From contig CALVNH010000004.1 in the NCBI GenBank assembly GCA_944349635.1, positions 1-64,000 on the forward strand: a DNA stretch of 64,000 nt, read 5' to 3'. A model generated the notes under the pieces. That model worked only from the letters and a program-made list of their open reading frames with translations. It did not search any database and had not been told where the DNA came from. A program made the translations under genes and the position numbers. Positions 1 through 64,000 of the stretch are shown here, piece by piece (the stretch's first letter is position 1; every line of letters starts with the position of its first letter). This DNA comes from an uncultured Clostridia bacterium. GTDB taxonomy: Bacteria; Bacillota; Clostridia; Christensenellales; CAG-917.

Positions 1-152
1 CTTCCACACACTTTCCTGCCCCTGTCTGCCGCATAAGACACGCGCTCCGTTTGCGGCGGTTCGCTTCGCTCTCACGAACCCTGCGTGTCCTCATCCCGAT
101 TGCTTCACGACTTCGATTTGCCGTCGTTCTGCTAAGGATTACGTTTCTTTTC
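1..152. other. Non-coding stretch with short inverted repeats
   Basis: No convincing gene is seen before the tRNA. The stretch holds a small inverted repeat (GGTTCG / CGAACC near 58-80) and the phrase TAAGGATT preceded by a CGT-CTG block near 123-140. A similar phrase occurs in the hairpin-rich gap at 62237-62400, so both may be copies of one degenerate intergenic repeat. The short plus-strand reading frame here has no ribosome site and runs into the tRNA. Confidence 0.4.
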
Positions 153-227
153 TGGAGCGGGAGACGGGATTCGGACCCGCGACTTTCACCTTGGCAAGGT
201 GACACTCTACCACTGAGTCACTCCCGC
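153..227 (-). tRNA. tRNA-Gly (GCC)
   Basis: Read on the minus strand this is a full cloverleaf. The 7-bp acceptor stem is GCGGGAG/CTCCCGC, the anticodon loop is TTGCCAA with anticodon GCC, the T loop is TTCGAAT-like (GGGTCCGAATCCC), and CCA is encoded at the 3' end (153-155). It decodes GGC/GGU glycine codons. It stands alone between a non-coding stretch and the end of ispA. Confidence 0.95.
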
Positions 228-303
228 ATACGTTTTGCGCTTAACTAATATATCAAACATACGCGGGTTTTGCAACCGATTTTCGATAATTGTATCCGTG
301 CAA

Positions 304-1101
304 TTATTTTTTCCTTTCTGCGAGTTTGACGACAAAGTCACGCAGCACGTCGGCATTTTTCAGCTTCTTTGCGCTGGCAACGGCTTTGTCGGTGCACTCT
401 TTCAGCACGGCGCGTGCCGCGCTCTCGCCGATTGCGCCGACAATGGACTTTTCATCGCCGTCAATCAAATCGTCGGCAATTTGAAACGCCAACCCAAGAT
501 TCGCGGCATAGTCGATGATTGCCGACATATCCTCGGCTTTTGCGCCTGCAACGGTTGCGCCTGCACGGAAAGCCGCCGTGATGAGTGCCCCCGTTTTCAA
601 GGCGTACATATATTTGTACTCTTCAGCAGTCTTAACGCCGTTCAGGTCCAGCGCCTGACCGCGAACCATATCCTCCGCCGCGTCGGACACGACTGCCGCC
701 GCATCGGCAAAAGTCTGTCCGTAAAGGGAGGAACCGGTGAGCAACATAGTCATTGCGTGGCTCAAAAGCGCGTCGCCTGCAAGAATGGCGTTGGCTTCGC
801 CGAACTTTTTGTGAACCGTGGGCTCTCCTCTTCGTATATCGTCGTTATCCATTGCCGGCAGGTCGTCGTGCACCAAAGAATAACTGTGTATCAACTCGAT
901 TGCGCCGGCAAGGCTCAGCACCTGCGCGAGGGGTATGTCATCCCTGACGGCGGAGGCTCCGAGGAAAACTCCCAACGGACGGATTCTTTTGCCGCCCTTG
1001 CAAGCGTACCTCATCGCGTCGTAAAAGACGTCCCCCTGCTCTGCGGCGAACAACTCTCCGAAATATCTCTCGAAATCTGCGATGAACTCGGAATCAGTCA
1101 T
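304..1101 (-). CDS. ispA: Farnesyl diphosphate synthase (short-chain polyprenyl synthetase)
   Basis: This 265-residue trans-isoprenyl diphosphate synthase condenses IPP with DMAPP and GPP to make farnesyl diphosphate for undecaprenyl and quinone chains. Both aspartate-rich metal-binding motifs are visible: DDLPAMDND near residue 80 and QIADDLIDGD near 205. It is a little shorter than the usual 290-300 residues. The start codon overlaps the end of xseB by 8 bases, so the two are probably translationally coupled. It is the last gene of the Asp23-nusB-xseA-xseB-ispA operon, the same order as in Bacillus. Chain-length specificity (C15 versus C20) is inferred from family and context. Confidence 0.93.
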   Translation of the reverse strand: MTDSEFIADFERYFGELFAAEQGDVFYDAMRYACKGGKRIRPLGVFLGASAVRDDIPLAQVLSLAGAIELIHSYSLVHDDLPAMDNDDIRRGEPTVHKKFGEANAILAGDALLSHAMTMLLTGSSLYGQTFADAAAVVSDAAEDMVRGQALDLNGVKTAEEYKYMYALKTGALITAAFRAGATVAGAKAEDMSAIIDYAANLGLAFQIADDLIDGDEKSIVGAIGESAARAVLKECTDKAVASAKKLKNADVLRDFVVKLAERKK

Positions 1102-1324
1102 TTTTAATATCGAACTCCTCTGTTATTTTATTCAAATCGTCAACAAGCAGAGCCAGTTTGCCTTTTTCCTTTTTCAATTCGTCCATGCACGACTTGCTGA
1201 GTGCAATACCCTGTTCGAAAGCGGAAAGCGCTTCGTCAATGGGCAAATCGCTTTCCAGTTTTTTGACGATGGTTTCCAGCTTTTTCAGGCTGTCCTCGAA
1301 TTTCTCGGTTTTGATTTCGGACAT
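1094..1324 (-). CDS. xseB: Exodeoxyribonuclease VII small subunit
   Basis: XseB is a 76-residue helical protein that binds several copies to XseA to form the single-strand-specific exonuclease VII. The sequence begins MSEIKTEKFEDSLKKLE and keeps the family pattern (LE.IV..LE...L.....L..FE.G). The start at 1324 was chosen over longer in-frame starts because GGGAGG lies five bases upstream. A 76-base gap with a hairpin (1343-1368) separates it from xseA, although the two genes commonly touch or overlap in other genomes. Confidence 0.93.
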   Translation of the reverse strand: MSEIKTEKFEDSLKKLETIVKKLESDLPIDEALSAFEQGIALSKSCMDELKKEKGKLALLVDDLNKITEEFDIKND

Positions 1325-1400
1325 ATTATCCTCCCGCATATACGGTCTGTCGGCGTGTCGACGGACCGAAAGACTTTCCGCATTCCGCGGAAACGTAATT

Positions 1401-2603
1401 TCAGACTTTTGTTTCCACCGATTTGATTTCGGCAACGGCGCTTCCGTCACCCGTTGTCATCGTGACCAAATCGCCGCTTTTGAGTTTTCTGACCGACGTC
1501 ACGCTTCTGCCTGCCGCCTGCACGCTGAAATATCCTCTCGCGAGAATTTTGAGCGGCGACAACGAATCGAGTTTTGCAACGGCGATTTCCGTGCGGGATT
1601 CCGCATTGCGGCAAATCCTCTGCACAAGCGACTCCAACGACGACATCAGAAGCCGCACCCTGTTTTCACGCACGGAATAAAACGATTTTGCCTTATGACT
1701 GACTTCCACGCATGCAATTTTTGCGCGCGTGAATTTTCTCTCGAAAATGCGGTTTACGCCCCTTGACATAGCCGCGTTCAACTGCTTTATGGCGTCCACC
1801 ATGGCGTAATAGTCGTATGCGACGAGTTCCGCCGCGGCAGTGGGAGTGGCCGCGCGTCTGTCGGCAACGAAATCCACCAAGGAAAAATCCGTTTCGTGTC
1901 CGACAGCCGATACAACGGGCGTCTTCATGGAAAAGACCGTCCGCACCAGTTCTTCGTCGTAAAAAGGTGCGAGGTCTTCCAGCGACCCGCCGCCTCTGGC
2001 AATGATAATCACGTCGTAACCCAAAGAATCCACCCTTTTCAGCACGCCGCTGATTTCGTGAGCGGCTCCTTCGCCCTGCACGCGCACGTCACGGACTATT
2101 ATGTCCATAACGGGATTCTTTCTGCGGATTGTCGTCACGATGTCTCTTATGACGGCACCGCTTTTCGACGTGACGACAAGCACGTTCGAGGCATACTGCG
2201 GAACGGGCACTTTGTATTTCTCGTCGAACAGTCCTTCTTCCGTGAGTTTTGCACGGAGTCTTTCAAACTGCAAAAAAAGCAGCCCCTGTCCCACGGGCGT
2301 AATCGAAGTCGCCTGAAAGGAAAGTCTGCCGCCTTTGACGTAATAATCCACTTTGCCGCGCAACACCACGCTCTCGCCGTCCCTGGGACGGTAGGTGCGC
2401 ACGACGTTGAAACAGACGCAGGAAATCTGCGAAAACTCGTCTTTGAGAGTAAAATAGGCGTGAGCCCCGCTCACCTTGAAACCCGAAACCTCTCCGAAGA
2501 CCTCCAACCCTTGAAAAATCGAGGAATCCAGACACGCCTTAATCGTGTTGTTCACTTCCGTGACGGATACGGTTTTTTCGGAAATAGGGTTTTTTGCTTC
2601 CAT
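1401..2603 (-). CDS. xseA: Exodeoxyribonuclease VII large subunit
   Basis: This is the 400-residue catalytic subunit of exonuclease VII, which degrades single-stranded DNA to oligonucleotides in repair. The N-terminal OB-fold (about residues 10-110, with GEVSGFK and HAYFTLKD) is followed by the nuclease core. The core keeps the signature GHETDFSLVDFVADRRA and TPTAAAEL, and a coiled-coil tail for XseB binding follows. The start at 2603 (MEAKNPIS) fits the family start better than the upstream in-frame extension. The ribosome site is weak, so coupling to nusB, 28 bases upstream, is likely. Confidence 0.93.
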   Translation of the reverse strand: MEAKNPISEKTVSVTEVNNTIKACLDSSIFQGLEVFGEVSGFKVSGAHAYFTLKDEFSQISCVCFNVVRTYRPRDGESVVLRGKVDYYVKGGRLSFQATSITPVGQGLLFLQFERLRAKLTEEGLFDEKYKVPVPQYASNVLVVTSKSGAVIRDIVTTIRRKNPVMDIIVRDVRVQGEGAAHEISGVLKRVDSLGYDVIIIARGGGSLEDLAPFYDEELVRTVFSMKTPVVSAVGHETDFSLVDFVADRRAATPTAAAELVAYDYYAMVDAIKQLNAAMSRGVNRIFERKFTRAKIACVEVSHKAKSFYSVRENRVRLLMSSLESLVQRICRNAESRTEIAVAKLDSLSPLKILARGYFSVQAAGRSVTSVRKLKSGDLVTMTTGDGSAVAEIKSVETKV

Positions 2604-2631
2604 ATATGCCGTTAAACTGCGGTTTGTGCAA

Positions 2632-3018
2632 TCAATCCACAAATTTCGCCAACACTCCGTTGACGAATCCGCCTGACTTTTCCGTGCCGTACTTCTTTGC
2701 GAGAGTGACGGCCTCGTTGACGACAACCTTTGCGGGCACCGACTTGCCGTTGAGCTCGTACACCGCCATCATCAACACCACGAGGTCGGGTCTGTACAAA
2801 CGGTCGACCGTATACCTTTCCAGTCTGGACGCAATCTGCTCTTTCAAAGCGTCCGCCTGCGAGGTTATGCCGCGGTAGAAATTTCGGATATAATCTTTGT
2901 CCTCGTCCGTAAGTTCGCAATCGGTGAGGAACAAATCCAACGTGTCGTCGTTCCTTTCGCCGTAGAAAGTGAACTCGAACACAAGTTTGAAAACGTATTC
3001 TCTGCTGATTCTTCTCAT
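2632..3018 (-). CDS. nusB: Transcription antitermination factor NusB
   Basis: NusB is a small all-helical RNA-binding protein that pairs with NusE (ribosomal S10) on boxA RNA and keeps RNA polymerase processive on rRNA operons. The 128 residues begin MRRISREYVFKLVFEF and contain the typical YELNGKSVPAKVVVNEAVTLAKKYG motif. Its start overlaps the stop of the upstream Asp23 gene by four bases (ATGA). This order, yqhY-like then nusB, is conserved in Firmicutes. Confidence 0.95.
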   Translation of the reverse strand: MRRISREYVFKLVFEFTFYGERNDDTLDLFLTDCELTDEDKDYIRNFYRGITSQADALKEQIASRLERYTVDRLYRPDLVVLMMAVYELNGKSVPAKVVVNEAVTLAKKYGTEKSGGFVNGVLAKFVD

Positions 3019-3359
3019 ATATCGGATTGGTTGGGGAAAATAACGCTCATCACCTGCACGTTGACACTGTGCACCCTGAAACGCGTGGCGTTTTCGATTT
3101 CCGCCTTGACTTTCTCCTGTACCGCCGCAACGACAACGGGTACACGATAGCCGTACAAAGTGTTCACGAACAAGTCTACCGTCACCTTTTCGTTGGGAAG
3201 GAAATAAACGGAAACGCCACCCCCTCTGATTGATTTTTTGAGAGGGTCGTGCGAACGGAGAACCTGTACGCCCTCAACGTCGGACGCGGCGTCGGACGCA
3301 AGGGACATTATTACGTCGGAAAACACCGACAGATTTTTTGCATTGGAATCCTTGGCCAT
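3015..3359 (-). CDS. Asp23/Gls24 family protein (YqhY-like)
   Basis: This 114-residue protein of the Asp23/Gls24 family lacks a transmembrane segment. Members are linked to envelope stress and, for YqhY, to control of acetyl-CoA carboxylase in Bacillus. The family phrase (sVyFLPNEKVTVDLFVNTLYGYRVP, read in part) is visible in the middle, followed by VNVQVMSVIF near the end. AGGAGG lies four bases before the start and a good promoter lies just upstream, so this is the first gene of the operon. The Bacillus neighbours accB and accC are absent here. Confidence 0.88.
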   Translation of the reverse strand: MAKDSNAKNLSVFSDVIMSLASDAASDVEGVQVLRSHDPLKKSIRGGGVSVYFLPNEKVTVDLFVNTLYGYRVPVVVAAVQEKVKAEIENATRFRVHSVNVQVMSVIFPNQSDI

Positions 3360-3376
3360 ATTGCCTCCTTCAAAGG

Positions 3377-3405
3377 ATTATAGCACAATGCGCCGTCATA
3401 CGCAA
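3377..3405 (-). promoter_or_regulatory. Sigma-A promoter of the Asp23-nusB-xse-ispA operon
   Basis: On the minus strand, TTGCGT (3400-3405) and TATAAT (3377-3382) are separated by 17 bp. The predicted transcript starts about 12 bases before the AGGAGG of the first gene. Confidence 0.75.
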
Positions 3406-3490
3406 GACGATTGAAGCCCGCAACACAACATTTTCGCACCGCGTACGCCGCGTGCGACGCCGGGAATCCGCATTGCGTAACGCAGGGCTT

Positions 3491-4768
3491 TTATCTGTCC
3501 TCGGTTGCGGAAAAATACGTCGACGCAAACTTTTTCACGTCCACGGGCACACCCGCGTTCAGACGCGACTGCTCCGCCGCGTAAGCCAGCACGTGACTTT
3601 GAAGACTCTGCATTATGTCCGTGCGCGTTTTCCCGTTCACAAGCGCAGAAATCAACCCTATATCACCGCCGCCGTGTCCGATAAACGCTCTCGCCGTGCG
3701 TATCACGCGCGGTTTTTTGCCGAACAACGACAACGTGAGTTTTCCGTCCTCGAATTTGCCTTCCAACGTTCCCAAACTCCCGCGGACGGTAATCGTTCTG
3801 TATATGGCGGGAGAAAACGCCGTCATGGTAAGCGTGGCTTCCGTGCCGTTGTCGAAATCGAGGCTCACCGTCTGATAGTCCACCACATTGTTGTCGTGAC
3901 GAAATACGCATCTGCCGAAATCTCCGTCTTCCAACGCAACACGGAGCTTTGATGATGTAGGCGTTCCGTCCTCCACCACCCTGGTCATCGGCCAGGCGTA
4001 CTTACGCGCAAAGTGCGGAAACTTTTTCAGTCGGTCGAGATACAGTTTTCGCGCGTCGTACGGACAATCGCGATTGGCGCATTCGACGCACCTGTCCGCG
4101 CACACCGCGGGCGCATTCTCTTCTTTGAAAAAGTGAAGTCTGCCGACCGATGACACCGACGTGCATTCCGCACCCAGCATATATACCATGAGGTCCAAAT
4201 CGTGACAGCACTTTGCGAAAATCATGGGCGATGACGTCTCGGAATTGCGCCAGTCACCGCGGACGTAGCTGTGCGCATAGTGCCAGTAACCCACGTTTTC
4301 GTGCATTTCGAGAGCCACGGTTTTTCCAAGCACTCCCGACTCCGTTATTTCTTTGACCTTGTCGTAGAATTTCGTATAGCGCAGAACGTGACAAACGGCG
4401 ACTTTTCTGCCCAGCTTCCGCGAGATTTCGGCAATCTCGGCACATTCGGCAAGATTCGCCGAAACGGGCTTTTCCAGGAGCACGTCGTACCCTTTTTCCA
4501 ACGCGGCGAGAGTGTGACGGTAGTGGTCGGCGTCCTGTGTGCATATAAACAACCAGTCGGCGCGCTTCTCGCCTTTCAGAAATTCGTCGTAATCGGAAAA
4601 CAGCCCCTTTTCGGAAAGTCGCGGATTATCCTTTGCTGCAAGTGCGAGTTTGTCGGGATTTTTGTCGATGACTGCTACCAGGCGCGCTTTCTTCCTTTGG
4701 AGAAAACGGAGAATGAGCGAATATATCCTTCCTCTTCCGCCGTAACCCAGAACGGCAATTTCTGTCAT
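3491..4768 (-). CDS. Gfo/Idh/MocA-family oxidoreductase with a four-cysteine motif
   Basis: This 425-residue NAD(P)-dependent oxidoreductase of the Gfo/Idh/MocA family probably acts on a sugar, inositol or derivative; the substrate is unknown. The N-terminal Rossmann fold has the dinucleotide loop GYGGRGRIY, and EKPVSANLAECAEIA follows about 100 residues in. The C-terminal half is the family alpha/beta domain. A compact cysteine motif (C-x3-C-x2-C-x4-CPYD) sits near residues 222-237 and looks like a metal site. The start at 4768 has GGAGGTG upstream. The gene stands alone between the spoIIIA and Asp23 operons, where Bacillus has accB-accC. Confidence 0.85.
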   Translation of the reverse strand: MTEIAVLGYGGRGRIYSLILRFLQRKKARLVAVIDKNPDKLALAAKDNPRLSEKGLFSDYDEFLKGEKRADWLFICTQDADHYRHTLAALEKGYDVLLEKPVSANLAECAEIAEISRKLGRKVAVCHVLRYTKFYDKVKEITESGVLGKTVALEMHENVGYWHYAHSYVRGDWRNSETSSPMIFAKCCHDLDLMVYMLGAECTSVSSVGRLHFFKEENAPAVCADRCVECANRDCPYDARKLYLDRLKKFPHFARKYAWPMTRVVEDGTPTSSKLRVALEDGDFGRCVFRHDNNVVDYQTVSLDFDNGTEATLTMTAFSPAIYRTITVRGSLGTLEGKFEDGKLTLSLFGKKPRVIRTARAFIGHGGGDIGLISALVNGKTRTDIMQSLQSHVLAYAAEQSRLNAGVPVDVKKFASTYFSATEDR

Positions 4769-4861
4769 ACCACACCTCCGTAATGTTATTATACACCCGT
4801 AGCGCACAGCTTAACAGCCCCAATTTGCAACACGGAAACATCGGCAATCCCGTGCCGCACG

Positions 4862-4895
4862 CAAAAACAAAGCGAGCCGATGATTATCGGCTCGC
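4862..4895 (-). terminator. Terminator of the spoIIIA operon
   Basis: A perfect 10-bp stem (GCGAGCCGAT / ATCGGCTCGC, 4872-4895, 4-base loop) is followed on the minus strand by TTTGTTTTT. It lies 47 bases past the spoIIIAH stop. Confidence 0.9.
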
Positions 4896-4942
4896 CGTGT
4901 CGCGTTTGCAAACGGGACTGCCCGACCGCTTCCGTCGGAAAC

Positions 4943-5428
4943 TCAGTCGTAAGGAATGATTTTCACGTCGAAGGAAGTGAACGTGGTTTCACTCTCGATG
5001 ATGTCGTAAATCTGAGCCGTCTGAGCCGCGGTCATTTCCGCCGCACCGACCACCACGTTTACGCCGGTGTCGCTCATCGTTATGATGGCGTCCTCAAAGC
5101 CCTTCGATTTGATGAGAGCCTCGATTTGCAATTCCTTTTCCATCCTCTCGACGAGGTCGAGTTTCTGCTCTTCCGCGGCTTTTTTGGCTTCGGCGGAACT
5201 GGTCTCAGACGTGATTATGGCGTCGAGATAGAGGAACTCGGATTCACGGGTCGCTTCCCTGTCGTTGCGGTACGACGCAAAGAAAGTCTCCGTCACGTTG
5301 GCTGTATCCGTGGGCGTAGTGCTGCCAAGCCTGTCGTTGAGCGCCCAGTTGAGCACGCCTGTTGCCACAAGCAACACTACCATTACGGACAAAACTATAA
5401 ACTTTTTTGTTCTGGGTTTTATTTTCAT
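4943..5428 (-). CDS. spoIIIAH: Stage III sporulation protein AH
   Basis: SpoIIIAH sits in the mother-cell membrane and joins forespore SpoIIQ across the intermembrane space, forming part of the engulfment feeding channel. The 161-residue protein has one N-terminal membrane segment (about residues 12-30), a Glu/Lys-rich coiled region, and a C-terminal YscJ/FliF-like ring domain (AIITMSDTGVNVVV). The start at 5428 was chosen because AGGAGG lies five bases upstream. The ATG 18 bases earlier overlaps the SpoIIIAG stop and has no site. It is the last gene of the operon and is followed by a strong terminator. Confidence 0.92.
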   Translation of the reverse strand: MKIKPRTKKFIVLSVMVVLLVATGVLNWALNDRLGSTTPTDTANVTETFFASYRNDREATRESEFLYLDAIITSETSSAEAKKAAEEQKLDLVERMEKELQIEALIKSKGFEDAIITMSDTGVNVVVGAAEMTAAQTAQIYDIIESETTFTSFDVKIIPYD

Positions 5429-5442
5429 ACTGTCCTCCTGAC

Positions 5443-5871
5443 TCATTTCATTGTATAAACGTCGACGATTTTCTTGTCCACGCCCATAGCCGTAGTGGTT
5501 GCCGCAATCAGTTTCAGCATGACGGAGATGTCGTCAGCACCCTGCGCGGTCACGAGGATACCCGCTATCTGCCCCTCCTCGTTGCGGGTAATCATGGTTC
5601 TCACCTCGCCTGCTCCTTCGATGCCGGCGAGAATTTCCGACAACTTCTTTTCCTCGTCGTTCATGGCGGAATCGTTTGCCGTAACCGCACTGTCCGACCC
5701 GCCCTTCAAGGCATTCCCCGTTGCCACGGTAGAATATATGAGGAGTGCGACGGCGATTATGAATACGGCGGCGATGAGCTGAATGTTTTTTATTCCGCGC
5801 ACCTTCTGCACAAAGGAATTGGACTTGATTCTGTCCAGCACCCCCTGCTTCCTGTCGTCACGAACTTCCAT
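5443..5871 (-). CDS. spoIIIAG: Stage III sporulation protein AG
   Basis: SpoIIIAG forms a large oligomeric ring in the SpoIIIA-SpoIIQ channel. The 142-residue protein has one membrane segment (about residues 30-50) and a ring-building domain with ILAGIEGAGEVRTMI and GILVTAQGADD, both family hallmarks. Two close starts exist. The one at 5871 is seven bases from GGGAG, while the one at 5877 is only one base away, so 5871 is preferred. The gene overlaps the end of spoIIIAF. Confidence 0.92.
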   Translation of the reverse strand: MEVRDDRKQGVLDRIKSNSFVQKVRGIKNIQLIAAVFIIAVALLIYSTVATGNALKGGSDSAVTANDSAMNDEEKKLSEILAGIEGAGEVRTMITRNEEGQIAGILVTAQGADDISVMLKLIAATTTAMGVDKKIVDVYTMK

Positions 5872-6358
5872 CGGCATTCTCCCTCACGAAAACGGCTTTG
5901 ACCGACACGGCTTCACGCGATACTTTCAACCGTCTGCAAGCCTCCTCCGCCGCCTTCGATATATGTGTATTCTCTTCGTCTTTTTCGAGAACCGACAGAT
6001 ACAAAATCACTTCGGTTTTGTCGATTTTCGACAAAGAACCCTCTTTTACGACCACTTTAACGTCCGATTCGTACCCGAGAGCGGCAAGATACCCTTCCAG
6101 TTCGCATTCCTTTCCCTCCGCATAGGCGGCTGCGGACTTTGCCGCGAAATCCTCGTCGGCACTTATGGTTCCGAAGTCGGGGTTCCAGTCTTTCAACGCG
6201 CCTGCAAGCGCGGGAAGCGGCGACACTATGACAAACACCACCAGAAGCGAGAAAGCTCCCTTGACATACTTTCCGGTCTGCCCTTCCGGAAGTACGGTTT
6301 CAAGAAGAATGCCCAGGCATATCACTCCCACTATGCCCAAAATCCAGGCGCTGAACAT
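5858..6358 (-). CDS. spoIIIAF: Stage III sporulation protein AF
   Basis: This is the membrane protein of the spoIIIA channel operon. The 166 residues contain two N-terminal hydrophobic segments (residues 4-22 and 33-50) and a soluble C-terminal domain similar to SpoIIIAG/AH ring domains. A GGGGGTGTG ribosome site precedes the start. It is placed between spoIIIAE (1-base gap) and spoIIIAG (overlap), as in all spore formers. Confidence 0.9.
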   Translation of the reverse strand: MFSAWILGIVGVICLGILLETVLPEGQTGKYVKGAFSLLVVFVIVSPLPALAGALKDWNPDFGTISADEDFAAKSAAAYAEGKECELEGYLAALGYESDVKVVVKEGSLSKIDKTEVILYLSVLEKDEENTHISKAAEEACRRLKVSREAVSVKAVFVRENADGSS

Positions 6359-6359
6359 C

Positions 6360-7595
6360 TCACACCCCCAGGTTGCAGCTGCCGATGATTAACATCAGCA
6401 GAAGAAAGAACATGAATCCCACCCCCGTGAGCGCGGTGATGAGCAAGGACATATTGTCGGCAAGCGCACCGAGCACAGAGGACGTTCCCGTGTCACCCAC
6501 GGGTTCCACAACGGCGGCGGTGAGGCGCAGTCCCAACATGAATATCACAAGCTGCAGAAGCGGAAACAGAATGATTGCCATAAGCACAATCACGCCCGTG
6601 AGTCCCACGGCATTCTTCACCAGCACAACGGACGCGGACAGCAAATCGAATCCGTCCGACAAATATCCGCCCAGCACAGGCACGTAACTCGACACCGCGA
6701 ATTTTGCCGCGTTGAATCCCAGTCGGTCTATCACACCTCCCGTTATGCCCTGCGCTGTGAGAAACGTGGCGAACAGACCGAACACTATGCCTATGAGCCA
6801 CACCGCACCCGATTTGAAAAGTTTGGTGAGCTTGTCGAGCTTCACGTTTTTTGAGATGTTGCCCACCACGGAAAATACAATGGTAGCTATGAAAGCCGGA
6901 ATTATAACCACTTGTATCAGTTTAATGACGAAGCCCGAAAGCACCGCCATAAACGGTTGGTACACGGCGGCTCCGCTTGCGCCTCCGACGGCGGCAAGCA
7001 AAGTTATAAGCACGGGAAACACCGCTTCCGAAAAAGCGGCAAGAGTATTGACTGTCTCCGTCACCGTCACGATGACCTTGACCGCACCCGTCATAAGAAT
7101 GACAATCACCGCAGAGTAGCACACGACGTGTACCACCTGTGTCGTCGACGTGCCGTTGAACCCCGACGTCATTCCCGACAGCATGTTTTTGAGCAGACAT
7201 ATCACTACAATCGTCACGAATCCGGGCAGGAATCCAAGAAAATATTTGCCGACCACAGAAGCGAATGCGGAAAGAAAGTTTTGAAAAAAGTCTGCGGCTC
7301 CGCTCTGCGTCATGGTTCTGAGAGCCTCTTTGAGGTCTCCAATTCCGACGGCGGCAAGCTGTTCGTCGGACAGCGAATCCAAAAACTCCCGAAAGAGGTC
7401 GACGTCTATGCGCTCAATGGTTCCGTCGACGTTGTCGGACAACTCTTTTTCCACGTCTTCCTGCGCGGAGTTTCCCGCAAAAGCCACTCCGTCCACGCAG
7501 GCGAAAACGGAAATCACCGTTGCCGCAACGGCGAGCAACAACGCGACGACAACCGCCGCACGCCTCTTTTTTTCCGCTCTGCAATTTCTCTTCAT
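6360..7595 (-). CDS. spoIIIAE: Stage III sporulation protein AE
   Basis: SpoIIIAE is the large polytopic membrane component of the mother-cell channel complex. The 411-residue protein starts with a signal-like segment (residues 12-35), then an acidic extracytoplasmic stretch, then about seven membrane helices. The start at 7595 overlaps the spoIIIAD stop in an ATGA, which implies coupled translation; the longer in-frame extension would overlap spoIIIAD coding sequence. Product and position match the conserved operon. Confidence 0.93.
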   Translation of the reverse strand: MKRNCRAEKKRRAAVVVALLLAVAATVISVFACVDGVAFAGNSAQEDVEKELSDNVDGTIERIDVDLFREFLDSLSDEQLAAVGIGDLKEALRTMTQSGAADFFQNFLSAFASVVGKYFLGFLPGFVTIVVICLLKNMLSGMTSGFNGTSTTQVVHVVCYSAVIVILMTGAVKVIVTVTETVNTLAAFSEAVFPVLITLLAAVGGASGAAVYQPFMAVLSGFVIKLIQVVIIPAFIATIVFSVVGNISKNVKLDKLTKLFKSGAVWLIGIVFGLFATFLTAQGITGGVIDRLGFNAAKFAVSSYVPVLGGYLSDGFDLLSASVVLVKNAVGLTGVIVLMAIILFPLLQLVIFMLGLRLTAAVVEPVGDTGTSSVLGALADNMSLLITALTGVGFMFFLLLMLIIGSCNLGV

Positions 7596-7984
7596 ACTAT
7601 GTTCATCAGTCCCGAAATCACATCCACAAGCGCCGTAACGACGGATATGCTCATGAGAAAAATGACTAATTTGCCCCCGAATTGCAGTTTTTGCGCGATT
7701 GAGGCACACCCTGCGTCGGAAGCAATCGACGCGCTGTATTCCGTCAGATAGCCTATTCCGATGATTTTGAGCACGGCGCCGAATACGGCGTCGTCTATAC
7801 CGCTCTTCTCCACCAATCCGTCAAACGCCAGAATGACTTCCTGCAACGCGCCGAGCATTGTGATTATCATCACCACGCCCGTTCCGATGACGGCAAACAC
7901 GGCAAATTCCGGCTTCGCCGTGCGCAAAACCAGAATCACGGTTATCCCGACAAGGGCTATGGCAATCAGTTTGAATATCAGCAT
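7592..7984 (-). CDS. spoIIIAD: Stage III sporulation protein AD
   Basis: This small membrane protein (130 residues, about four helices) belongs to the SpoIIIAC/AD family and forms part of the basal platform of the feeding channel. The phrase GIGYLTEYSASIASDAG is a family marker. It begins two bases after spoIIIAC ends and overlaps spoIIIAE by four bases. Confidence 0.93.
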   Translation of the reverse strand: MLIFKLIAIALVGITVILVLRTAKPEFAVFAVIGTGVVMIITMLGALQEVILAFDGLVEKSGIDDAVFGAVLKIIGIGYLTEYSASIASDAGCASIAQKLQFGGKLVIFLMSISVVTALVDVISGLMNIV

Positions 7985-7986
7985 GG

Positions 7987-8175
7987 CTACAACGACAAAA
8001 TGTTCTTGACCGTGTCGAACAACCCACCCACCATATCCAGGACAAGCAGTATCACGACGATGAGTCCCGCAAGCGTGGCGAAAGTGGCGATGTCGTCACG
8101 GTCGCTGCGCTTCAGAATCAAACACACTATGGCGGTCAGCAGACCTATTCCCGCAATTTTGAGGATAATGTCCAT
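7987..8175 (-). CDS. spoIIIAC: Stage III sporulation protein AC
   Basis: This 62-residue protein with two membrane helices has the standard SpoIIIAC size and begins MDIILKIAGIGLLTAIVC. It acts with SpoIIIAD in the mother-cell membrane. The gene fits tightly between spoIIIAB and spoIIIAD and has a GGAGG site upstream. Confidence 0.93.
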   Translation of the reverse strand: MDIILKIAGIGLLTAIVCLILKRSDRDDIATFATLAGLIVVILLVLDMVGGLFDTVKNILSL

Positions 8176-8184
8176 TCCTCCCTC

Positions 8185-8697
8185 CTATGCCAAAAGCACA
8201 ATCAAAGCTATACCCAGAAGCACCGCCAGTTTGAAATACATTCCTCCCAGGCGTTTGGTCTCCTCTGCACATACGGCACGCCTCGCCGCAAAGGATTCCT
8301 GCGCCCTCTGCACGGCTTCCAGTTGGTCCGGAAGCGCCGTTTTCCCGAGAGATGACAGGAATTCGCGTACCAGCAGTTTGTCTGCGGGCTTCATTTTCGT
8401 TTCTTCCGCTTCCGCGCGTGCCGCTTCGGATTGCGGGACTCCCGCGGCGAGGCGGCGGGAAAAACTTTCCAACATTTTGGAAAACTGCCCTTTCGTCGTT
8501 TCCGAAAACGCGGCTATTACGTCGGGCAAAGGGGTCTTCCTGAAACCGAGTTCGCGTTTTAACTGCAAAGCAAACTGCTCTGCATCGCCGAAAAACTTTT
8601 CGCGGTCGGCATAGTGCCGCCTGATTATCACTCCGCCGTAGCAGCACAACAGTCCAAGCAAACCTCCCGCAATCAACCGTAAAATTTCAGCCTTCAT
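8185..8697 (-). CDS. spoIIIAB: Stage III sporulation protein AB
   Basis: SpoIIIAB resembles GspF-type platform proteins of secretion systems. The 170 residues have one hydrophobic segment at each end (residues 5-22 and 150-169) and a helical middle with the family phrase ELGFRKTPLPDVI. The start at 8697 has GGAGG five bases upstream and overlaps the end of spoIIIAA by 11 bases. The longer in-frame extension is a shadow of spoIIIAA. Confidence 0.92.
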   Translation of the reverse strand: MKAEILRLIAGGLLGLLCCYGGVIIRRHYADREKFFGDAEQFALQLKRELGFRKTPLPDVIAAFSETTKGQFSKMLESFSRRLAAGVPQSEAARAEAEETKMKPADKLLVREFLSSLGKTALPDQLEAVQRAQESFAARRAVCAEETKRLGGMYFKLAVLLGIALIVLLA

Positions 8698-9625
8698 CCC
8701 TTCCTCCGCACTCCGCTTGCGCGTTTGCGTTTTCCGTCTCGTCGCTCCCTTTCCGACGCAAATCTTCCTCCGTAAACACGCCGACGATTTTGCCCGCAAC
8801 GGGCTTTGCCGCGAGCACCACGAACAACTCCATCACTTCGGCAAGCGCCGAAAACGTTGCGGAACCGGTCACCGCGCCCGTATCCTTGCCGTGCAAAGAA
8901 GCAAAGACCTTCACCCCGCTTCGGACGGCGTCGCACACGGCGTCAACGTCCTTTTCCCTGAACAGTTCGTCCGTCACGAGCACCTCCGGGCTCATAGCCC
9001 TTATGGTGTTTTCGTATGCGGCGTCCTTCCCCACGCCGCTCAACACGTCGCACTCCCCCACGTCCAGAGTCGGCACTCCGCGCTCTGCTGCCGCGATTTC
9101 GAATCTTTCGTCAATCACAAGCGTGTTATACGACGCGGAAGCAATGCGCGCCAGTTCGCGAAGCATTGTCGTCTTGCCTCCCGACGGAGGCGATATCACA
9201 AGCGTATTCTTAACGGCATTGTCCGAAAATACGGCGCCTCTGATGCCGTCCGCCGCCGTGCGAATCTGATGAGGAATACGCACAGTCACGAATCCTATAT
9301 GCTTCATCGTCAGCACGTTGCCGTTCTCCGCAACACCCTCTCCCGCAACGCCTATGCGGATGCCCCGTTTGGACACGTATCCCTTGACAATCTGGTCGTT
9401 CACGGCGTACACCGAAAAATCGGAAGCCAGCGCGAGGATTCTGTCCACGTCCGTCTGAGTGACCGTAAACGGCAGACCCGACGGCATTTTCGCCATACTG
9501 CGCGACGTGGCTGTCGCCACAACGAGCGGCCGCCCCACGCGCAGTCTGAGCTCCGTAATTTCACTCTCCGCGCCGCACCTGCGCACCGCGTCGGCAAGCG
9601 CTCCCGAAACAAGTCCGCCGAACAT
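8687..9625 (-). CDS. spoIIIAA: Stage III sporulation protein AA (ATPase)
   Basis: SpoIIIAA is the only ATPase of the spoIIIA channel and resembles secretion ATPases. The 312-residue protein carries ELRLRVGRPLVV near the N terminus, a Walker A of the form SPPSGGKTT, and a Walker B region (VLVTDEL). The family start lies shortly before ELRLR, which supports 9625. No Shine-Dalgarno is visible there: the preceding bases are A/T-rich and contain a sigma-E-like -10 element only five bases away. Translation may therefore be leaderless or the start may be slightly different. Confidence 0.9.
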   Translation of the reverse strand: MFGGLVSGALADAVRRCGAESEITELRLRVGRPLVVATATSRSMAKMPSGLPFTVTQTDVDRILALASDFSVYAVNDQIVKGYVSKRGIRIGVAGEGVAENGNVLTMKHIGFVTVRIPHQIRTAADGIRGAVFSDNAVKNTLVISPPSGGKTTMLRELARIASASYNTLVIDERFEIAAAERGVPTLDVGECDVLSGVGKDAAYENTIRAMSPEVLVTDELFREKDVDAVCDAVRSGVKVFASLHGKDTGAVTGSATFSALAEVMELFVVLAAKPVAGKIVGVFTEEDLRRKGSDETENANAQAECGGRDEG

Positions 9626-9630
9626 ACTAA

Positions 9631-9659
9631 AAGATATGAGATGCGAAAATCTAAAATAC
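9631..9659 (-). promoter_or_regulatory. Possible sigma-E promoter of the spoIIIA operon
   Basis: On the minus strand, GTATTTT (9653-9659) and CATATCTT (9631-9638) are separated by 14 bases. This is the sigma-E layout (consensus near KMATATT and CATACAAT), and sigma-E drives spoIIIA in Bacillus. The match is partial and the -10 is very close to the start codon, so this is a weak call. Confidence 0.3.
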
Positions 9660-9724
9660 AGAATCGCAAAAACCGACAAAATACCATTTGCCTTTGTCTT
9701 GCTTTTTTCTTTGTCCAAAAACCA

Positions 9725-9760
9725 AACAACAAAAAACGCACGGCTTATACACCGTGCGTT
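9725..9760 (-). terminator. Terminator of the radical SAM / peptide cassette
   Basis: A 9-bp stem AACGCACGG / CCGTGCGTT (9735-9760) with an 8-base loop is followed on the minus strand by TTTTTTGTTG. It begins 18 bases after the stop of the 38-residue peptide gene, which marks that small gene as the end of the transcript. Confidence 0.85.
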
Positions 9761-9777
9761 CGGGCGAACAAGTCCTT

Positions 9778-9894
9778 TCAGCTGTTTGTGCGATAAGTAA
9801 TCCCGCAGAAAGCCTGACTCATTTTCGTGCAACAATTCGCCATTGACTGAGAATAGATGTCTTCAAAAAGCATTTCGGGTTTTACGAAACTCAT
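9778..9894 (-). CDS. Candidate RiPP precursor peptide (38 residues, three Cys)
   Basis: The 38-codon reading frame starts MSFVKPEMLFEDIYSQS and ends AFCGITYRTNS, with cysteines at positions 21, 22 and 30. It begins two bases after the stop of the radical SAM gene. A GGAGG lies eight bases before its ATG, inside the last codons of that gene, and a terminator follows 18 bases after its stop. Size, Cys-containing C-terminal half, acidic and aromatic N-terminal half, and placement next to a PqqD/radical SAM/SPASM enzyme are all typical of a ribosomal peptide that is modified after translation. I do not recognise the peptide family. The likely modification (thioether or C-C cross-link) is inferred only from the neighbour. 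Confidence 0.75.
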   Translation of the reverse strand: MSFVKPEMLFEDIYSQSMANCCTKMSQAFCGITYRTNS

Positions 9895-9895
9895 A

Positions 9896-11215
9896 TTAAA
9901 CGCCTCCTTTTTTCATGTTCTTTTTTGATTTTGTCAACATGCATGCCTCGTCATAGCGTTTGAGCGGATCGCCCGTTTCCGTCAACGCATTTCCAGGGCA
10001 ATAGTTGCAATATATTACATCGGGACAATTTTCACATCCCTTAATCATACTGAATTTCATTTCTCTAATTTGTTTCAGTTCTTCTGAATTTGCCCATATA
10101 TCGCTTATGGATGTCTCTCTGATGTTTCCGCACTTTATCAGCAATGAATTGCAGGCAAATACATCGCCGTAAGGATTAATGTTCAAAGAATGCCTCCCTG
10201 CACCGCATATATAGTCGTCATCGTCCAAACGCAAGGCAGAAAACTCGTTTGAGCAATGCACGAACATATGTCTGTTCACCTTTTTCATTATCGACGTATA
10301 CTTATCAACCGTATCCAGTCTGAATTGCGTAGGAGTGATGTCCCCATCGTTTTTGGCACATATCGACATACTGACTTGTATGGTTGTGCCGAGCTCTTCC
10401 GCCAATCGGAGTATGCCCTCTATATCGTCGGCGTTGTAATTCATTACGCACGTTTTAATATTAGTGGGAATTTTCAACAATACACACTTGCGTATAGCGT
10501 CGACGGTTTTTTCGAAAGAGCCTTTGACCTGAGTGAAATAATCGTGTTTTTCGGGAATATGGCTGTATATACTGAAATGTATGCTTTTAGGATAAAAGGA
10601 TTTAAGTTTAATCAAATCACTGTCGGTCAGCGCAATTCCGTTTGTAAAAATGTTTACGGCAAAACCTTTTTTCACCGCATACTCAATTAAATCAAACGCA
10701 TCGGCACGGACAAACAAATCTCCTCCGGTAAAAGTAATGTCGAAAACGTCCATTTCTCTCAACTCGTCCAACAGCATGAAAACCTCTTTGGTCGAAAGTT
10801 CCGGCACATCGCTTGCAACGCAATAGCAATGACGGCATTTCTCATTACATCCGAACGTAAGTTCAATTTGGACGGACAAAAGTTTGCCGTCAACAAATTC
10901 CGAGTGCTTGAACCTTGACTCCAAATCGTTTTTATTCTCGGAAAGGACATTCTCGGATATGAGAATCTCTTTTGTGGAGGAATAATCTACAAATTGTTTT
11001 ATATCATTCAGCAATCCTTCATCTAATCGGTATGTTTCGGAAAGTTCGGCACAACAACTTTCCAACGTGGAAAACTCCTTAAAACAATCGAAAACTTTTC
11101 CCGCACTTTGATTAAAAACATATATCTTCTTCTTTTCGGTATCGTATAATACCGTCTTATCTCCATATAGACGATAAAACACGGAAGCACTCAATTTGTA
11201 TTTTTTTTCTTGCAT
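9896..11215 (-). CDS. PqqD-domain radical SAM/SPASM peptide maturase
   Basis: This 439-residue enzyme is built like RiPP maturases. A PqqD-like peptide-recognition domain covers about residues 1-80. A radical SAM core with C-x3-C-x2-C at 123, 127 and 130 follows, with FTGGDLF as the glycine motif. A C-terminal SPASM domain has eight cysteines (337, 355, 362, 394, 397, 403, 406, 425), enough for two extra iron-sulfur clusters. It probably installs a cross-link in the peptide encoded two bases downstream. The start at 11215 has GGAG seven bases upstream; a TTG start 24 bases earlier is less likely. Codons are AT-richer than in flanking genes, which suggests transfer. The peptide product is unknown. 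Confidence 0.9.
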   Translation of the reverse strand: MQEKKYKLSASVFYRLYGDKTVLYDTEKKKIYVFNQSAGKVFDCFKEFSTLESCCAELSETYRLDEGLLNDIKQFVDYSSTKEILISENVLSENKNDLESRFKHSEFVDGKLLSVQIELTFGCNEKCRHCYCVASDVPELSTKEVFMLLDELREMDVFDITFTGGDLFVRADAFDLIEYAVKKGFAVNIFTNGIALTDSDLIKLKSFYPKSIHFSIYSHIPEKHDYFTQVKGSFEKTVDAIRKCVLLKIPTNIKTCVMNYNADDIEGILRLAEELGTTIQVSMSICAKNDGDITPTQFRLDTVDKYTSIMKKVNRHMFVHCSNEFSALRLDDDDYICGAGRHSLNINPYGDVFACNSLLIKCGNIRETSISDIWANSEELKQIREMKFSMIKGCENCPDVIYCNYCPGNALTETGDPLKRYDEACMLTKSKKNMKKGGV

Positions 11216-11241
11216 AACTTTTCTCCAAAATGGCAACAATT

Positions 11242-11258
11242 AACAAGTTTTCCTTGTT
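11242..11258. promoter_or_regulatory. Operator-like dyad 1 in the XRE / radical SAM divergent region
   Basis: This is a perfect inverted repeat, AACAAG-N5-CTTGTT. It lies just downstream of the predicted start of the radical SAM transcript. Its sister copy is centred 30 bp away (11273-11287), about three helical turns. It is a likely binding site for the divergently encoded XRE repressor. Confidence 0.6.
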
Positions 11259-11267
11259 GTTGACTCA

Positions 11268-11296
11268 ATTTTACCAGTTTTACTTGTAAAATGCAA
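11268..11296 (-). promoter_or_regulatory. Promoter of the radical SAM-peptide operon
   Basis: On the minus strand, TTGCAT (11291-11296) and TAAAAT (11268-11273) are separated by 17 bp. The second operator-like dyad fills the spacer, so repressor binding there would block RNA polymerase. Confidence 0.7.
11273..11287. promoter_or_regulatory. Operator-like dyad 2
   Basis: ACCAG-N5-CTTGT is a one-mismatch dyad, and 12 of 15 bases match dyad 1. It occupies the -35/-10 spacer of the leftward promoter and lies 33 bases before the XRE start codon, so both divergent genes could be controlled. Confidence 0.55.
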
Positions 11297-11320
11297 GCAA
11301 TAAATTTATAGGAATCCTGA

Positions 11321-11530
11321 ATGAGTATTTTTGCGCAACAATTAAAAGAAGCGATGAGAATCAACCGATACAGTCAACGTTTTGTTGCCGAAAAACTGCA
11401 TACCACTCAGCAGACGGTATCGAACTGGGCCAACGGAATCTACGAACCGTCACTTGAACAGCTGATATTGTTATGCGAAGTTCTGGATGTTACTCCCAAT
11501 TTCCTTTTGGGATATTCCGATTACGAATAA
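11321..11530 (+). CDS. XRE-family helix-turn-helix repressor
   Basis: This 69-residue protein is one HTH domain of the lambda-repressor/Cro type. The helix-turn-helix reads FVAEKLHTTQQTVSNWANG (about residues 21-39), and the C-terminal half resembles the standard HTH_3 ending (LCEVLDVTPNFLLGYSDYE). There is no sensor domain. It is divergent from the radical SAM gene, and paired dyads lie between them, so it is probably a local repressor of the peptide operon and of itself. The ribosome site is weak (AGGA). Confidence 0.88.
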   Translation: MSIFAQQLKEAMRINRYSQRFVAEKLHTTQQTVSNWANGIYEPSLEQLILLCEVLDVTPNFLLGYSDYE

Positions 11531-11562
11531 ACATAATTGACAAGTCCTGATTCAAATAATCA

Positions 11563-11590
11563 CAAAACCCTGCCGTTTGGCAGGGTTTTG
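11563..11590. terminator. Bidirectional terminator between the XRE gene and efp
   Basis: A 12-bp perfect stem (CAAAACCCTGCC / GGCAGGGTTTTG) with loop GTTT has T-rich flanks on both strands. It closes the XRE transcript from the left and the rny-M24-efp transcript from the right, and it marks the right edge of the inserted cassette. Confidence 0.85.
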
Positions 11591-11619
11591 ATTATCTTGA
11601 CTGTGCTGATTGCTGTTTG

Positions 11620-12183
11620 TCAGACGCGGGACATATACTCGCCCGTGCGGGTGTCTATGCGGATTGTGTCGCCCTCGTTGACGAACATCGGAACCTGCAG
11701 GGAGTATCCCGTTTCCACGGTGGCGGGTTTGGTGGCGTTGGTGGCGGTGTTGCCGACGACTGCGGGTTCGCAGACGGTGACGAGCAATTCCACGAAGTTC
11801 GGGGGGTCGACGGAGAACGGTGCACCCTGGAAGAACTTCATGGTGACGTTCATGTTCTCTTTGACGAAATTGAGCGCGTCTTCCACCTGGCTGAAATTCA
11901 GAGGTATCTGTTCGTACGTTTCGGAGTCCATAAAATAATAGAACTCACCGTCGCTGTACAGATATTCCATATTTTTGGTTTCGATATGAGCGAGGTCGAA
12001 TTTTTCGGTGGGATTGAAAGTCTTTTCGAGCACGCTTCCGGTGACGACGTTCTTCATCTTTGTGCGAACGAACGCCGCGCCCTTGCCGGGCTTGACGTGC
12101 TGGAAATCGACGACGGTCATGATATTGTTCTCATAGAGGAACGTAACGCCCTTTCTGAGGTCTCCTGCCATTATTTGTGCCAT
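11620..12183 (-). CDS. efp: Elongation factor P
   Basis: EF-P binds between the P and E sites of stalled ribosomes and relieves pausing at polyproline runs. The 187-residue, three-domain protein has the usual length. The tip loop reads [12 protein letters not shown], with the modifiable lysine at residue 34. Most Firmicutes modify this residue with 5-aminopentanol or leave it bare; no modification gene is visible nearby. It follows the M24 peptidase by 26 bases. In Bacillus the next genes are yqhV and spoIIIAA; here the peptide cassette intervenes. Confidence 0.96.
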
Positions 12184-12209
12184 AATTTAATCTCCTGTTG
12201 TAAATTTAT

Positions 12210-12905
12210 TTAACCGATAACGATAAGTTCGGTGGAGTGTCTGCTGAACGGTCTGTTTTCGCCGACTGCGACCATGTCCTCGATGCGGACGCCGAATTTG
12301 CCGGGGAAATATACTCCCGGTTCCACGGTGACGACCTGCCCGCAACGCAAAACGTCTTCGCTTGTCGCATTGAGTGTGGGCGGCTCGTGAATCAGGCTTC
12401 CCACGCCGTGCCCGGTTCCGTGAACGAAATATTCCGCGTAGCCGTCCTCGGAGAGAATTCCCCGCGCAGCTGCGTCCACGTCTTTGCACGGCACGCCGTC
12501 GCCTACGGACGCGACGCCTGCCTTTCTCGCGCGGTACACGCTGTCGTACGCCGCCTTCATCTCCGCGTCGGGTTCCCAGAAAGCAACCGTGCGCGTAAAA
12601 TCCGAACACAGCCCTTCCACGACGCACCCCATATCCACGGTGACGAACATTCCTCTTTCGAGGCGGGTGTCAGCGGGAACGTGATGAGGTTCGGCACCTC
12701 CCGCACCGAACGCCACAATCGTGTCGAACGACGTTCCTTCCGCGCCGCGCGCCGAAAACTCTTTTTCTATAAGCGCAGCGATTTCTTTCTCCGAAACGCC
12801 CTCGTCGAGTGCCGCAAGCACACAATCGAACACGTCGTCCGTGATTGCCGCCGCTCTCTTCATAACGGCGATTTCAGAAGCGGATTTGACGTAACTATTT
12901 TGCAT
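12210..12905 (-). CDS. Short M24 metallopeptidase (Xaa-Pro peptidase catalytic domain only)
   Basis: This 231-residue pita-bread metallopeptidase has the five metal ligands in family context: [23 protein letters not shown] and RIED. The N-terminal creatinase-like domain found in YqhT/PepQ-type enzymes (about 130 residues) is missing, so only the catalytic half remains, about methionine-aminopeptidase size. The gene overlaps the end of rny by 11 bases and precedes efp, the place occupied by the full-length Xaa-Pro dipeptidase in Bacillus. It probably cleaves X-Pro or N-terminal residues; which one cannot be told from sequence. Confidence 0.85.
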
Positions 12906-14511
12906 AATCCACGCTTCTCACTTCGCGAATGACGTTGACTTTGATTTGTCCCGGATATTCCAGTTCGTTCTCCAGTTTGTCCGCAATCTCGCGCGCAAGG
13001 AATACCGTAGCCGCGTCGTCCACCTGTTCGGGCTTTACGAGTACGCGTATTTCCCTGCCGGCCTGAACGGCAAACGTCTGTTCCACGCCGTCAAAAGATT
13101 TCGCAATGTCTTCCAGTTTTTCGATGCGCTTGACGTAGTTTTCGAGAGATTCGCGTCTTGCACCGGGTCTTGCCGAAGAAATGGCGTCCGCCGCCTGCAC
13201 AAGCACTGCGGCAACCGTTTCGGGTTCTATGTCGTTGTGGTGAGCGGCAATGGCGTGAATGACGTCACCGTGCTCTTTGTACTTCTTCGCAAGCTCGACT
13301 CCGATTTGAATGTGCGTGCCTTCGACTTCGTGGTCGACGGCCTTTCCTATATCGTGCAACAGCCCCGCGCGTTTTGCGACCTTGGGGTCAATGCCGAGTT
13401 CCTGCGCCATGAGAGAGGCGAGGAAGGAAACTTCGAGGGAGTGTTTCAGAACGTTCTGTCCGTAACTGGTGCGGTATTTGAGTCTGCCGAGAATCTTGAC
13501 GAGTTCGGGGTGCAATCCGTGCACTCCGGCCTCGAACACGGCTTCCTCGCCCGCTTCCTTGATGGACGCGTTGACTTCGCGCCTGACTTTGTCCACCATT
13601 TCTTCGATGCGCGCGGGATGAATTCTTCCGTCGGCAATGAGCTTTTCGAGAGTGAGCCTTGCGACTTCGCGTCTCACGGGGTCAAAACTGGACAGAGTGA
13701 TGACGTCGGGAGTGTCATCGATGATGAGGTCGACGCCCGTCGCCGATTCCAGCGCACGGATGTTCCTGCCCATTCTGCCGATGATTCTGCCCTTCATATC
13801 GTCGTTGGGCAACGCCACTACGCTTACCGTATTCTCGGTGGCGTGGTCCGCCGCGCAACGCTGAATGGCTGTGGCTATAATGTTCTGCGCCTCTTTGACG
13901 GCGTTTTCTTTGGCTTCGGCTTCGATTGCTTTGGCTTCTGCCGCCGCGCCGCGTTTGACTTCTTCGAGCAATGCGTCTTTGAGTTCCTGCGACGCCTCTT
14001 CTTTCGTCATGCCGGCAACCCGTTCGAGTTCCTTCTGCATGATTTCCTGTGAGCGGTTGAGCTCCTCTTCCACCGCTTTCAGGCGCTCGCGGTTCTCGTC
14101 CACGCTCTTCTGCGCTTTTTCGACGTCGTCGATTTTCTTGTCGAGAGCGTCCTCTTTCTTGGTGAGAGCTTCCTCTTTCTTGTCGAGAGCCGTCTCCTTT
14201 TGAAGCAAACGGTTTTCCGTTCTCTGCCACTCGGCTCTGCGCTCCTTGGTCTCGCGTTCGAAATCCGAACGCATTTTGTTCTGTTGTTCTTTGGCTTCCA
14301 GCATGCCGTCCTTGCGGATGGCTTTCGCTTCCAAGCCGGCTTCTTCGAGTATTCTTGCCGCTTCTCTTTTTGCCAAGCCGATTTTGTTCTGGGAATACAG
14401 TCTATATCCGAATAGCCCCGCGAGCGCACCGACAACGAGCGCGGCAACGGCTATACCAACAATAGGTCCGGCGTCAAGAGCGGCAAGCAGATAATTCAAA
14501 CTGCCTGTCAT
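12895..14511 (-). CDS. rny: Ribonuclease Y
   Basis: RNase Y is the membrane-bound endoribonuclease that starts mRNA decay in Firmicutes. The 538-residue protein has one N-terminal membrane segment (about residues 15-38), a long Glu/Lys/Ala coiled coil (40-210), a KH domain (around 230-290, with [15 protein letters not shown]), and an HD domain with HDIGK near residue 385. Its length is typical of the family. It starts an operon with the M24 peptidase and efp and has a strong promoter of its own. Confidence 0.96.
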
Positions 14512-14603
14512 TCAATGACCTCTCCATATATATAATCAAAGTTCGAAATAGCAAAAACGCGGAAAATCAACACTTTCGCGGTAACGACACTTTGTCGCTA
14601 ATT

Positions 14604-14633
14604 ATTATATACTGAATAATATAGATTAGTCAA
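14604..14633 (-). promoter_or_regulatory. Sigma-A promoter of rny
   Basis: On the minus strand, TTGACT (14628-14633) and TATAAT (14604-14609) are separated by 18 bp, close to consensus. The leader of about 85 bases contains a small CGACA...TGTCG hairpin. Two TGTCGACA palindromes lie upstream (14647-14658 and 14689-14698), centred 41 bp apart. Confidence 0.85.
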
Positions 14634-14696
14634 GTTTGAATACAACTCTGTCGACAGAAAAAAATCGCGTATCGTGGCGTGCGGACTCTTGTCGAC

Positions 14697-14732
14697 AAAA
14701 AATATCCGCGGGGTGTTTCCCGCGGATATTTT
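14697..14732 (-). terminator. Terminator of recA
   Basis: A 14-bp stem AAAATATCCGCGGG / CCCGCGGATATTTT (14699-14732) with a 6-base loop is followed on the minus strand by a T run. It lies about 19 bases past the recA stop and separates recA from rny. Confidence 0.92.
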
Positions 14733-14750
14733 CGTACGGATGTCGTCGTT

Positions 14751-15743
14751 TCAGTCAAGATTGTATTTCTCACGTATCTTGGCATTGATTTCGTTCGCGA
14801 TTTCGGGATTGTTTTTGAGGAATTCGACGGTTTTGTCCCTGCCCTGACCGATTTTTTCGTCGTTGTAGCTGAACCAGCTTCCGCTCTTCTGAATGAGTCC
14901 GTTGGCAACGCCGAGGTCCACGAGACAACCTATCGACGAAATCCCCGTGCCGTACATGATGTCGAATTCCGCCACCTTGAACGGAGGCGCGACCTTGTTC
15001 TTGACGATTTTGGCTTTCACGCGGTTGCCGATGATGTCGCTGCCATCCTTTATGGAGTCCGTCTTTCTGATGTCAATTCTGACCGAAGCGTAAAATTTCA
15101 GCGCTTTGCCTCCCGTGGTGGTCTCGGCACTTCCGTAAACGACACCCACTTTTTCACGCAGCTGATTGATGAAAATTATGGAACACTTGCTCTTTGCCGT
15201 AACCGCGGTGAGTTTGCGCAGTGCCTGCGACATCAGCCTTGCCTGCAAGCCAACGTGACTGTCGCCCATTTCGCCGTCGATTTCCGCCTGAGGGGTGAGC
15301 GCGGCGACGGAGTCCACCACCACCACGTCGATTGCACCGCTTCTGACCAGCGTTTCCACTATATCGAGAGCCTGTTCTCCGTTGTCGGGCTGCGAAATGT
15401 AAAGATTTTCGAGTTGCACTCCCAGACGCGCGGCATAAGTGGGGTCGAGCGCGTGTTCGGCGTCTATGAACGCCGCCGTTCCGCCCGCCTTCTGAACTTC
15501 GGCGACGATGTGCAGCGCAACCGTGGTCTTTCCGGAAGATTCGGGTCCGTATATTTCCACGATTCTTCCCTTGGGAATACCGCCTATCCCGAGCGCGATG
15601 TCGAGAGTGAGACACCCCGTCGAAACGGCTTCGACCTTCTGAACTTCGTTGTCGCCCAGGCGCATAATGGCGCCTTTGCCGAACTGTTTTTCGATTTGCG
15701 CCAGTGCGAGTTCCAACGGATTTCCTCTGTCTTTGTCTGCCAT
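14751..15743 (-). CDS. recA: Recombinase RecA
   Basis: RecA is the strand-exchange ATPase of homologous recombination and the SOS co-protease. The 330-residue protein has Walker [10 protein letters not shown] (about residues 65-73), Walker [13 protein letters not shown], and the L2-loop phrase [15 protein letters not shown]. The C-terminal tail is short. AAAGGAG precedes the start. No Firmicutes-type SOS box (GAAC-N4-GTTC) is visible in the 110 bases upstream. Following cinA is standard Firmicutes order. Confidence 0.97.
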
Positions 15744-15854
15744 AATATATCTCCTTTTGTGATGAGCAACAGCTCACTTTTATTCATAATTCACGGTTTA
15801 TATGCCGTTTCAGACGCTTTAACAGCCTTTTTTGTTTTAATTTGCACAACACAA

Positions 15855-16550
15855 TCACAGTTGAAGTATGTCGCCGCGCAAATACCTCACCAGATAGAAC
15901 AAGGCGAGATTCGCCGCGGAATGTCTGATGCGGTTGCGGTCGCCCGTCAGATGCTTTTCGAACACCGTAATGAACTCTCCCGCTCCCACGCCAATATAAA
16001 CGAGTCCCACCGGCTTTCCTTCGTCGCCCGCAGGTCCCGCCAGCCCCGTCGTCGCAAGCCCTATGGTGACGGGCGGAGTCAGCAGACCTCTCACCATCGC
16101 ATAGGCGGTCTCTCTGCTCACGGCACCGTAAGCTCCGAGCAGAGCTTTCGGTATGCACAGGCGGTGCATTTTGGACGCGCGGTTGTAGCACACCACGCCT
16201 TCGTAAAAGTTTTCGCTTATACCTGCCACTTGCGTGAGACGGGAACATATCTCCCCGCCCGTGAGACTTTCGGCTACGGCGAGGGTCTTCCCGTTGAGTC
16301 TGAGAAGCTGCGCCGCAAGTTCGTGCAGTTCCTTGTCTCCCGCACAATAGACCTGTTCGTCGAAAAGGTTGTATGCCAGGCTTTTCACTGCGTCGAAAGC
16401 CTTTTTGTCCAATGAAGAAGTCATTGTTATTTTGACGTCGAGACAGTTTTCTTCGACGGAAAAATCCACACCCTTATCGGCCAATGGAGCGAGTTTTTCG
16501 CAGACCGTGTCGCAATCCAGCCCGCAGATTTTCATAACTTCGGTAATCAT
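15855..16550 (-). CDS. CinA C-terminal domain protein (PncC-like amidase)
   Basis: This 231-residue protein carries the CinA C-terminal amidase domain (about residues 75-225), with AESLTGGEICSRLTQVAG and ATTGLAGPAGDEGKPVGLVYIG. Homologues hydrolyse nicotinamide mononucleotide to NaMN. About 75 residues in front resemble the linker domain of full CinA, but the large N-terminal MoaB-like/ADP-ribose pyrophosphatase domain is absent. The start overlaps the stop of the upstream winged-helix gene in ATGA. Its position before recA matches Firmicutes cinA. Confidence 0.85.
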   Translation of the reverse strand: MITEVMKICGLDCDTVCEKLAPLADKGVDFSVEENCLDVKITMTSSLDKKAFDAVKSLAYNLFDEQVYCAGDKELHELAAQLLRLNGKTLAVAESLTGGEICSRLTQVAGISENFYEGVVCYNRASKMHRLCIPKALLGAYGAVSRETAYAMVRGLLTPPVTIGLATTGLAGPAGDEGKPVGLVYIGVGAGEFITVFEKHLTGDRNRIRHSAANLALFYLVRYLRGDILQL

Positions 16551-17110
16551 TTTCTGCTTTCCGCACGCGCATAGACCGCGTCATAGCCGTCGTATCCTAT
16601 GGTCATCAGTTTTCTTCCGGGATTTATTTCGTCGTCGGCTCCCAGGAAACCCGCAACGCCCAACAGGTCGTACACCTCGCAGGCGCGTTCGTACACCACC
16701 GACAGTTTGCGCTCCAAAAAAGTGACGCTCAGACTGCCATAGAATATTCCCGTTTTGAGCGCAGGAAGAAGTATACCCCGCACATATCCGTCGTAGCCCG
16801 TTTCCGCAAACGCTTCGTCGCTTTCCACAAGCGGCAGATATTTACTGCCGAGAGCCGCCACGCGACCGCGGACTTCTTCAAGATTGCACTTTCCGCAGGA
16901 AAAGACGAATCCTTTTCCTTTTCGCTCTCCGAGATAACCCGCGATGTCCATGGTGCAAATGATTTTTATCGCCGTGGGAATGCGTATTCTGAGCTTTTTG
17001 TGCAACGTTTTTTCGTCCACGGAACCTTTACCCGCGGCAAGTTCGCACGCCGCCAGGAAAATGGCGGGAAGAGTTCTGTTCTCTTTCAATGCACCTTTGT
17101 TGTCCTTCAT
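16547..17110 (-). CDS. Protein with two FtsK-gamma-like winged helices, no motor
   Basis: This 187-residue protein does not match a family I know by name. Its first part (about residues 14-72, ending DIAGYLGERKGKGFVF) and its last part (about 115-175, with ALKTGIFYGSLSVTFLERKLSVV read in part, then GVAGFLG) each follow the pattern of the FtsK/SpoIIIE gamma domain, the winged helix that reads oriented DNA motifs. There is no ATPase and no membrane segment. Two cysteines (CGKC) lie between the repeats. It is linked to the pgsA fusion upstream and cinA downstream by 4-base ATGA overlaps. A DNA-binding role is inferred. Confidence 0.6.
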   Translation of the reverse strand: MKDNKGALKENRTLPAIFLAACELAAGKGSVDEKTLHKKLRIRIPTAIKIICTMDIAGYLGERKGKGFVFSCGKCNLEEVRGRVAALGSKYLPLVESDEAFAETGYDGYVRGILLPALKTGIFYGSLSVTFLERKLSVVYERACEVYDLLGVAGFLGADDEINPGRKLMTIGYDGYDAVYARAESRK

Positions 17111-19182
17111 CTGTCGCCGTCCTCGCCGGCTCCGAACCTGCTTTCCATTCTTTCGAGGTCTTTCTCGTCGAAATCTGCAACGTATTTTCCGCTTTCGTCA
17201 TCGAACACGATGAGTTTGTTTGCTTTCATGACGTCGAAAATTTTGGCGGCTTGCGAAAAACCGAGTCCGGTTGCCCGTTGAATCACGGGAATGGAAATCA
17301 GCGTGCCTTCGAGAGCAAGCCTTGCAACGTCGAAAAACTCTTTCGGCACGTCCTCGCCCAAATCGGTATCTCCGTCGTCGGCGTCGGCAAACCCGTACAC
17401 GTTGCGCGCGCCAACCTCTTCCTGCTCTTCCGCGCCATCGATGTCAAAGGGCGGTTCGTCGAAAAAGTCGTCCGAAAAACTATCTTCCTCAAAGGAGTCG
17501 TTGCGGACATCGGCGTCCTCCGCAACATCGGCGGAATCCTCATCGGGCTCGTCTTCGGCGAAAGCTTCCTCCGCCTGCGAAATTCCCTCGGCGTTTGTCA
17601 CGCCGCTTCCCTCGCCTTCCGCGTCCTCGTTGTCGTAAGTCGCGACGCTTTCCTCCTCGCTGTACTGCGAATCGTCATCTGCCGTTTCGGCACCCACGTC
17701 CGAATCGTCATCTGCCGTCGGAGCAACGTTTGACGGTGCTTCCTCCTCACCATACTCTTCATCGTCACAAGACACGTCGTACGTCTCGTCGGCAACAAAC
17801 GTCGCGTCGTCCTCCGAGAGCCCGTCCTGCAATTCCCGTTCCTCCGCCGCAGGCATGGTGTATTCCTCACGGTACCCGTCATCGTCGTCGGATTCGGTGT
17901 CTTCGGACACACTCTCCGAATACCCGTCATACGATTCGCTTTCGCACCCGTCGACGTCATTCTCAACGACGCTTTCCTCTTCTTCGTCCTCAACGGAATC
18001 TTCCTCTGCGGCTCCTTCCGCAGAAACGGGCACGTCTTCATCGGCGGAATCGGATTCGTTCATATCCCGCACAATGTCAGTCACGGGGGGTTCCTCCACG
18101 CAGGAATCCTCGGCTGCGTCCGCATCACTCTCTTCCGGGGTGTCGGCGGAAAAAATTTCTTCTCCGTACGCTTCCGACACGCTCCGCTCCGCGTGCTCCT
18201 CAACGGAGTCTTCGGCAATTTGCACAGGTTCCGGAGTCACAATGACTTCGTGAACTGCCGATTGTGCGAAGTCCTCCGAAGATTCGGGTGTCGCGGCAGG
18301 TGAAACGACGGGCTCCGCGACACTGCCTTCCACAGCCAGAGGCTTCCCCGTGTTTTCCTCGTGAGTGCCGAATGACGGAGTCAGAATTATTGTGCGCACA
18401 AAGCTGCTTTCCCTGCCGTAGCCGCAGGGTCTTGTTTCGTCTATCAAGGCGGATTTGCCACCGCATTCGTCGATGTGCTGCTTATAGGGCAGGCGCGGCA
18501 CGTCGTCGCAATTCGCAGCGGTGCGTCCGCTCTCCTTTACGTCAGTTTCCTTTTCTTCCTCGGCTGCGCTCCGTGAGGATTCTCCTCCGACGTTCACCGA
18601 TTTCACGGAATCGTCGAGGACGCGTTTGTTTTTGAGAATGTAATTGAGCCCCGACACCACGGTGAGAATTGCACCGGCATAAAATACGATTTCGCCTATC
18701 CATACGATGACGATATGCGTCCCCGCCACGATGAGGAAAGCCACGCCGACGTCAAGCAGGACGGTTTTGATTTTGCCGTAAATGTCCGCGGCAAGCACCA
18801 TTCCCTTTTTGGCGGCGACGGCACGGAACACGCTGACGGTGAGTTCACGCGTGAGAATCAGACCTCCGAGAAGCGCTATCACGAGACCGTCGTAAGGGAA
18901 CAGCGTGAAGTCACGGAAATAGACAATCAAAAACAGCATCACCACAATGACGATTTTGTCCGCAAGCGGGTCGAGAAATTTGCCCAAATCGGACACCGTG
19001 TGCGTCTTTCGCGCGATATGCCCGTCCACGAAGTCCGTGGAACAAAGTATCGCAAAGAGCACGCAGGACAGTATCAAAAAAGGCAGATACAACCCTTCGA
19101 GCAACATTGCGAGTATGTAAAAAGCCACCGTAGGAACGATGAGCACTATTCTTGCGACTGTGATTTTGGTAGCCAGCGTCAT
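17107..19182 (-). CDS. pgsA: PgsA phosphatidyltransferase fused to an acidic linker and FtsK-gamma-like winged helix
   Basis: The first 185 or so of 691 residues form a CDP-alcohol phosphatidyltransferase that makes phosphatidylglycerol-phosphate from CDP-diacylglycerol and glycerol-3-phosphate. The motif D50-x2-D53G-x2-AR-x8-G67-x3-D71-x3-D75 is complete. A Glu/Asp/Ser-rich, apparently disordered linker covers about residues 190-616. The last 75 residues are a winged helix (FDVARLALEG to the end). Its first 42 positions are identical to the FtsK gamma domain at 20555-24280 in about 25 places. Normal PgsA ends near residue 190. The frame is unbroken and both ends overlap neighbours by ATGA, so this looks like a true fusion. 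The start has GGAG upstream. Confidence 0.88.
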   Translation of the reverse strand: MTLATKITVARIVLIVPTVAFYILAMLLEGLYLPFLILSCVLFAILCSTDFVDGHIARKTHTVSDLGKFLDPLADKIVIVVMLFLIVYFRDFTLFPYDGLVIALLGGLILTRELTVSVFRAVAAKKGMVLAADIYGKIKTVLLDVGVAFLIVAGTHIVIVWIGEIVFYAGAILTVVSGLNYILKNKRVLDDSVKSVNVGGESSRSAAEEEKETDVKESGRTAANCDDVPRLPYKQHIDECGGKSALIDETRPCGYGRESSFVRTIILTPSFGTHEENTGKPLAVEGSVAEPVVSPAATPESSEDFAQSAVHEVIVTPEPVQIAEDSVEEHAERSVSEAYGEEIFSADTPEESDADAAEDSCVEEPPVTDIVRDMNESDSADEDVPVSAEGAAEEDSVEDEEEESVVENDVDGCESESYDGYSESVSEDTESDDDDGYREEYTMPAAEERELQDGLSEDDATFVADETYDVSCDDEEYGEEEAPSNVAPTADDDSDVGAETADDDSQYSEEESVATYDNEDAEGEGSGVTNAEGISQAEEAFAEDEPDEDSADVAEDADVRNDSFEEDSFSDDFFDEPPFDIDGAEEQEEVGARNVYGFADADDGDTDLGEDVPKEFFDVARLALEGTLISIPVIQRATGLGFSQAAKIFDVMKANKLIVFDDESGKYVADFDEKDLERMESRFGAGEDGDR

Positions 19183-20486
19183 ACCGTTCTCCCAATTAGG
19201 TCGATGCCGTCCGCGGAGACGATTTCGACGTCGTAAAATTCGCCGATATGCACTTCCGCGTCCGATGTGAAATAGACGAGGTTGTCTATGTCGGGAGCCT
19301 GTCTTTCCGTACGCCCGACAAAACATTGTCTGTCGTAATCGATGCCGTCATAAACGACTTTGACGACTTTGCCCTGCATTGAGCGGCAATTTTCCGTGAT
19401 GATTCCTTCCTCGACGGCACGGAGCTCTTCGGCGCGCCGCTCTTTGGTTTCCTCGTCGAGGTGCCCTCTCATTCTGTCTGCGGGAGTGCCCTCTTCGCGG
19501 GAATAGGCGAATATTCCCGCATAATCGATGCGGGCCTCTTCGAGAAAAGCTTTCAGCTTTTCGTGTGCCTGTTCCGTCTCTCCCGGGAATCCCGAAATGA
19601 ACGAAGTACGCATCGTGATGCCCGCCGCCTTTATTTTGCGAACGAGGTCGCGAGTGTATTTCTCGTCGGTGTGACGGTTCATACGTTTCAGAACGTCGCT
19701 GTCGATGTGTTGCAGAGGAACGTCCATATACTTGCAGACTTTCGGCTCGTCCCGTACGAAAGAAATGAGTTCGTCCGTCACCATTTCGGGTTCAAGATAC
19801 ATAAGACGTATCCACTCGAAATCCAATTTCTCAAGCTCGCGAACAAGTTCTGTAAGGTGCGGCTTGCCGTCGAAATCGACGCCGTATCTCGTAACGTCCT
19901 GCGCCACCAGAATGAGTTCTTTCACTCCGTCGGCGGCAAGCGATGCCGCCTCTTTGATTAAATCTTCCGTCTTTTCGGAGCGGTATGCCCCGCGTATGGA
20001 CGGAATGGCGCAATAGGTGCAATGATTGTCGCATCCTTCCGCTATTTTGAGATAGGCGTAATGATACGGTGTGGTCAGCATTCTGCCGTCGTAATAGACG
20101 TCGCCGCCCCCGCGACAGTAAATTCTGTCTCCCGCGCAGACTTTCGCCACGACGTCGACGATTTCGTCGTAGTCCGCAACGCCCAGAAAAGCGTCGACTT
20201 CCGGGAATTCCTCTTCGAGTGCCTCTATATATCTTTGAGGCAGACAACCCGTGACTATCAGTTTCTTTTTGTTGCCGCTCGCGCGTTTGACTTCCGCCGC
20301 GGAAAGAATTTCGTCGATGGCTTCGTTCTTCGCCGCCTCCGTAAAAGCGCAGGTGTTTATCACGAGAACGTCCGCATCTTCTTCCTCGGAAACCGTGGTA
20401 TGTCCCGCACGAACGAGCCGTGCAAGCATCTTTTCGGTGTCTACCCTGTTTTTGTCGCAACCTAGCGAAATAACGCCGATTTTCAT
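19179..20486 (-). CDS. rimO: Ribosomal protein S12 methylthiotransferase RimO
   Basis: RimO is a radical SAM enzyme that adds a methylthio group to an aspartate of ribosomal protein S12. The 435-residue protein has the N-terminal UPF0004 domain (SLGCDKNRVDTE and further cysteines), the radical SAM motif CDNHCTYCAIP near residue 150, and a C-terminal TRAM domain. It lies 68 bases after ftsK and overlaps the pgsA fusion by four bases, an order often seen in Clostridia. Confidence 0.95.
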   Translation of the reverse strand: MKIGVISLGCDKNRVDTEKMLARLVRAGHTTVSEEEDADVLVINTCAFTEAAKNEAIDEILSAAEVKRASGNKKKLIVTGCLPQRYIEALEEEFPEVDAFLGVADYDEIVDVVAKVCAGDRIYCRGGGDVYYDGRMLTTPYHYAYLKIAEGCDNHCTYCAIPSIRGAYRSEKTEDLIKEAASLAADGVKELILVAQDVTRYGVDFDGKPHLTELVRELEKLDFEWIRLMYLEPEMVTDELISFVRDEPKVCKYMDVPLQHIDSDVLKRMNRHTDEKYTRDLVRKIKAAGITMRTSFISGFPGETEQAHEKLKAFLEEARIDYAGIFAYSREEGTPADRMRGHLDEETKERRAEELRAVEEGIITENCRSMQGKVVKVVYDGIDYDRQCFVGRTERQAPDIDNLVYFTSDAEVHIGEFYDVEIVSADGIDLIGRTV

Positions 20487-20554
20487 GTCTGTTCCTGTTT
20501 GTGTGTCCGCAACACGTCGTCACGACGTGGCTTATCTTGCGTAAACGGCGGGAA

Positions 20555-23500
20555 TCATTCCTCGCCGTCTTCGTCGTTGTTTTCGTTGGAACGGATGAGT
20601 TCTTCCAGTTCCTCTTCCGTGATGCATACCTTGTGTTTCTTGCTTTCGGGGTCGGGTTCTATGAGTCCCATCTCCTTCATCGTGTCGAAAATTTTGGCAG
20701 CTTTCGGAAAGCCTAATCCCAGTTTGCGTTGCATACTGGAAATGGTGATGAGATTGCCCTCGAGTCCCATACGCACTGCGTCGAACACTTCGGGCGGAAT
20801 GCCGCTCTTTTCGTCCTTGCGCTTTCCGCCGCCCTGTTTGGGCTCCGCCGCTTCGTCGGGTTTCTCTTTGAAAATGGCGTCCTTGATTTTCTCGTCGTAG
20901 TAACTCTCGTTGTGCTCCTTGATGAAATCGACAACGCTCTTGACTTCGGAGTTGGATATGAACGCGCCCTGCATTCGTATGGGATTTGCGATTTTCGGAG
21001 TCATGTAGAACAAATCGCCGTAGCCCAACAGCTTTTCCGCGCCGCCCGCGTCGAGAATGGTGCGGGAGTCGGGTCCGGACGTAACCTTGAACGCGACACG
21101 CGACGGAAGATTGTTCTTAATAGTTCCGCTGACAACGTCGACGGAAGGTCGCTGCGTGGCAAGAATGAGGTGAATGCCGACGGCACGCGCCAGACGCGCG
21201 ATGCGGTTGATTGCGTCCTCGACGGCTTTCTTGCCCTGTGCCATGAGGTCCGCGAGTTCGTCGACTATTACTATGATGCGCGGCATCTTTTCGTAGCCCT
21301 CTTTCTCGCAGTTCTGGTTGTACTCGTCAATGTCGCGGTATTTCAGAGACGAGAGATATTCAATTCGCCTCTGCATTTCCGCAATGGACCAGTTGAGCGC
21401 GCGAATGGCTTTGTCGACGTCGCAGATAATCTCGTCGAGCATGAGGTGAGGAATGCCGCTGTACACGGACAGTTCCACACGTTTGGGGTCAACCATTATG
21501 AGCCTGACTTCCTCGGGAGAAGCCTTGTAAAGCAGACTTATTATCAGCGAGTTTATGCAACAGCTCTTTCCTGCGCCCGTGGCACCCGCAATGAGCATAT
21601 GCGGCAATTCCTTGATGTCGCAGACATATTCCGCGCCGAACAAATCCTTGCCGAGTCCGAACGTAGCGGGAGAAGGAGATGAATTGAATTTCGGCGATTG
21701 GAGAATTTCGCTGAGACGGACGATTCTGCGGCGCTTGTTCGGGACCTCGATACCGACGGCGTTCTTGCCGGGGATTGGCGCGAGGATACGCACGCTCTCC
21801 TCTTCCATCTTCATCGCGATGTCGTTTTCCAGGTTTACAAGGCTGCCTATGGTCCTGCCCTTTGGCATTTCCACATGCAAGGTATAGAGCGAGAACGTGG
21901 GACCGACCTTGATTTCGACGACTTCCGCCGCCACGTCGAAGAAGCTGAGCGTCTCCACCAGCACTTTTTTCTTGTATTCGTAATCTTCGTCCTGCGAAAC
22001 GTCGGGTTCGGGAGGATTGAGCAGGCTCATAGGCGGCGCGATATAGGGCTTCTTGGGTGAAGCCTGCGAAATTGCCTGGTCCATGTTTACCTGCGTGAGT
22101 CTGTCCGAAGAAGTGGACTGCGCCATCTTCTTGGCAAGATTTTCCATCTTCTGCAAACTCTTGTCGCGAGGGGCGTAAATACGCTTGCTGCGCTCCTCCG
22201 CTATATGCTCGTAACTGGCAAGCGGCGGTGCCTCTTTGCGTGCCTTGGCAATGTTTTCCATCTGCTGTTTGGCGAATATGGATTGCTGAATGACCTTGCC
22301 CTTGTCGTCGAAAGAGGGAACGTCTTCATCGCGGACACCTCTTGACACCGCGTCGTCGAATTTCTTTTGCAAAGCGGCGGAGACATTGCCCTTTCCGCCC
22401 GACGTGGTAAAGGAATTTTCGGAAACGCTTGCCTCTCTCTGCGGCGCGCGTTTCTGCTCCTGTCTTGTATTGACCGCAGGTGAGGGCGCGTCTTCGCGGA
22501 GTCTTTCTGTGGAAGAGATGTTTGCCCCGAAAGCGTTGGCTATGCCCACTTCCTTCTTGGGTGCGGCGGCACGTGAGGAATCCGCCTTCCCTGCGCCGTC
22601 CGTCCTCTCGTTGACCTGCCTGTCGTCGGAAACCGTGTTCGCGTTTCGTGCCGTATCGTTATAAACAGCCGTTCCTTCGAATGCTCTCGGAACGCGACGT
22701 TCGGCGCTTTGAGAAGCCGCGCGTTGCGGCTGTTGGTTTGCCGCCATTTCACGCGCTGTTGCCTGCGCGGCACGGACTGCGGAGTCGAATGCGTCGGCAC
22801 GCGCTCCTTCGGGACGCCCCGCTCTCTCGTATGCCGTGGCGTCGGGAATGGTGTTTCCCGCGGGAGGCTTGGGAATCTCCTCTCCCGTGATGGCACGCGA
22901 CACACTGCCGTGCAACCCCGCCATATTCGCGGCGGAAGTCCCGCCCGAAACACCGGTCTGCACTCCCGAAGCGGGTTTCGGCATCACCCTGGAAGGTTTT
23001 GGAACCTCGCGCCTGACGGTGGCGGAATTCTGCCCGAAACCGTTCCCGAAAGACTGTCCGCCCGAGTTTTCGCTCCCGGAATAGGTTTGACCGGGTTGCG
23101 GTTCGGAAGAATAAGGAGCTTTCGGCGTCGTGAGATTGTCCGAAAACATCTCACCGAAGCGTCTTGTTCTGTCCGCTTTCAAATCGTCGAAAGAAGGATA
23201 GCCCAGAGCGGAAGCTCCTCTGGCGTCGGGATTGATGATGTTGCTCTCCCTTTCTGCGGGTTGAGCGGGTTCCTCTTCGCGCTGTTCGCCGAAATATCTT
23301 TCGCGCACCATATCCCTGGCTAGGCTGTCGGTGTCGTCCACACCCAACCGTCTGCGCAACTCGTTTCTGCGCACGGCGTTGAAAGTGGCGCCGGGATTGG
23401 CAAGCGCACCGTCGGGATTGGTCATTGTCTGATAATTGTCCCAGCTCTGTTCGTCGGGAGAGGGGCTGAACAGCAAATCCTTTGCCAGACTCCTCGAAGA

Positions 23501-24280
23501 GAATCTGTCGGGAGCGGGTTTTTGGCTCTGTCCCGACGTGCGGATTTCGTCCTCGTAGCGCGCGCCGGCGTTGGGGTAAAGCGGGTCGTAACCCGCAGCG
23601 CCCTTTGCCTTTCTGCGCGACTTCGACATCGGGTCTCCGTCGACGTCCACAACGTAGAGAGAGCCTCCCCCGTTCTCACCGGAAAAATCGGTGATTGAGG
23701 GATTGCGCTGCTTGTCCATACGGCTTCCGCGCTGTCTCTTTTCCTTGGGACGGACGGTCTCCGTCGTATAAGTGACGTTTTTGCTGATGGTGGGAATGCA
23801 GGCAATGAGAGCCATCACGAAGAACAGCGCGCACACAAGGCTGAGTGCGCCCACGGTGGTGATGAGCTTCATAAGCGGATAGGAAATGATGCCGTAAAGC
23901 ATTCCGCCCGCGGTGTTTGCGCCGTTGTAGCAGGACATCAGATATTCGCCGTAAGAATTGTCGGGAAGGTGTCCGGAGGACGAATAAATGTGCAACGCCC
24001 AGATTCCGAACACGAACATCAACGAGATTTTGAAAATTCTGCCCGCGGAAACGCGAACCTTGAAATTGAAAATCACGGCAACGGCGACGGCGACGGCAAC
24101 CAACGAATAGGCGAAATCGGCAAGCCCGAAAAACCCTATCAGCACGGAAGATACCATCTTGCCGACGCCTCCGAAGGCTCCGCATATACAAACGAACGCA
24201 AAAAGGGACACCAACAGAATCAGCACACCGAATGCGATTCTGTTTCCGTTGCCTGCTTTTACGTGTCTGGTGTTGTTCAT
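20555..24280 (-). CDS. ftsK: DNA translocase FtsK/SpoIIIE
   Basis: FtsK/SpoIIIE is the septal DNA pump that moves chromosomes during division and into the forespore. The 1241-residue protein is longer than Bacillus SpoIIIE. Membrane helices span about residues 15-170. A Gln/Pro/Arg-rich linker of about 560 residues follows, then the motor with Walker A GATGAGKS near residue 900 and VIVDELADLM. The gamma winged helix is at about 1165-1225 (FDAVRMGLEGNLITISSMQR). The start has AGGAAGG upstream, and a TTGTAA-17-TATAAT promoter precedes it. It heads a long co-directional gene run with rimO, pgsA and cinA. Confidence 0.96.
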   Translation of the reverse strand: MNNTRHVKAGNGNRIAFGVLILLVSLFAFVCICGAFGGVGKMVSSVLIGFFGLADFAYSLVAVAVAVAVIFNFKVRVSAGRIFKISLMFVFGIWALHIYSSSGHLPDNSYGEYLMSCYNGANTAGGMLYGIISYPLMKLITTVGALSLVCALFFVMALIACIPTISKNVTYTTETVRPKEKRQRGSRMDKQRNPSITDFSGENGGGSLYVVDVDGDPMSKSRRKAKGAAGYDPLYPNAGARYEDEIRTSGQSQKPAPDRFSSRSLAKDLLFSPSPDEQSWDNYQTMTNPDGALANPGATFNAVRRNELRRRLGVDDTDSLARDMVRERYFGEQREEEPAQPAERESNIINPDARGASALGYPSFDDLKADRTRRFGEMFSDNLTTPKAPYSSEPQPGQTYSGSENSGGQSFGNGFGQNSATVRREVPKPSRVMPKPASGVQTGVSGGTSAANMAGLHGSVSRAITGEEIPKPPAGNTIPDATAYERAGRPEGARADAFDSAVRAAQATAREMAANQQPQRAASQSAERRVPRAFEGTAVYNDTARNANTVSDDRQVNERTDGAGKADSSRAAAPKKEVGIANAFGANISSTERLREDAPSPAVNTRQEQKRAPQREASVSENSFTTSGGKGNVSAALQKKFDDAVSRGVRDEDVPSFDDKGKVIQQSIFAKQQMENIAKARKEAPPLASYEHIAEERSKRIYAPRDKSLQKMENLAKKMAQSTSSDRLTQVNMDQAISQASPKKPYIAPPMSLLNPPEPDVSQDEDYEYKKKVLVETLSFFDVAAEVVEIKVGPTFSLYTLHVEMPKGRTIGSLVNLENDIAMKMEEESVRILAPIPGKNAVGIEVPNKRRRIVRLSEILQSPKFNSSPSPATFGLGKDLFGAEYVCDIKELPHMLIAGATGAGKSCCINSLIISLLYKASPEEVRLIMVDPKRVELSVYSGIPHLMLDEIICDVDKAIRALNWSIAEMQRRIEYLSSLKYRDIDEYNQNCEKEGYEKMPRIIVIVDELADLMAQGKKAVEDAINRIARLARAVGIHLILATQRPSVDVVSGTIKNNLPSRVAFKVTSGPDSRTILDAGGAEKLLGYGDLFYMTPKIANPIRMQGAFISNSEVKSVVDFIKEHNESYYDEKIKDAIFKEKPDEAAEPKQGGGKRKDEKSGIPPEVFDAVRMGLEGNLITISSMQRKLGLGFPKAAKIFDTMKEMGLIEPDPESKKHKVCITEEELEELIRSNENNDEDGEE

Positions 24281-24316
24281 TATAGCCTTCCTAGCGTACT
24301 TATGGTGGTTTTATTG

Positions 24317-24345
24317 ATTATACCACACAATATATACAATTACAA
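24317..24345 (-). promoter_or_regulatory. Sigma-A promoter of ftsK
   Basis: On the minus strand, TTGTAA (24340-24345) and TATAAT (24317-24322) are separated by 17 bp, about 35 bases before the ftsK start codon. Confidence 0.8.
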
Positions 24346-24373
24346 GCAAATTTATAACTGCCCGCGCACATAG

Positions 24374-24404
24374 AATAAAAAAATAAACGAGATAAATCTC
24401 GTTT
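24374..24404 (-). terminator. Terminator of the M16 peptidase-dut transcript
   Basis: A 9-bp stem AAACGAGAT / ATCTCGTTT (24385-24404) is followed on the minus strand by ATTTTTTTATT. It lies about 65 bases past the dut stop. Confidence 0.8.
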
Positions 24405-24469
24405 ATAATCTTTACTTAATGCAATCCTGTGCAAGTATCGGCAATCTGCCGCGTTAGAATGCGGATTTT

Positions 24470-24907
24470 TTATTTTTCGCCGCTTTTGTCGAAAAGCGAA
24501 TACCCTTCCTTTGCCGAAGTGCCGTACTGCCGCTTGAAATTTTCCTCGTTCTTTTTGACGTATCTCGCGAACAGCTCGTCACCGTCCATTCCGGAACGGT
24601 TGCACATACCGACAAAGAAATGCAGTATGTCGACAAGCTCCTCTTTCACGTTGTCGCGGTTGACGGGCTTCGGGTTTTTCCACCACTTGAAATTGACTTC
24701 CGCAATGAGTTCGGCAAGTTCGCTGAGCATGGCGAGAGTCTGTTTCTGAATCCACTCTTCGGGAGTAATGTCCGCCAAATTCCTGTTTTTGATGACGTCC
24801 TGGTCAAACTTCTCCTGCATGGCAAAAATTATGTCCAGCTTGTCCATTCCGGAAAACTCCGTGCCGTCGAAGAATGCGTTGTCTATCTTTCTTCCGTCGT
24901 TGCTCAT
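24470..24907 (-). CDS. Dimeric (all-alpha) dUTPase-like protein
   Basis: This 145-residue all-alpha NTP pyrophosphatase belongs to the dimeric dUTPase/MazG group. Helices carry the metal-binding patterns ELAELIAEVNFKWWK and KEELVDILHFFVGMC, followed by YVKKNEENFKRQYG. It probably hydrolyses dUTP to dUMP and keeps uracil out of DNA. GGAGG lies before the start. It is the second gene after the M16 peptidase (22-base gap) and ends in a terminator. Confidence 0.85.
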   Translation of the reverse strand: MSNDGRKIDNAFFDGTEFSGMDKLDIIFAMQEKFDQDVIKNRNLADITPEEWIQKQTLAMLSELAELIAEVNFKWWKNPKPVNRDNVKEELVDILHFFVGMCNRSGMDGDELFARYVKKNEENFKRQYGTSAKEGYSLFDKSGEK

Positions 24908-24929
24908 TGAAACCTCCGTTTCGGGAAAA

Positions 24930-26186
24930 TCAGATTCCCTTCATCATTTTGTGAATGTCGACGATTTCTCCGCCGACGAAACTTGCCGAAACTCTCTCGA
25001 AATCAAACACCTTTTCCGCAACAGCAGAGATGTCTTTCAACGTGACTTCGTCGATTTTGCGGATGTTGTCGTCAATGTCGTAAAGCTCGCCAGTGGTCAC
25101 AGCGTGCCGTCCGAAAGCTCTCATAACGGCGGAAGTGCTCTCCTGCCCCAGAACCATGGACGTTTTGAGCTGCTCTTTGCTCTTGGCAAGCTCCTCTCCG
25201 GTAATGCCGCCCTCCAAAAGCCGTTCGATTTCCGCCCTGATTGCCTTGACGGCAAGTTCCACGTTCTCGGGACTTGTCGAGGTGTAAATCACGTAGCTGC
25301 CGTTGTTGATGTAGGACGTGGGGTATCCGATTATGCTGTAACACAAACCGAGTTTTTCCCTGACATTCTGAAACAGTCTGGACGACATCTCCATGCCGAA
25401 CGCCGACGACAGCAGTTTCAAAGCGAAAGTTTCGTCGGATTCGTATGCTATGCCGGGAAATCCGAACGCGATATGCGCTTGCTCGATTTGCTTCTTTTTG
25501 TGAGCGAAGTGCCCTTTTACTGTTGCGGCTTCCAGTCTCCGCGCGGGACTCTCAACAACCGGTGCCTTGCCGAAATACTTTTCCGCAAGCCCGACGGCAT
25601 CCGCTTCCGAAATGTTGCCCGCAAGCGACAAGACCGTGTCGGTTGGCACGTAAAATTTGTTTTTGTACGCGTGTAAATCCTCTGCGGACAGCGCTTTCAA
25701 AGTCTTTTTGGTGCCGAGAATGCTCCGCTCCAGGGCGTGTCCCTTGTAGACTGCGGAAGCGAGCTTTTCCATGCATACGTCGTCGGGAGTGTCCTCGCTC
25801 TCGTTCAGTTCTTCCAGCACGACTTTCTTTTCCTTTTCCAACTCCGCAGCATCGAATTTCGGATTGAAATACATGTCCGCCAACACGTCCAGACACTTAT
25901 CCGCGTGAATGTCGCGCGAAACCGTGTAGTAGCACGTGTGAGTCTTTGACGTATAAGCGTTGAGCTGTGCGCCGACGGAATCCGTTTCGTTGACGATGTC
26001 GAAAGCCGAACGTCTCTCCGTCCCCTTGAAAACCATGTGCTCTATCAAGTGGGAAATGCCCGATTTTTCGCCCTCTTCGTTGACGGAACCGGCTCCGACG
26101 AATACCCCTGCCGCAAGCGAACGAACCGACGGGTTTTCGCATACCACGACCTTCAGTCCGTTGTCCAAAACAACCAATTTATTCAT
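24930..26186 (-). CDS. M16 zinc peptidase (MlpA/YmxG-like)
   Basis: This 418-residue protease belongs to the insulinase/mitochondrial-processing-peptidase family. The inverted zinc motif HLIEH lies near residue 50, with the distal glutamate in the following helix. Bacillus MlpA/YmxG is the nearest type and has the same neighbour, a YlxY-like gene. The start MNKLVVLDNGL fits the family. A strong promoter ends only six bases before this ATG and no Shine-Dalgarno can be seen, so the mRNA may be leaderless. It is co-transcribed with dut. Confidence 0.88.
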   Translation of the reverse strand: MNKLVVLDNGLKVVVCENPSVRSLAAGVFVGAGSVNEEGEKSGISHLIEHMVFKGTERRSAFDIVNETDSVGAQLNAYTSKTHTCYYTVSRDIHADKCLDVLADMYFNPKFDAAELEKEKKVVLEELNESEDTPDDVCMEKLASAVYKGHALERSILGTKKTLKALSAEDLHAYKNKFYVPTDTVLSLAGNISEADAVGLAEKYFGKAPVVESPARRLEAATVKGHFAHKKKQIEQAHIAFGFPGIAYESDETFALKLLSSAFGMEMSSRLFQNVREKLGLCYSIIGYPTSYINNGSYVIYTSTSPENVELAVKAIRAEIERLLEGGITGEELAKSKEQLKTSMVLGQESTSAVMRAFGRHAVTTGELYDIDDNIRKIDEVTLKDISAVAEKVFDFERVSASFVGGEIVDIHKMMKGI

Positions 26187-26192
26187 AGGATT

Positions 26193-26220
26193 ATTATACC
26201 ACATAAAAGCCCGTTGGCAA
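26193..26220 (-). promoter_or_regulatory. Promoter of the M16 peptidase gene, apparently leaderless
   Basis: On the minus strand, TTGCCA (26215-26220) and TATAAT (26193-26198) are separated by 16 bp. The -10 ends six bases before the ATG, so transcription should start at or next to the start codon. Confidence 0.7.
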
Positions 26221-26234
26221 ACATAATTTATGAT

Positions 26235-26999
26235 ATGAAAGAACGCAGATTTCGTATTATAACCGCAAACGTAATCATCTGCTCCGTGCTTGCGATAGCG
26301 TTGACAACAGCCCTGTTGACGTTGACGCCCGACACCCCCGCAGTCGTTGAAACCAACAACGCCGTGTACAGCGGAAACCGCTCAGGAGACTGCGTTTCGC
26401 TTATGGTGAACGTATACGAGGGAACGGAGTATGTTGAACAAATCGCAGCTTTACTTGACGAATACGGCTTCAAAACCACGTTTTTTGTCGGCGGTAAATG
26501 GGTTGAACGCAACGGCGACACCGTGCTGAAACTTGCCGCCGACGGCTTCGAACTGGGCAATCACGGCTATCTTCACCGCGACCACTCCACCCTGAACGCA
26601 GCCCAGAACCGCGACGAAATCGTACTCACGGAAAAGCTGCTGAAAGCATCTCTTGCGGGACTCGGCGAAGATGCCGCGGCCGCCGCCGTGCCCAAGCTTT
26701 TCGCCCCGCCTTCGGGCAGTCTCGGAGACGCGATGTTCGATGTCTGCGAGGGGCTTGGGTACAGCGTCGTAATGTGGACGCGCGACACCGTCGACTGGCG
26801 CGACCATGACCCCGACGTCATTTATGAACGCGCCGTGAAAAATCTGCAAGCGGGCGACCTCGTTCTCATGCATCCGACTGCCGCCACCGTGCAAGCCCTG
26901 CCCAGAATTCTGGAAGAAATCAAGGCGCGCGGATTGCGCGTCGGAACCGTGACTCAAACCCTTTCTTCCGCCGACGAAAATACGGGAACGGAAAAATGA
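26235..26999 (+). CDS. YlxY-like polysaccharide deacetylase homologue with altered active site
   Basis: This 254-residue protein has an N-terminal membrane anchor (residues 11-31) and one NodB-type deacetylase domain. The second motif is present (NHGYLHRDH, residues 109-117). The usual first motif TFDDG, which supplies the catalytic base and a metal ligand, reads MVNVYEG at 57-63. The same kind of change is known in YlxY, so it may be a non-classical or inactive member. It is divergent from the M16 peptidase, as ylxY and mlpA are neighbours in Bacillus. The start at 26235 has no visible ribosome site. Confidence 0.82.
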   Translation: MKERRFRIITANVIICSVLAIALTTALLTLTPDTPAVVETNNAVYSGNRSGDCVSLMVNVYEGTEYVEQIAALLDEYGFKTTFFVGGKWVERNGDTVLKLAADGFELGNHGYLHRDHSTLNAAQNRDEIVLTEKLLKASLAGLGEDAAAAAVPKLFAPPSGSLGDAMFDVCEGLGYSVVMWTRDTVDWRDHDPDVIYERAVKNLQAGDLVLMHPTAATVQALPRILEEIKARGLRVGTVTQTLSSADENTGTEK

Positions 27000-27161
27000 C
27001 GTATTGCCTTGTCAGCGGGTGCGTCGCATTGAAATCGCTCTCGACGCTCTTCCCGCAACCTACGTTATTATCGGGAATCGACGCAAAGACAGGCTTCCGA
27101 TGGCGAAACGCACCCAGAAAACGGACGCCGAATACAACGTATAACCGAACCGAATGCAACA

Positions 27162-27191
27162 AAAAAGCCGATGCAAAAGCATCGGCTTTTT
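27162..27191. terminator. Bidirectional terminator between the YlxY-like and GGGtGRT genes
   Basis: A 13-bp stem AAAAAGCCGATGC / GCATCGGCTTTTT with loop AAAA serves both converging genes. Confidence 0.9.
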
Positions 27192-27217
27192 GAAAACGTT
27201 GTAGCCTGTTCGGCAAC

Positions 27218-28222
27218 TTATTTGGAAAGAGCTTCCTGAACGGCAACCGCGCATGCGACGGACGCACCGACCATGGGGTTGTTGCCCATACCGATGAGAC
27301 CCATCATTTCCACGTGAGCGGGAACGGAGGAAGAGCCCGCGAACTGAGCGTCGGAGTGCATTCTGCCCATCGTATCGGTCATGCCGTAAGACGCAGGGCC
27401 TGCCGCCATGTTGTCGGGATGCAGGGTTCTACCCGTACCGCCGCCGGACGCAACGGAGAAGTATTTCTTACCGTTCTCCACTGCCCACTTCTTGTAGGTT
27501 CCCGCAACGGGGTGCTGGAAACGGGTGGGGTTGGTGGAATTGCCCGTGATGGAGACGTCGACGTCTTCGAGGCGCATAATCGCGACACCTTCGGTGACGT
27601 CGTCCGCACCGTAAACGCGAACCGCCGCACGTTCGCCTTTGGAGTATGCGGTCTCTTTCACGATTTTGACTTCGCCGGTGTAGTAGTCCATCTTGGTCTG
27701 AACGTAAGTGAATCCGTTGATACGGCTGATGATGTACGCCGCGTCCTTGCCGAGACCGTTGAGGATGACTTTGAGGGGCTGTTTGCGGACTTTGTTTGCG
27801 GTTTTAGCAATGCCGATTGCTCCTTCGGCAGCTGCAAAGGACTCGTGACCCGCGAGGAACGCGAAGCACTTGGTCTCTTCTCTGAGAAGCATTGCCGCGA
27901 GGTTTCCGTGGCCGAGACCGACGGCACGCTGTTCGGCAACGGAACCGGGAATGCAGAAGCTCTGCAAACCGATACCGATGGCTTCCGCCGCGGAAGCGGC
28001 GTCCTTGCAGTTCTTCTTGATTGCGATTGCGCAACCGACGGTATATGCCCACACCGCGTTTTCGAACGCAATGGGCTGAACGCCTTTGACTATGGCTTCG
28101 ACGTCGATACCCTTTGCGTCGCAAACGGCTTTGGCTTCTTCGAGAGAGGCAATGCCGTACTCCGCAAGAGCTTTGTTGATTTTGTCAATTCTTCTTTCGT
28201 AACCTTCGAATCTGATGCTCAT
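27218..28222 (-). CDS. GGGtGRT-type protein of unknown function
   Basis: This 334-residue protein belongs to a conserved, mainly clostridial family named after its SGGGTGRT motif, visible near residue 250 and followed by LHPDNMAAGPAS. The biochemical role is not known. It begins ten bases after a NifU-like scaffold gene, a pairing that recurs in Clostridia, so a role tied to iron-sulfur or cysteine metabolism is inferred. AGGAGG lies five bases upstream of the start, and no membrane segments are seen. It ends in a strong terminator. Confidence 0.85.
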   Translation of the reverse strand: MSIRFEGYERRIDKINKALAEYGIASLEEAKAVCDAKGIDVEAIVKGVQPIAFENAVWAYTVGCAIAIKKNCKDAASAAEAIGIGLQSFCIPGSVAEQRAVGLGHGNLAAMLLREETKCFAFLAGHESFAAAEGAIGIAKTANKVRKQPLKVILNGLGKDAAYIISRINGFTYVQTKMDYYTGEVKIVKETAYSKGERAAVRVYGADDVTEGVAIMRLEDVDVSITGNSTNPTRFQHPVAGTYKKWAVENGKKYFSVASGGGTGRTLHPDNMAAGPASYGMTDTMGRMHSDAQFAGSSSVPAHVEMMGLIGMGNNPMVGASVACAVAVQEALSK

Positions 28223-28231
28223 AGCTGCCTC

Positions 28232-28924
28232 CTATTCGTGACGAGGGTCGATATATTTGACCGCTTCGGCAAATCTGCCGTAAGTTCCCGTGCTCTTTTT
28301 GAGTGCTTCGGCAGGGTCGACGCCTTTCTTAATCATTTCCATCATGACGCCGAGCTTCACGAATTCGTAACCGATGATTTCGCTGTTTTCGTCGAGCGCG
28401 ATTTTCGTGACGTAACCTTCCGCCATTTCAAGATAGCGGGGACCTTTGACCACGGTGGAATACATCGTGCCGATTTGACTGCGGAGTCCCTTGCCGAGGT
28501 CTTCGAGACCGGCGCCGATGGGAAGGCCGTCTTCGGAGAAAGCGGACTGCGTTCTTCCGTAAACGATTTGCAGGAAGAGTTCGCGCATTGCGGTGTTGAT
28601 GGCGTCGCACACGAGGTCCGTGTTGAGCGCTTCCAGAATGGTCTTGCCTGTAAGAATTTCGGCGGCCATTGCGGCGGAGTGAGTCATGCCCGAGCAACCG
28701 AGCGTCTCAACCAAAGCTTCCTGGATGACACCGTTTTTCACGTTGAGCGTGAGCTTGCACGCGCCCTGCTGAGGTGCGCACCAACCTACGCCGTGCGTAA
28801 GACCGCTGATGTCCTTGATTTCCTTCGCCTGAACCCACTTGCCCTCTTCGGGAATGGGAGCGGGGCCGTGATTGGGGCCTTTGGTGACAGGACACATAGT
28901 TTCAACTTCGTGAGAATATTGCAT
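28232..28924 (-). CDS. NifU-like iron-sulfur cluster scaffold protein
   Basis: This 230-residue protein is related to the IscU/NifU N-terminal scaffold but extended. Cysteines occur in the order CPVT, GWCAPQQGAC, and TLGCSGMTHSAAMAAEIL, the last being the classic scaffold region. About 90 extra C-terminal residues follow. It is co-transcribed with the GGGtGRT gene. The start at 28924 has GGAGG five bases upstream; a Met four codons earlier lies before that site and is rejected. The promoter is TTGATT-17-TATTAT. Confidence 0.82.
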   Translation of the reverse strand: MQYSHEVETMCPVTKGPNHGPAPIPEEGKWVQAKEIKDISGLTHGVGWCAPQQGACKLTLNVKNGVIQEALVETLGCSGMTHSAAMAAEILTGKTILEALNTDLVCDAINTAMRELFLQIVYGRTQSAFSEDGLPIGAGLEDLGKGLRSQIGTMYSTVVKGPRYLEMAEGYVTKIALDENSEIIGYEFVKLGVMMEMIKKGVDPAEALKKSTGTYGRFAEAVKYIDPRHE

Positions 28925-28962
28925 ATATGCCTCCATAAAGAGATGTGTGATTAACCTTAAAT

Positions 28963-28991
28963 ATAATACTATATATCGTGCGCATAATCAA
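28963..28991 (-). promoter_or_regulatory. Promoter of the NifU-like / GGGtGRT operon
   Basis: On the minus strand, TTGATT (28986-28991) and TATTAT (28963-28968) are separated by 17 bp, about 39 bases before the start codon. Confidence 0.65.
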
Positions 28992-29125
28992 GCAAAATAA
29001 AATAAATGACCGCGCAAACGCCCTGAACGCAGGTACTGTTTGCACCACTGCACCACACCGCGCTTCGGGCTTCAGACGAATTCGTCAAAAGCAACGGCAC
29101 GGCGAGAGGGCAAACAAATTCTGCA

Positions 29126-29156
29126 ACAAAAAATTCCCGCCGAAAAACGGCGGGAA
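29126..29156 (-). terminator. Terminator of the DUF1508 membrane protein gene
   Basis: A 9-bp stem TTCCCGCCG / CGGCGGGAA (29134-29156) with a T5 loop is followed by TTTTTTGTTG on the minus strand. Confidence 0.88.
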
Positions 29157-29194
29157 AATTTGTCTGAAATTTCCGTGTCGACAAAACGACTGAT

Positions 29195-30088
29195 TTATCT
29201 CACAATGTCGGTCTGAGCGTAATACTTCACTTCCTTGATGCACTCTTCGGCATCCACTCTTACGGATTTCTGCGGTCCGATATAGGTGTTGAGATTGCGC
29301 ACGAGTTTGTAGTGATAGTCGCCCGCCTCGCCTTCGACGGAGAACGCGCCGGCAAGCACGTGCTTCTTAAAGCGTTTGACGGCTTCGAGGCAATAGTCCT
29401 TCGTGAGATAGTTTTCGCTGGCATACAGCATATCGCCCTTGCTGGAATAGAGCGTGAAATAATAGTCGCTGCCTTCGCTGCCCAGAACGTACTGCCCGTA
29501 AATGGTGGCAGGGTCGAAACCGGGCTTCTTGACAAGTTCAGCGCGTTTGGCCTTGGGTTTGGACGTGAGAGGCGCACAGGGAGGCATAACGCGTTTCACG
29601 ATGGGAGGAGGAGGTTCGGGCAAATACATCTTCTGAATGTATACAGGAGCTTTGCCTTCGAAATAGCAAGCCTCCAACGGGTCGTAATAATATCCGGAGA
29701 ACTCTCCTTCGTAATTGGACCAGTCGCCCTGACGTTCGCCTACGGGACGGGTATCGCCGGGAATGGGATTCTCGTCGGAAAGGATATAGTGCGTGCCGTC
29801 AAAATAGGTGGACGGGTCGGGACGGACGTCTTCCTCTTCGGCAGGCTCCTCGTATGTGCGGACGACGGTGCCTTCCTCTGCGGAAGTCGCGGGACGTTCG
29901 ACCACTCTGCGACGCACGGAGGCGACGTTGGAACCCACGGTGTATTCGGACAACACGTAAGAAACTTTTCTGTCACGGTGTTTTCTCGCGTATGCCACGG
30001 TGACAATAAACATCACGATTCCAAAGACTATGGCAAGCGCTATGCCTATATAAGTCAAAAGGTCCAAAAAGGTAATGTTCTCCAGCAT
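29195..30088 (-). CDS. Membrane-anchored DUF1508 (YegP-like) protein
   Basis: This 297-residue protein has one N-terminal membrane segment (about residues 8-31), a proline- and charge-rich middle with several Tyr/Asp phrases, and a C-terminal YegP/DUF1508-type domain (about 210-285: YYFTLYSSKGDMLYASENYL, then AFSVEGEAGDYHYKL). Function is unknown; DUF1508 proteins are usually small and soluble, so this anchored form is unusual. The start at 30088 has GGGAG upstream. It is a single-gene unit with its own promoter and terminator. Confidence 0.75.
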   Translation of the reverse strand: MLENITFLDLLTYIGIALAIVFGIVMFIVTVAYARKHRDRKVSYVLSEYTVGSNVASVRRRVVERPATSAEEGTVVRTYEEPAEEEDVRPDPSTYFDGTHYILSDENPIPGDTRPVGERQGDWSNYEGEFSGYYYDPLEACYFEGKAPVYIQKMYLPEPPPPIVKRVMPPCAPLTSKPKAKRAELVKKPGFDPATIYGQYVLGSEGSDYYFTLYSSKGDMLYASENYLTKDYCLEAVKRFKKHVLAGAFSVEGEAGDYHYKLVRNLNTYIGPQKSVRVDAEECIKEVKYYAQTDIVR

Positions 30089-30127
30089 TTTCACTCCCTC
30101 ACTCGAATTATATTTCAAGTTATACTT

Positions 30128-30156
30128 ATTTTACCACATACCCGTAAATATAGCAA
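30128..30156 (-). promoter_or_regulatory. Promoter of the DUF1508 membrane protein gene
   Basis: On the minus strand, TTGCTA (30151-30156) and TAAAAT (30128-30133) are separated by 17 bp. Confidence 0.65.
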
Positions 30157-30209
30157 TCCTTTTTTTTGCAAAGCGCGAAATGTGAAATCCGCCGCGAGGG
30201 AACTGCCTT

Positions 30210-31913
30210 TCAAGCGGCAAGTGAGGCAAGGCTTCCGACCACGAGTCCGACGGCGCAAACGGCAATCACGCAAAGGGCTTTCGTACGACGTTTCAGGAAG
30301 ACGAAACGCGAGACCGTCAACATGCAAACCGTAAAGCAGACAATAAAAGTCACCGACACCGAAACCGGCACGGACGCAAAGGAAACCGCACCCACAGCTT
30401 TCACGAAAGCCTTAAAAGGTACCAGCAGCCAGTCGAATATTCCGACAAGTCCGTGCAAGGCGGTAATCAGCGCAAACGGCGTGATTATCAGCAATAATGT
30501 GTAGATAAACATTACATACGGCAAAATAATCACGTTCGATAAAATGAACAGCGTCTGCACTTCCCCGAAGAAATACGCCACCAAAGGAAAGGTTGCGAAG
30601 TTTGCGGCAAGTGCCACGGCGCAGGATTCCGACACGCGTATCAAAACGCGTCTGAACAATTTTTCTTTCACGACGGACGCCTTTCCCGTCGCGGAATCGT
30701 ACACGGTGATTCTTGTCGCTCTGCCCGTACGGTCATAACTCACGTTTCCGCTCATAAGCGCCGCCGTTCCCGACGTCGGCACGGCTGTGTGCGCGGAATA
30801 TGCGACGGACGGCGCGATTTTGTTCACGCCGCGCATAAACAGCGAAGTCAACGGTTCCGCAAACAGGAATATACCCAAAATGGCAAATACCGAAAGCAAA
30901 AACCCTACGTGCATGAGCGAAAAAGGACTGAACAGCATTATCAACGAGGCGGCAAGCGCAAGCGAAGAAAGGGAATCTTTCTTTAAACCGAACGCCGAAG
31001 CGAAGTTAAGTGCCGCCGTCATTATGAATGCGCGGAGCGCGGACGGCGAAAACGAACAGATTGCGACGTACAGAAACGTGACGACCGACATTGACGCAAA
31101 AGCTAATATCGGCGGGACTTTCAGCTTTTTGAGCAGAAAATACACGAAAGACGCAAGCGCCGTAACGTGCAGACCGCTGACGGCAAGTGCGTGCGCCAGT
31201 CCGCTTGCCTGAATGTTGCCGTAGAGCGAAAAATCTATGCCGTCCTTGTCACCCAACAGCAGAGCCTGTGCAATCGACGCGGTGTCGTAATCCGTGTGCT
31301 CGTAAAACAGCTTCGAGACGGCGGTTCTGACGTTCAACGGAAATCCGGGTTTCCCGTCTGCGAGTTTTTCGACGGATTCGGCACCCGCTTCAAAGTATCT
31401 TCCCGATAAAACGTCGGATGCGAAATACGTGTCGAAGGGGTCGTGCCCGACGGGTTCAATCCGCCCTTTCAGCATCACGGTGTCGCCCACGCCGAAAGAA
31501 ATTTCACCGTCGGTGTAAAGTGTCACTTTGCCGCAACCGTACAGTTCGCTGCCGTCGACATACACGCTGCCGACGGTGAATGTCGCTTTGTCTCCGCTCA
31601 CGACGATTTCGCTTTCCACCCTTGCCGTGAATGTGCCGTTGTACGTCTGCGGAGAACGGGCATCGAACAAATCGGACGCGGCACTTGCGGAAATTATGCC
31701 GACGATAAAAGCAATCGCGATGTATGAGAATTTGCGCGAACGGCGCAGACAAAGCATCGTCACAAAGACTGTGACGCCTGCTCCCAGAAAGACCAGCCTC
31801 AAAAGATGCGAAAAGGAATGCAGAGCTTCCGTTACGATTATGCCCGAGGCGAGCGCAAGCGCAAACAGACACACGGGTCTGTAATTGAAAATCCTTTTCC
31901 CCCGCACGTTCAT
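30210..31913 (-). CDS. ComEC/Rec2 competence-type channel, without the MBL domain
   Basis: This 567-residue polytopic membrane protein resembles the DNA-uptake channel ComEC. The N-terminal DUF4131 region (OB-like, about residues 60-180) leads to the competence domain, with GLAHALAVSGLHVTALASF and FSPSALRAFIMTA. The C-terminal metallo-beta-lactamase nuclease domain of classic ComEC is missing. A hydrophilic insert of about 70 residues (roughly 360-428) splits the membrane bundle. It follows the DUF1667 gene by ten bases with no clear ribosome site. Whether it imports DNA is unknown. Confidence 0.82.
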   Translation of the reverse strand: MNVRGKRIFNYRPVCLFALALASGIIVTEALHSFSHLLRLVFLGAGVTVFVTMLCLRRSRKFSYIAIAFIVGIISASAASDLFDARSPQTYNGTFTARVESEIVVSGDKATFTVGSVYVDGSELYGCGKVTLYTDGEISFGVGDTVMLKGRIEPVGHDPFDTYFASDVLSGRYFEAGAESVEKLADGKPGFPLNVRTAVSKLFYEHTDYDTASIAQALLLGDKDGIDFSLYGNIQASGLAHALAVSGLHVTALASFVYFLLKKLKVPPILAFASMSVVTFLYVAICSFSPSALRAFIMTAALNFASAFGLKKDSLSSLALAASLIMLFSPFSLMHVGFLLSVFAILGIFLFAEPLTSLFMRGVNKIAPSVAYSAHTAVPTSGTAALMSGNVSYDRTGRATRITVYDSATGKASVVKEKLFRRVLIRVSESCAVALAANFATFPLVAYFFGEVQTLFILSNVIILPYVMFIYTLLLIITPFALITALHGLVGIFDWLLVPFKAFVKAVGAVSFASVPVSVSVTFIVCFTVCMLTVSRFVFLKRRTKALCVIAVCAVGLVVGSLASLAA

Positions 31914-31923
31914 AACGGAAAGA

Positions 31924-32274
31924 CTATTGCCGCGGAGCGGGAACGCCCGTGACAATGATGTCGACGGACAGTCCCAACGCATTCTCTTCCGCCGTATCGC
32001 CGATTGCGGAATCGGCGGGAACGACTATTTCACGCATGCGTTCCAGAATGTCGAAAACCCTGTCTTTTGGAACGGGGGCGGACGTTTTGACGGAAAACAC
32101 CCTGCCGTCGGTCGAACGCACCAGCGTTGTCACGGTGCGCACGGGACGGGTGTATTCCGATATACCGTAATCGCGGCCTCGGTTGCAGGTGTTTCCCTTG
32201 ACGGTGATTTGCCCGTCGTGTTCCGTGATTTCGAGAGGACACCCGAGAGGACAGTTTATGCAAATCGTTTTCAT
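31924..32274 (-). CDS. DUF1667 cysteine-motif protein
   Basis: This 116-residue protein begins MKTICINCPLGCPLEI and carries a third site at GNTCNRG, a pattern like a small iron-sulfur protein. DUF1667 proteins are found beside GlpA-like and FAD oxidoreductase genes in Clostridia and Thermotogae. It is the third gene of such an operon here (nine-base gap). GAGGTG precedes the start. It probably passes electrons within the three-protein complex; this is inferred from gene order. Confidence 0.82.
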   Translation of the reverse strand: MKTICINCPLGCPLEITEHDGQITVKGNTCNRGRDYGISEYTRPVRTVTTLVRSTDGRVFSVKTSAPVPKDRVFDILERMREIVVPADSAIGDTAEENALGLSVDIIVTGVPAPRQ

Positions 32275-32283
32275 GACTTCACC

Positions 32284-33522
32284 TCACATTTCAAGCCTCA
32301 AAGTTACGTCCCCCGTCACGGAGGTGAGGTTTAACGTCACCTTTTCCATCTCGCCGGGCGCAAGCACCGGGCGTTTTTTCGAACAAAGCGTTTTCCCGCC
32401 GCTTTCTACGACGATTTTCGGATTTCTGTACACGTTATCCACACGATAAAAGATTTCCGCCTCGCCCTCTCCCGCGTTCAACAGTTGCGGAAGCGCATAG
32501 CGCACGCCTTTCCCCGCATTCACACGGTATCTGACGGCGGAAGGAGAATATTTTCCGAAAGCATAATCCGCGGCGGCGGCTCCCGCCGTCTCCGCCTCGT
32601 GCGAAACGTTGTCAACGAGGTCGTGCACGTGCAACACGTTTCCGCAGGAAAAAACTCCTTTGACGCTCGTCATTCTTCTCTCGTCCACGACGGCTCCCGA
32701 CGTGACGGAAGCAATCTCGACGGAAGTGTCCGTCAACAAGTCGTTTTCCGGAATCAGTCCCACCGAAAGCAACAGGCAATCGCACTCTATGAATTTTTCT
32801 TCGGAAAGCACGGGCTTCCTGTCCGCGCCGACAGGCGCGTAATAGAGTCCCTCCATTCTGGGCTTCCCGACCACCCTCGTTACGGTATGAGAATAATCGA
32901 TGGGAATACCGAAATCTTCCAGACATTGCACAATGTTGCGTTTGAGTCCGCTGGAATACGGCATAAGTTCTATGACGCGCTCAACTTTAGCTCCTTCGAG
33001 AGTCATTCTGCGCGCCATAATGAGGCCTATATCTCCGCTGCCGAGAATGACAACGCGCTTGCCCACGAGATATCCTTCGACGTTGCACATTTTCTGTGCC
33101 ATTCCCGCCGTATATATTCCCGCAGGGCGCGTACCCGCAAGCGCAATGGCTCCCGCCGTGCGCTCTCTGCAACCCATTGCCAGCACAACGGCTCCCGCCT
33201 CGATGTGCACCAGTCCGAATTCGGGTGAAAGCGCGGTGAGTTTTCTGTCGTCGGACAACGAAAGAACCATGGTGTTGAGCAACACCTCTATGTCCGTCTT
33301 ACCCACTTCCAGCACGAAACGGTGCGCGTATTCGGGACCCGTCAGTTCCTCTCCGAAATAATGCAGACCGAAACCTGCGTGTATGCACTGATTGAGAATA
33401 CCTCCCAACCTGCCGTCCCTTTCGACTAACAGAACTTTCGCGCCCTTTTTGTCGGCGGCAAGTGCCGCCGCCATTCCCGCCGGACCGCCGCCTATCACGA
33501 CAACGTCGCATTTTTTAATCAT
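32284..33522 (-). CDS. NAD(P)/FAD-dependent oxidoreductase of a GlpA-like complex
   Basis: This 412-residue flavoprotein has an N-terminal FAD dinucleotide fold (VIGGGPAGMAAALAADKKGAKV, read in part) and a second nucleotide-binding fold in the middle (VVILGSGDIGLIMARRM). It resembles the FAD/NAD subunits of anaerobic glycerol-3-phosphate or sarcosine-type dehydrogenases. It overlaps the GlpA-like gene upstream by eight bases and precedes DUF1667. AAAGGAGG lies before its start. The substrate is not certain. Confidence 0.86.
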   Translation of the reverse strand: MIKKCDVVVIGGGPAGMAAALAADKKGAKVLLVERDGRLGGILNQCIHAGFGLHYFGEELTGPEYAHRFVLEVGKTDIEVLLNTMVLSLSDDRKLTALSPEFGLVHIEAGAVVLAMGCRERTAGAIALAGTRPAGIYTAGMAQKMCNVEGYLVGKRVVILGSGDIGLIMARRMTLEGAKVERVIELMPYSSGLKRNIVQCLEDFGIPIDYSHTVTRVVGKPRMEGLYYAPVGADRKPVLSEEKFIECDCLLLSVGLIPENDLLTDTSVEIASVTSGAVVDERRMTSVKGVFSCGNVLHVHDLVDNVSHEAETAGAAAADYAFGKYSPSAVRYRVNAGKGVRYALPQLLNAGEGEAEIFYRVDNVYRNPKIVVESGGKTLCSKKRPVLAPGEMEKVTLNLTSVTGDVTLRLEM

Positions 33523-34951
33523 AGTCGGCCTCCTTTACGGCAAGAACGGCAATTTCGGAATGTCCTATGCCCTTCCTGATTTCGTCAAGCGGCATTCCCG
33601 TTTCTCGCGAAATGATTTCCATGACTCTGGTTGCGCAGAAACCGCCCTGACACCTGCCCATACCCGCGCGCACTCTGCGCTTCACGGCGTCGACCGTCGT
33701 GGCGGGCACGGGAGAATGAATCGCCTCCACGATTTCCGCCTCCGTCACCTTCTCGCAACGGCAGACGATTTTGCCCCAGGCTGGATTCTCCTTCACAAGC
33801 GTGTTCAAACGCTCTTCAGACAGGCTTTCCAGACGGAGTTTCCTCGGCATCACCGTGACGGCGTCCGCCTTGGGTCTGCGCTCCATTCCGCAGGAAACGA
33901 GCAATTCTTCGATGTACTCCGCAATCGCGGGAGCGGACGTGAGACCGGGAGAACATATCCCGCACGCCATAACGAAGTTTTCCGCCCTGTCGGACTTCCG
34001 AATTATGAAATCGTGTCCGATTACGGTGCGGACACCGCAATATATCCTGATGCACTTATTGAACGCGGGACGCGCGTACGTCAGCGGCACGCTGCGTCTG
34101 ATTTCGTCCAACGCCTCTGCCGTGACGGCAGTATCGCCGTCGTAAGTCGGCACGGAAGTCGGACCGTAAATCACGTTTCCGTCTGCGGTGGGAGCAACCA
34201 GAATACCTTTCCCCGCGGCGGTCGGCAAAGGAAATATTACGGTGGAAACGTTCTTTCCCTCCGTGTTGTCCAGCACAAAGTAGTCGCCGCGTCTGTATTC
34301 CGTTTCGTAGACCTCTTCGCCCACGAATCCGTTGACGGCGGCGGCTTCGGGACCCGCACAGTTGACAACGTACTTTGCGTCGAACGTCCCTTTGGGAGTA
34401 TGGGCGCGCCAAAGATTGTTTTCTCTCGAAATCGCGGTGACTTCGGCTTCCGTCACCACTTCCGCGCCGTTGAGCACGGCTCTGTCCGCAAGAGCGATTG
34501 CCAGCTGATAAGGAGAAATAACCCCCGCTTCGGGCGCGTAAAGAGCATACGCGACGTTATCCGAAACGTTCGGCTCCTTTTTCAGCGTGCCCTCACGGTC
34601 GAGAATCTCCGTAACGACGCCGTTGGAATCCGCTTTGCGTTTCAGTTCTTCCAGCCCTTCCAACCCTTCTTCGGGCGCGACGACAAGACTGCCGCACTTT
34701 CTGCAAGGCACGTCCAACTCTTCGGCAAGATTCCACATCATCGCGTTTCCGCGCACGTTAAAACGCGCCTTCGCGGTGCCGGGTTCGCAGTCATAACCCG
34801 CGTGCACGATACCGCTGTTGGCGCGTGTGGCATACGACGCTACGTCGTCGTCGCGTTCAAGCAAAATTACGGAAAGGTCGAGCCGCGCCAGTCTGTCTGC
34901 GACGGCACAGCCCACTATTCCCCCTCCTACAACCATTACGTCGTAACTCAT
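33515..34951 (-). CDS. GlpA-like FAD dehydrogenase with BFD [2Fe-2S] domain
   Basis: This 478-residue DAO-type flavoprotein resembles the catalytic subunit of anaerobic glycerol-3-phosphate dehydrogenase. The FAD motif VVGGGIVGCAVADRLA is at the N terminus. The C-terminal Fer2/BFD domain has four cysteines (CRCEK and GRCQGGFC). With the following FAD/NAD subunit and DUF1667 protein it forms a three-gene redox operon. Glycerol-3-phosphate is the likely substrate by homology; no glycerol kinase or transporter is adjacent, so other 2-hydroxyacids or amino compounds are possible. Confidence 0.87.
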   Translation of the reverse strand: MSYDVMVVGGGIVGCAVADRLARLDLSVILLERDDDVASYATRANSGIVHAGYDCEPGTAKARFNVRGNAMMWNLAEELDVPCRKCGSLVVAPEEGLEGLEELKRKADSNGVVTEILDREGTLKKEPNVSDNVAYALYAPEAGVISPYQLAIALADRAVLNGAEVVTEAEVTAISRENNLWRAHTPKGTFDAKYVVNCAGPEAAAVNGFVGEEVYETEYRRGDYFVLDNTEGKNVSTVIFPLPTAAGKGILVAPTADGNVIYGPTSVPTYDGDTAVTAEALDEIRRSVPLTYARPAFNKCIRIYCGVRTVIGHDFIIRKSDRAENFVMACGICSPGLTSAPAIAEYIEELLVSCGMERRPKADAVTVMPRKLRLESLSEERLNTLVKENPAWGKIVCRCEKVTEAEIVEAIHSPVPATTVDAVKRRVRAGMGRCQGGFCATRVMEIISRETGMPLDEIRKGIGHSEIAVLAVKEADYD

Positions 34952-34980
34952 CAGGATGTATTCCCCCTGCGAAAAGCCCC

Positions 34981-35520
34981 CTATTTTGCGGCCTTTTCGA
35001 ACTTCTTTTTGTACATGTTGATGTTGTCTTTGACAATAAGTTCCGCAAACGCCCTGTCCTTTACCTGGAACACCGTGGTGTCCTTGCCTTCAAGCTGTTT
35101 ATACACGCGGAAGAAGTGCGAAATTTCGTCCATGATGTGGGGCGGCAGTTCGTCGATTTCCTTGTAAATGTTCCAGTTGGGGTCCTTGAAAGGAATTGCT
35201 ATGATTTTGTAATCCATTTCGCCGCCGTCCTGCATCATGACGACGCCTATCGGATAACATCTGACGGTGGCAAGCGGCACTATGGTCTCCGAACAGAGGA
35301 CAAGCACGTCGAGAGGGTCGTTGTCCTCGGAATAGGTACGGGGAATAAACCCGTAATTTGCGGGATAGTGCGTTGACGTGGACAACACTCTGTCCAGAAT
35401 GAGAAGTCCCGTGTCCTTGTCCAGTTCGTACTTGTTTTTGCATCCCTTGGGGATTTCGATTACGGCGATGAAATCGGTCGGCGTGATGCGCGACGGGTCA
35501 ATATCGTGCCAAATGCTCAT
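34981..35520 (-). CDS. ppa: Inorganic pyrophosphatase, family I
   Basis: This 179-residue soluble pyrophosphatase hydrolyses PPi to two phosphates and drives biosynthetic reactions. The metal-binding signature EDNDPLDVLVL is near residue 75, with EIPKGCKNKYELDKDTG earlier and DYKIIAIPFKDPNW after it. Length is normal for bacterial family I enzymes. AGGAGAG precedes the start. It lies 29 bases before the GlpA-like gene and may share its transcript. Confidence 0.95.
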   Translation of the reverse strand: MSIWHDIDPSRITPTDFIAVIEIPKGCKNKYELDKDTGLLILDRVLSTSTHYPANYGFIPRTYSEDNDPLDVLVLCSETIVPLATVRCYPIGVVMMQDGGEMDYKIIAIPFKDPNWNIYKEIDELPPHIMDEISHFFRVYKQLEGKDTTVFQVKDRAFAELIVKDNINMYKKKFEKAAK

Positions 35521-35607
35521 ATTGTCTCTCCTATGGTTTTATACTTGTCGGAAGCGGTTCCGAAACCATTTTACCTGGTTAGATTACGATTTTCGCTGTT
35601 GTTCGAA

Positions 35608-36942
35608 TTATTTTGCACCCTTGTAGCCCTTGATGTATTCCTTGAAAAACACCACGCCTTCCGCAACGGCACTTACGTCGACGTTTTCGTTCGATGCGTG
35701 CATTGCGGCAAGCTGCTCGGCGCTCAGTCTGCACGGCGTACAACGCAGAGCGCAGGGCGTGATTTCCTGCATTGTGCGGCAATCCGTACCGCCGAAAATG
35801 AGATACGGCGCCACGCCTATGTCGGGGAACACCTTGCGCAGGGTCTGCTCGAAATATACGTACCCTTCGCTGTCGACGTCAACGACGGGGCTGTGTTCGC
35901 GGCTTATCAGCACTTCGGTTTCCAGCCCGAACCTGTCGGCTATGGAGCGTACTTTCGCAATGCACTCGTCGGCGGTGTCGCCGGGAGCGAATCGGAGATT
36001 TGCAACAACGTAGGCTTCTTGCGGAATGACGTTGGGAGCTGCCGCGCCCTGCGCCATCGTAAAGGTCATCGTCGTGCCGAGAAGCGCGCCTCCGAAAGGC
36101 GTGAGCGCAGGCAGAACCTTCGTGATGAGAGGCGCGAAGAAATCCACGTGCTTGGTCACGGTTTTGAGCGCACCGCTCAACCCGTCGGAAAGACCTTTCA
36201 GCATATCTCGTGCGGGCTGAGACATTCTGCGTTTGAAAAGTCTGTGCGTCTCACAGTAATGCACGAAAGCGGCAAGCCTTGCAAGCGGAGTGTCGGAAGG
36301 AGGCGAAGAAGAGTGTCCGCCCTTGCTTCTGGCAATGAATTTGAGGTCGCAGTAGCCCTTTTCGATGATACCGACCATGGCAAAAGGCTTTGTCATTCCG
36401 GGGAACGCCTTCTCGACGATTGCCCCGCCCTCGTCAACGGCAACCGCGGGCTTCACGCCGTGCGCCGTCAACCAGTCTCTGCAATGCTCCGCGCCGGGAC
36501 CCGACGTTTCCTCGCTATCGGAAAAGCACAGATAGACGTCCTGCTCCGGCACGACTTTTTCGGCGATGAGTTCGTTGACGCTCTGCATAATGCAAAACAG
36601 CGTGCTCTTGCAGTCCATGGAGCCTCTGCCCCAGATTTTGCCTTCGGCAATCACTCCGCCGAACGGGTCGTATTTCCAATCGCCGCCCACGGCGGGAACC
36701 ACGTCCTGATGCGCCATGAGCACCAGAGGATATTCGTCGGAGCGCCCTTTCCACTTGAACATCAGCGCGTCGCTTTCGGCTCCGCCGGGAAGAATGACGT
36801 CACACACGTTGTAAACTTCGGGGAACTCCTGTGCGAGCACCTTTCGGAAATCGGCAAAATTTTGTCTGTCGCTTCCCGTAACGGTAGGAATTTTGATGAG
36901 TTTTGCAAAACTTTCGGCATATTCTTTCTGTAAACCGTTCAT
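35608..36942 (-). CDS. M20-family metallopeptidase / deacylase
   Basis: This 444-residue dizinc hydrolase of the ArgE/DapE/carboxypeptidase-G group has zinc-ligand motifs at HQDVVPA, GRGSMDCK and DSEETSGPG, with the dimerisation domain near 200-330. Substrates in the family include acylated amino acids and dipeptides; none can be assigned here. GAGG lies six bases before the start. A near-consensus promoter is located about 65-90 bases upstream. It is likely a monocistronic gene. Confidence 0.86.
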   Translation of the reverse strand: MNGLQKEYAESFAKLIKIPTVTGSDRQNFADFRKVLAQEFPEVYNVCDVILPGGAESDALMFKWKGRSDEYPLVLMAHQDVVPAVGGDWKYDPFGGVIAEGKIWGRGSMDCKSTLFCIMQSVNELIAEKVVPEQDVYLCFSDSEETSGPGAEHCRDWLTAHGVKPAVAVDEGGAIVEKAFPGMTKPFAMVGIIEKGYCDLKFIARSKGGHSSSPPSDTPLARLAAFVHYCETHRLFKRRMSQPARDMLKGLSDGLSGALKTVTKHVDFFAPLITKVLPALTPFGGALLGTTMTFTMAQGAAAPNVIPQEAYVVANLRFAPGDTADECIAKVRSIADRFGLETEVLISREHSPVVDVDSEGYVYFEQTLRKVFPDIGVAPYLIFGGTDCRTMQEITPCALRCTPCRLSAEQLAAMHASNENVDVSAVAEGVVFFKEYIKGYKGAK

Positions 36943-37004
36943 TAAAGCCTCTTTGCGTGCGCGCGGCGCTGTTCCGCCCGTGCGCGCTTTTTGAAATAAT
37001 ACTA

Positions 37005-37033
37005 ATTTTAATTCATATATAGAGTCTTGTCAA
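37005..37033 (-). promoter_or_regulatory. Promoter of the M20 peptidase gene
   Basis: On the minus strand, TTGACA (37028-37033) and TAAAAT (37005-37010) are separated by 17 bp. The 5' leader of about 55 bases is GC-rich. Confidence 0.8.
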
Positions 37034-37243
37034 GGCTTGCGCAAAAGAGGAAATCGGCGGAATTCGTTCCGCGCCGGGGATTATCCGTGCACAAAAACGC
37101 CGCAACGCATGACTTTAACCACCTCCGAAAATCACGGTTTCCGTCGCATCGGGCTTTGCGTACTTGCCTAACTCCGAAGAGCAGTCCGCGACTCAGCATG
37201 CAAAATGAATGCCGCAAAAGCCGCTATCTAAACGTATATTTTT
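37034..37243. other. Non-coding gap
   Basis: The stretch between the M20 promoter and the mrp terminator shows no gene with a ribosome site, no repeat and no strong hairpin. Confidence 0.4.
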
Positions 37244-37271
37244 GAGAAAAAAAGCGCCGCAACGCGGCGCT
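37244..37271 (-). terminator. Terminator of mrp
   Basis: An 8-bp stem AGCGCCGC / GCGGCGCT (37253-37271) with loop AAC is followed on the minus strand by TTTTTTTCTC, just past the mrp stop. Confidence 0.88.
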
Positions 37272-37284
37272 CTGTTCTCCGTTT

Positions 37285-38097
37285 TCAGTCCGCAAAACCG
37301 TGCAACGGTTCCAGGAACTTCTCGTCTATGTCCTCAATCATACCTTTGTCGCACACACTTGCCGCGTCGGGACGTATGGGGAGTCTGGCAAATTTGGGAA
37401 TACCGAACTCCGCCGCGACCTTTTCCACCGTGCTCTTTCCGAAAATCTCCACCCTCTTGTGGCACTCGGGGCATTCGAAATAGGACATGTTTTCCACAAT
37501 ACCCAGAATGGGCACGTTCATCATTTTCGCCATGTTGACTGCCTTTGCCACTATCATGGACACCAGTTCCTGCGGCGAAGTCACGACAATGATTCCGTCC
37601 AGCGGTATGGACTGGAACACTGTGAGGGGCACGTCACCCGTTCCGGGAGGCATATCGACAAACATACAGTCCACGCTTCCCCACGCCACGTCGCGCCAGA
37701 ACTGTTTGACGGTTTCGGCAAGAATGGGGCCTCTCCATATCACGGGTTTCGTGTCCTCGTCCATGAGAAGATTGAGGGACATAACGCTGATGTTTTTGCG
37801 GGTTTTGACGGGAAGAATGAATCTTTCGTCCAGCCCCGTCGCACGTTCCTTGAGCCCGAAAGCCTTGGGAATGGACGGCCCCGTAATGTCGGCGTCGAGC
37901 ACGGCAACGTGCTTTCCGTTGCGGACGGCGTCGACGGCAAGCAGTGCCGTTACCATGGATTTACCCACTCCGCCCTTTCCGCTGACAACGCCTATTACGC
38001 GCTTGATGTCGCTCAGTTCGTTCTGTTTGACAATGAAATCCGCCTTCGAGCATTTCGAAGCGCAGTCGTCGCATTTATGATTGCATCCGTCGCTCAT
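37285..38097 (-). CDS. mrp: Mrp/NBP35 family P-loop ATPase (Fe-S carrier)
   Basis: This 270-residue deviant Walker A ATPase is thought to carry iron-sulfur clusters to target proteins. The N terminus has four cysteines (CNHKCDDCASKC), as in eukaryotic NBP35. The P-loop is GVVSGKGGVGKS near residue 35, followed by DADITGPS. The C-terminal CPECHK supplies the cluster-bridging pair. The start at 38097 has GGAGG five bases upstream; the 118-residue in-frame extension is non-coding. It is followed by a terminator. Confidence 0.92.
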   Translation of the reverse strand: MSDGCNHKCDDCASKCSKADFIVKQNELSDIKRVIGVVSGKGGVGKSMVTALLAVDAVRNGKHVAVLDADITGPSIPKAFGLKERATGLDERFILPVKTRKNISVMSLNLLMDEDTKPVIWRGPILAETVKQFWRDVAWGSVDCMFVDMPPGTGDVPLTVFQSIPLDGIIVVTSPQELVSMIVAKAVNMAKMMNVPILGIVENMSYFECPECHKRVEIFGKSTVEKVAAEFGIPKFARLPIRPDAASVCDKGMIEDIDEKFLEPLHGFAD

Positions 38098-38217
38098 AAA
38101 AGCCTCCGAAAATATGCTGTGAACATTATCCTCTTCCGCGCGGAAAATGTCAACTTTTCGACCTACAAAAATCCGGTTCTCGGCAAACTTCCCGACACAA
38201 AAAATTTCACGGAAACC

Positions 38218-38251
38218 AAAACGCGCCGTCAATGAGCCGAATGACGGCGCG
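38218..38251 (-). terminator. Terminator of the feo operon
   Basis: A 9-bp stem CGCGCCGTC / GACGGCGCG (38222-38251) with a 12-base loop is followed on the minus strand by TTTTGGTTT. A second dyad (GATACGCG / CGCGTATC, 38278-38305) lies between it and the last feo gene. Confidence 0.7.
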
Positions 38252-38338
38252 AACGACGCGAAATTCCCCGAAAAGTCGATACGCGACGCATTTGCGCCGC
38301 GTATCGTAAGGAGAGAAATACGGTGCCATAATTGGCGG

Positions 38339-38710
38339 TTATGTCTTGTTTGCAGTATGCGGTGAACTGCCTTCGCACCCTGCGGAATCACGTTTTTCAC
38401 CGTGTGCACAGTGCCCGCAACAGCAACCGCAGCTTCCGTGACGACAGTCACTCTGCCCTCCGTCGGTCACCGCGCTTGTCAAAACCTTTGCGTTGTGTCC
38501 GGGTTCCTTCGCGGTGTCCGAATGAGTTTTCCTTCTTTCGGTATTTTGCGCGCCGTGCGCGGCAGAGGAACAGGAGTGTCTGGATGAGCAGGAATCGCAT
38601 TCGCTGCAACAGCCTGATTTGCCTCTCTTTTTATTGATTATCGCTCCCGCAACAACCGCCGCGACGACAAGCACGCAAAGCACGATTACAAGGATTTCTA
38701 TGGCGTTCAT
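38339..38710 (-). CDS. FeoB-associated Cys-rich membrane protein, long form
   Basis: This 123-residue protein has one N-terminal membrane helix (residues 5-25). A Cys-rich segment typical of FeoB-associated proteins follows (CCSECDSCSS). Family members usually end there at about 50-60 residues. This one continues with a second Cys/His cluster (CRHGSCGCCCGHCAHGEK), a possible iron-binding tail. It overlaps the feoB stop by four bases, so it is translated with FeoB and probably helps ferrous iron entry. The exact role of this family is unknown. Confidence 0.82.
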   Translation of the reverse strand: MNAIEILVIVLCVLVVAAVVAGAIINKKRGKSGCCSECDSCSSRHSCSSAAHGAQNTERRKTHSDTAKEPGHNAKVLTSAVTDGGQSDCRHGSCGCCCGHCAHGEKRDSAGCEGSSPHTANKT

Positions 38711-40974
38711 TTGATCGGTGCCTCCGTGGAAAGTTTTTTCGCGTCCCTCTTTTTGTTATAGACGATGATTCCGCCTATCGCCGCAGCAATCATGGCGAGG
38801 AAGATGAATACCGTCCACCACCAGCTGCCCACAAGGTAGATTATCGTTCCCACCGTGTAAGACGTTACCAGCCAGAATACCAGGGTCCATTTGAAGCTGC
38901 GTTTGTCAAGCTCTGCTTTCGCAGTCGCAACGGCGGCAAAGCAAGGTATGGTGGTCATGTTGAACGCGATGAAGGATATGAGTGCGGGAATCGTTATTCC
39001 CGTTGCCTGAATCATTATCGTTGCCGCAAGCACTCCGTTCGGGTCTGCATCGCCGTCATAGGCAAATCCCAGACACGCGGCAAGCACGCCGAACGTCGCA
39101 ATGACGTTTTCCTTCGCAATGAGTCCCGTGATTGCCGCGACAACGAACACCCAGCCCGTCGCGCCGAGTTGAGAGCCGAAGCCCAGCGGCGTGAACAACG
39201 GTTGTACGAGTTTGCCGAGTCCCGCCAGAATACTGCTCTCCATCTGCTCGTCGGGAAGGAAGTTCCAACCGAAAGAGAAGTGGCTGAGGAACCATATCAG
39301 AATGGTTGACACCAAAATTATGGTGAACGCTTTTTTGACGAAGTGTTTGAGTTTGTCCCACAGGTGAATGAACAGCGCCTTTGCCTGCGGTGCGTGATAG
39401 GACGGCAATTCCATTATGAACGGCGGGGTCTCGCCTCTCATAGTGGTGGAACGCATGAGTATTACGGTGACAATAGCCGTGACGATGCCGACAATGTACA
39501 TCGCATAAGTGATTGCGTCCGCATTGCTCACATGGAAGAACTGCACTATCCCGCCCGCGATTGCGGTGAGAATGGGAAGCTTCGCTCCGCAAGAGAAGAA
39601 AGGTATCACACGCACGGTTGCCGTTCTTTCCTTTTCGTCGGCAAGAGTTCTGGTGTTAATCATTGCGGGAATGCTGCACCCGAAGCCCATAATCATGGGC
39701 ATGAACGCTCTGCCCGAAAGCCCGAACTTGCGGAAGATTCTGTCGAGTATGAACGCGACGCGAGCCATATATCCGCTGTCTTCCAGAATGCTGAAAAACA
39801 TGAACAGCACGAGAATCTGCGGCAGGAACGACAACACGGCGAACAGACCGCCCAGAATGCCGTCGCACACAAGCCCCGTCGCCCATTCGGCGGCGGCTCC
39901 TTGCATTGCACCGGATACGGCTCCCGAAATCGAGCCCGTGATGAGATTGAGCAGATTGGCAAGTATAACGCCGGGAGAAGCTATACCGTCCGCGGAACCG
40001 AAAAGTCCTTCCGCCCACGTGCCTTCCAGCGACACCCAACCCTCGGGAAGAGCTTTCGCAAGGAAGAGGAAGTTCTCAGAGAACGTCAGGTGAAACACCA
40101 CGAACATTATCGCAAGAAAAATGGGAATACCCCAGATTCTGTGCGTGAGCACTTTGTCTGCCTTGTCGGACTTGGTGAGTCTGACCTTTTCTCCGTCCTT
40201 TCTGACAAATGCCTGAGCAAAATGCTTCGTGATGTACTTGTATCTTTCGTCTGCAACAATCGCCTCGAAATCGTCGCCGAATACATCGTCGCTGAATCCG
40301 GACTTGTATTCCCGCACGAGCTTGTATTCTTCGGGGTGGTTTTTGATTTCTATTTCGTCGTTCTCAACCAGTTTGACGGCGTGGAAAAGCGGAGAATCCA
40401 CCTGCTTTTTAGCAAGCGCGGCAGTCAAATCGGATATCGGTTTGGAAAGCGCCGACGAACCGAGCACGCTGATTCCCTCGCGTTTGCGTTTGCTTGCCGC
40501 ATACGCACGATTCATCAATTCTTTTATTCCCGTGCCCTTCAATGCCGAGATGGCAACCACGGGAACCGCCAGCTTGTCCTCCAACGTCTTAGCGTCAATC
40601 TTGTCGCCGTTTTTCTCCACGGCGTCCATCATGTTGAGTGCAACCACCATCGGGACGTCGATTTCCATCAGCTGCGTCGTGAGGTACAGGTTGCGTTCGA
40701 GATTGGTGGCGTCCACGATGTTTACGATGAGGTCGGGTTTTTCGTCGAGTATGTAGTTTCGCGCGATTACTTCCTCGGGGGTATAAGGTGACAACGAATA
40801 AATGCCGGGCAAATCCAGCACGGCAATCGGCTCCGCACACTTCTTGTACACGCCTTCTCGCTTGTCGACGGTCACACCGGGCCAGTTCCCCACATGAGCC
40901 GTTGCGCCCGTGAGCGCATTGAACAGAGTCGTCTTGCCGCAGTTGGGGTTGCCCGCCAAAGCAAACTTAATCAT
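38707..40974 (-). CDS. feoB: Ferrous iron transport protein B
   Basis: FeoB is the membrane ferrous iron importer. The 755-residue protein has an N-terminal GTPase domain (G1 GNPNCGKTT, G3 DLPGIYSL, G4 NMMD), a helical regulatory segment, and a polytopic core with two Gate/core repeats. The start at 40974 (ATG) was chosen because GGAGG is six bases upstream; a GTG one codon earlier is also possible. It overlaps feoA and the Cys-rich gene. The usual feoA-feoA-feoB order is clear. Confidence 0.96.
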   Translation of the reverse strand: MIKFALAGNPNCGKTTLFNALTGATAHVGNWPGVTVDKREGVYKKCAEPIAVLDLPGIYSLSPYTPEEVIARNYILDEKPDLIVNIVDATNLERNLYLTTQLMEIDVPMVVALNMMDAVEKNGDKIDAKTLEDKLAVPVVAISALKGTGIKELMNRAYAASKRKREGISVLGSSALSKPISDLTAALAKKQVDSPLFHAVKLVENDEIEIKNHPEEYKLVREYKSGFSDDVFGDDFEAIVADERYKYITKHFAQAFVRKDGEKVRLTKSDKADKVLTHRIWGIPIFLAIMFVVFHLTFSENFLFLAKALPEGWVSLEGTWAEGLFGSADGIASPGVILANLLNLITGSISGAVSGAMQGAAAEWATGLVCDGILGGLFAVLSFLPQILVLFMFFSILEDSGYMARVAFILDRIFRKFGLSGRAFMPMIMGFGCSIPAMINTRTLADEKERTATVRVIPFFSCGAKLPILTAIAGGIVQFFHVSNADAITYAMYIVGIVTAIVTVILMRSTTMRGETPPFIMELPSYHAPQAKALFIHLWDKLKHFVKKAFTIILVSTILIWFLSHFSFGWNFLPDEQMESSILAGLGKLVQPLFTPLGFGSQLGATGWVFVVAAITGLIAKENVIATFGVLAACLGFAYDGDADPNGVLAATIMIQATGITIPALISFIAFNMTTIPCFAAVATAKAELDKRSFKWTLVFWLVTSYTVGTIIYLVGSWWWTVFIFLAMIAAAIGGIIVYNKKRDAKKLSTEAPIK

Positions 40975-41203
40975 CACACACCTCCGTCAGCACACAGGCA
41001 GCCTCCGCCATACGCAGCGTCAGCTCATAACCGCGAATGGTCACTTCGACCGGGTCGCCGAGGGGAGCTTTTTTTCGAAGCACCACTTCCGCCCCGGGAG
41101 TGACGCCCATATCGAACAGGCGCCGCCTTGTTCTTCCTTCTCCGGAAACGGAAGAGATTACGCCTCTTTCCCCTACGGAAAATTTGTTGAGAGTTTTATT
41201 CAT
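40967..41203 (-). CDS. feoA: Ferrous iron transport protein A (second copy)
   Basis: This 78-residue SH3-like FeoA protein contains GRTRRRLFDMGVTPGAEV and DPVEVTIRGYELTLR, both strong family motifs. It assists FeoB in the cytoplasm. It abuts the first feoA copy and overlaps feoB. Confidence 0.93.
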   Translation of the reverse strand: MNKTLNKFSVGERGVISSVSGEGRTRRRLFDMGVTPGAEVVLRKKAPLGDPVEVTIRGYELTLRMAEAACVLTEVCDD

Positions 41204-41428
41204 TCAATCCTCCTTCACGGTGACGAAAATTTTTGTCGCCATTTGTTTGTCGAGAGCCAGTCTGCCGTCCTTTACGCGGCATATTACACTACCGCCGCTT
41301 TTGGAAAGCACTTCGATTTCGGAGTTGACGCTGAGTCCGAGATTTTCAAGATGTCTTTTCAGCTTTTCATCGGCGAAAATCCTTGTGATTAAGAGTTTTT
41401 TGAACTCGGGAGCAAGCACCATCGGCAT
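41204..41428 (-). CDS. FeoA-family protein (first copy)
   Basis: This 74-residue SH3-like FeoA-family protein (HLENLGLSVNSEIEVLSKSGG, read in part) is more diverged than the next copy. Two tandem FeoA proteins before FeoB are common in Clostridia. The ATG at 41428 is seven bases from GGAGG; the GTG six bases earlier is too close to that site. It starts two bases after the DtxR gene stop. Confidence 0.88.
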   Translation of the reverse strand: MPMVLAPEFKKLLITRIFADEKLKRHLENLGLSVNSEIEVLSKSGGSVICRVKDGRLALDKQMATKIFVTVKED

Positions 41429-41430
41429 AG

Positions 41431-41802
41431 TCACGCCTCCGTGATACCGTGAGCCAGCAAGTCCAGTTTTTTTACCGTTGACGGACTCATCGCACCCAGA
41501 ACGGCAACAGCTTCTTTTTCTGCGTTTTCTTTCGATAAAGACAGTTTATCTGTCAAAACGTCACTCAAAAATGCGTGTGCCGTGAAATACAACCCGATAA
41601 CCTCCTCTCCTTTCGAAGTCAGTCTGACCTTGTAGGAATCGTCTCTGTACGCAAGTCCGTTATCGGTAAGTCTGTCAAGCGCCTTGCATACGCTCGCACG
41701 CGCAACGTGCATTTCGTCGGCGATGTCCACGGAGCGTATCTCGCCGTTTTCACCGCACAATTTGTGAATCGCAAAAAGGTAATTCAACATCGATGAAGTC
41801 AT
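41431..41802 (-). CDS. DtxR/MntR-family metal-dependent repressor
   Basis: This 123-residue protein has an N-terminal winged helix (SVDIADEMHVARASVCKALD) and the short helical dimerisation domain (GLYFTAHAFLSDVL). The SH3 domain is absent. It is the first gene of the feo operon and is likely an iron- or manganese-sensing repressor of it. The start at 41802 (AGGAG five bases upstream) is preferred over the 55-residue extension. Palindromes upstream are likely operators. Confidence 0.88.
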   Translation of the reverse strand: MTSSMLNYLFAIHKLCGENGEIRSVDIADEMHVARASVCKALDRLTDNGLAYRDDSYKVRLTSKGEEVIGLYFTAHAFLSDVLTDKLSLSKENAEKEAVAVLGAMSPSTVKKLDLLAHGITEA

Positions 41803-41830
41803 TTTCTCTCCTCTCTCGTCATCACTTGTT

Positions 41831-41842
41831 TTCGCATACGCA
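41831..41842. promoter_or_regulatory. Degenerate third copy of the feo palindrome
   Basis: TTCGCATACGCA matches ten of the twelve inner bases of the GTTCGCATATGCGAAC palindromes found 43 and 121 bp away. It lies between those sites and the DtxR start codon. Confidence 0.4.
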
Positions 41843-41871
41843 CCACTTTTTGTTACCTTGTTTGCCACACG

Positions 41872-41887
41872 GTTCGCATATGCGAAC
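41872..41887. promoter_or_regulatory. Candidate DtxR operator (perfect 16-bp palindrome)
   Basis: GTTCGCATATGCGAAC is a perfect palindrome in the leader of the feo operon. An identical copy sits at 41950-41965. Exact repetition in front of a metal-repressor gene suggests it is the repressor's site. Confidence 0.6.
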
Positions 41888-41949
41888 ACGTTTGCCGAAC
41901 AAAAGCGGACTGCTCCGCGTTTCAAGTGAATCCGATTCTGCCGCGTATG

Positions 41950-41965
41950 GTTCGCATATGCGAAC
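41950..41965. promoter_or_regulatory. Candidate DtxR operator, identical second copy
   Basis: This is the same 16-bp perfect palindrome, about 40-50 bases downstream of the predicted feo transcription start. It could block elongation or a nearer promoter. A hairpin AAAGAGC/GCTCTTT (41981-42000) lies between it and the promoter. Confidence 0.6.
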
Positions 41966-42008
41966 ATAACGGCTTTTTGAAAAGAGCCTGTCCGCTCTTT
42001 ACACCTGC

Positions 42009-42037
42009 ATTATATGCGATACCTCCGATAGTGTCAA
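42009..42037 (-). promoter_or_regulatory. Consensus sigma-A promoter of the feo operon
   Basis: On the minus strand, TTGACA (42032-42037) and TATAAT (42009-42014) are separated by 17 bp, an exact consensus match. The transcript would carry a leader of about 200 bases before the DtxR gene. Confidence 0.85.
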
Positions 42038-42109
42038 CACGTTGCCTCAGGCTAATTATATTTTTATCAGATAAAACTCACACCTCCCTTTCGTCTTTCT
42101 GTTGGAATT

Positions 42110-42450
42110 GCGCAAGCGCAAATGGAGATTCCGTTCTCCATATGAGTATTTGGCTTTTTCATGGCAATACTACATTTACCGCGCGGTGGGACGGCTGTCG
42201 CCGTACCACCTATGGCACTCGCAAAAACAGCCGCGTTCCGCTTGTCTGTTTTTCTTTCTCCACTTTTGCGCAAGCGCGAATGGAGATTCCGTTCTCCGTA
42301 TCAATATTCATTCCGATTCACTGTGGTATTTCAACGACATCCCGTGCGGTGGGACGGCTGTCGCCGTGCCCCCTGCGGCACTCGCAAAAACAGCCGCATT
42401 CCGCTTGCCTGTTTTTCTTTTCTCCACTTTTGCGCAAGCGCGAATGGAGA
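42110..42450. repeat. Tandem imperfect repeat, two full units and part of a third (about 160 bp)
   Basis: Units begin with GCGCAAGCGC at 42110, 42268 and 42432 (periods 158 and 164). Each full unit also contains GGAGATTCCGTTCTCC, GGTGGGACGGCTGTCGCCGT and a terminator-like hairpin AAAAACAG...CTGTTTTT. The third unit stops after AATGGAG and runs into the tRNA-Leu terminator. Reading frames crossing the units have no ribosome sites. Origin is unknown; it could be a duplicated downstream segment of a former RNA gene. Confidence 0.8.
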
Positions 42451-42451
42451 A

Positions 42452-42477
42452 AAGAAAAACAACCCCTCTTTGAGGGG
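42452..42477 (-). terminator. Terminator of tRNA-Leu
   Basis: A 6-bp GC stem CCCCTC / GAGGGG (42463-42477) with loop TTT is followed on the minus strand by TTGTTTTTC. Confidence 0.75.
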
Positions 42478-42491
42478 CTGTTTTTGCTCGT

Positions 42492-42578
42492 TGGTGCCGG
42501 TGGTCGGACTCGAACCGACACGGATTTTACTCCACAGGATTTTGAGTCCAGCGCGTCTGCCAGTTTCACCACACCGGC
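42492..42578 (-). tRNA. tRNA-Leu (CAA)
   Basis: This is an 87-nt class II tRNA on the minus strand. The acceptor stem is GCCGGTG/CACCGGC, the anticodon loop CTCAAAA gives CAA, a long variable arm follows, and the T arm is GTCGG TTCGAGT CCGAC with encoded CCA. One U-U mismatch is seen in the anticodon stem. It decodes UUG leucine codons. Confidence 0.94.
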
Positions 42579-42639
42579 GCAAGAGATAATATAGCACAGT
42601 TTTCGGGGTTTATCAAGTGTTTTTGAGCGGTATGCGGTA

Positions 42640-42668
42640 TTGACATCAAAAAACCGCTTTGTTAAAAT
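42640..42668 (+). promoter_or_regulatory. Promoter of the MFS transporter gene
   Basis: TTGACA (42640-42645) and TAAAAT (42663-42668) are separated by 17 bp. AGGGGGC lies just before the ATG at 42693. Confidence 0.85.
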
Positions 42669-42692
42669 ATTTTTATTCAAGGGGGCAAAAAT

Positions 42693-44192
42693 ATGGAAAA
42701 TTCCGTCGCTGTTGCTGCAAAATCCACCCCGTTGGGCGGTAAAATCTGGACAAACGCTCTGCTCTTCGGTCTCATCGGTCAAATTGCATGGGTCGTCGAA
42801 AACATGTATTTCGCCACGTTCGCGCAAAAACTTTTCGAAGACGGCGCGAAGTTCGGCAACATGTACTACACCGCCACCACTCTCATGGTCATTTTCTCCG
42901 CCATCACCGCGACGGTCACGACCATTTTCATGGGCGGTCTGTGCGACAAAGCAGGCAAGCGCAAGCCATTCATCACGATAGGCTATCTGTTCTGGGGTGC
43001 GACGATAATGTTGTTTGCCGCCATTCCCATAGATTTCAACACAAGCGAGGGTTCTCTCATCATTGCTCTGCTTGTGATTTTCGACTGCATAATGACGTTT
43101 GCGGGTTCCACGGCGAACGACGCCGCTTTCAACGCGTGGGTCGCCGACGTCACCGACGTCACCAACCGCGGCAAGGTCAACACCATTCTTTCCATAATGC
43201 CCGTCATTGCCACCGTCGTCACGATTGTGATTGCCATGTTCACTTTCGACAAAGGTGACTACACGATGTTTTTCATCGTGCTCGGCATTATCCCCATGGT
43301 GACGGGCGTTTTGTCCGCGTTTATGCTCAAAGACGCCCCTGGTATCGTCAAAAACACCAATCCAAACTACTTCAAGGAAACTTTCTACGGCTTTCGTCCC
43401 TCCGTCATAAAAGGCAACAAAATGATGTATGTGTGTCTGTCCGCGCTGTGCCTCATAGGCATTGCCCAACAGACCTTCATGTCCTATCTCATATCCTTTG
43501 TCACCATGACGCTGGGCATCACCGATTACCTCGTTCCGCTTGCCGTCGTCATCGTACTTTCCGCCGCGATAACGGGCGGCATGGGCGTGCTCTTCGACAA
43601 ATTCGGAAGAAAAAACTTTTATATTCCTCTCGTTGTCGTCATAGTTTTGGGCACTTTGCTCGTTTATTTGATGGAGTTTATGCCGCAATCGGCATACGAA
43701 CCCGTCCTCTACGTCGGCGGGACGGTGATGTTGGGCTCCATGCTCTGTGTCGCGGGTGCGCTGACTGCGGCTTTTCAGGATTACATTCCCAAAGGTTTCG
43801 AAGGCAGATTCCAAGGCGTCAGAATGTGCTTCACCGTGCTCATTCCCATGATAATTGGTCCCATCATTTCGCTGATTATCGGCATCAACTCCTTCGACTC
43901 CAAGGACGCATCGGCGACCCATCCCCCGTTCAGCATCTTCCTCGCTGCGGCAATAGTGGCGTTGCTTGCCGTCATACCCATTATATTCGTGCGCAAGGAT
44001 GCGGACAGGTTGCGCTCTTCCCTGCTTGCAAAGACGGTTTCCCAACCCGAGCCGAACGACGGTGCCGAAGACGGATGTCAAGAATGTGCAGAGGAAACCG
44101 TCCACACCTCGGAGAAATCTCTTTCCGCGCAGGAAGTCCAAACAACGGAAGTTTCGGAAACGGACGACGCGCCTGCCGGCAAGGAAGGCTGA
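42693..44192 (+). CDS. Major facilitator superfamily transporter
   Basis: This 499-residue, twelve-helix transporter carries the cytoplasmic loop DKAGKRKPF between helices 2 and 3, as in sugar/cation symporter-like MFS proteins, and a second loop LFDKFGRKNF in the other half. The last 60 residues form an acidic, Glu/Ser-rich cytoplasmic tail. The substrate is unknown. It is monocistronic with its own promoter and a shared terminator. It is one of the few plus-strand genes in this part of the window. Confidence 0.88.
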   Translation: MENSVAVAAKSTPLGGKIWTNALLFGLIGQIAWVVENMYFATFAQKLFEDGAKFGNMYYTATTLMVIFSAITATVTTIFMGGLCDKAGKRKPFITIGYLFWGATIMLFAAIPIDFNTSEGSLIIALLVIFDCIMTFAGSTANDAAFNAWVADVTDVTNRGKVNTILSIMPVIATVVTIVIAMFTFDKGDYTMFFIVLGIIPMVTGVLSAFMLKDAPGIVKNTNPNYFKETFYGFRPSVIKGNKMMYVCLSALCLIGIAQQTFMSYLISFVTMTLGITDYLVPLAVVIVLSAAITGGMGVLFDKFGRKNFYIPLVVVIVLGTLLVYLMEFMPQSAYEPVLYVGGTVMLGSMLCVAGALTAAFQDYIPKGFEGRFQGVRMCFTVLIPMIIGPIISLIIGINSFDSKDASATHPPFSIFLAAAIVALLAVIPIIFVRKDADRLRSSLLAKTVSQPEPNDGAEDGCQECAEETVHTSEKSLSAQEVQTTEVSETDDAPAGKEG

Positions 44193-44253
44193 ATTGCACG
44201 GCAATCGATTCCCTCTTTGAAGCCGTAAAGTCAAAAAGTCCCGACAGTCAAAA

Positions 44254-44284
44254 AAAAGCCCCGACATTTTGCGTCGGGGCTTTT
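44254..44284. terminator. Bidirectional terminator between the MFS gene and metA
   Basis: A 12-bp stem AAAAGCCCCGAC / GTCGGGGCTTTT with a 7-base loop has T runs on both strands. Confidence 0.9.
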
Positions 44285-44322
44285 AACGTTTTCTGCCGAA
44301 ATACGGGTTGCTTTTGCAAAAA

Positions 44323-45243
44323 TCAGTTCTTGCCGACGTTATCGATTTCGTACGGCGTGACCTGATAAACGTAATAGTTCAGCCAGTTGTAGAACAGCAG
44401 GTTCGCCGTCGACTTCCACTTCATGTCAACTATCTCCAAATCGTCGTTGACGAAATAGTTTTTCGGCGGGTCTATGTCAAGTCCTTTTGCAAGGTCCCTT
44501 TCATACTCGTTTTTGAGAGTGAAGCGGTCGTATTCCGCGTGACCCGTAAAGAAGAACGAACGGTTGTCGTGAGTTTTGGCAATCGATATGCCCGCCTCGG
44601 GCGACGAAGCCAGGATTTTCACGTCGGGACAGGCGCGCAAAGCCTCCTCGTCCACTCTCGTATGTCTGGAATGCGGAATGTAGAACGTGTCGTCCATTCC
44701 TTTCAGCAACATATCGTTCTCTTGCATTGCTTGTGTCGCAAAAATGCCGAACAGCTTTTTGTCCAGCAACTGCTTGCCTATTCCGAAAAAGTGATACAAC
44801 GCGGCTTGTGCACCCCAACAGATGTATATCGTGCTGGTGACGTTCTCCCTGGCGAAATCCATGATTTCCACCAGTTCTTTCCAATATTTCACTTCGCTGA
44901 AAGGTATGGTTTCGACGGGGGCGCCCGTGACAATCATTCCGTCGAACTTCATCTTTTTGACTTCGGAAAGCGTGCGGTAAAATTTCTGCATGTGCGCTTC
45001 GGAAACGTGCGTGCTCTTGTAGCTTGCCGTTCCTATCAGATGAATGTTAACCTGCAACGGCGTGTTGCCGAGCAGACGCATAAGCTGGGTTTCCGTCACC
45101 TCTTTCGTGGGCATGAGGTTGACTATGGCAACTTCGAGAGGACGGATATCCTGCGAATAAGCGCGCACGGAATCCATCACGAAAATCTTTTCTTTCCGCA
45201 AATTATCGAATGCTGGTATGTCTTTCGGGATAATAATCGGCAC
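44323..45243 (-). CDS. metA: Homoserine O-acetyltransferase (MetA family)
   Basis: MetA acylates homoserine for methionine synthesis. The 306-residue protein keeps the catalytic cysteine in YICWGAQAALYHFFG and a C-terminal GHAEYD. Residue 111, in GAPVE, is glutamate; in characterised MetA proteins Glu111 gives acetyl-CoA use and Gly111 gives succinyl-CoA use, so acetyl-CoA is predicted. That matches the sulfhydrylase encoded directly upstream, which takes O-acetylhomoserine. It ends in a terminator shared with the MFS gene. Confidence 0.94.
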   Translation of the reverse strand: MPIIIPKDIPAFDNLRKEKIFVMDSVRAYSQDIRPLEVAIVNLMPTKEVTETQLMRLLGNTPLQVNIHLIGTASYKSTHVSEAHMQKFYRTLSEVKKMKFDGMIVTGAPVETIPFSEVKYWKELVEIMDFARENVTSTIYICWGAQAALYHFFGIGKQLLDKKLFGIFATQAMQENDMLLKGMDDTFYIPHSRHTRVDEEALRACPDVKILASSPEAGISIAKTHDNRSFFFTGHAEYDRFTLKNEYERDLAKGLDIDPPKNYFVNDDLEIVDMKWKSTANLLFYNWLNYYVYQVTPYEIDNVGKN

Positions 45244-45268
45244 GGTTTTGCTCCTTTATCTTGTGCAA

Positions 45269-46546
45269 TCAAATTTGGTCGAGCGCCTGCTTTACGTCTG
45301 CAATCAGGTCGTCCGCATTCTCGATTCCGACTGACAGTCTGACCAAATCGGGAGAAACACCCGCGGCATAGAGTTCCTCGTCGGTCATCTGACGGTGCGT
45401 TGCGCTTGCCGGGTGCAGACAGCACGAACGCGCGTCGGCGACGTGAGTTTCAATGGCGATGATTTTCAGGTGCTTCATAAACTTCTCCGCCGCTTTTCTG
45501 CCGCCTTTAACGCCGAAACTGACCACGCCGCAGGAACCGTCGGGAAGATATTTCTTTGCGAGTTCGTAATACTTGTCCCCTTCCAGACCGCAGTAACTCA
45601 CCCACGCAACTCTGGAATCGGATTTGAGGAATTGCGCCATCTTCAACGCGTTCTCGCAGTGACGGCGTATGCGCAGATGTACGCTCTCCAACCCGAGGTT
45701 GAGCAAAAACGCGTTCTGCGGAGACTGAATGCTGCCGAAATCTCTCATCAGCTGCGCCGTGGCTTTGGTGATGAATGCACCCTCTTTGCCGAACTTTTCC
45801 GCATAAGTGATGCCGTGATAACTTTCGTCCGGAGTGCAAAGTCCGGGGAACTTGTCGGCGTGCGCCATCCAGTCGAACTTGCCGCTGTCGACGATGCAAC
45901 CGCCCACCGCGGCACCGTGTCCGTCGAGATATTTAGTGGTGGAATGAGTGACGATGTCCGCACCCCACTCGAAAGGACGGCAGTTGACGGGAGTGGCGAA
46001 AGTGTTGTCCACAATGAGCGGGACTCCGTGGCTGTGTGCCGCTTTTGCGAACTTCTCGATGTCGAGAACGGCAAGCGCGGGGTTTGCAATCGTTTCGCCG
46101 AACACGGCCTTGGTGTTGGGTCTGAAAGCCGCATCGAGTTCCTCCTCGGTGGCGTCGGGCGACACAAAAGTGAACTCTATGCCCATACGCTTCATAGTAA
46201 CCGCGAAAAGATTGTACGTTCCGCCGTAAATGGTGGAGCTGGAAACAACGTGGTCGCCGCAACCCGCAATGTTGAATATGCTGAAAAAGCTTGCCGCCTG
46301 TCCGGACGACGTGAGCATTGCGGCGGTGCCGCCCTCCATCTCGCAAATCTTTTTGGCAACGTAATCGTTGGTCGGATTTTGCAAACGGGTATAAAAATAT
46401 CCGCTCTCCTCCAAATCGAACAGCTTCGCCATATCTTCGCTGGTGTCGTATTTGAAAGTGGTGCTCTGAACGATGGGAATCTGTCTGGGCTCGCCGTTGC
46501 GCGGCGTATAGCCTCCCTGAACGCAGATGGTTTCGATTTTGCTCAT
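45269..46546 (-). CDS. metY: O-acetylhomoserine sulfhydrylase
   Basis: This 425-residue PLP enzyme of the Cys/Met metabolism family makes homocysteine from O-acetylhomoserine and sulfide. The PLP lysine lies in HSTTKYLDGHGAAVGG, and MTSSGQAASFF and PLIVDNTFATP are typical. The length matches MetY rather than the shorter cystathionine enzymes. It forms a two-gene methionine unit with metA (25-base gap). It lies 52 bases after smpB; no S-box or T-box leader fits in that space. Confidence 0.94.
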   Translation of the reverse strand: MSKIETICVQGGYTPRNGEPRQIPIVQSTTFKYDTSEDMAKLFDLEESGYFYTRLQNPTNDYVAKKICEMEGGTAAMLTSSGQAASFFSIFNIAGCGDHVVSSSTIYGGTYNLFAVTMKRMGIEFTFVSPDATEEELDAAFRPNTKAVFGETIANPALAVLDIEKFAKAAHSHGVPLIVDNTFATPVNCRPFEWGADIVTHSTTKYLDGHGAAVGGCIVDSGKFDWMAHADKFPGLCTPDESYHGITYAEKFGKEGAFITKATAQLMRDFGSIQSPQNAFLLNLGLESVHLRIRRHCENALKMAQFLKSDSRVAWVSYCGLEGDKYYELAKKYLPDGSCGVVSFGVKGGRKAAEKFMKHLKIIAIETHVADARSCCLHPASATHRQMTDEELYAAGVSPDLVRLSVGIENADDLIADVKQALDQI

Positions 46547-46598
46547 TGTGTCCTCCTTGCGGACGCGGGTCCGCTCGTGTGTGGTTTGTCACCGCGCC

Positions 46599-47051
46599 TC
46601 AGCGCGTGTTGTATTCCTTTTTTATGCGGTCGAGTTTTCTGGACTCCTCTCTCCGCTTTATGGTCTCGCGTTTGTCGTGCAATTCCTTGCCGCGGCAAAG
46701 TCCCAGCTCGACTTTGACAAGGCTGTCCTTGAAATAAATTTTGAGAGGAACGAGGGTGTACCCTTTCTGTTCCGTGCGCGCTTTCAACTTGCGGATTTCC
46801 GCCTTGTTGAGAAGAAGCTTCCGATTGCGCCTTGGCTCCACGTTGAAATAACTGCCCTTTTCGTAGGGAGAAATGTGCGCGCCCATCAAAAAGACTTCGC
46901 CGTTTTTGATGACGGCGTAACTGTCGCGCAGGTTGACCGCTCCGAGGCGCACGGATTTGACTTCCGTTCCCACAAGCACGATGCCCGCTTCGTATGTGTC
47001 CTCGACGAAATAGTCGTGGAAAGCCTTTTTGTTTGTTGCTATTATCTTCAT
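46599..47051 (-). CDS. smpB: SsrA-binding protein SmpB
   Basis: SmpB carries tmRNA to stalled ribosomes for trans-translation. The 150-residue protein begins [15 protein letters not shown] and has [19 protein letters not shown] and the basic C-terminal tail [21 protein letters not shown] (read in part). AAAGGAAA precedes the start. No tmRNA gene is visible in the window. A TTGAAA-17-TATTAT promoter lies about 110 bases upstream. Confidence 0.96.
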
Positions 47052-47162
47052 TTTCCTTTCGTCCGAACCCCGCTTTGTGCCGACGTCGGATTTGTCGGTC
47101 GGTTGAATTCACCGCATGCCGTCCGCGCGCACATAAGGATTCATCGGAGTTCAATCCATATA

Positions 47163-47191
47163 ATAATATAACTTATTATCCGAAATTTCAA
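47163..47191 (-). promoter_or_regulatory. Promoter of smpB (and probably metY-metA)
   Basis: On the minus strand, TTGAAA (47186-47191) and TATTAT (47163-47168) are separated by 17 bp. The leader is about 105 bases and contains an 11-codon AUG frame of uncertain meaning. Confidence 0.65.
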
Positions 47192-47274
47192 CCTCTCCAC
47201 GCCCGATTTTGTCCGCCCGTGTTTTAGTACGCAACACCGACGTCCGCAGACGGATTCATTTCAATCCGCCGCAA

Positions 47275-47301
47275 TAAAAAAGCGGCTCCTTTCGGAGCCG
47301 C
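47275..47301 (-). terminator. Terminator of secG
   Basis: An 8-bp stem GCGGCTCC / GGAGCCGC with loop TTTC is followed on the minus strand by TTTTTTATTG, 17 bases past the secG stop. Confidence 0.9.
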
Positions 47302-47317
47302 CCGATGTTGACTGCGA

Positions 47318-47650
47318 TTACTCGATTGCACCCACGACGAAACAGATGACCGAACACACGAGCAGAAATGCAAACAGTCCGAACGTGACCTTTTTGAGAG
47401 TGCCTTCCTTGCCTTTCGCCTTGTTTCTTCCGTAGTAGGTGTCAGACGCACCGGTGATGACTCCGACGTTATCGTTTGTGCCTTTTTGCATCAATACGAT
47501 GACAATCATGGCGATTGCCGCCAGGACCATCATAATCATAAATGCTATGGTAACCGCTTCTCTTGCCTGGGGAGAAATGGCGCTGTCGACTATGTTCCCG
47601 TCGGAACCGGACGTGGCAGACAGAAGCGAATAAAACAGGTTGTCCAGCAT
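47318..47650 (-). CDS. secG: Protein translocase subunit SecG
   Basis: SecG is the small accessory subunit of the SecYEG channel. The 110-residue protein has two membrane helices, with the cytoplasmic signature VLMQKGTNDNVGVITG between them. A hydrophilic N-terminal extension of about 25 residues is longer than usual. The start at 47650 has GGAGG five bases upstream. It is a single-gene unit with a strong terminator. Confidence 0.92.
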   Translation of the reverse strand: MLDNLFYSLLSATSGSDGNIVDSAISPQAREAVTIAFMIMMVLAAIAMIVIVLMQKGTNDNVGVITGASDTYYGRNKAKGKEGTLKKVTFGLFAFLLVCSVICFVVGAIE

Positions 47651-47781
47651 TTTTACCTCCAATGAGTCTAAAAGAGTTTAGCATACGCACGATATTTTTG
47701 CAAGCGTTTATATACAAATTGCTTCAATTTCTCACCCTTGCACCGCCGCTCTCATATATTGACAAAAAAAAGGAGGCGGAA

Positions 47782-48264
47782 ATGGAAATCACCCGTTACT
47801 CGTGCGAATTGCCCTATCCCGAAGTGGAACCCGTCGAGAATCTCGCGGACAGCAAACTTCTCATGCCCAATTACGGAGGTCCCGCGGGAGAGCTCACTGC
47901 TGTCACGACTTACTGCTTTCAAAACTACATAACGCAGAAAAACAAGGAGCTTGCCGACGTGCTCATAGGCATCGCCAAATCGGAAATGCACCACCACGAA
48001 CTTCTGGGAGAAACCATTTACAAGCTGGGCGGCTATCCCGTCATGGGCGGCAGAACGTACTGGAACGGCAGTTTCGTCAACTATACCCTGGACCCGAAGA
48101 AGTTTCTGCAACAGAACATAATGGGTGAGGAAACCGCCATTCTCAACTATGAACGCACCGTGCTGAACCTGAAAACGGAAAGCGTCAAACTCCTGCTGGA
48201 AAGGATAATCCTCGACGAGGAACTGCACATAAAAATTTTCAAGGAATTGCTGTCGGAGTTCTGA
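47782..48264 (+). CDS. Ferritin-like di-metal protein
   Basis: This 160-residue four-helix protein has the di-iron/di-manganese ligand layout: Glu in GELTAVTTY, E-x2-H in SEMHHHE, Glu in GEETAILNYE and E-x2-H in DEELHIK. It resembles clostridial ferritin-like and CotJC/manganese-catalase-like proteins, which deal with peroxide or store iron. The start has AGGAGG five bases upstream; longer in-frame starts run into the secG promoter region. It is single and followed by a terminator. Confidence 0.83.
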   Translation: MEITRYSCELPYPEVEPVENLADSKLLMPNYGGPAGELTAVTTYCFQNYITQKNKELADVLIGIAKSEMHHHELLGETIYKLGGYPVMGGRTYWNGSFVNYTLDPKKFLQQNIMGEETAILNYERTVLNLKTESVKLLLERIILDEELHIKIFKELLSEF

Positions 48265-48316
48265 TGCGTTCCGCCGCGCGGAACCTGAAAGGCAAAAAAG
48301 CATACTGTCCCGGAAG

Positions 48317-48348
48317 AGCGACATAAACGACGTTTTATGTCGCTTTTT
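48317..48348 (+). terminator. Terminator of the ferritin-like gene
   Basis: An 11-bp stem AGCGACATAAA / TTTATGTCGCT with a 6-base loop is followed by TTTT on the plus strand, about 50 bases past the stop. Confidence 0.8.
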
Positions 48349-48473
48349 CCGCATATAAACACCTTGTTCCGGCGCGATTAAATCCTCTTTGCATACCGTG
48401 TTCTTATCTGTGCGCATTAAAAACGGACTTCTAAATCGGACTCGGCGCTCGTCAAGGAGAACTTCGATTTGTC
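48349..48473. other. Non-coding gap
   Basis: No gene, repeat or hairpin of note was seen between the terminator and the SDR promoter. Confidence 0.4.
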
Positions 48474-48502
48474 TTGCCTTAACAATCGCGGTATGGTAAA
48501 AT
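48474..48502 (+). promoter_or_regulatory. Promoter of the SDR gene
   Basis: TTGCCT (48474-48479) and TAAAAT (48497-48502) are separated by 17 bp. Confidence 0.7.
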
Positions 48503-48568
48503 AGCATAAAGCTAACGGCGTTTGCGGCTGCGGACGCTCCTGTCCGAAAACCGCAGCATCAGGTGATT

Positions 48569-49363
48569 ATGGAAAAGAAAAACAGAGTCGTTATAGTGAC
48601 AGGCGGCACTTCGGGAATAGGACGTGCTCTTGCCGAAAAATTTGTTGCAAAGGGAGACACGGTTGTAGTTTTGTCCCGCTCCGCAACCGATAACGGCAAG
48701 AACAGTTTCTCCTGCGACGTTGCGGACTCTGCCCGCGTCAAAGAGGTTTTCCGAACCGTAATCGACAACTTCGGCGGCATAGACATTCTTATAAACAACG
48801 CGGGTTACGGTCAATCGGGCGCTTTGGAATTCATTTCCGAAGACGCCGTAAACAAAATCATCGACGTCAATCTCCGCGGAGTGGTCAACTGCACGCGCAG
48901 TGCTCTCGCCTTTATGAAACCGGGCGGGAAAATAGTCAATATCAGTTCCGCGGCGGCGTTTGTACCCATGCCCTTCCGCACCATGTACTCCGTCACCAAA
49001 AGCGCCGTCAACATGTTTTCCAAAGGAATGGCAATGGAGCTTTACGGCACGGGCATTCAGATTACGGCACTCTGCCTCGGCGACGTTCAGACCGATTTCG
49101 CAAATCACAGAGTCATCGAGTCGGAGACCTCTTCCCGCTACGGCAACCGCATAAAACGCGTGGACGATTTCGTGTCGTCCAGACCCAATGAGAAAAAAGC
49201 CTCTTTGCAGTCCACCGTCAACAAACTCGAAAAAGAAATAGAAAGAAAGAAGTTCAAAGACGTGCGGATTATCGGCGCTAAATGGAAGTTCGTTTCCGTC
49301 GTGGTAAGAATGCTGCCCGACGGTGCCGCAACATCCATCGTGAAACGAATTTTTCGCGGTTGA
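48569..49363 (+). CDS. Short-chain dehydrogenase/reductase
   Basis: This 264-residue NAD(P)-binding oxidoreductase has the classic SDR motifs: TGGTSGIGRALA for the cofactor, NNAGYGQ, the catalytic serine in NISSAAAF and YSVTKS. The C-terminal third is basic and amphipathic, so it may associate with membranes. The substrate is unknown. The ATG at 48569 with AGGTG upstream was preferred to a GTG two codons earlier. It is monocistronic. Confidence 0.86.
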   Translation: MEKKNRVVIVTGGTSGIGRALAEKFVAKGDTVVVLSRSATDNGKNSFSCDVADSARVKEVFRTVIDNFGGIDILINNAGYGQSGALEFISEDAVNKIIDVNLRGVVNCTRSALAFMKPGGKIVNISSAAAFVPMPFRTMYSVTKSAVNMFSKGMAMELYGTGIQITALCLGDVQTDFANHRVIESETSSRYGNRIKRVDDFVSSRPNEKKASLQSTVNKLEKEIERKKFKDVRIIGAKWKFVSVVVRMLPDGAATSIVKRIFRG

Positions 49364-49494
49364 CATTTTGATTCTTCCCTTTCGGGCGATACCATCAATC
49401 AACCGTAAAAGCAAGTTCGTCGATGCGTGTCACGGCGTCCTGCACGAACCATGCGCACTTCAAAGTGCGGAATCATCCGAACACAACAAAAATA

Positions 49495-49524
49495 AAACCC
49501 CGCCGCACGGCGGGGTTTGTTTTT
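49495..49524. terminator. Bidirectional terminator between the SDR gene and pnp
   Basis: An 11-bp stem AAACCCCGCCG / CGGCGGGGTTT has T runs on both sides and serves the two converging genes. Confidence 0.88.
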
Positions 49525-49555
49525 TGAACTTTCGTCGCGCATCGCGCGATTCGGT

Positions 49556-51670
49556 TTACGCTTTGTGAAGCACCTCTTTGAGGCGAAGGTCTACTCTGTG
49601 TTTTTCGTCGATTTTGATGACCTTGACAAGCACTATGTCGCCTACGTTGACGACGTCCGTAACCTTGTCCACTCTCTCTTTGGAGAGCTTGGAGATGTGA
49701 ATCATGCCGTCTTTGCCGGGCGCAAAGTTGACGCTGGCACCGAACTGACCCTTGTCGTTCTCCATAATCTTGACGATTTTGCCTTCGTAGACATCGCCGA
49801 CTTCCACGTCGCGGACGATGTTTTCCACGATGGTGCGCGCCTTGCGGATGGCTTCCATATCGTTGGACGCAATGAAGATTGCACCCTCGTCGTTGATGTC
49901 GATTTTGACGCCTGTCTCTTCGATAATCTTGTTGATGGTTTTTCCGCCGCTACCGATGACGTCGCGAATCTTGTCGGGGTCGATGTTGAATGACACAATC
50001 TTGGGAGCCCACTTGCTGAGTTCCGCGCGGGGTGCGGGAATGACCGCCAGCATCTTGTCGAGGATTTGCAGTCTGCCCTGTCTTGCCTGTTCGAGTGCCT
50101 TGGTGAGGATTTCTTCGTCAATACCCTTGATTTTGATGTCCATCTGAATGGCGGTGATGCCTTCCGTGGTGCCTGCCACCTTGAAGTCCATATCGCCCAG
50201 GAAGTCTTCAAGACCCTGAATGTCGCTGAGCACGGCGACTCTGTGATGTTCGGCGTCCTTGATGAGACCCATTGCTATGCCTGCCACGGGAGCCTTGATG
50301 GGAACGCCGGCATCCATGAGCGCAAGCGTGCTGCCGCAGACGGATGCCTGAGAGGTGGAGCCGTTGGAGCTCAGAATCTCGCTGACCGTTCGGATTGCGT
50401 AAGGGAACTCCTCTTCGCTGGGAAGAACGGGTTCGAGAGAGCGTTCCGCAAGTGCACCGTGACCGATTTCACGTCTGCCGGGGCTGCGGAGAGGCTTCGC
50501 CTCGCCCGTGGAATAGCCTGGCATGTTGTACTGGTGCATATATCTCTTGTAGTACTCGTCGTCGAGACCTTCGAGCTTCTGCACTTCGGAAATGGTGCCG
50601 AGTGTCGCGATGGTCATCGCCTGCGTCTGTCCTCTCGTGAACACGGCGGAACCGTGCACTCTGGGCAGCATGCCGACTTCGCACCAGATGGGACGGATTT
50701 CCGTCAACGCTCTGCCGTCGGGACGCACGCCGTTGTCGAGAATCTTGGCGCGGACTTTCTCTTTTTTGAGATAATAGAGGCTGTCGAGAATGAATTTGGT
50801 CTTTTTGGCAACGTCCTCGAAATCGTTTGCGAAGTGAGCCAGCACGTCCTCGTTGAGCGCGTCCTCGCGGGCGTCTCTTTCGGTGCGGTCGAAACTTTCG
50901 AGCACGTAGTCCATTTTCTTGTCGGCGTATGCACGAACCGCGGCGTCGATGTCGGCGGGTATGGTTTCGAGTTCGACGTCGAGTTTGGGTTTGCCAACCT
51001 CTGCGACGATACCCTCGATGAACGCGACTATCTTCTTGATTTCCTCGTGACCGAACATTATGGCACCGAGCATTTCTTTTTCGGTGACGACGTCGGCGCC
51101 CGCTTCGACCATCATTATGGCGTCCTTGGTGCCGGACAGGCTGAGGTGAAGTTTGGACTTGGCGCGCTGAGCGCTGTCGGGGTTGATGACATACTCACCG
51201 TCAACCATTCCCACCACGACGGAACCCGTGGGGCCTGCAAACGGTATGTCGGAAATAGAGAGTGCGATTGAAGAACCCAGCATTCCGAACACCTCGGGAG
51301 GGATGTTGGTGTCCACGGACAGCACCGTCGCGATGACGGACACGTCGTTGTACATTCCCTTGGGGAACAGAGGACGAATGGGACGGTCGATGAGACGGGA
51401 CGTCAGAATCGCTTTGTCGGAAGCGCGACCCTCCCTCTTTTTGAAACCGCCGGGGATTTTGCCGACGGCGTACATCTTTTCTTCGAAATCCACGCTGAGC
51501 GGGAAATAGTCCATTCCCTCGCGGGGCTCTTTCGCCATAGTGGCGTTTACCATAACGACGGTGTCGCCGCAACGGACGATACAACTGCCGTTTGCCTGAC
51601 CGCAATAAGCTCCGATTTCAACGGATACTTCCTTGCCGCCGATAGTGGTTGTGAAAACTTTTCTTTCCAT
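49556..51670 (-). CDS. pnp: Polynucleotide phosphorylase
   Basis: PNPase is the phosphorolytic 3'-5' exoribonuclease of the mRNA decay machinery. The 704-residue protein has two RNase PH domains (RIPGGFKKREGR-like loop and HGSAVFTRGQTQ), then a KH domain (GSGGKTINKI), then an S1 domain ending in VDLRLKEV. The start at 51670 has AGAAGGAG upstream. It follows rpsO with a hairpin between them, the order conserved across bacteria, where RNase cleavage in this spacer often controls pnp. Confidence 0.96.
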   Translation of the reverse strand: MERKVFTTTIGGKEVSVEIGAYCGQANGSCIVRCGDTVVMVNATMAKEPREGMDYFPLSVDFEEKMYAVGKIPGGFKKREGRASDKAILTSRLIDRPIRPLFPKGMYNDVSVIATVLSVDTNIPPEVFGMLGSSIALSISDIPFAGPTGSVVVGMVDGEYVINPDSAQRAKSKLHLSLSGTKDAIMMVEAGADVVTEKEMLGAIMFGHEEIKKIVAFIEGIVAEVGKPKLDVELETIPADIDAAVRAYADKKMDYVLESFDRTERDAREDALNEDVLAHFANDFEDVAKKTKFILDSLYYLKKEKVRAKILDNGVRPDGRALTEIRPIWCEVGMLPRVHGSAVFTRGQTQAMTIATLGTISEVQKLEGLDDEYYKRYMHQYNMPGYSTGEAKPLRSPGRREIGHGALAERSLEPVLPSEEEFPYAIRTVSEILSSNGSTSQASVCGSTLALMDAGVPIKAPVAGIAMGLIKDAEHHRVAVLSDIQGLEDFLGDMDFKVAGTTEGITAIQMDIKIKGIDEEILTKALEQARQGRLQILDKMLAVIPAPRAELSKWAPKIVSFNIDPDKIRDVIGSGGKTINKIIEETGVKIDINDEGAIFIASNDMEAIRKARTIVENIVRDVEVGDVYEGKIVKIMENDKGQFGASVNFAPGKDGMIHISKLSKERVDKVTDVVNVGDIVLVKVIKIDEKHRVDLRLKEVLHKA

Positions 51671-51705
51671 ATTAACTCCTTCTGGATATTCCGTCATATC
51701 CTTTT

Positions 51706-51740
51706 TTATAAAAAATCGGGTGCGGAAACAACGCACCCGA
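51706..51740 (-). terminator. Hairpin/terminator between rpsO and pnp
   Basis: A 9-bp stem TCGGGTGCG / CGCACCCGA (51716-51740) is followed on the minus strand by TTTTTTATAAA. It begins six bases past the rpsO stop. It may end most rpsO transcripts and let some continue into pnp. Confidence 0.82.
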
Positions 51741-51745
51741 AGATT

Positions 51746-52009
51746 TTACTTTCTCAAGCCGAGAGCCGCGACGATTGCACGATAACGCTCGATGTCCGTC
51801 TTTTTCAGATAGTCGAGAAGGCTTCTTCTCTGACCGACCATCATAAGCAGACCGCGTCTGGAATGGTGGTCCTTCTTGTGCACTTTGAGGTGCTCGGTCA
51901 GTTCCTGAATTCTGCCGGTGAGAAGCGCAATCTGCACTTCGGGAGAGCCGGTGTCGCCTTCGCTACGACCGTATTTTGCGATGATTTCCTGTTTTTGAAG
52001 TTTATCCAT
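51746..52009 (-). CDS. rpsO: 30S ribosomal protein S15
   Basis: This 87-residue S15 binds 16S rRNA in the platform and bridges to the large subunit. [20 protein letters not shown] and [15 protein letters not shown] are diagnostic. GGAGG lies seven bases before the start. A leader of about 85 bases can fold, and S15 is known to repress its own translation in several bacteria. Confidence 0.98.
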
Positions 52010-52099
52010 TGTTTAACCTCCTTCGCTGGATAAATAATTCGCTCCAAACCAAGTCCGACCACGGAGTTTCGGACGGACCTCGTAAGAAGTACCTTGCCT

Positions 52100-52128
52100 A
52101 TATTATCACACAAAAATTTTTCTGTAAA
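52100..52128 (-). promoter_or_regulatory. Promoter of rpsO
   Basis: On the minus strand, TTTACA (52123-52128) and TAATAT (52100-52105) are separated by 17 bp. Confidence 0.7.
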
Positions 52129-52317
52129 CCGATTTGACACTCTATTATAAAGAAATTGTTTATTGAAACCGAACCGTACGGAATCGCAAAACCGCCGCCC
52201 GGAAATCCGCAGGAACAAGAAAACGGTGCCGCACACAAATGCCTAAGGGCAAGCAGAACGTTTTACGTTCGCCGCACCGCACCTCACGGATACGGCACGG
52301 CGCCGCACTTGTCGCAC
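52129..52317. other. Non-coding gap between hemZ and the rpsO promoter
   Basis: No gene with a ribosome site is seen. One small hairpin (GAACG-TAAAA-CGTTC, near 52257-52271) has no T run, so the end of the hemZ transcript is not clear. Confidence 0.4.
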
Positions 52318-53718
52318 TCAATCGTGTATTTCCTGCCAAAAGGCACGCTGACGCGACATAACTTCGTCGAAATGCTTGACGTATTCCAGCGGCTCTTTGA
52401 AATTCGCGTTGCGCTGAATCAGATTTATACTGGGCGTGACTTTTTTGGAAATGGCCGCCGCCCCCGCCGCGAGAACGGAAGTGTCCTCTTCCATGATGTC
52501 TATGTTGTAAATGCATTCCGCGCCTTTTTTGGCGTATCCTGCGTTTTCCAGGTTGCCGCTGGTGTACTTCTGCCTGTACATATAGTACGGATTGTACCCC
52601 GCCTGCGTAAGCCTGTCGTAAGCGTAATCCACCATCCGTTCCGCCACGGAATTTTCCGTGCTTTTGTAACCTGCGGTTTTCAAAGACGAGCCGCGTTTGA
52701 GATAGAGCGTGTGAACGGTCACGTTATCGGGTGACAATTCCACCGCTCTGTCGACGGAATAGGCGAAATCCTCGAAGCTTTCCCCCGGCAACATCGCAAT
52801 CAAATCCATATTCACCGCAAAGCGTTTCTTTGCGCGTGAATAGGCTTTCACTACGTCCTCGGCGGTATGCTTTCTGCCTATGCGCTCCAAAGTGGCGTTG
52901 TTGAACGTCTGCGGGTTGACGGAAACTCTCGTCACTCCGTGTTCGGCAAGCAATCTGAGCGCGGAGGGTGTGAGAGTGTCGGGTCTGCCCGCTTCCACGG
53001 TGAATTCGCCGACATCGTAACGGCATTCCGCGAGAATTCTGTCCAACAGTTTCAAAGGAAGTGCCGTGGGAGTGCCGCCGCCGACGTATACGGAGCGCAG
53101 TTTCAGCCCGTGGGCGTCGATGACGCTTCGCAGAAAACGCAATTCCTCGACAAGACAGTCCGTGTAAGGCTCCAACAGTTTCTTCTGTCTGTCCACCGCC
53201 ACGGAAACAAAGGAACAATACGCGCACCTGGTGGGACAAAACGGTATGAATACGAACAAATCGCAGTTGTGCGAATCGGCATTCCGCAGCCCTTTCTGCG
53301 TGTCCACGATTCTTTCTATGAGTTCCAGTTTTTCGGGCGCCACGGAAAAATCGCGCAGAAACGCCTCGTGCGCTTTGTCGCCCATTTCCGCATACAGTTT
53401 TGTGGGGCGGATTCCCGTAAGACAGCCGTAAGGCAGGCTGACACCTGTCAGAAAAACGAGCGTGCCGTATATGGCGATTTTCAGAAATCGTTTTTCCAGC
53501 CTCTTTTTTTCGGTTTCGTCGGAATAGGAGAAAGGAAATCTGTAAATCTTCGAAAACATCGGAAACTTGTCCGACGTCAGCCGCACCTCGAACTCCCCCT
53601 CTTTCGAAACATATTCGGTAAAGAGCGAAACGTCCTCGTCCGTGCGCTGTTCGAAAGCGCGGACAAGTTCCATCAGGTCGTTGCGGTAGTTATCGTTGGT
53701 GCAGGAAAAGTTTATCAC
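52318..53718 (-). CDS. hemZ: HemZ-type radical SAM coproporphyrinogen dehydrogenase
   Basis: This 466-residue radical SAM enzyme belongs to the HemN/HemW/HemZ group. The cluster motif reads PFCPTRCAYCSF near residue 160, preceded by a HemZ-type N-terminal domain of about 150 residues, and VGGGTPTALP follows. No other haem genes are present in the window, so a haem-transfer or other role is possible. The start is GTG at 53718, seven bases from GGAG. It follows the MBL hydrolase, as in many Clostridia. Confidence 0.88.
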   Translation of the reverse strand: MINFSCTNDNYRNDLMELVRAFEQRTDEDVSLFTEYVSKEGEFEVRLTSDKFPMFSKIYRFPFSYSDETEKKRLEKRFLKIAIYGTLVFLTGVSLPYGCLTGIRPTKLYAEMGDKAHEAFLRDFSVAPEKLELIERIVDTQKGLRNADSHNCDLFVFIPFCPTRCAYCSFVSVAVDRQKKLLEPYTDCLVEELRFLRSVIDAHGLKLRSVYVGGGTPTALPLKLLDRILAECRYDVGEFTVEAGRPDTLTPSALRLLAEHGVTRVSVNPQTFNNATLERIGRKHTAEDVVKAYSRAKKRFAVNMDLIAMLPGESFEDFAYSVDRAVELSPDNVTVHTLYLKRGSSLKTAGYKSTENSVAERMVDYAYDRLTQAGYNPYYMYRQKYTSGNLENAGYAKKGAECIYNIDIMEEDTSVLAAGAAAISKKVTPSINLIQRNANFKEPLEYVKHFDEVMSRQRAFWQEIHD

Positions 53719-53757
53719 GTGTTCGCTCCGTCCTTATCTTCCGTGTTGTCCGTCGGA

Positions 53758-54375
53758 TTATTCCGTATCGCGGAGAATGGGGTTGTTCCTTCTTTCGAAA
53801 TCCAACGTGGTGGCGTTGTTGTGTCCGGGATATACCTTGTAATCGCCTTCCAGTCTGAAAAGCTTGTTCACAATGGAATTTTTGAGTTGTGCAAAACTTC
53901 CGGTATAAAAATCCGTTCTGCCGTAGCTGAGTTCGAAGAGCGTGTCGCCCGAAAAAATACAATCGCCGACAACATAGCACACTCCGCCCGCGGTGTGTCC
54001 CGGCGTGTGCAACACCTTTACGTCAAGTCCTGCGACGTTCAGGGTTTCGCCGCCCGAAAGGGTTATGTCGGGAGTGAAAGGCGGAACCTTTTTGTTGAAC
54101 CAGAACGCCAGGTTCTTAAAGGACCTGACCAGATGCACGTCGTCCTTGTGCATAATGACGAGAGCGCCCTGCTCCTGCAACGGCGCAACGCCGAAGATGT
54201 GGTCGTAATGGCCATGTGTCAGCAGTACGGCTTCCACCTTTGCCCCGTGCGATTCGACGAAACGCATAATCTCGTCGGCACTGCCGCCGGGGTCGACGAC
54301 AAAAGCCCTGTCGCCGTTGATTGCGACATAGGTGTCGGTTGCAAGTTCGCTGGTGTGAAAAAGAGTGATTTCCAA
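53758..54375 (-). CDS. Metallo-beta-lactamase-fold hydrolase (glyoxalase II-like)
   Basis: This 205-residue MBL-fold enzyme has the metal motif THGHYDH near residue 60, HTPGHTAGG near 130, and later ligands in SGDTLF and YPGHNN. It resembles small glyoxalase II/YcbL-type hydrolases; the substrate is unknown. The most likely start is TTG at 54375, six bases from GGAGG; the GTG nine codons upstream spans that site. It lies between relA and hemZ, a common clostridial arrangement. Confidence 0.85.
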   Translation of the reverse strand: MEITLFHTSELATDTYVAINGDRAFVVDPGGSADEIMRFVESHGAKVEAVLLTHGHYDHIFGVAPLQEQGALVIMHKDDVHLVRSFKNLAFWFNKKVPPFTPDITLSGGETLNVAGLDVKVLHTPGHTAGGVCYVVGDCIFSGDTLFELSYGRTDFYTGSFAQLKNSIVNKLFRLEGDYKVYPGHNNATTLDFERRNNPILRDTE

Positions 54376-54462
54376 AAGGTTCCTCCAACCTCTTCCGCGC
54401 ACAAAACCGCCAAAATCAAGACTTTATCAATCCATTCTGACAGTTAAACTGTGTTTGTGAAC

Positions 54463-56592
54463 TTATCTGCGTACATCGATAACGCCGTGTATGCTCTTGA
54501 TTTTTCTGACCAAATCTTCCAGGTCGTCGGCGTTTTTTATCATCACGCTGATGGTTATGTCCGCTATGTGCTCCTTGGTGTCGACTTTGACGTTGGCACC
54601 TGTTATCGGCATCTTTGCCGCAGCTATGTACGCCGTGATACCGGCAAGCATTCCGCCCGAACTTTCGGCGGTTATGTTGAGCGTCACGTTATAGTTCTCT
54701 TCTCCCCCTGTATCCCACACAGCTTCGATGAGTCTTTCGGGCTCCATGGACTTTATGTTGGGGCAATCCTTGCGGTGCACCGACACTCCCCTTCCCCTTG
54801 AAATGTAACCCACGATGTCGTCCCCGGGAACGGGGGTGCAGCAATGCGCCATTCTGACGGTGAAGTTGGCGTTGCCGTTGATGAGAACGCCGCTCTTGGA
54901 ACGCTTGCGCTCCGTCGCACCGCTGTCGACGGCGACCTCTATTTGCTCTTCGGGGTTCTGCTTTCTGAACGCCTCGATGAGCTTTGTAAGAACCTGGTTC
55001 GTGCTGATTCCGCCGAATCCGACGTTGGCGTAAAGGTCCTCCTCTCCGGATAGCGACAACCTCTGCATTATGCCGTCGAAAGCGGTGACGTGCATGAGGT
55101 CGGCAAGGTTGTAGCCGCGACGGCGTGCCTCGCGCTCCAACATTTCCTTGCCTCTGTGAACATTTTCCTCTTTCTGTTCCTTTTTGAAGTACTGCCTTAT
55201 TCTGGAACGCGCAGACGCGGTTTTTACGAATTTCAGCCAGTCCAGACTGGGACCTTTGCCGTTTGCCGTCAGAATCTCGACGATGTCGCCCGTTTGCAGT
55301 TTTGTGGAGAGCGGCACAATTTTTCTGTTGATTTTTGCGCCCGTGCACTTGTTGCCGATGGCGGAGTGAATCTTGTACGCCAAATCAACGGGAGTGGAAC
55401 CAACGGGCAAATCGTACACGTCGCCCTTCGGAGTGAACACGAACACTTCGTCGTCGAACACGTTGATTTTTATGGCGTCCATGAACTCTTTTGCGCCGCC
55501 GATATCCTTCTCGGCGTCCATGACTTCACGCAGCCATCTGACCTTGTTGTCGAGGTCGGTGTCCACACCCGTAGTGCCCTCTTTGTATTTCCAGTGCGCC
55601 GCGATGCCGTATTCGGCAATCTTGTGCATTTCGTAGGTGCGAATCTGAATTTCGAACGTCTCCCCGTCGGCAACGACCGTGGTGTGCAGGGACTGATAGT
55701 TGTTTGCCTTCGGCATTGCGATATAGTCCTTGAATCTGCCCGGAATCGGTTTCCACATCGTGTGCACTTCACCCAACATCGTATAGCAGTCCTTGACGGT
55801 GTTGACAATGATGCGTACGGCAAGCAAATCGTAAATCTGGTCCACGTCCATATGCAACTGATGCATTTTTTTGTAAATGGAATAAAAATGCTTCGGTCTG
55901 CCGTTGACCTCGCCGGAAACGCTCATTTCCTTCATTTTGTCGCGAATCTGCGCCATTATGCCGTCCAGCAACGCCTGACGTTCGCCGCGCTTTTTGCTTA
56001 TGCACTCCGTGATGTACTTGTACTCGTCGGGGTAAAGATACATCATTGCGAGGTCTTCCAGTTCGCATTTGAAGAAAGATATTCCCAATCTGCCCGCAAG
56101 CGGCGCATAAATATCGAGAGTTTCCCGCGAAATGTACTGCTGTTTTTCCTGAGGAAGGAATTTCAGCGAACGCATATTATGCAGACGGTCGGCGAGTTTT
56201 ATGATTATGACACGCAAATCCTTTGCCATCGCCATGAAAAACTTCCTGAAATTTTCCGCCTGCGCTTCTTCTCTGTTGGTGAATTGCAGTTTGTCGAGTT
56301 TGGTGACCCCCTCGACGAGTCCGAGAATCTCATCTCCGAACTCCGCCGAAAGCTGTTCGGGCGTGACCGACGTATCTTCCAGAACGTCATGCAAAAACGC
56401 CGCTATGAGCGTGGAACTGTCAAAGCCGTAATCCGCCAGAATTTCCACGACGGCACAGGGGTGAATGAAATAATCCTCACCCGAACTGCGCTTCTGCCCT
56501 CTGTGGGCGTTCTCGGCGAATTCGTAGGCTTTTTTCAGCTCCGCATAGCGGTCCGGATAGCCCTTTCTGAGTTTGACGAGCAACTCGTTCAT
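54463..56592 (-). CDS. relA: Bifunctional (p)ppGpp synthetase/hydrolase
   Basis: This 709-residue RelA/SpoT homologue makes and degrades the stringent alarmone. The HD hydrolase domain keeps HDVLEDT near residue 70, so hydrolysis is likely. The synthetase domain has RFKDYIAMPKANNYQSLHT near 290. TGS (VFTPKGDVYDLPVG), the zinc-finger region, and a C-terminal ACT domain follow. GAGG precedes the start, which overlaps the recJ stop by four bases. The recJ-relA neighbourhood is standard in Firmicutes. Confidence 0.96.
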   Translation of the reverse strand: MNELLVKLRKGYPDRYAELKKAYEFAENAHRGQKRSSGEDYFIHPCAVVEILADYGFDSSTLIAAFLHDVLEDTSVTPEQLSAEFGDEILGLVEGVTKLDKLQFTNREEAQAENFRKFFMAMAKDLRVIIIKLADRLHNMRSLKFLPQEKQQYISRETLDIYAPLAGRLGISFFKCELEDLAMMYLYPDEYKYITECISKKRGERQALLDGIMAQIRDKMKEMSVSGEVNGRPKHFYSIYKKMHQLHMDVDQIYDLLAVRIIVNTVKDCYTMLGEVHTMWKPIPGRFKDYIAMPKANNYQSLHTTVVADGETFEIQIRTYEMHKIAEYGIAAHWKYKEGTTGVDTDLDNKVRWLREVMDAEKDIGGAKEFMDAIKINVFDDEVFVFTPKGDVYDLPVGSTPVDLAYKIHSAIGNKCTGAKINRKIVPLSTKLQTGDIVEILTANGKGPSLDWLKFVKTASARSRIRQYFKKEQKEENVHRGKEMLEREARRRGYNLADLMHVTAFDGIMQRLSLSGEEDLYANVGFGGISTNQVLTKLIEAFRKQNPEEQIEVAVDSGATERKRSKSGVLINGNANFTVRMAHCCTPVPGDDIVGYISRGRGVSVHRKDCPNIKSMEPERLIEAVWDTGGEENYNVTLNITAESSGGMLAGITAYIAAAKMPITGANVKVDTKEHIADITISVMIKNADDLEDLVRKIKSIHGVIDVRR

Positions 56593-58868
56593 TTTTGCCT
56601 CACGTTGCGGTAGTATGCGGACAGATTCAAATCCGTCTTATCCCTGCATACAGTAATGATACCTCTGTCGGAGACGGAAATCAATCCCAAATCGGACAGA
56701 ATAAGTCTGCAAATCTCGTATTCGACGGCGGTAAGTTTCGCACTTTGTCGAATTCTTCCGCACAAAACCGCGGGACTCTGTGCCCTTTCCTTTCTTCGCG
56801 CCATGGCGTCGAAGGCGACGAAAGCCGCCCTGATTTTCGCATCGGACAGCGACGGAGCCGTCGGCGTCGGAGCAAACAATCCGAAAGCGTTGCGGCAACT
56901 CTTCGCAACTTCCGCCACATACCCTTCCGAGAGAGGATTTCCCGCAAACACCGCATTTTTGAAATAAGCAAAGTCAAACGCTGCGTTGGGCGCAAACACA
57001 ACGCATGTCTGCGGATTCAGCCATTTCTGCGCCCCGACATACACGGGCAATTTTTCCGCTCCGTCTATTTCCCGACATAATCTTTCGTATTCGGATTGTT
57101 CGAACACGATAAATGCCGTTCCGAAAGGTTTCGCCGCCAGCTCTTTTGCGGCTTCCGCGTCAATCGGCGACAATTCGGTCTCTCCGCATTTACCGAGCTG
57201 ATGAAGACTCATGAGTTGCGCGTCCTCGTCGCTCACGGAAACCTCGTCGAAACTCACGCCTTTCATTATACCCTGTGCGTAAACTCTGTTCTGAAAACAA
57301 CTCACCCCCATGGAAAATTCCAGAGAGGTTTTGCCTTTCGTCGCACCGCCGAGATAACCGTAGCGCGAAAATCCCATGATTTCCAACCCGTTTATCACGC
57401 ATTTCACGTGAGGTCCGAAGCCGATTCTGTCGAATCTGAGTCCCTGTGCGGTCAGCACGAATTCCGGCTTCGGATTTCCGTAACCCGTGGGTTCCAGCAA
57501 TTCCAGTTCCTTAGCCAGAGACAGGAAATCGTCGTCGGGCTCCAACCGCATGTCGCAGAAAGTTTCGGGCAGAAAATCCTCCGGCGGAAAGGTCGCCACG
57601 ACTTCGGCGTTTACGGCTTGTCTGAAAGCCTCGAAATTCTCCGCCCTGATTCCCACGCCGGCTGCCTGAGCGTGTCCGCCGAAAGTGGTGAACATATCGG
57701 CATAATCGGAAAGCAAATTGAAGATGTTGATGTTCTTCACGGAACGTGCGGAACCCTTGTATTCCTCCCCGTCGCCCGAAAACAACACGGCGGGACACTT
57801 GAAGTCCTCCACAAGACGAGCCGCGGCGATGCCGAGCACACCCGCTTCCCAACCGCTGTCGTGCAAAACGATGATACGCGTGGTGTCGAAATCCATTCCG
57901 CGCAACTTCACTTTTGCCTCGCGCACGACCTGTTCGCAAATCTCTTGTCGGCGCGTGTTGTCCCTTTCCAGCTCCTCCGCGAGAGATTTGAGCAGAAAAT
58001 AGTCGTCGCCGAGAAACAAATCCACCGCCTTCATGGCAGACCCCAAACGTCCCGCGGCGTTTATGCGCGGGGCAACTCTGAACATGACGTCCTGCGAACC
58101 TATTGCGTCGCTGCCCGCAAGGAACCTAACGCCTTTTCTGGGAGAAACGGAACACTGCTTCAGCCCGAAATATGCGATGATTCTGTTGTCTCCGACAAGC
58201 GGCACGACGTCGGCAACCGTGGCTATCGCGCAGATGTCAAGATATTTCGCGTACTCGTCGCCGAAAAGTGCCTGTACGAGTTTCAGGGCCACACCCGCCC
58301 CGCACAAATCAAAAAATCCCCGTTTGTCAATCTTTGCGTCCACTACGATGCAGTCGGGAATGTTGTCCTGCGGCTCGTGATGGTCCGTGACGATGACGTC
58401 GATTCCCTTGCTTTTGAGAAATTCAACCTCATTAGATGCCGTAATTCCGCAATCCACGGTGATTACGAGGTCGGGACGTCTGTGCTCCGTTATCCTTTTC
58501 AGCGATTCCGTGCTCATACCGTATCCGTCGGTCAGTCTGTTGGGTATGAAATACGCCACGTCCGCTCTGTCGCGCAGTGCCAGCATAAGTATGGAAATGG
58601 CACATATACCGTCGCAATCGTAGTCGCCGAAAACAAGTATTTTCTCTTTGCGCTCTATCGCCAGGCGGATTCTGTCGGCGGCGGCACGCATTCCGTATAT
58701 CTCGAAAGGCGACGAAAGATTCGCTAGCGAAGGACGCAAAAAGGAAGGAATGGAGCCGTCGTCCAGTCCTCTGCCTCGCAGCAATCGATAAAACTGTTCC
58801 GAAATTCCGAGTTTGGCAGCGTTGCTTTTCATCTCTGTTTCGGAAACGTTTTTTTTATCTTCCTTCAT
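56589..58868 (-). CDS. recJ: Single-strand DNA exonuclease RecJ
   Basis: RecJ is a 5'-3' exonuclease used in recombination and mismatch repair. The 759-residue protein has the DHH-family motifs VFGDYDCDGICA near residue 80, TDHHEP near 155 and the DHHA1-type GGHAQAAGVG. An OB fold and a C-terminal region of about 200 residues follow, giving Firmicutes-type length. The start at 58868 has GGAGG five bases upstream; the 137-residue extension is antisense noise over secF. It is co-translated with relA. Confidence 0.94.
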   Translation of the reverse strand: MKEDKKNVSETEMKSNAAKLGISEQFYRLLRGRGLDDGSIPSFLRPSLANLSSPFEIYGMRAAADRIRLAIERKEKILVFGDYDCDGICAISILMLALRDRADVAYFIPNRLTDGYGMSTESLKRITEHRRPDLVITVDCGITASNEVEFLKSKGIDVIVTDHHEPQDNIPDCIVVDAKIDKRGFFDLCGAGVALKLVQALFGDEYAKYLDICAIATVADVVPLVGDNRIIAYFGLKQCSVSPRKGVRFLAGSDAIGSQDVMFRVAPRINAAGRLGSAMKAVDLFLGDDYFLLKSLAEELERDNTRRQEICEQVVREAKVKLRGMDFDTTRIIVLHDSGWEAGVLGIAAARLVEDFKCPAVLFSGDGEEYKGSARSVKNINIFNLLSDYADMFTTFGGHAQAAGVGIRAENFEAFRQAVNAEVVATFPPEDFLPETFCDMRLEPDDDFLSLAKELELLEPTGYGNPKPEFVLTAQGLRFDRIGFGPHVKCVINGLEIMGFSRYGYLGGATKGKTSLEFSMGVSCFQNRVYAQGIMKGVSFDEVSVSDEDAQLMSLHQLGKCGETELSPIDAEAAKELAAKPFGTAFIVFEQSEYERLCREIDGAEKLPVYVGAQKWLNPQTCVVFAPNAAFDFAYFKNAVFAGNPLSEGYVAEVAKSCRNAFGLFAPTPTAPSLSDAKIRAAFVAFDAMARRKERAQSPAVLCGRIRQSAKLTAVEYEICRLILSDLGLISVSDRGIITVCRDKTDLNLSAYYRNVRQK

Positions 58869-58896
58869 CGTATCCTCCGCACGAATCCCGTCTGGT

Positions 58897-58925
58897 TTGA
58901 AAAACGCCTCCTTTTCGGGAGGCGT
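58897..58925 (-). terminator. Terminator downstream of secF
   Basis: An 8-bp stem ACGCCTCC / GGAGGCGT (58904-58925) with a 6-base loop is followed on the minus strand by TTTTCAAA. It separates secDF from recJ, though read-through into recJ is possible because no other promoter is seen. Confidence 0.75.
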
Positions 58926-58932
58926 AATCCAA

Positions 58933-60162
58933 TCACTTCTTTTTCTTGAACGTTGTGTTCTTCTTGGAATATTTGTAAATCGTCTTGCCCTTCTGCTGTC
59001 CGTTCTTCTTTGCGACGTTCTTGGGAGCGAAGCCGGTGTCGTCATCGTCGTCCTTTCCGTCGTTTTTCTCCATCGGAACAATCTGTTCGCCGTCCTCATC
59101 GGCAAGTGCCGACGCATAGGACACCGTCTTGGAGTGCTTCTCCTTGATTTTGTCCTGAACTCTGCTGAAAGCCGCCCACATAGGCGTGGCAAGGAAGACG
59201 GAAGAATACACGCCTGCCAACAGACCGAGTATGATGGGAACGCAGAATTCGCGAATGGACGCACTTCCCAAAATGGCAAGGAAGATTACCGTTACCATTG
59301 TGGTGGCGGTGGTGAATATGCTTCTTCTCATATTCTCGCGCACGGACATATCGCCGATTGCATCGTAATCCACGTTTCTGACGCCCTTCAAAGGCTTCAT
59401 ATACTCACGGCAACGGTCGAAGATTATAATCGTGTTGTTGATGGAGTACGCGATTATCGTGATGATTGCCGCAACGAAAGACGTGTTTATCTGCACGCGG
59501 CAAATCACGGTGAGTGCGAACATCATAATGACGTCGTGAACGAGAGCCAGCACCGCTGCAAACGCGCTGACGGGCGTGAATCTGAACACGATGTAAATCA
59601 GAATGAGCACCGTGGATACCGCTACTGCAATGCTTGCTTTGGAGAGCAAATCCTGCGCGGCGGTTGCACCGATGGATTCGTAAGTGATGAAGTTCACCTC
59701 GTCGTTGATGATATCGGGATACAGTGCGTCGACGGCGGCGATTATCTTCTGATTGAGTTCGTTAATCGTCACGTCGTTGTCGGAAACGTTCTTGTATCTG
59801 AACACGACGGCGGCGTCCGTGTCGTTGGCGGCGCCGGACTCGAACATCTTCTGAATGTAACTCACCGTAACGTGGTTCCCGTTTGCGTCGCGCTGACTCT
59901 CGATGGCGTCGGTGATTTTTGCGACGTGCGAGTCGTAATTGTCGATGAGGTCCTGCCCCAAAGTGACGGTGAGCATCGTTCCGCCCTGGAAGTCGATGCC
60001 GATGTTGACGCCGTTCGTATAGTCACCGGTAGTGGCACCCACACCGATGATGACGCACACGGCGATGATGACGATAATCAAAGGAAGCGTGAACGTAAAC
60101 TTTTTAAGTTTGCTGACGCTGAATTTCTGATATTTGCCGAGGAAGTCTGCTCTGTTCTTCAT
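58933..60162 (-). CDS. secF: Protein translocase subunit SecF
   Basis: SecF pairs with SecD to drive late steps of Sec export with the proton gradient. The 409-residue, six-helix protein has GIDFQGGTM in the large periplasmic loop region and AYSINNTIIIFDRCREY in the membrane bundle. The tail of about 70 residues is highly charged and ends in a lysine run. The start at 60162 has GAGGCGG upstream; it begins one base before secD ends. Two separate genes replace the fused SecDF of Bacillus. Confidence 0.94.
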   Translation of the reverse strand: MKNRADFLGKYQKFSVSKLKKFTFTLPLIIVIIAVCVIIGVGATTGDYTNGVNIGIDFQGGTMLTVTLGQDLIDNYDSHVAKITDAIESQRDANGNHVTVSYIQKMFESGAANDTDAAVVFRYKNVSDNDVTINELNQKIIAAVDALYPDIINDEVNFITYESIGATAAQDLLSKASIAVAVSTVLILIYIVFRFTPVSAFAAVLALVHDVIMMFALTVICRVQINTSFVAAIITIIAYSINNTIIIFDRCREYMKPLKGVRNVDYDAIGDMSVRENMRRSIFTTATTMVTVIFLAILGSASIREFCVPIILGLLAGVYSSVFLATPMWAAFSRVQDKIKEKHSKTVSYASALADEDGEQIVPMEKNDGKDDDDDTGFAPKNVAKKNGQQKGKTIYKYSKKNTTFKKKK

Positions 60163-60163
60163 A

Positions 60164-61507
60164 TTATTCCGCCTCCTCTGCATTATTTACTGTATCCGGC
60201 ACGACGGTTTTTTGCCTGTTGATTTCGTCCTCGCGTTTGAGTCCGTAGAATCTGGCACTTGTGCTGTTGATTGGCATAAAGCACTTGATGACCAGTCTGG
60301 AAATGACCAGTGCCGTAAACATCGACAACACGATACCGATGAACAGCGTTATGGCAAATCCGACTATGGACGCAGAACCGATGACCCACAGCACGATTGC
60401 ACCGATGAGCGTGGTGACGTTTCCGTCGATGATTGCCGCCGCCGAACGCTTGAATCCCGTCTTGATTGCCGACGGAATTGGCTTGGAACTGTGTCTGTAT
60501 TCGTCGCGTATCCTTTCGAAAATGACTATGTTTGCGTCAACCGCCATACCTATCGAAAGCAGAATACCCGCGATTCCGGGCAGCGTGAGCTGAACCCAGG
60601 GCAACACCGCGCAGAACCAAAGCAACAGCACGATGTAAACGAGCAACGCTATATCCGCGGCAAGACCGAGTCCCTTGTACATCACGACCATAAACACGAA
60701 GATGAGAGCCACGCCTATTGCACCGGCAACCAACGCCCATTTGATGGCTTCTTCACCGAGAGTAGGCGAAATGTTACGCACGGATTTGACGCTGAGTTCC
60801 ACGCCGAAGGCACCGGATTGAAGCCTTGTCGCAAAGTCCTGCGCTTCCTGGAAAGTGTAACCGCCGTCTCTCGTAATGATTGCGTTGCCGTCCGCAATGG
60901 TGGAACTGACGTTGACCTGCGTGTATTTCGAACCATTGATGTAGATATAAATCGACTTGTTGAGGTAATCGGTGGTGAGTTGTTTGAAAACCGAGGTGCC
61001 CTCTTCGTTGAATTTCAGGCCGACGGCGAACTGACTGTTCTGGTCGGTGGTGACAAACGCCGATTCGAGGTGACGGCTGCCTATTATGATGGCTTCGGCT
61101 TCCGCACTGTCCTCGCCTTTGAATTCCAGCTTTGCGGGACGACCTATGAGGTCGAGCACGGCTTCGGGGTCGTCAACGTCGGGGACTTCGACTCTGATTG
61201 CGAAACCGCCGCCGCTGGTGGTCTTGGTGACGGTGGATTCGGTGTATCCTTTTGAAACAAGCAGATCCTGCAAGGACACCACGGTGCCGTCCACTCTGGT
61301 TTCGAGGTCGCCGTAGCCGTCGTCGTTTACTGTGAATTCGGCAGAGATGCCGCCGGACATATCGAGTCCGAGTTTGATTGTCTTGGCATAGCCGTTGTAA
61401 TCGTAGACGGTGCCGGCAATCGGGAAAGATACCACGGCAAAGACCGCCATCAGAATGACGAACACGGCAATCAAAGACAAAACCACGATAGATTTTTTCA
61501 AGTTCAC
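60164..61507 (-). CDS. secD: Protein translocase subunit SecD
   Basis: This 447-residue partner of SecF has an N-terminal helix, the first periplasmic domain (GLDMSGGISAEF), the head domain, and five C-terminal helices with GMAVDANIVIFERIRDEYR. The start is GTG at 61507 with GGGAG upstream. A good promoter lies 85-110 bases before it. yajC and tgt lie upstream on the same strand, as in most bacteria, but with separate promoters. Confidence 0.95.
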   Translation of the reverse strand: MNLKKSIVVLSLIAVFVILMAVFAVVSFPIAGTVYDYNGYAKTIKLGLDMSGGISAEFTVNDDGYGDLETRVDGTVVSLQDLLVSKGYTESTVTKTTSGGGFAIRVEVPDVDDPEAVLDLIGRPAKLEFKGEDSAEAEAIIIGSRHLESAFVTTDQNSQFAVGLKFNEEGTSVFKQLTTDYLNKSIYIYINGSKYTQVNVSSTIADGNAIITRDGGYTFQEAQDFATRLQSGAFGVELSVKSVRNISPTLGEEAIKWALVAGAIGVALIFVFMVVMYKGLGLAADIALLVYIVLLLWFCAVLPWVQLTLPGIAGILLSIGMAVDANIVIFERIRDEYRHSSKPIPSAIKTGFKRSAAAIIDGNVTTLIGAIVLWVIGSASIVGFAITLFIGIVLSMFTALVISRLVIKCFMPINSTSARFYGLKREDEINRQKTVVPDTVNNAEEAE

Positions 61508-61593
61508 GTTGCTTACTCCCGGGTTTGCACGTAAGGAATTTTAACTTTTATACGCGCGACGCGCATACGGCGCGCGACAATATAGCTTTTAGT

Positions 61594-61622
61594 ATTATAG
61601 CCTTTATATCTATGTTAGTCAA
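61594..61622 (-). promoter_or_regulatory. Sigma-A promoter of secD-secF
   Basis: On the minus strand, TTGACT (61617-61622) and TATAAT (61594-61599) are separated by 17 bp. The leader contains a GC-rich stretch (CGCGCG repeats, 61553-61577) able to form a stem. Confidence 0.85.
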
Positions 61623-61805
61623 CTTTATATACGAAATTCCCCGCCGATTTCATAATAAAACGACGCATCACCGCGATAAAACGGACACTTTGAGAGCGGG
61701 ACGCTCCTTTTCGCGGCTTCGGACGCCGAAATCGGACATTTTCCGCAGACTTTTCGACAACCCCTCCCTCTCATAAACGGGCAGACGAAGGCATAGCCTT
61801 GTAAT
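61623..61805. other. Upstream region of the TIGR04086-type gene
   Basis: The stretch lies between the divergent secD promoter and the TIGR04086-type start codon. No clear sigma-A promoter or ribosome site was found for the plus-strand gene, and no other gene is seen. Confidence 0.4.
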
Positions 61806-62198
61806 ATGAAAAATGCGGATATACTGAAAAAAGACGGCGTCGACGTACTGAAAGCATCTCTCGCCGCCCTGCTCATATCGCTCGCCGCCGTGCTGGTGTT
61901 CGCCCTTATCGTGAGATGGGCTTCTTTGGAAGACACCGCCATCACCGTGGGAAATTACGTCATCAAAGCCGTGGCACTCCTCATCGGAGTCACGGTATGT
62001 TTCCGAAATCCTCACGCGGGTGCCTTCAAAGGTCTGATAACGGGCGTCATTTATATGTTGCTGTGCGTGTTCGTGTTTGCCGTGAGCGACGGTTTCAAAA
62101 GCGCGAACTTCAATTTTGCGGATTTTCTGACCACAGCCATTGCAGGCACGCTGTCGGGCATAATAGCCGTAAACCTGCGTCACTCCCCCAAAACCTGA
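61806..62198 (+). CDS. TIGR04086-type four-helix membrane protein
   Basis: This 130-residue membrane protein has four predicted helices (about 18-38, 46-62, 70-90, 103-122) and the size and location of TIGR04086 proteins. These occur beside yajC in Firmicutes, often before the SCIFF peptide genes. Function is unknown. Here it is on the opposite strand to yajC and secD, and no SCIFF peptide or maturase follows. The start lacks a clear ribosome site, so it is slightly uncertain. Confidence 0.8.
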   Translation: MKNADILKKDGVDVLKASLAALLISLAAVLVFALIVRWASLEDTAITVGNYVIKAVALLIGVTVCFRNPHAGAFKGLITGVIYMLLCVFVFAVSDGFKSANFNFADFLTTAIAGTLSGIIAVNLRHSPKT

Positions 62199-62236
62199 AC
62201 CCCTTCCGCAAGCCTCGCGGCAAACGATTTGCAACC

Positions 62237-62355
62237 GTCAGGCGGTAGGCAGGCGCTACCGTCGTCTGACCTCACGCGTGATTTTACGCGAATGCGCAAC
62301 GGCTGTTACCGTTGCGTTTCCGCAATTCGTTTGTCCGCCGTACATTTATGTACGG
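62237..62355. repeat. Cluster of four hairpins
   Basis: Four inverted repeats follow one another: CGGTAG/CTACCG inside GTCAG/CTGAC (62237-62270); CGCGT/ACGCG (62275-62290); CGCAACGG/CCGTTGCG (62295-62316); CCGTACAT/ATGTACGG (62338-62355). A TAAGGATTCGCC phrase follows that partly matches positions 123-140 of the window. No gene is seen between 62199 and 62450. The first hairpin might end the TIGR04086-type transcript; the rest are unexplained. Confidence 0.65.
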
Positions 62356-62450
62356 TCGTCCTGTAAGGATTCGCCGTCGCACTCGCGAACCTTATGCTCT
62401 TCCGAACCGTATTCTTTTGCGAGCGTATTCTTTTGCGGACCGCACGCAAC

Positions 62451-62478
62451 AAAAAAACAGCCGCGTTGCGGCTGTTTT
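62451..62478 (-). terminator. Terminator of yajC
   Basis: An 11-bp stem AAAACAGCCGC / GCGGCTGTTTT with loop GTT is followed on the minus strand by TTTGTTGCG, 19 bases past the stop. Confidence 0.9.
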
Positions 62479-62497
62479 CTTTCGTTTGTGCACTGAT

Positions 62498-62995
62498 TTA
62501 CTTTTTCTTTTTCTTGGAAACGGGAGCTTCTTCCGCCGCGGATTCCTCGGGGAAAACGGCTTCGTCCGCCGCGGGAGCAACGTCTTCGACAACACCGTCA
62601 GCGGGCTGTTCTGCCGCATCGTTCTCGACGGACTCCTCTTTTGCGGGAGCTTCTTCGACCACGGGTGCGGGTGCCGGTGCGGGAGCGGGTGCCGCCACGT
62701 TTTCGAGCACAAGACCGACTGCGTTTCTGTCGATGACTATGAGAGTGGGGTTGTTCTCGGTGCCGACGTTGATGACGAGAGTGTTGTCGGCGTTGATTTG
62801 CGTGATTTTGCCGACCATTCTTCCGATGGTCATAATCTTTGTACCGACGGCAAGACTGTTCATCATTTCCTGTTGTTGTTTCTGACGTTTCTTCTGAGGA
62901 ATGATGGTCAAAAGAATCATGCCGACGAGAACGACGGCCATGATTACCCAGATGACCCAATCGGGAAGCGCCGATGCAAGCAAAATGTTTGTCAT
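62498..62995 (-). CDS. yajC: Preprotein translocase subunit YajC
   Basis: YajC is a small membrane partner of SecDF. The 165-residue protein has one membrane helix (about residues 12-32) and the family domain (IIPQKKRQKQQQEMMNSL, then GTKIMTIGRMVGKI). A long Ala/Pro/Glu-rich tail ending in a lysine run is about twice the usual length of such tails. The start at 62995 has AAGGAG upstream. It has its own promoter and terminator between tgt and secD. Confidence 0.92.
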   Translation of the reverse strand: MTNILLASALPDWVIWVIMAVVLVGMILLTIIPQKKRQKQQQEMMNSLAVGTKIMTIGRMVGKITQINADNTLVINVGTENNPTLIVIDRNAVGLVLENVAAPAPAPAPAPVVEEAPAKEESVENDAAEQPADGVVEDVAPAADEAVFPEESAAEEAPVSKKKKK

Positions 62996-63045
62996 AATGT
63001 CTCCTTTTTCGCACAACTGCGGTGTTTATCGCTTTTATACCAACA

Positions 63046-63073
63046 ATTATACATAATTTGTTGACGAAATCAA
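63046..63073 (-). promoter_or_regulatory. Promoter of yajC
   Basis: On the minus strand, TTGATT (63068-63073) and TATAAT (63046-63051) are separated by 16 bp. Confidence 0.7.
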
Positions 63074-63096
63074 CTAAAATGCATCATAAGTTTATT

Positions 63097-64000
<904 letters not shown>

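Follow-up and report, generated by a model that had tools for sequence, protein, structure and literature searches.

What is made by a small, low-GC cassette in an uncultured Clostridia bacterium, and does the cassette belong to a known family? The locus lies in a 64,000-nucleotide stretch of DNA (contig CALVNH010000004.1), which was analyzed as a whole and is called the window here. An earlier note on this DNA read the locus as three genes, encoding an XRE repressor, a PqqD-radical SAM-SPASM enzyme, and a short Cys peptide. The open reading frames and Pfam domains confirmed this content. The cassette spans 9734-11590 of the window, holds three genes, and carries a terminator at each end:

9734-9761, minus strand: intrinsic terminator 3' of the peptide gene, RNA fold z -3.05
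9778-9894, minus strand: putative RiPP precursor peptide, 38 aa, with a core motif shared by 6 of 8 loci
9896-11215, minus strand: maturase, 439 aa, RRE(PqqD)-radical SAM-SPASM, ATG start, assigned from domains, alignment, and predicted fold
11243-11257, minus strand: putative XRE operator on the maturase side, ACAAGGAAAACTTGT, a dyad
11273-11287, minus strand: putative XRE operator on the xre side, ACAAGTAAAACTGGT, a dyad
11321-11530, plus strand: XRE/Cro-type HTH regulator, 69 aa, HTH only (Pfam HTH_3)
11563-11590, no strand assigned: bidirectional intrinsic terminator between xre and efp, from the terminator scan

The terminator that had been noted behind the peptide gene was recovered at 9761-9734 on the minus strand, with 11 pairs and a T-run. 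Positions 9650-11640 contain 6 terminator-like sites compared with 1.8 in shuffles, so individual sites need not all be real.

Does the small peptide gene belong to the enzyme gene? A scan of genome contigs with the maturase alignment returned 17 loci, while a scan with the single maturase protein found nothing in these contigs. Eight distinct loci carry the maturase: the window, L005 (the same as L007), L006 (the same as L012), L008, L009, L010, L011, and L013. L007 and L012 contain L005 and L006 and were counted once, and the L011 contig begins inside the maturase gene. The seven other maturases are 41-51% identical to that of the window. Left out of the family count were L014 (34%), L015, L017-L021 and L023 (23-29%), L022 (38% over 50 residues), and L016, a fragment from the bin of L011 with 91 of 96 overlapping residues equal. 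The earlier note had proposed that co-occurrence of enzyme and peptide in other genomes would support its reading, and that maturases never adjoining this peptide, or a broken peptide frame in relatives, would speak against it. A small Cys ORF was found behind the maturase in all eight loci, six of which share the same core with an intact frame, and neither adverse outcome occurred. The ORF is preceded by a Shine-Dalgarno sequence, GGAGG in seven loci and GGGGG in L013. In the window this is AAAGGAGG, located within the last maturase codons; a GGAGG of its own had been noted for the peptide gene. The maturase and peptide genes overlap by one base in L007 and L009 (TAATG) and are otherwise separated by 1, 4, 5, 18, 41, or 57 bases. 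The peptide gene had been described as lying at 9778-9894, two bases after the maturase stop; the coordinates stand, but the spacing is one base (TAA-T-ATG). The placement of the peptide start at the maturase stop, with an overlap in L007 and L009, suggests coupled translation.

The window peptide appears to consist of a leader (about residues 1-20) and a core (about residues 21-38) with the arrangement C22-x7-C30-G-I-T-Y-R, and it ends in YRTNS. The leader pattern P-x-[ML]-L-x4-Y-x2-S is common to six of the eight peptides, and the exact core C-x7-C-G-[IV]-x-[YH]-R occurs in six of the eight loci (window, L005, L006, L008, L009, and L011). In other words, an adjacent precursor with a conserved leader is present in 6/8, and the other two loci carry a different small Cys peptide. 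The residues invariant in the six core peptides are M1, F3, P6, L9, Y14, S17, C22, C30, G31, and R35 (window numbering). Cys residues had been placed at positions 21, 22, and 30 of the window peptide, which is correct, but the expectation of conserved Cys positions across loci holds for Cys22 and Cys30 and not for Cys21. The first Cys belongs to a CC pair in the window and to CxC in L005, L006, L008, and L009, and is absent in L011. Because Cys21 varies between loci, the chemistry is best rested on Cys22 and Cys30.

The core motif C-x7-CG[IV]x[YH]R is specific, as a six-frame search of 300,751 bases (the window and 41 partly overlapping loci) returned only copies of these peptide ORFs. The peptide profile, searched against 60 relatives, gave a strong match in the own genome (2.9e-23). 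Matches in four other relatives (E 0.0046-0.0087) were judged chance, with neither CX3CX2C nor the full core seen there; one of the four, L026, has a CGTAYR string within a frame that by eye resembles elongation factor G. The L010 peptide downstream of a 50% identical maturase has 47 aa (7336-7479) and a CNC but not the Cys-Gly motif, and may represent another type of core used by this enzyme family. The L013 peptide has 41 aa and two Cys, and likewise lacks the CG[IV]x[YH]R core.

Further evidence on the peptide comes from the near pair L007 and L009, whose maturases have an identity of 88.5% at the DNA level and 90.0% at the protein level. In the leader, 6 of 57 nucleotides changed and 6 codons differ, 5 silently and 1 by replacement. 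In the core, 19 of 51 nucleotides changed, compared with a maximum of 14 in 422 maturase windows of 51 nucleotides, and all 10 differing codons are replacements with none silent. The codon changes of the core differ from those of the leader (Fisher p 0.0014) and from those of the maturase with its 89 silent and 44 replacement changes (p 3e-5), in a test that covers one pair of loci with a leader/core border set after viewing the alignment. The Cys, CG, YR, and GN of the core were unchanged. This pattern fits a recognized leader, chemically required residues, and a core that would be driven by a partner. A varied core suggests a changing partner and hence an antagonistic (bacteriocin-like) or signal peptide, a role that we favor by a modest margin.

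What kind of enzyme is the maturase? The ORF listing gives a TTG start at 11239 (447 aa). This start is probably wrong, and the ATG at 11215 (439 aa) is preferred because a GGAG precedes it and homologues align from about there. PqqD, Radical_SAM, and SPASM of Pfam each scored over their cut-offs (for PqqD, PF05402, 30.3 bits versus 23.4), and eight Cys were counted in the SPASM part, in agreement with the enzyme layout of the earlier note. The putative RRE is also seen in an AlphaFold2 model, in which residues 1-80 form strands and then helices with pLDDT of 75-91 per block. An alignment of eight rows contains the radical SAM CX3CX2C and the SPASM Cys, and C123, C127, C130, C337, C355, C397, C403, C406, and C425 are invariant in all eight. 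Seven canonical SPASM Cys are kept, six of them invariant and one (C394) displaced by one residue in L010. L006, L011, and L013 lack the eighth Cys, C362 (439-aa numbering). The AlphaFold2 model, built from the eight rows, has a mean pLDDT of 79.8 and a pTM of 0.71. Its best fold matches are 5why, SkfB, SuiB, and TigE, with TM of 0.52-0.60 and rmsd of 15-20 A over the whole chain, values at which they show a common layout only. The title of 5why, which we take to be CteB, refers to thioether bond formation in sactipeptides. Among the best 25 of 59 NCBIfam families with E up to 1, none reaches its cut-off for the maturase; the scores in bits, all falling well short, include NirJ2 131.6, AhbD 126.3, mycofactocin 122, WgkB 112.1, and StsB 89.2.

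An XRE gene encoding 66-76 aa is divergent from the maturase in all five loci that have a core peptide and readable upstream DNA (window, L005/L007, L006/L012, L008, and L009). The HTH was assigned by Pfam for the window and L008, and the three other genes were identified by eye. Two related dyads lie 29-30 bp apart in each of the five loci. Their letters are locus-specific, except in the near pair L007/L009, and the 15-mer dyad pattern of the window occurs twice in its 1.35-Mb assembly, both times at this locus. The paired-dyad score at the best word length, chosen among 15, 16, and 17, was matched by 1, 0, 0, 0, and 0 of 200 dinucleotide shuffles (window, L006, L008, L009, and L007), and at the other two lengths by 2 to 119 of 200. 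In a palindrome test limited to the spacer, 336, 201, and 301 of 5000 shuffles did as well for the window, L006, and L008, a weak result, compared with 26 and 21 of 5000 for L009 and L007; of the two tests, the paired one is the stronger. In four loci the 17-bp spacer of a putative promoter, with a match of 11 (L006), 10 (L007), 12 (L008), and 11 (L009) of 12, is occupied by the downstream dyad. The match before the window maturase is weak (8 of 12), and a stricter promoter scan reported none there. Read from sequence, the XRE gene, the dyad pair, the maturase, and the adjoining peptide recur as a single unit. Three other loci count against the generality of the divergent XRE arrangement. L016, from the bin of L011, covers the beginning of a sister gene, with a Sel1-repeat gene (4900-5634) upstream of it and no XRE seen; L013 has a Sel1-repeat gene upstream (93-1412) and no XRE seen beside the maturase; and L010 has an HTH_3 gene ~1 kb upstream of the maturase. 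A gene of ~243 aa stands between xre and the maturase in L007 (3821-4552) and L009 (358-1164), and its L009 copy had no Pfam or PADLOC match.

The distribution of the cassette is sparse and patchy across Clostridia, Bacillota, and Endomicrobium bins. Among the other carriers, L007, L008, and L009 come from uncultured Clostridia 'Lapin' bins, and the bins of L010, L011, L012, and L013 are labeled Ruminococcus, Endomicrobium, Bacillota, and Clostridiaceae, respectively. Rabbit or termite hosts are a guess from the isolate names. Maturase searches in overlapping genome samples found matches in 3 of 100 relatives at 1e-30 (the own genome and two at 31-32%) and, at 1e-45, in 2 of 391 genomes of the class (own and L004, 39% over 315 residues), 3 of 396 of the order (own, G634, and G608), and 1 of 398 of the phylum (own). 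A three-row alignment at 1e-70 matched only G634 itself among 251 genomes of its family. Beside the more distant maturases of L002, L004, and L014 (32-39% identity), the peptide candidate is a different one or there is none of the core kind, and the core expression had no match at these loci. At L002 (1034-1156), in the same-family genome G012, a different 40-aa Cys peptide precedes another radical SAM/SPASM-type gene. At L014 (4781-7362), a 405-aa protein ending GCGIGGSFCGCGSGR lies directly ahead of the 34%-identical maturase, and its tail might be the substrate.

The cassette looks inserted between efp and spoIIIAA. GC is 0.34-0.42 inside it and 0.48-0.62 outside. The efp-spoIIIAA gap is ~2.0 kb in the window, ~0.3 kb in the same-genus genome G006, ~0.7 kb in G001 without matches to cassette genes, and ~1.3 kb in G008, where another gene, a double-HTH one, is located. 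The DNA compared from the other same-genus genomes did not show both efp and spoIIIAA, except in G003 by no more than a 31-nt match. Gaps of unequal length and content suggest that this junction takes different inserts. Beside efp in two same-genus genomes (L036 181-867 and L037 391-1077), a 147-aa double-HTH gene is divergent from a 44-aa ORF beginning MSVEELTLYLKILL, and a similar 44-aa ORF was seen by eye at L034 (3391-3525). The pair in L037 sits between efp and spoIIIAA, where the junction looks like an insertion spot. RhuM (L012 8087-9007), Fic/BRO-N (L009 4643-5500), and 8xMP (L011 1439-2164) lie near three cassettes and may mark variable regions. No relative was found in viral contigs or, at E 1e-30, in phage records, and the two plasmid relatives are 26-34% identical, giving no sign of phage or plasmid carriage. 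Against an anti-phage library, the only similarities were of a general radical-SAM (viperin) or HTH kind.

Within the conserved unit, none of the genes was recognized as encoding an exporter, a leader protease, or an immunity protein. A search for Peptidase_C39 gave no match in the own genome (89% complete), while its control was positive in 8 of 14 known genomes. Neighbor proteins were scanned with Pfam in sets of 3, 9, and 10 (two of the last being HTH genes), covering part of the frames, on contigs several of which are short. L007 encodes, ~1.1 kb beyond xre, a protein that matches ABC_tran twice and also ABC_tran_Xtn, which we take to be ABC-F-like and not an exporter. BioY occurs in L007 and L009 and VanY in L010, and none of these three recurs across all loci. 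A metK (SAM synthetase) gene and BioY lie 3' of the peptide gene in L009 (2709-4518) and L007 (~6084-7891), with metK assigned by Pfam in L009 and by eye in L007, and BioY by Pfam in both.

How might the cassette work? The RiPP reading of the earlier note gains support from the co-occurrence of maturase and peptide, and the pair is very probably a RiPP precursor with its maturase; cross-linking of the peptide is our inference, as it was in that note. The fuller account, a self-contained, horizontally acquired cassette with a cross-linking maturase and XRE control, is held with good confidence. XRE dimers on the two dyads would hold the divergent promoters low, and relief of XRE would allow the maturase and peptide to be made together. 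The N-terminal RRE would grip the conserved leader, and a 5'-deoxyadenosyl radical would abstract a hydrogen from a residue of the core, which the SPASM clusters would help to join to a Cys sulfur. In the product, Cys22/Cys30 would be the basis of one or two thioether rings, with acceptors probably within the conserved C-terminal part G-I/V-x-Y/H-R. Host proteins encoded elsewhere would remove the leader and export the peptide. A thioether is likely, not necessary, for a Cys peptide, and we lean slightly toward it as the linkage.

One alternative is that the bond formed by the RiPP enzyme is of carbon-carbon or Arg/Tyr type, with the Cys either remaining free or serving as metal or disulfide ligands. 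All six core peptides have Arg35, preceded at position 34 by Y or H, and an arginine-tyrosine crosslink has been reported in the streptococcal RRR family (PMC13361665). However, Cys22 and Cys30, at a fixed distance from each other, are just as invariant. The fold does not decide, because the matches include thioether enzymes as well as SuiB, a C-C enzyme. We regard this alternative as unlikely, though less so than the next, in which the peptide stays inside the cell as a cofactor precursor (mycofactocin- or PQQ-like) or as feedback on XRE. That reading would explain a conserved unit lacking an exporter, the mycofactocin maturase model gave the third-best score among the best 25 of 59 NCBIfam families, and Cys-Gly-Ile/Val-x-Tyr presumably resembles the end of MftA. 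Yet the mycofactocin score is far below its cut-off of 265, the Tyr is not C-terminal, and a fast-changing core, seen in the one pair L007/L009, is unexpected for a cofactor. An intracellular peptide is thus improbable.

Could the small ORF be there by chance, with the enzyme working on another substrate? The distant maturases at L002, L004, and L014, which lack this core peptide, would allow it, but the core, Shine-Dalgarno sequence, and position recur in six loci of different bins, and the codon pattern of the peptide in L007/L009 is sharply unlike that of the maturase. A chance ORF is therefore scarcely credible. The loci are best read as a new family of RRE-dependent radical-SAM RiPPs, in both precursor and maturase, with a Cys-thioether as the most likely linkage.

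The nearest known systems are the sactipeptide/ranthipeptide systems (SkfB, CteB, and StsB), which likewise carry RRE, radical SAM, and SPASM on a single chain, next to a Cys peptide; the top structural matches to the maturase, 5why and SkfB 6efn, are of this kind. However, the StsB model, one of the best 25 of 59, aligns to residues 32-411 far under its cut-off of 625, and the conserved unit here has no exporter gene. The earlier remark that the peptide does not look like SCIFF stands, since SCIFF has six Cys in about 45 residues, compared with three in 38 here, two of them conserved; none of the six core peptides matched an NCBIfam model. Mycofactocin (MftA/MftC) has a C-terminal Val-Tyr and a separate MftB, whereas the window peptide has an internal Tyr and the RRE is fused to the enzyme. 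Streptococcal RaS-RiPPs are also small operons of regulator, precursor, and radical-SAM enzyme; they are Rgg controlled, with 16 named subfamilies including CGx and CGG, and the CGx, CGG, and VSA subfamilies are reported to have rgg but no identified shp (PMC13361665). Unlike Rgg-type regulators, the window regulator has 69 aa and matches HTH families only, without a TPR part, and the unit differs from the RaS-RiPP operons in its dyad pair and in having no transporter gene. Nothing in the open-access literature compared, including the accessible parts of PMC8326336, PMC13361665, and PMC7470986, pointed to the peptide family of the window. Within these searches, both the precursor and the maturase subfamily of this compact putative RiPP family are new, with streptococcal CGx/CGG, known by name only, as possible relatives.

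The same gene set and peptide motif in several bacteria look like a real, so far undescribed family of modified peptides. As a long shot, the cassette could be a RiPP module that is mobile, lacks an exporter, and is switched by two operators in a phage-like manner. Its fast-changing peptide, once matured and carrying an unprecedented cross-link in the CG[IV]x[YH]R core, would be the signal that lifts its own XRE repressor; core and repressor would then be strain-specific pairs. The family would add a precursor beyond any NCBIfam model reached here, and its minimal three-gene layout could be expressed whole. The fixed core predicts the position of the bond, and the natural core variants would show how much the enzyme tolerates. 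With a simple HTH regulator and two operator-like dyads, the trigger of such a locus would be directly testable.
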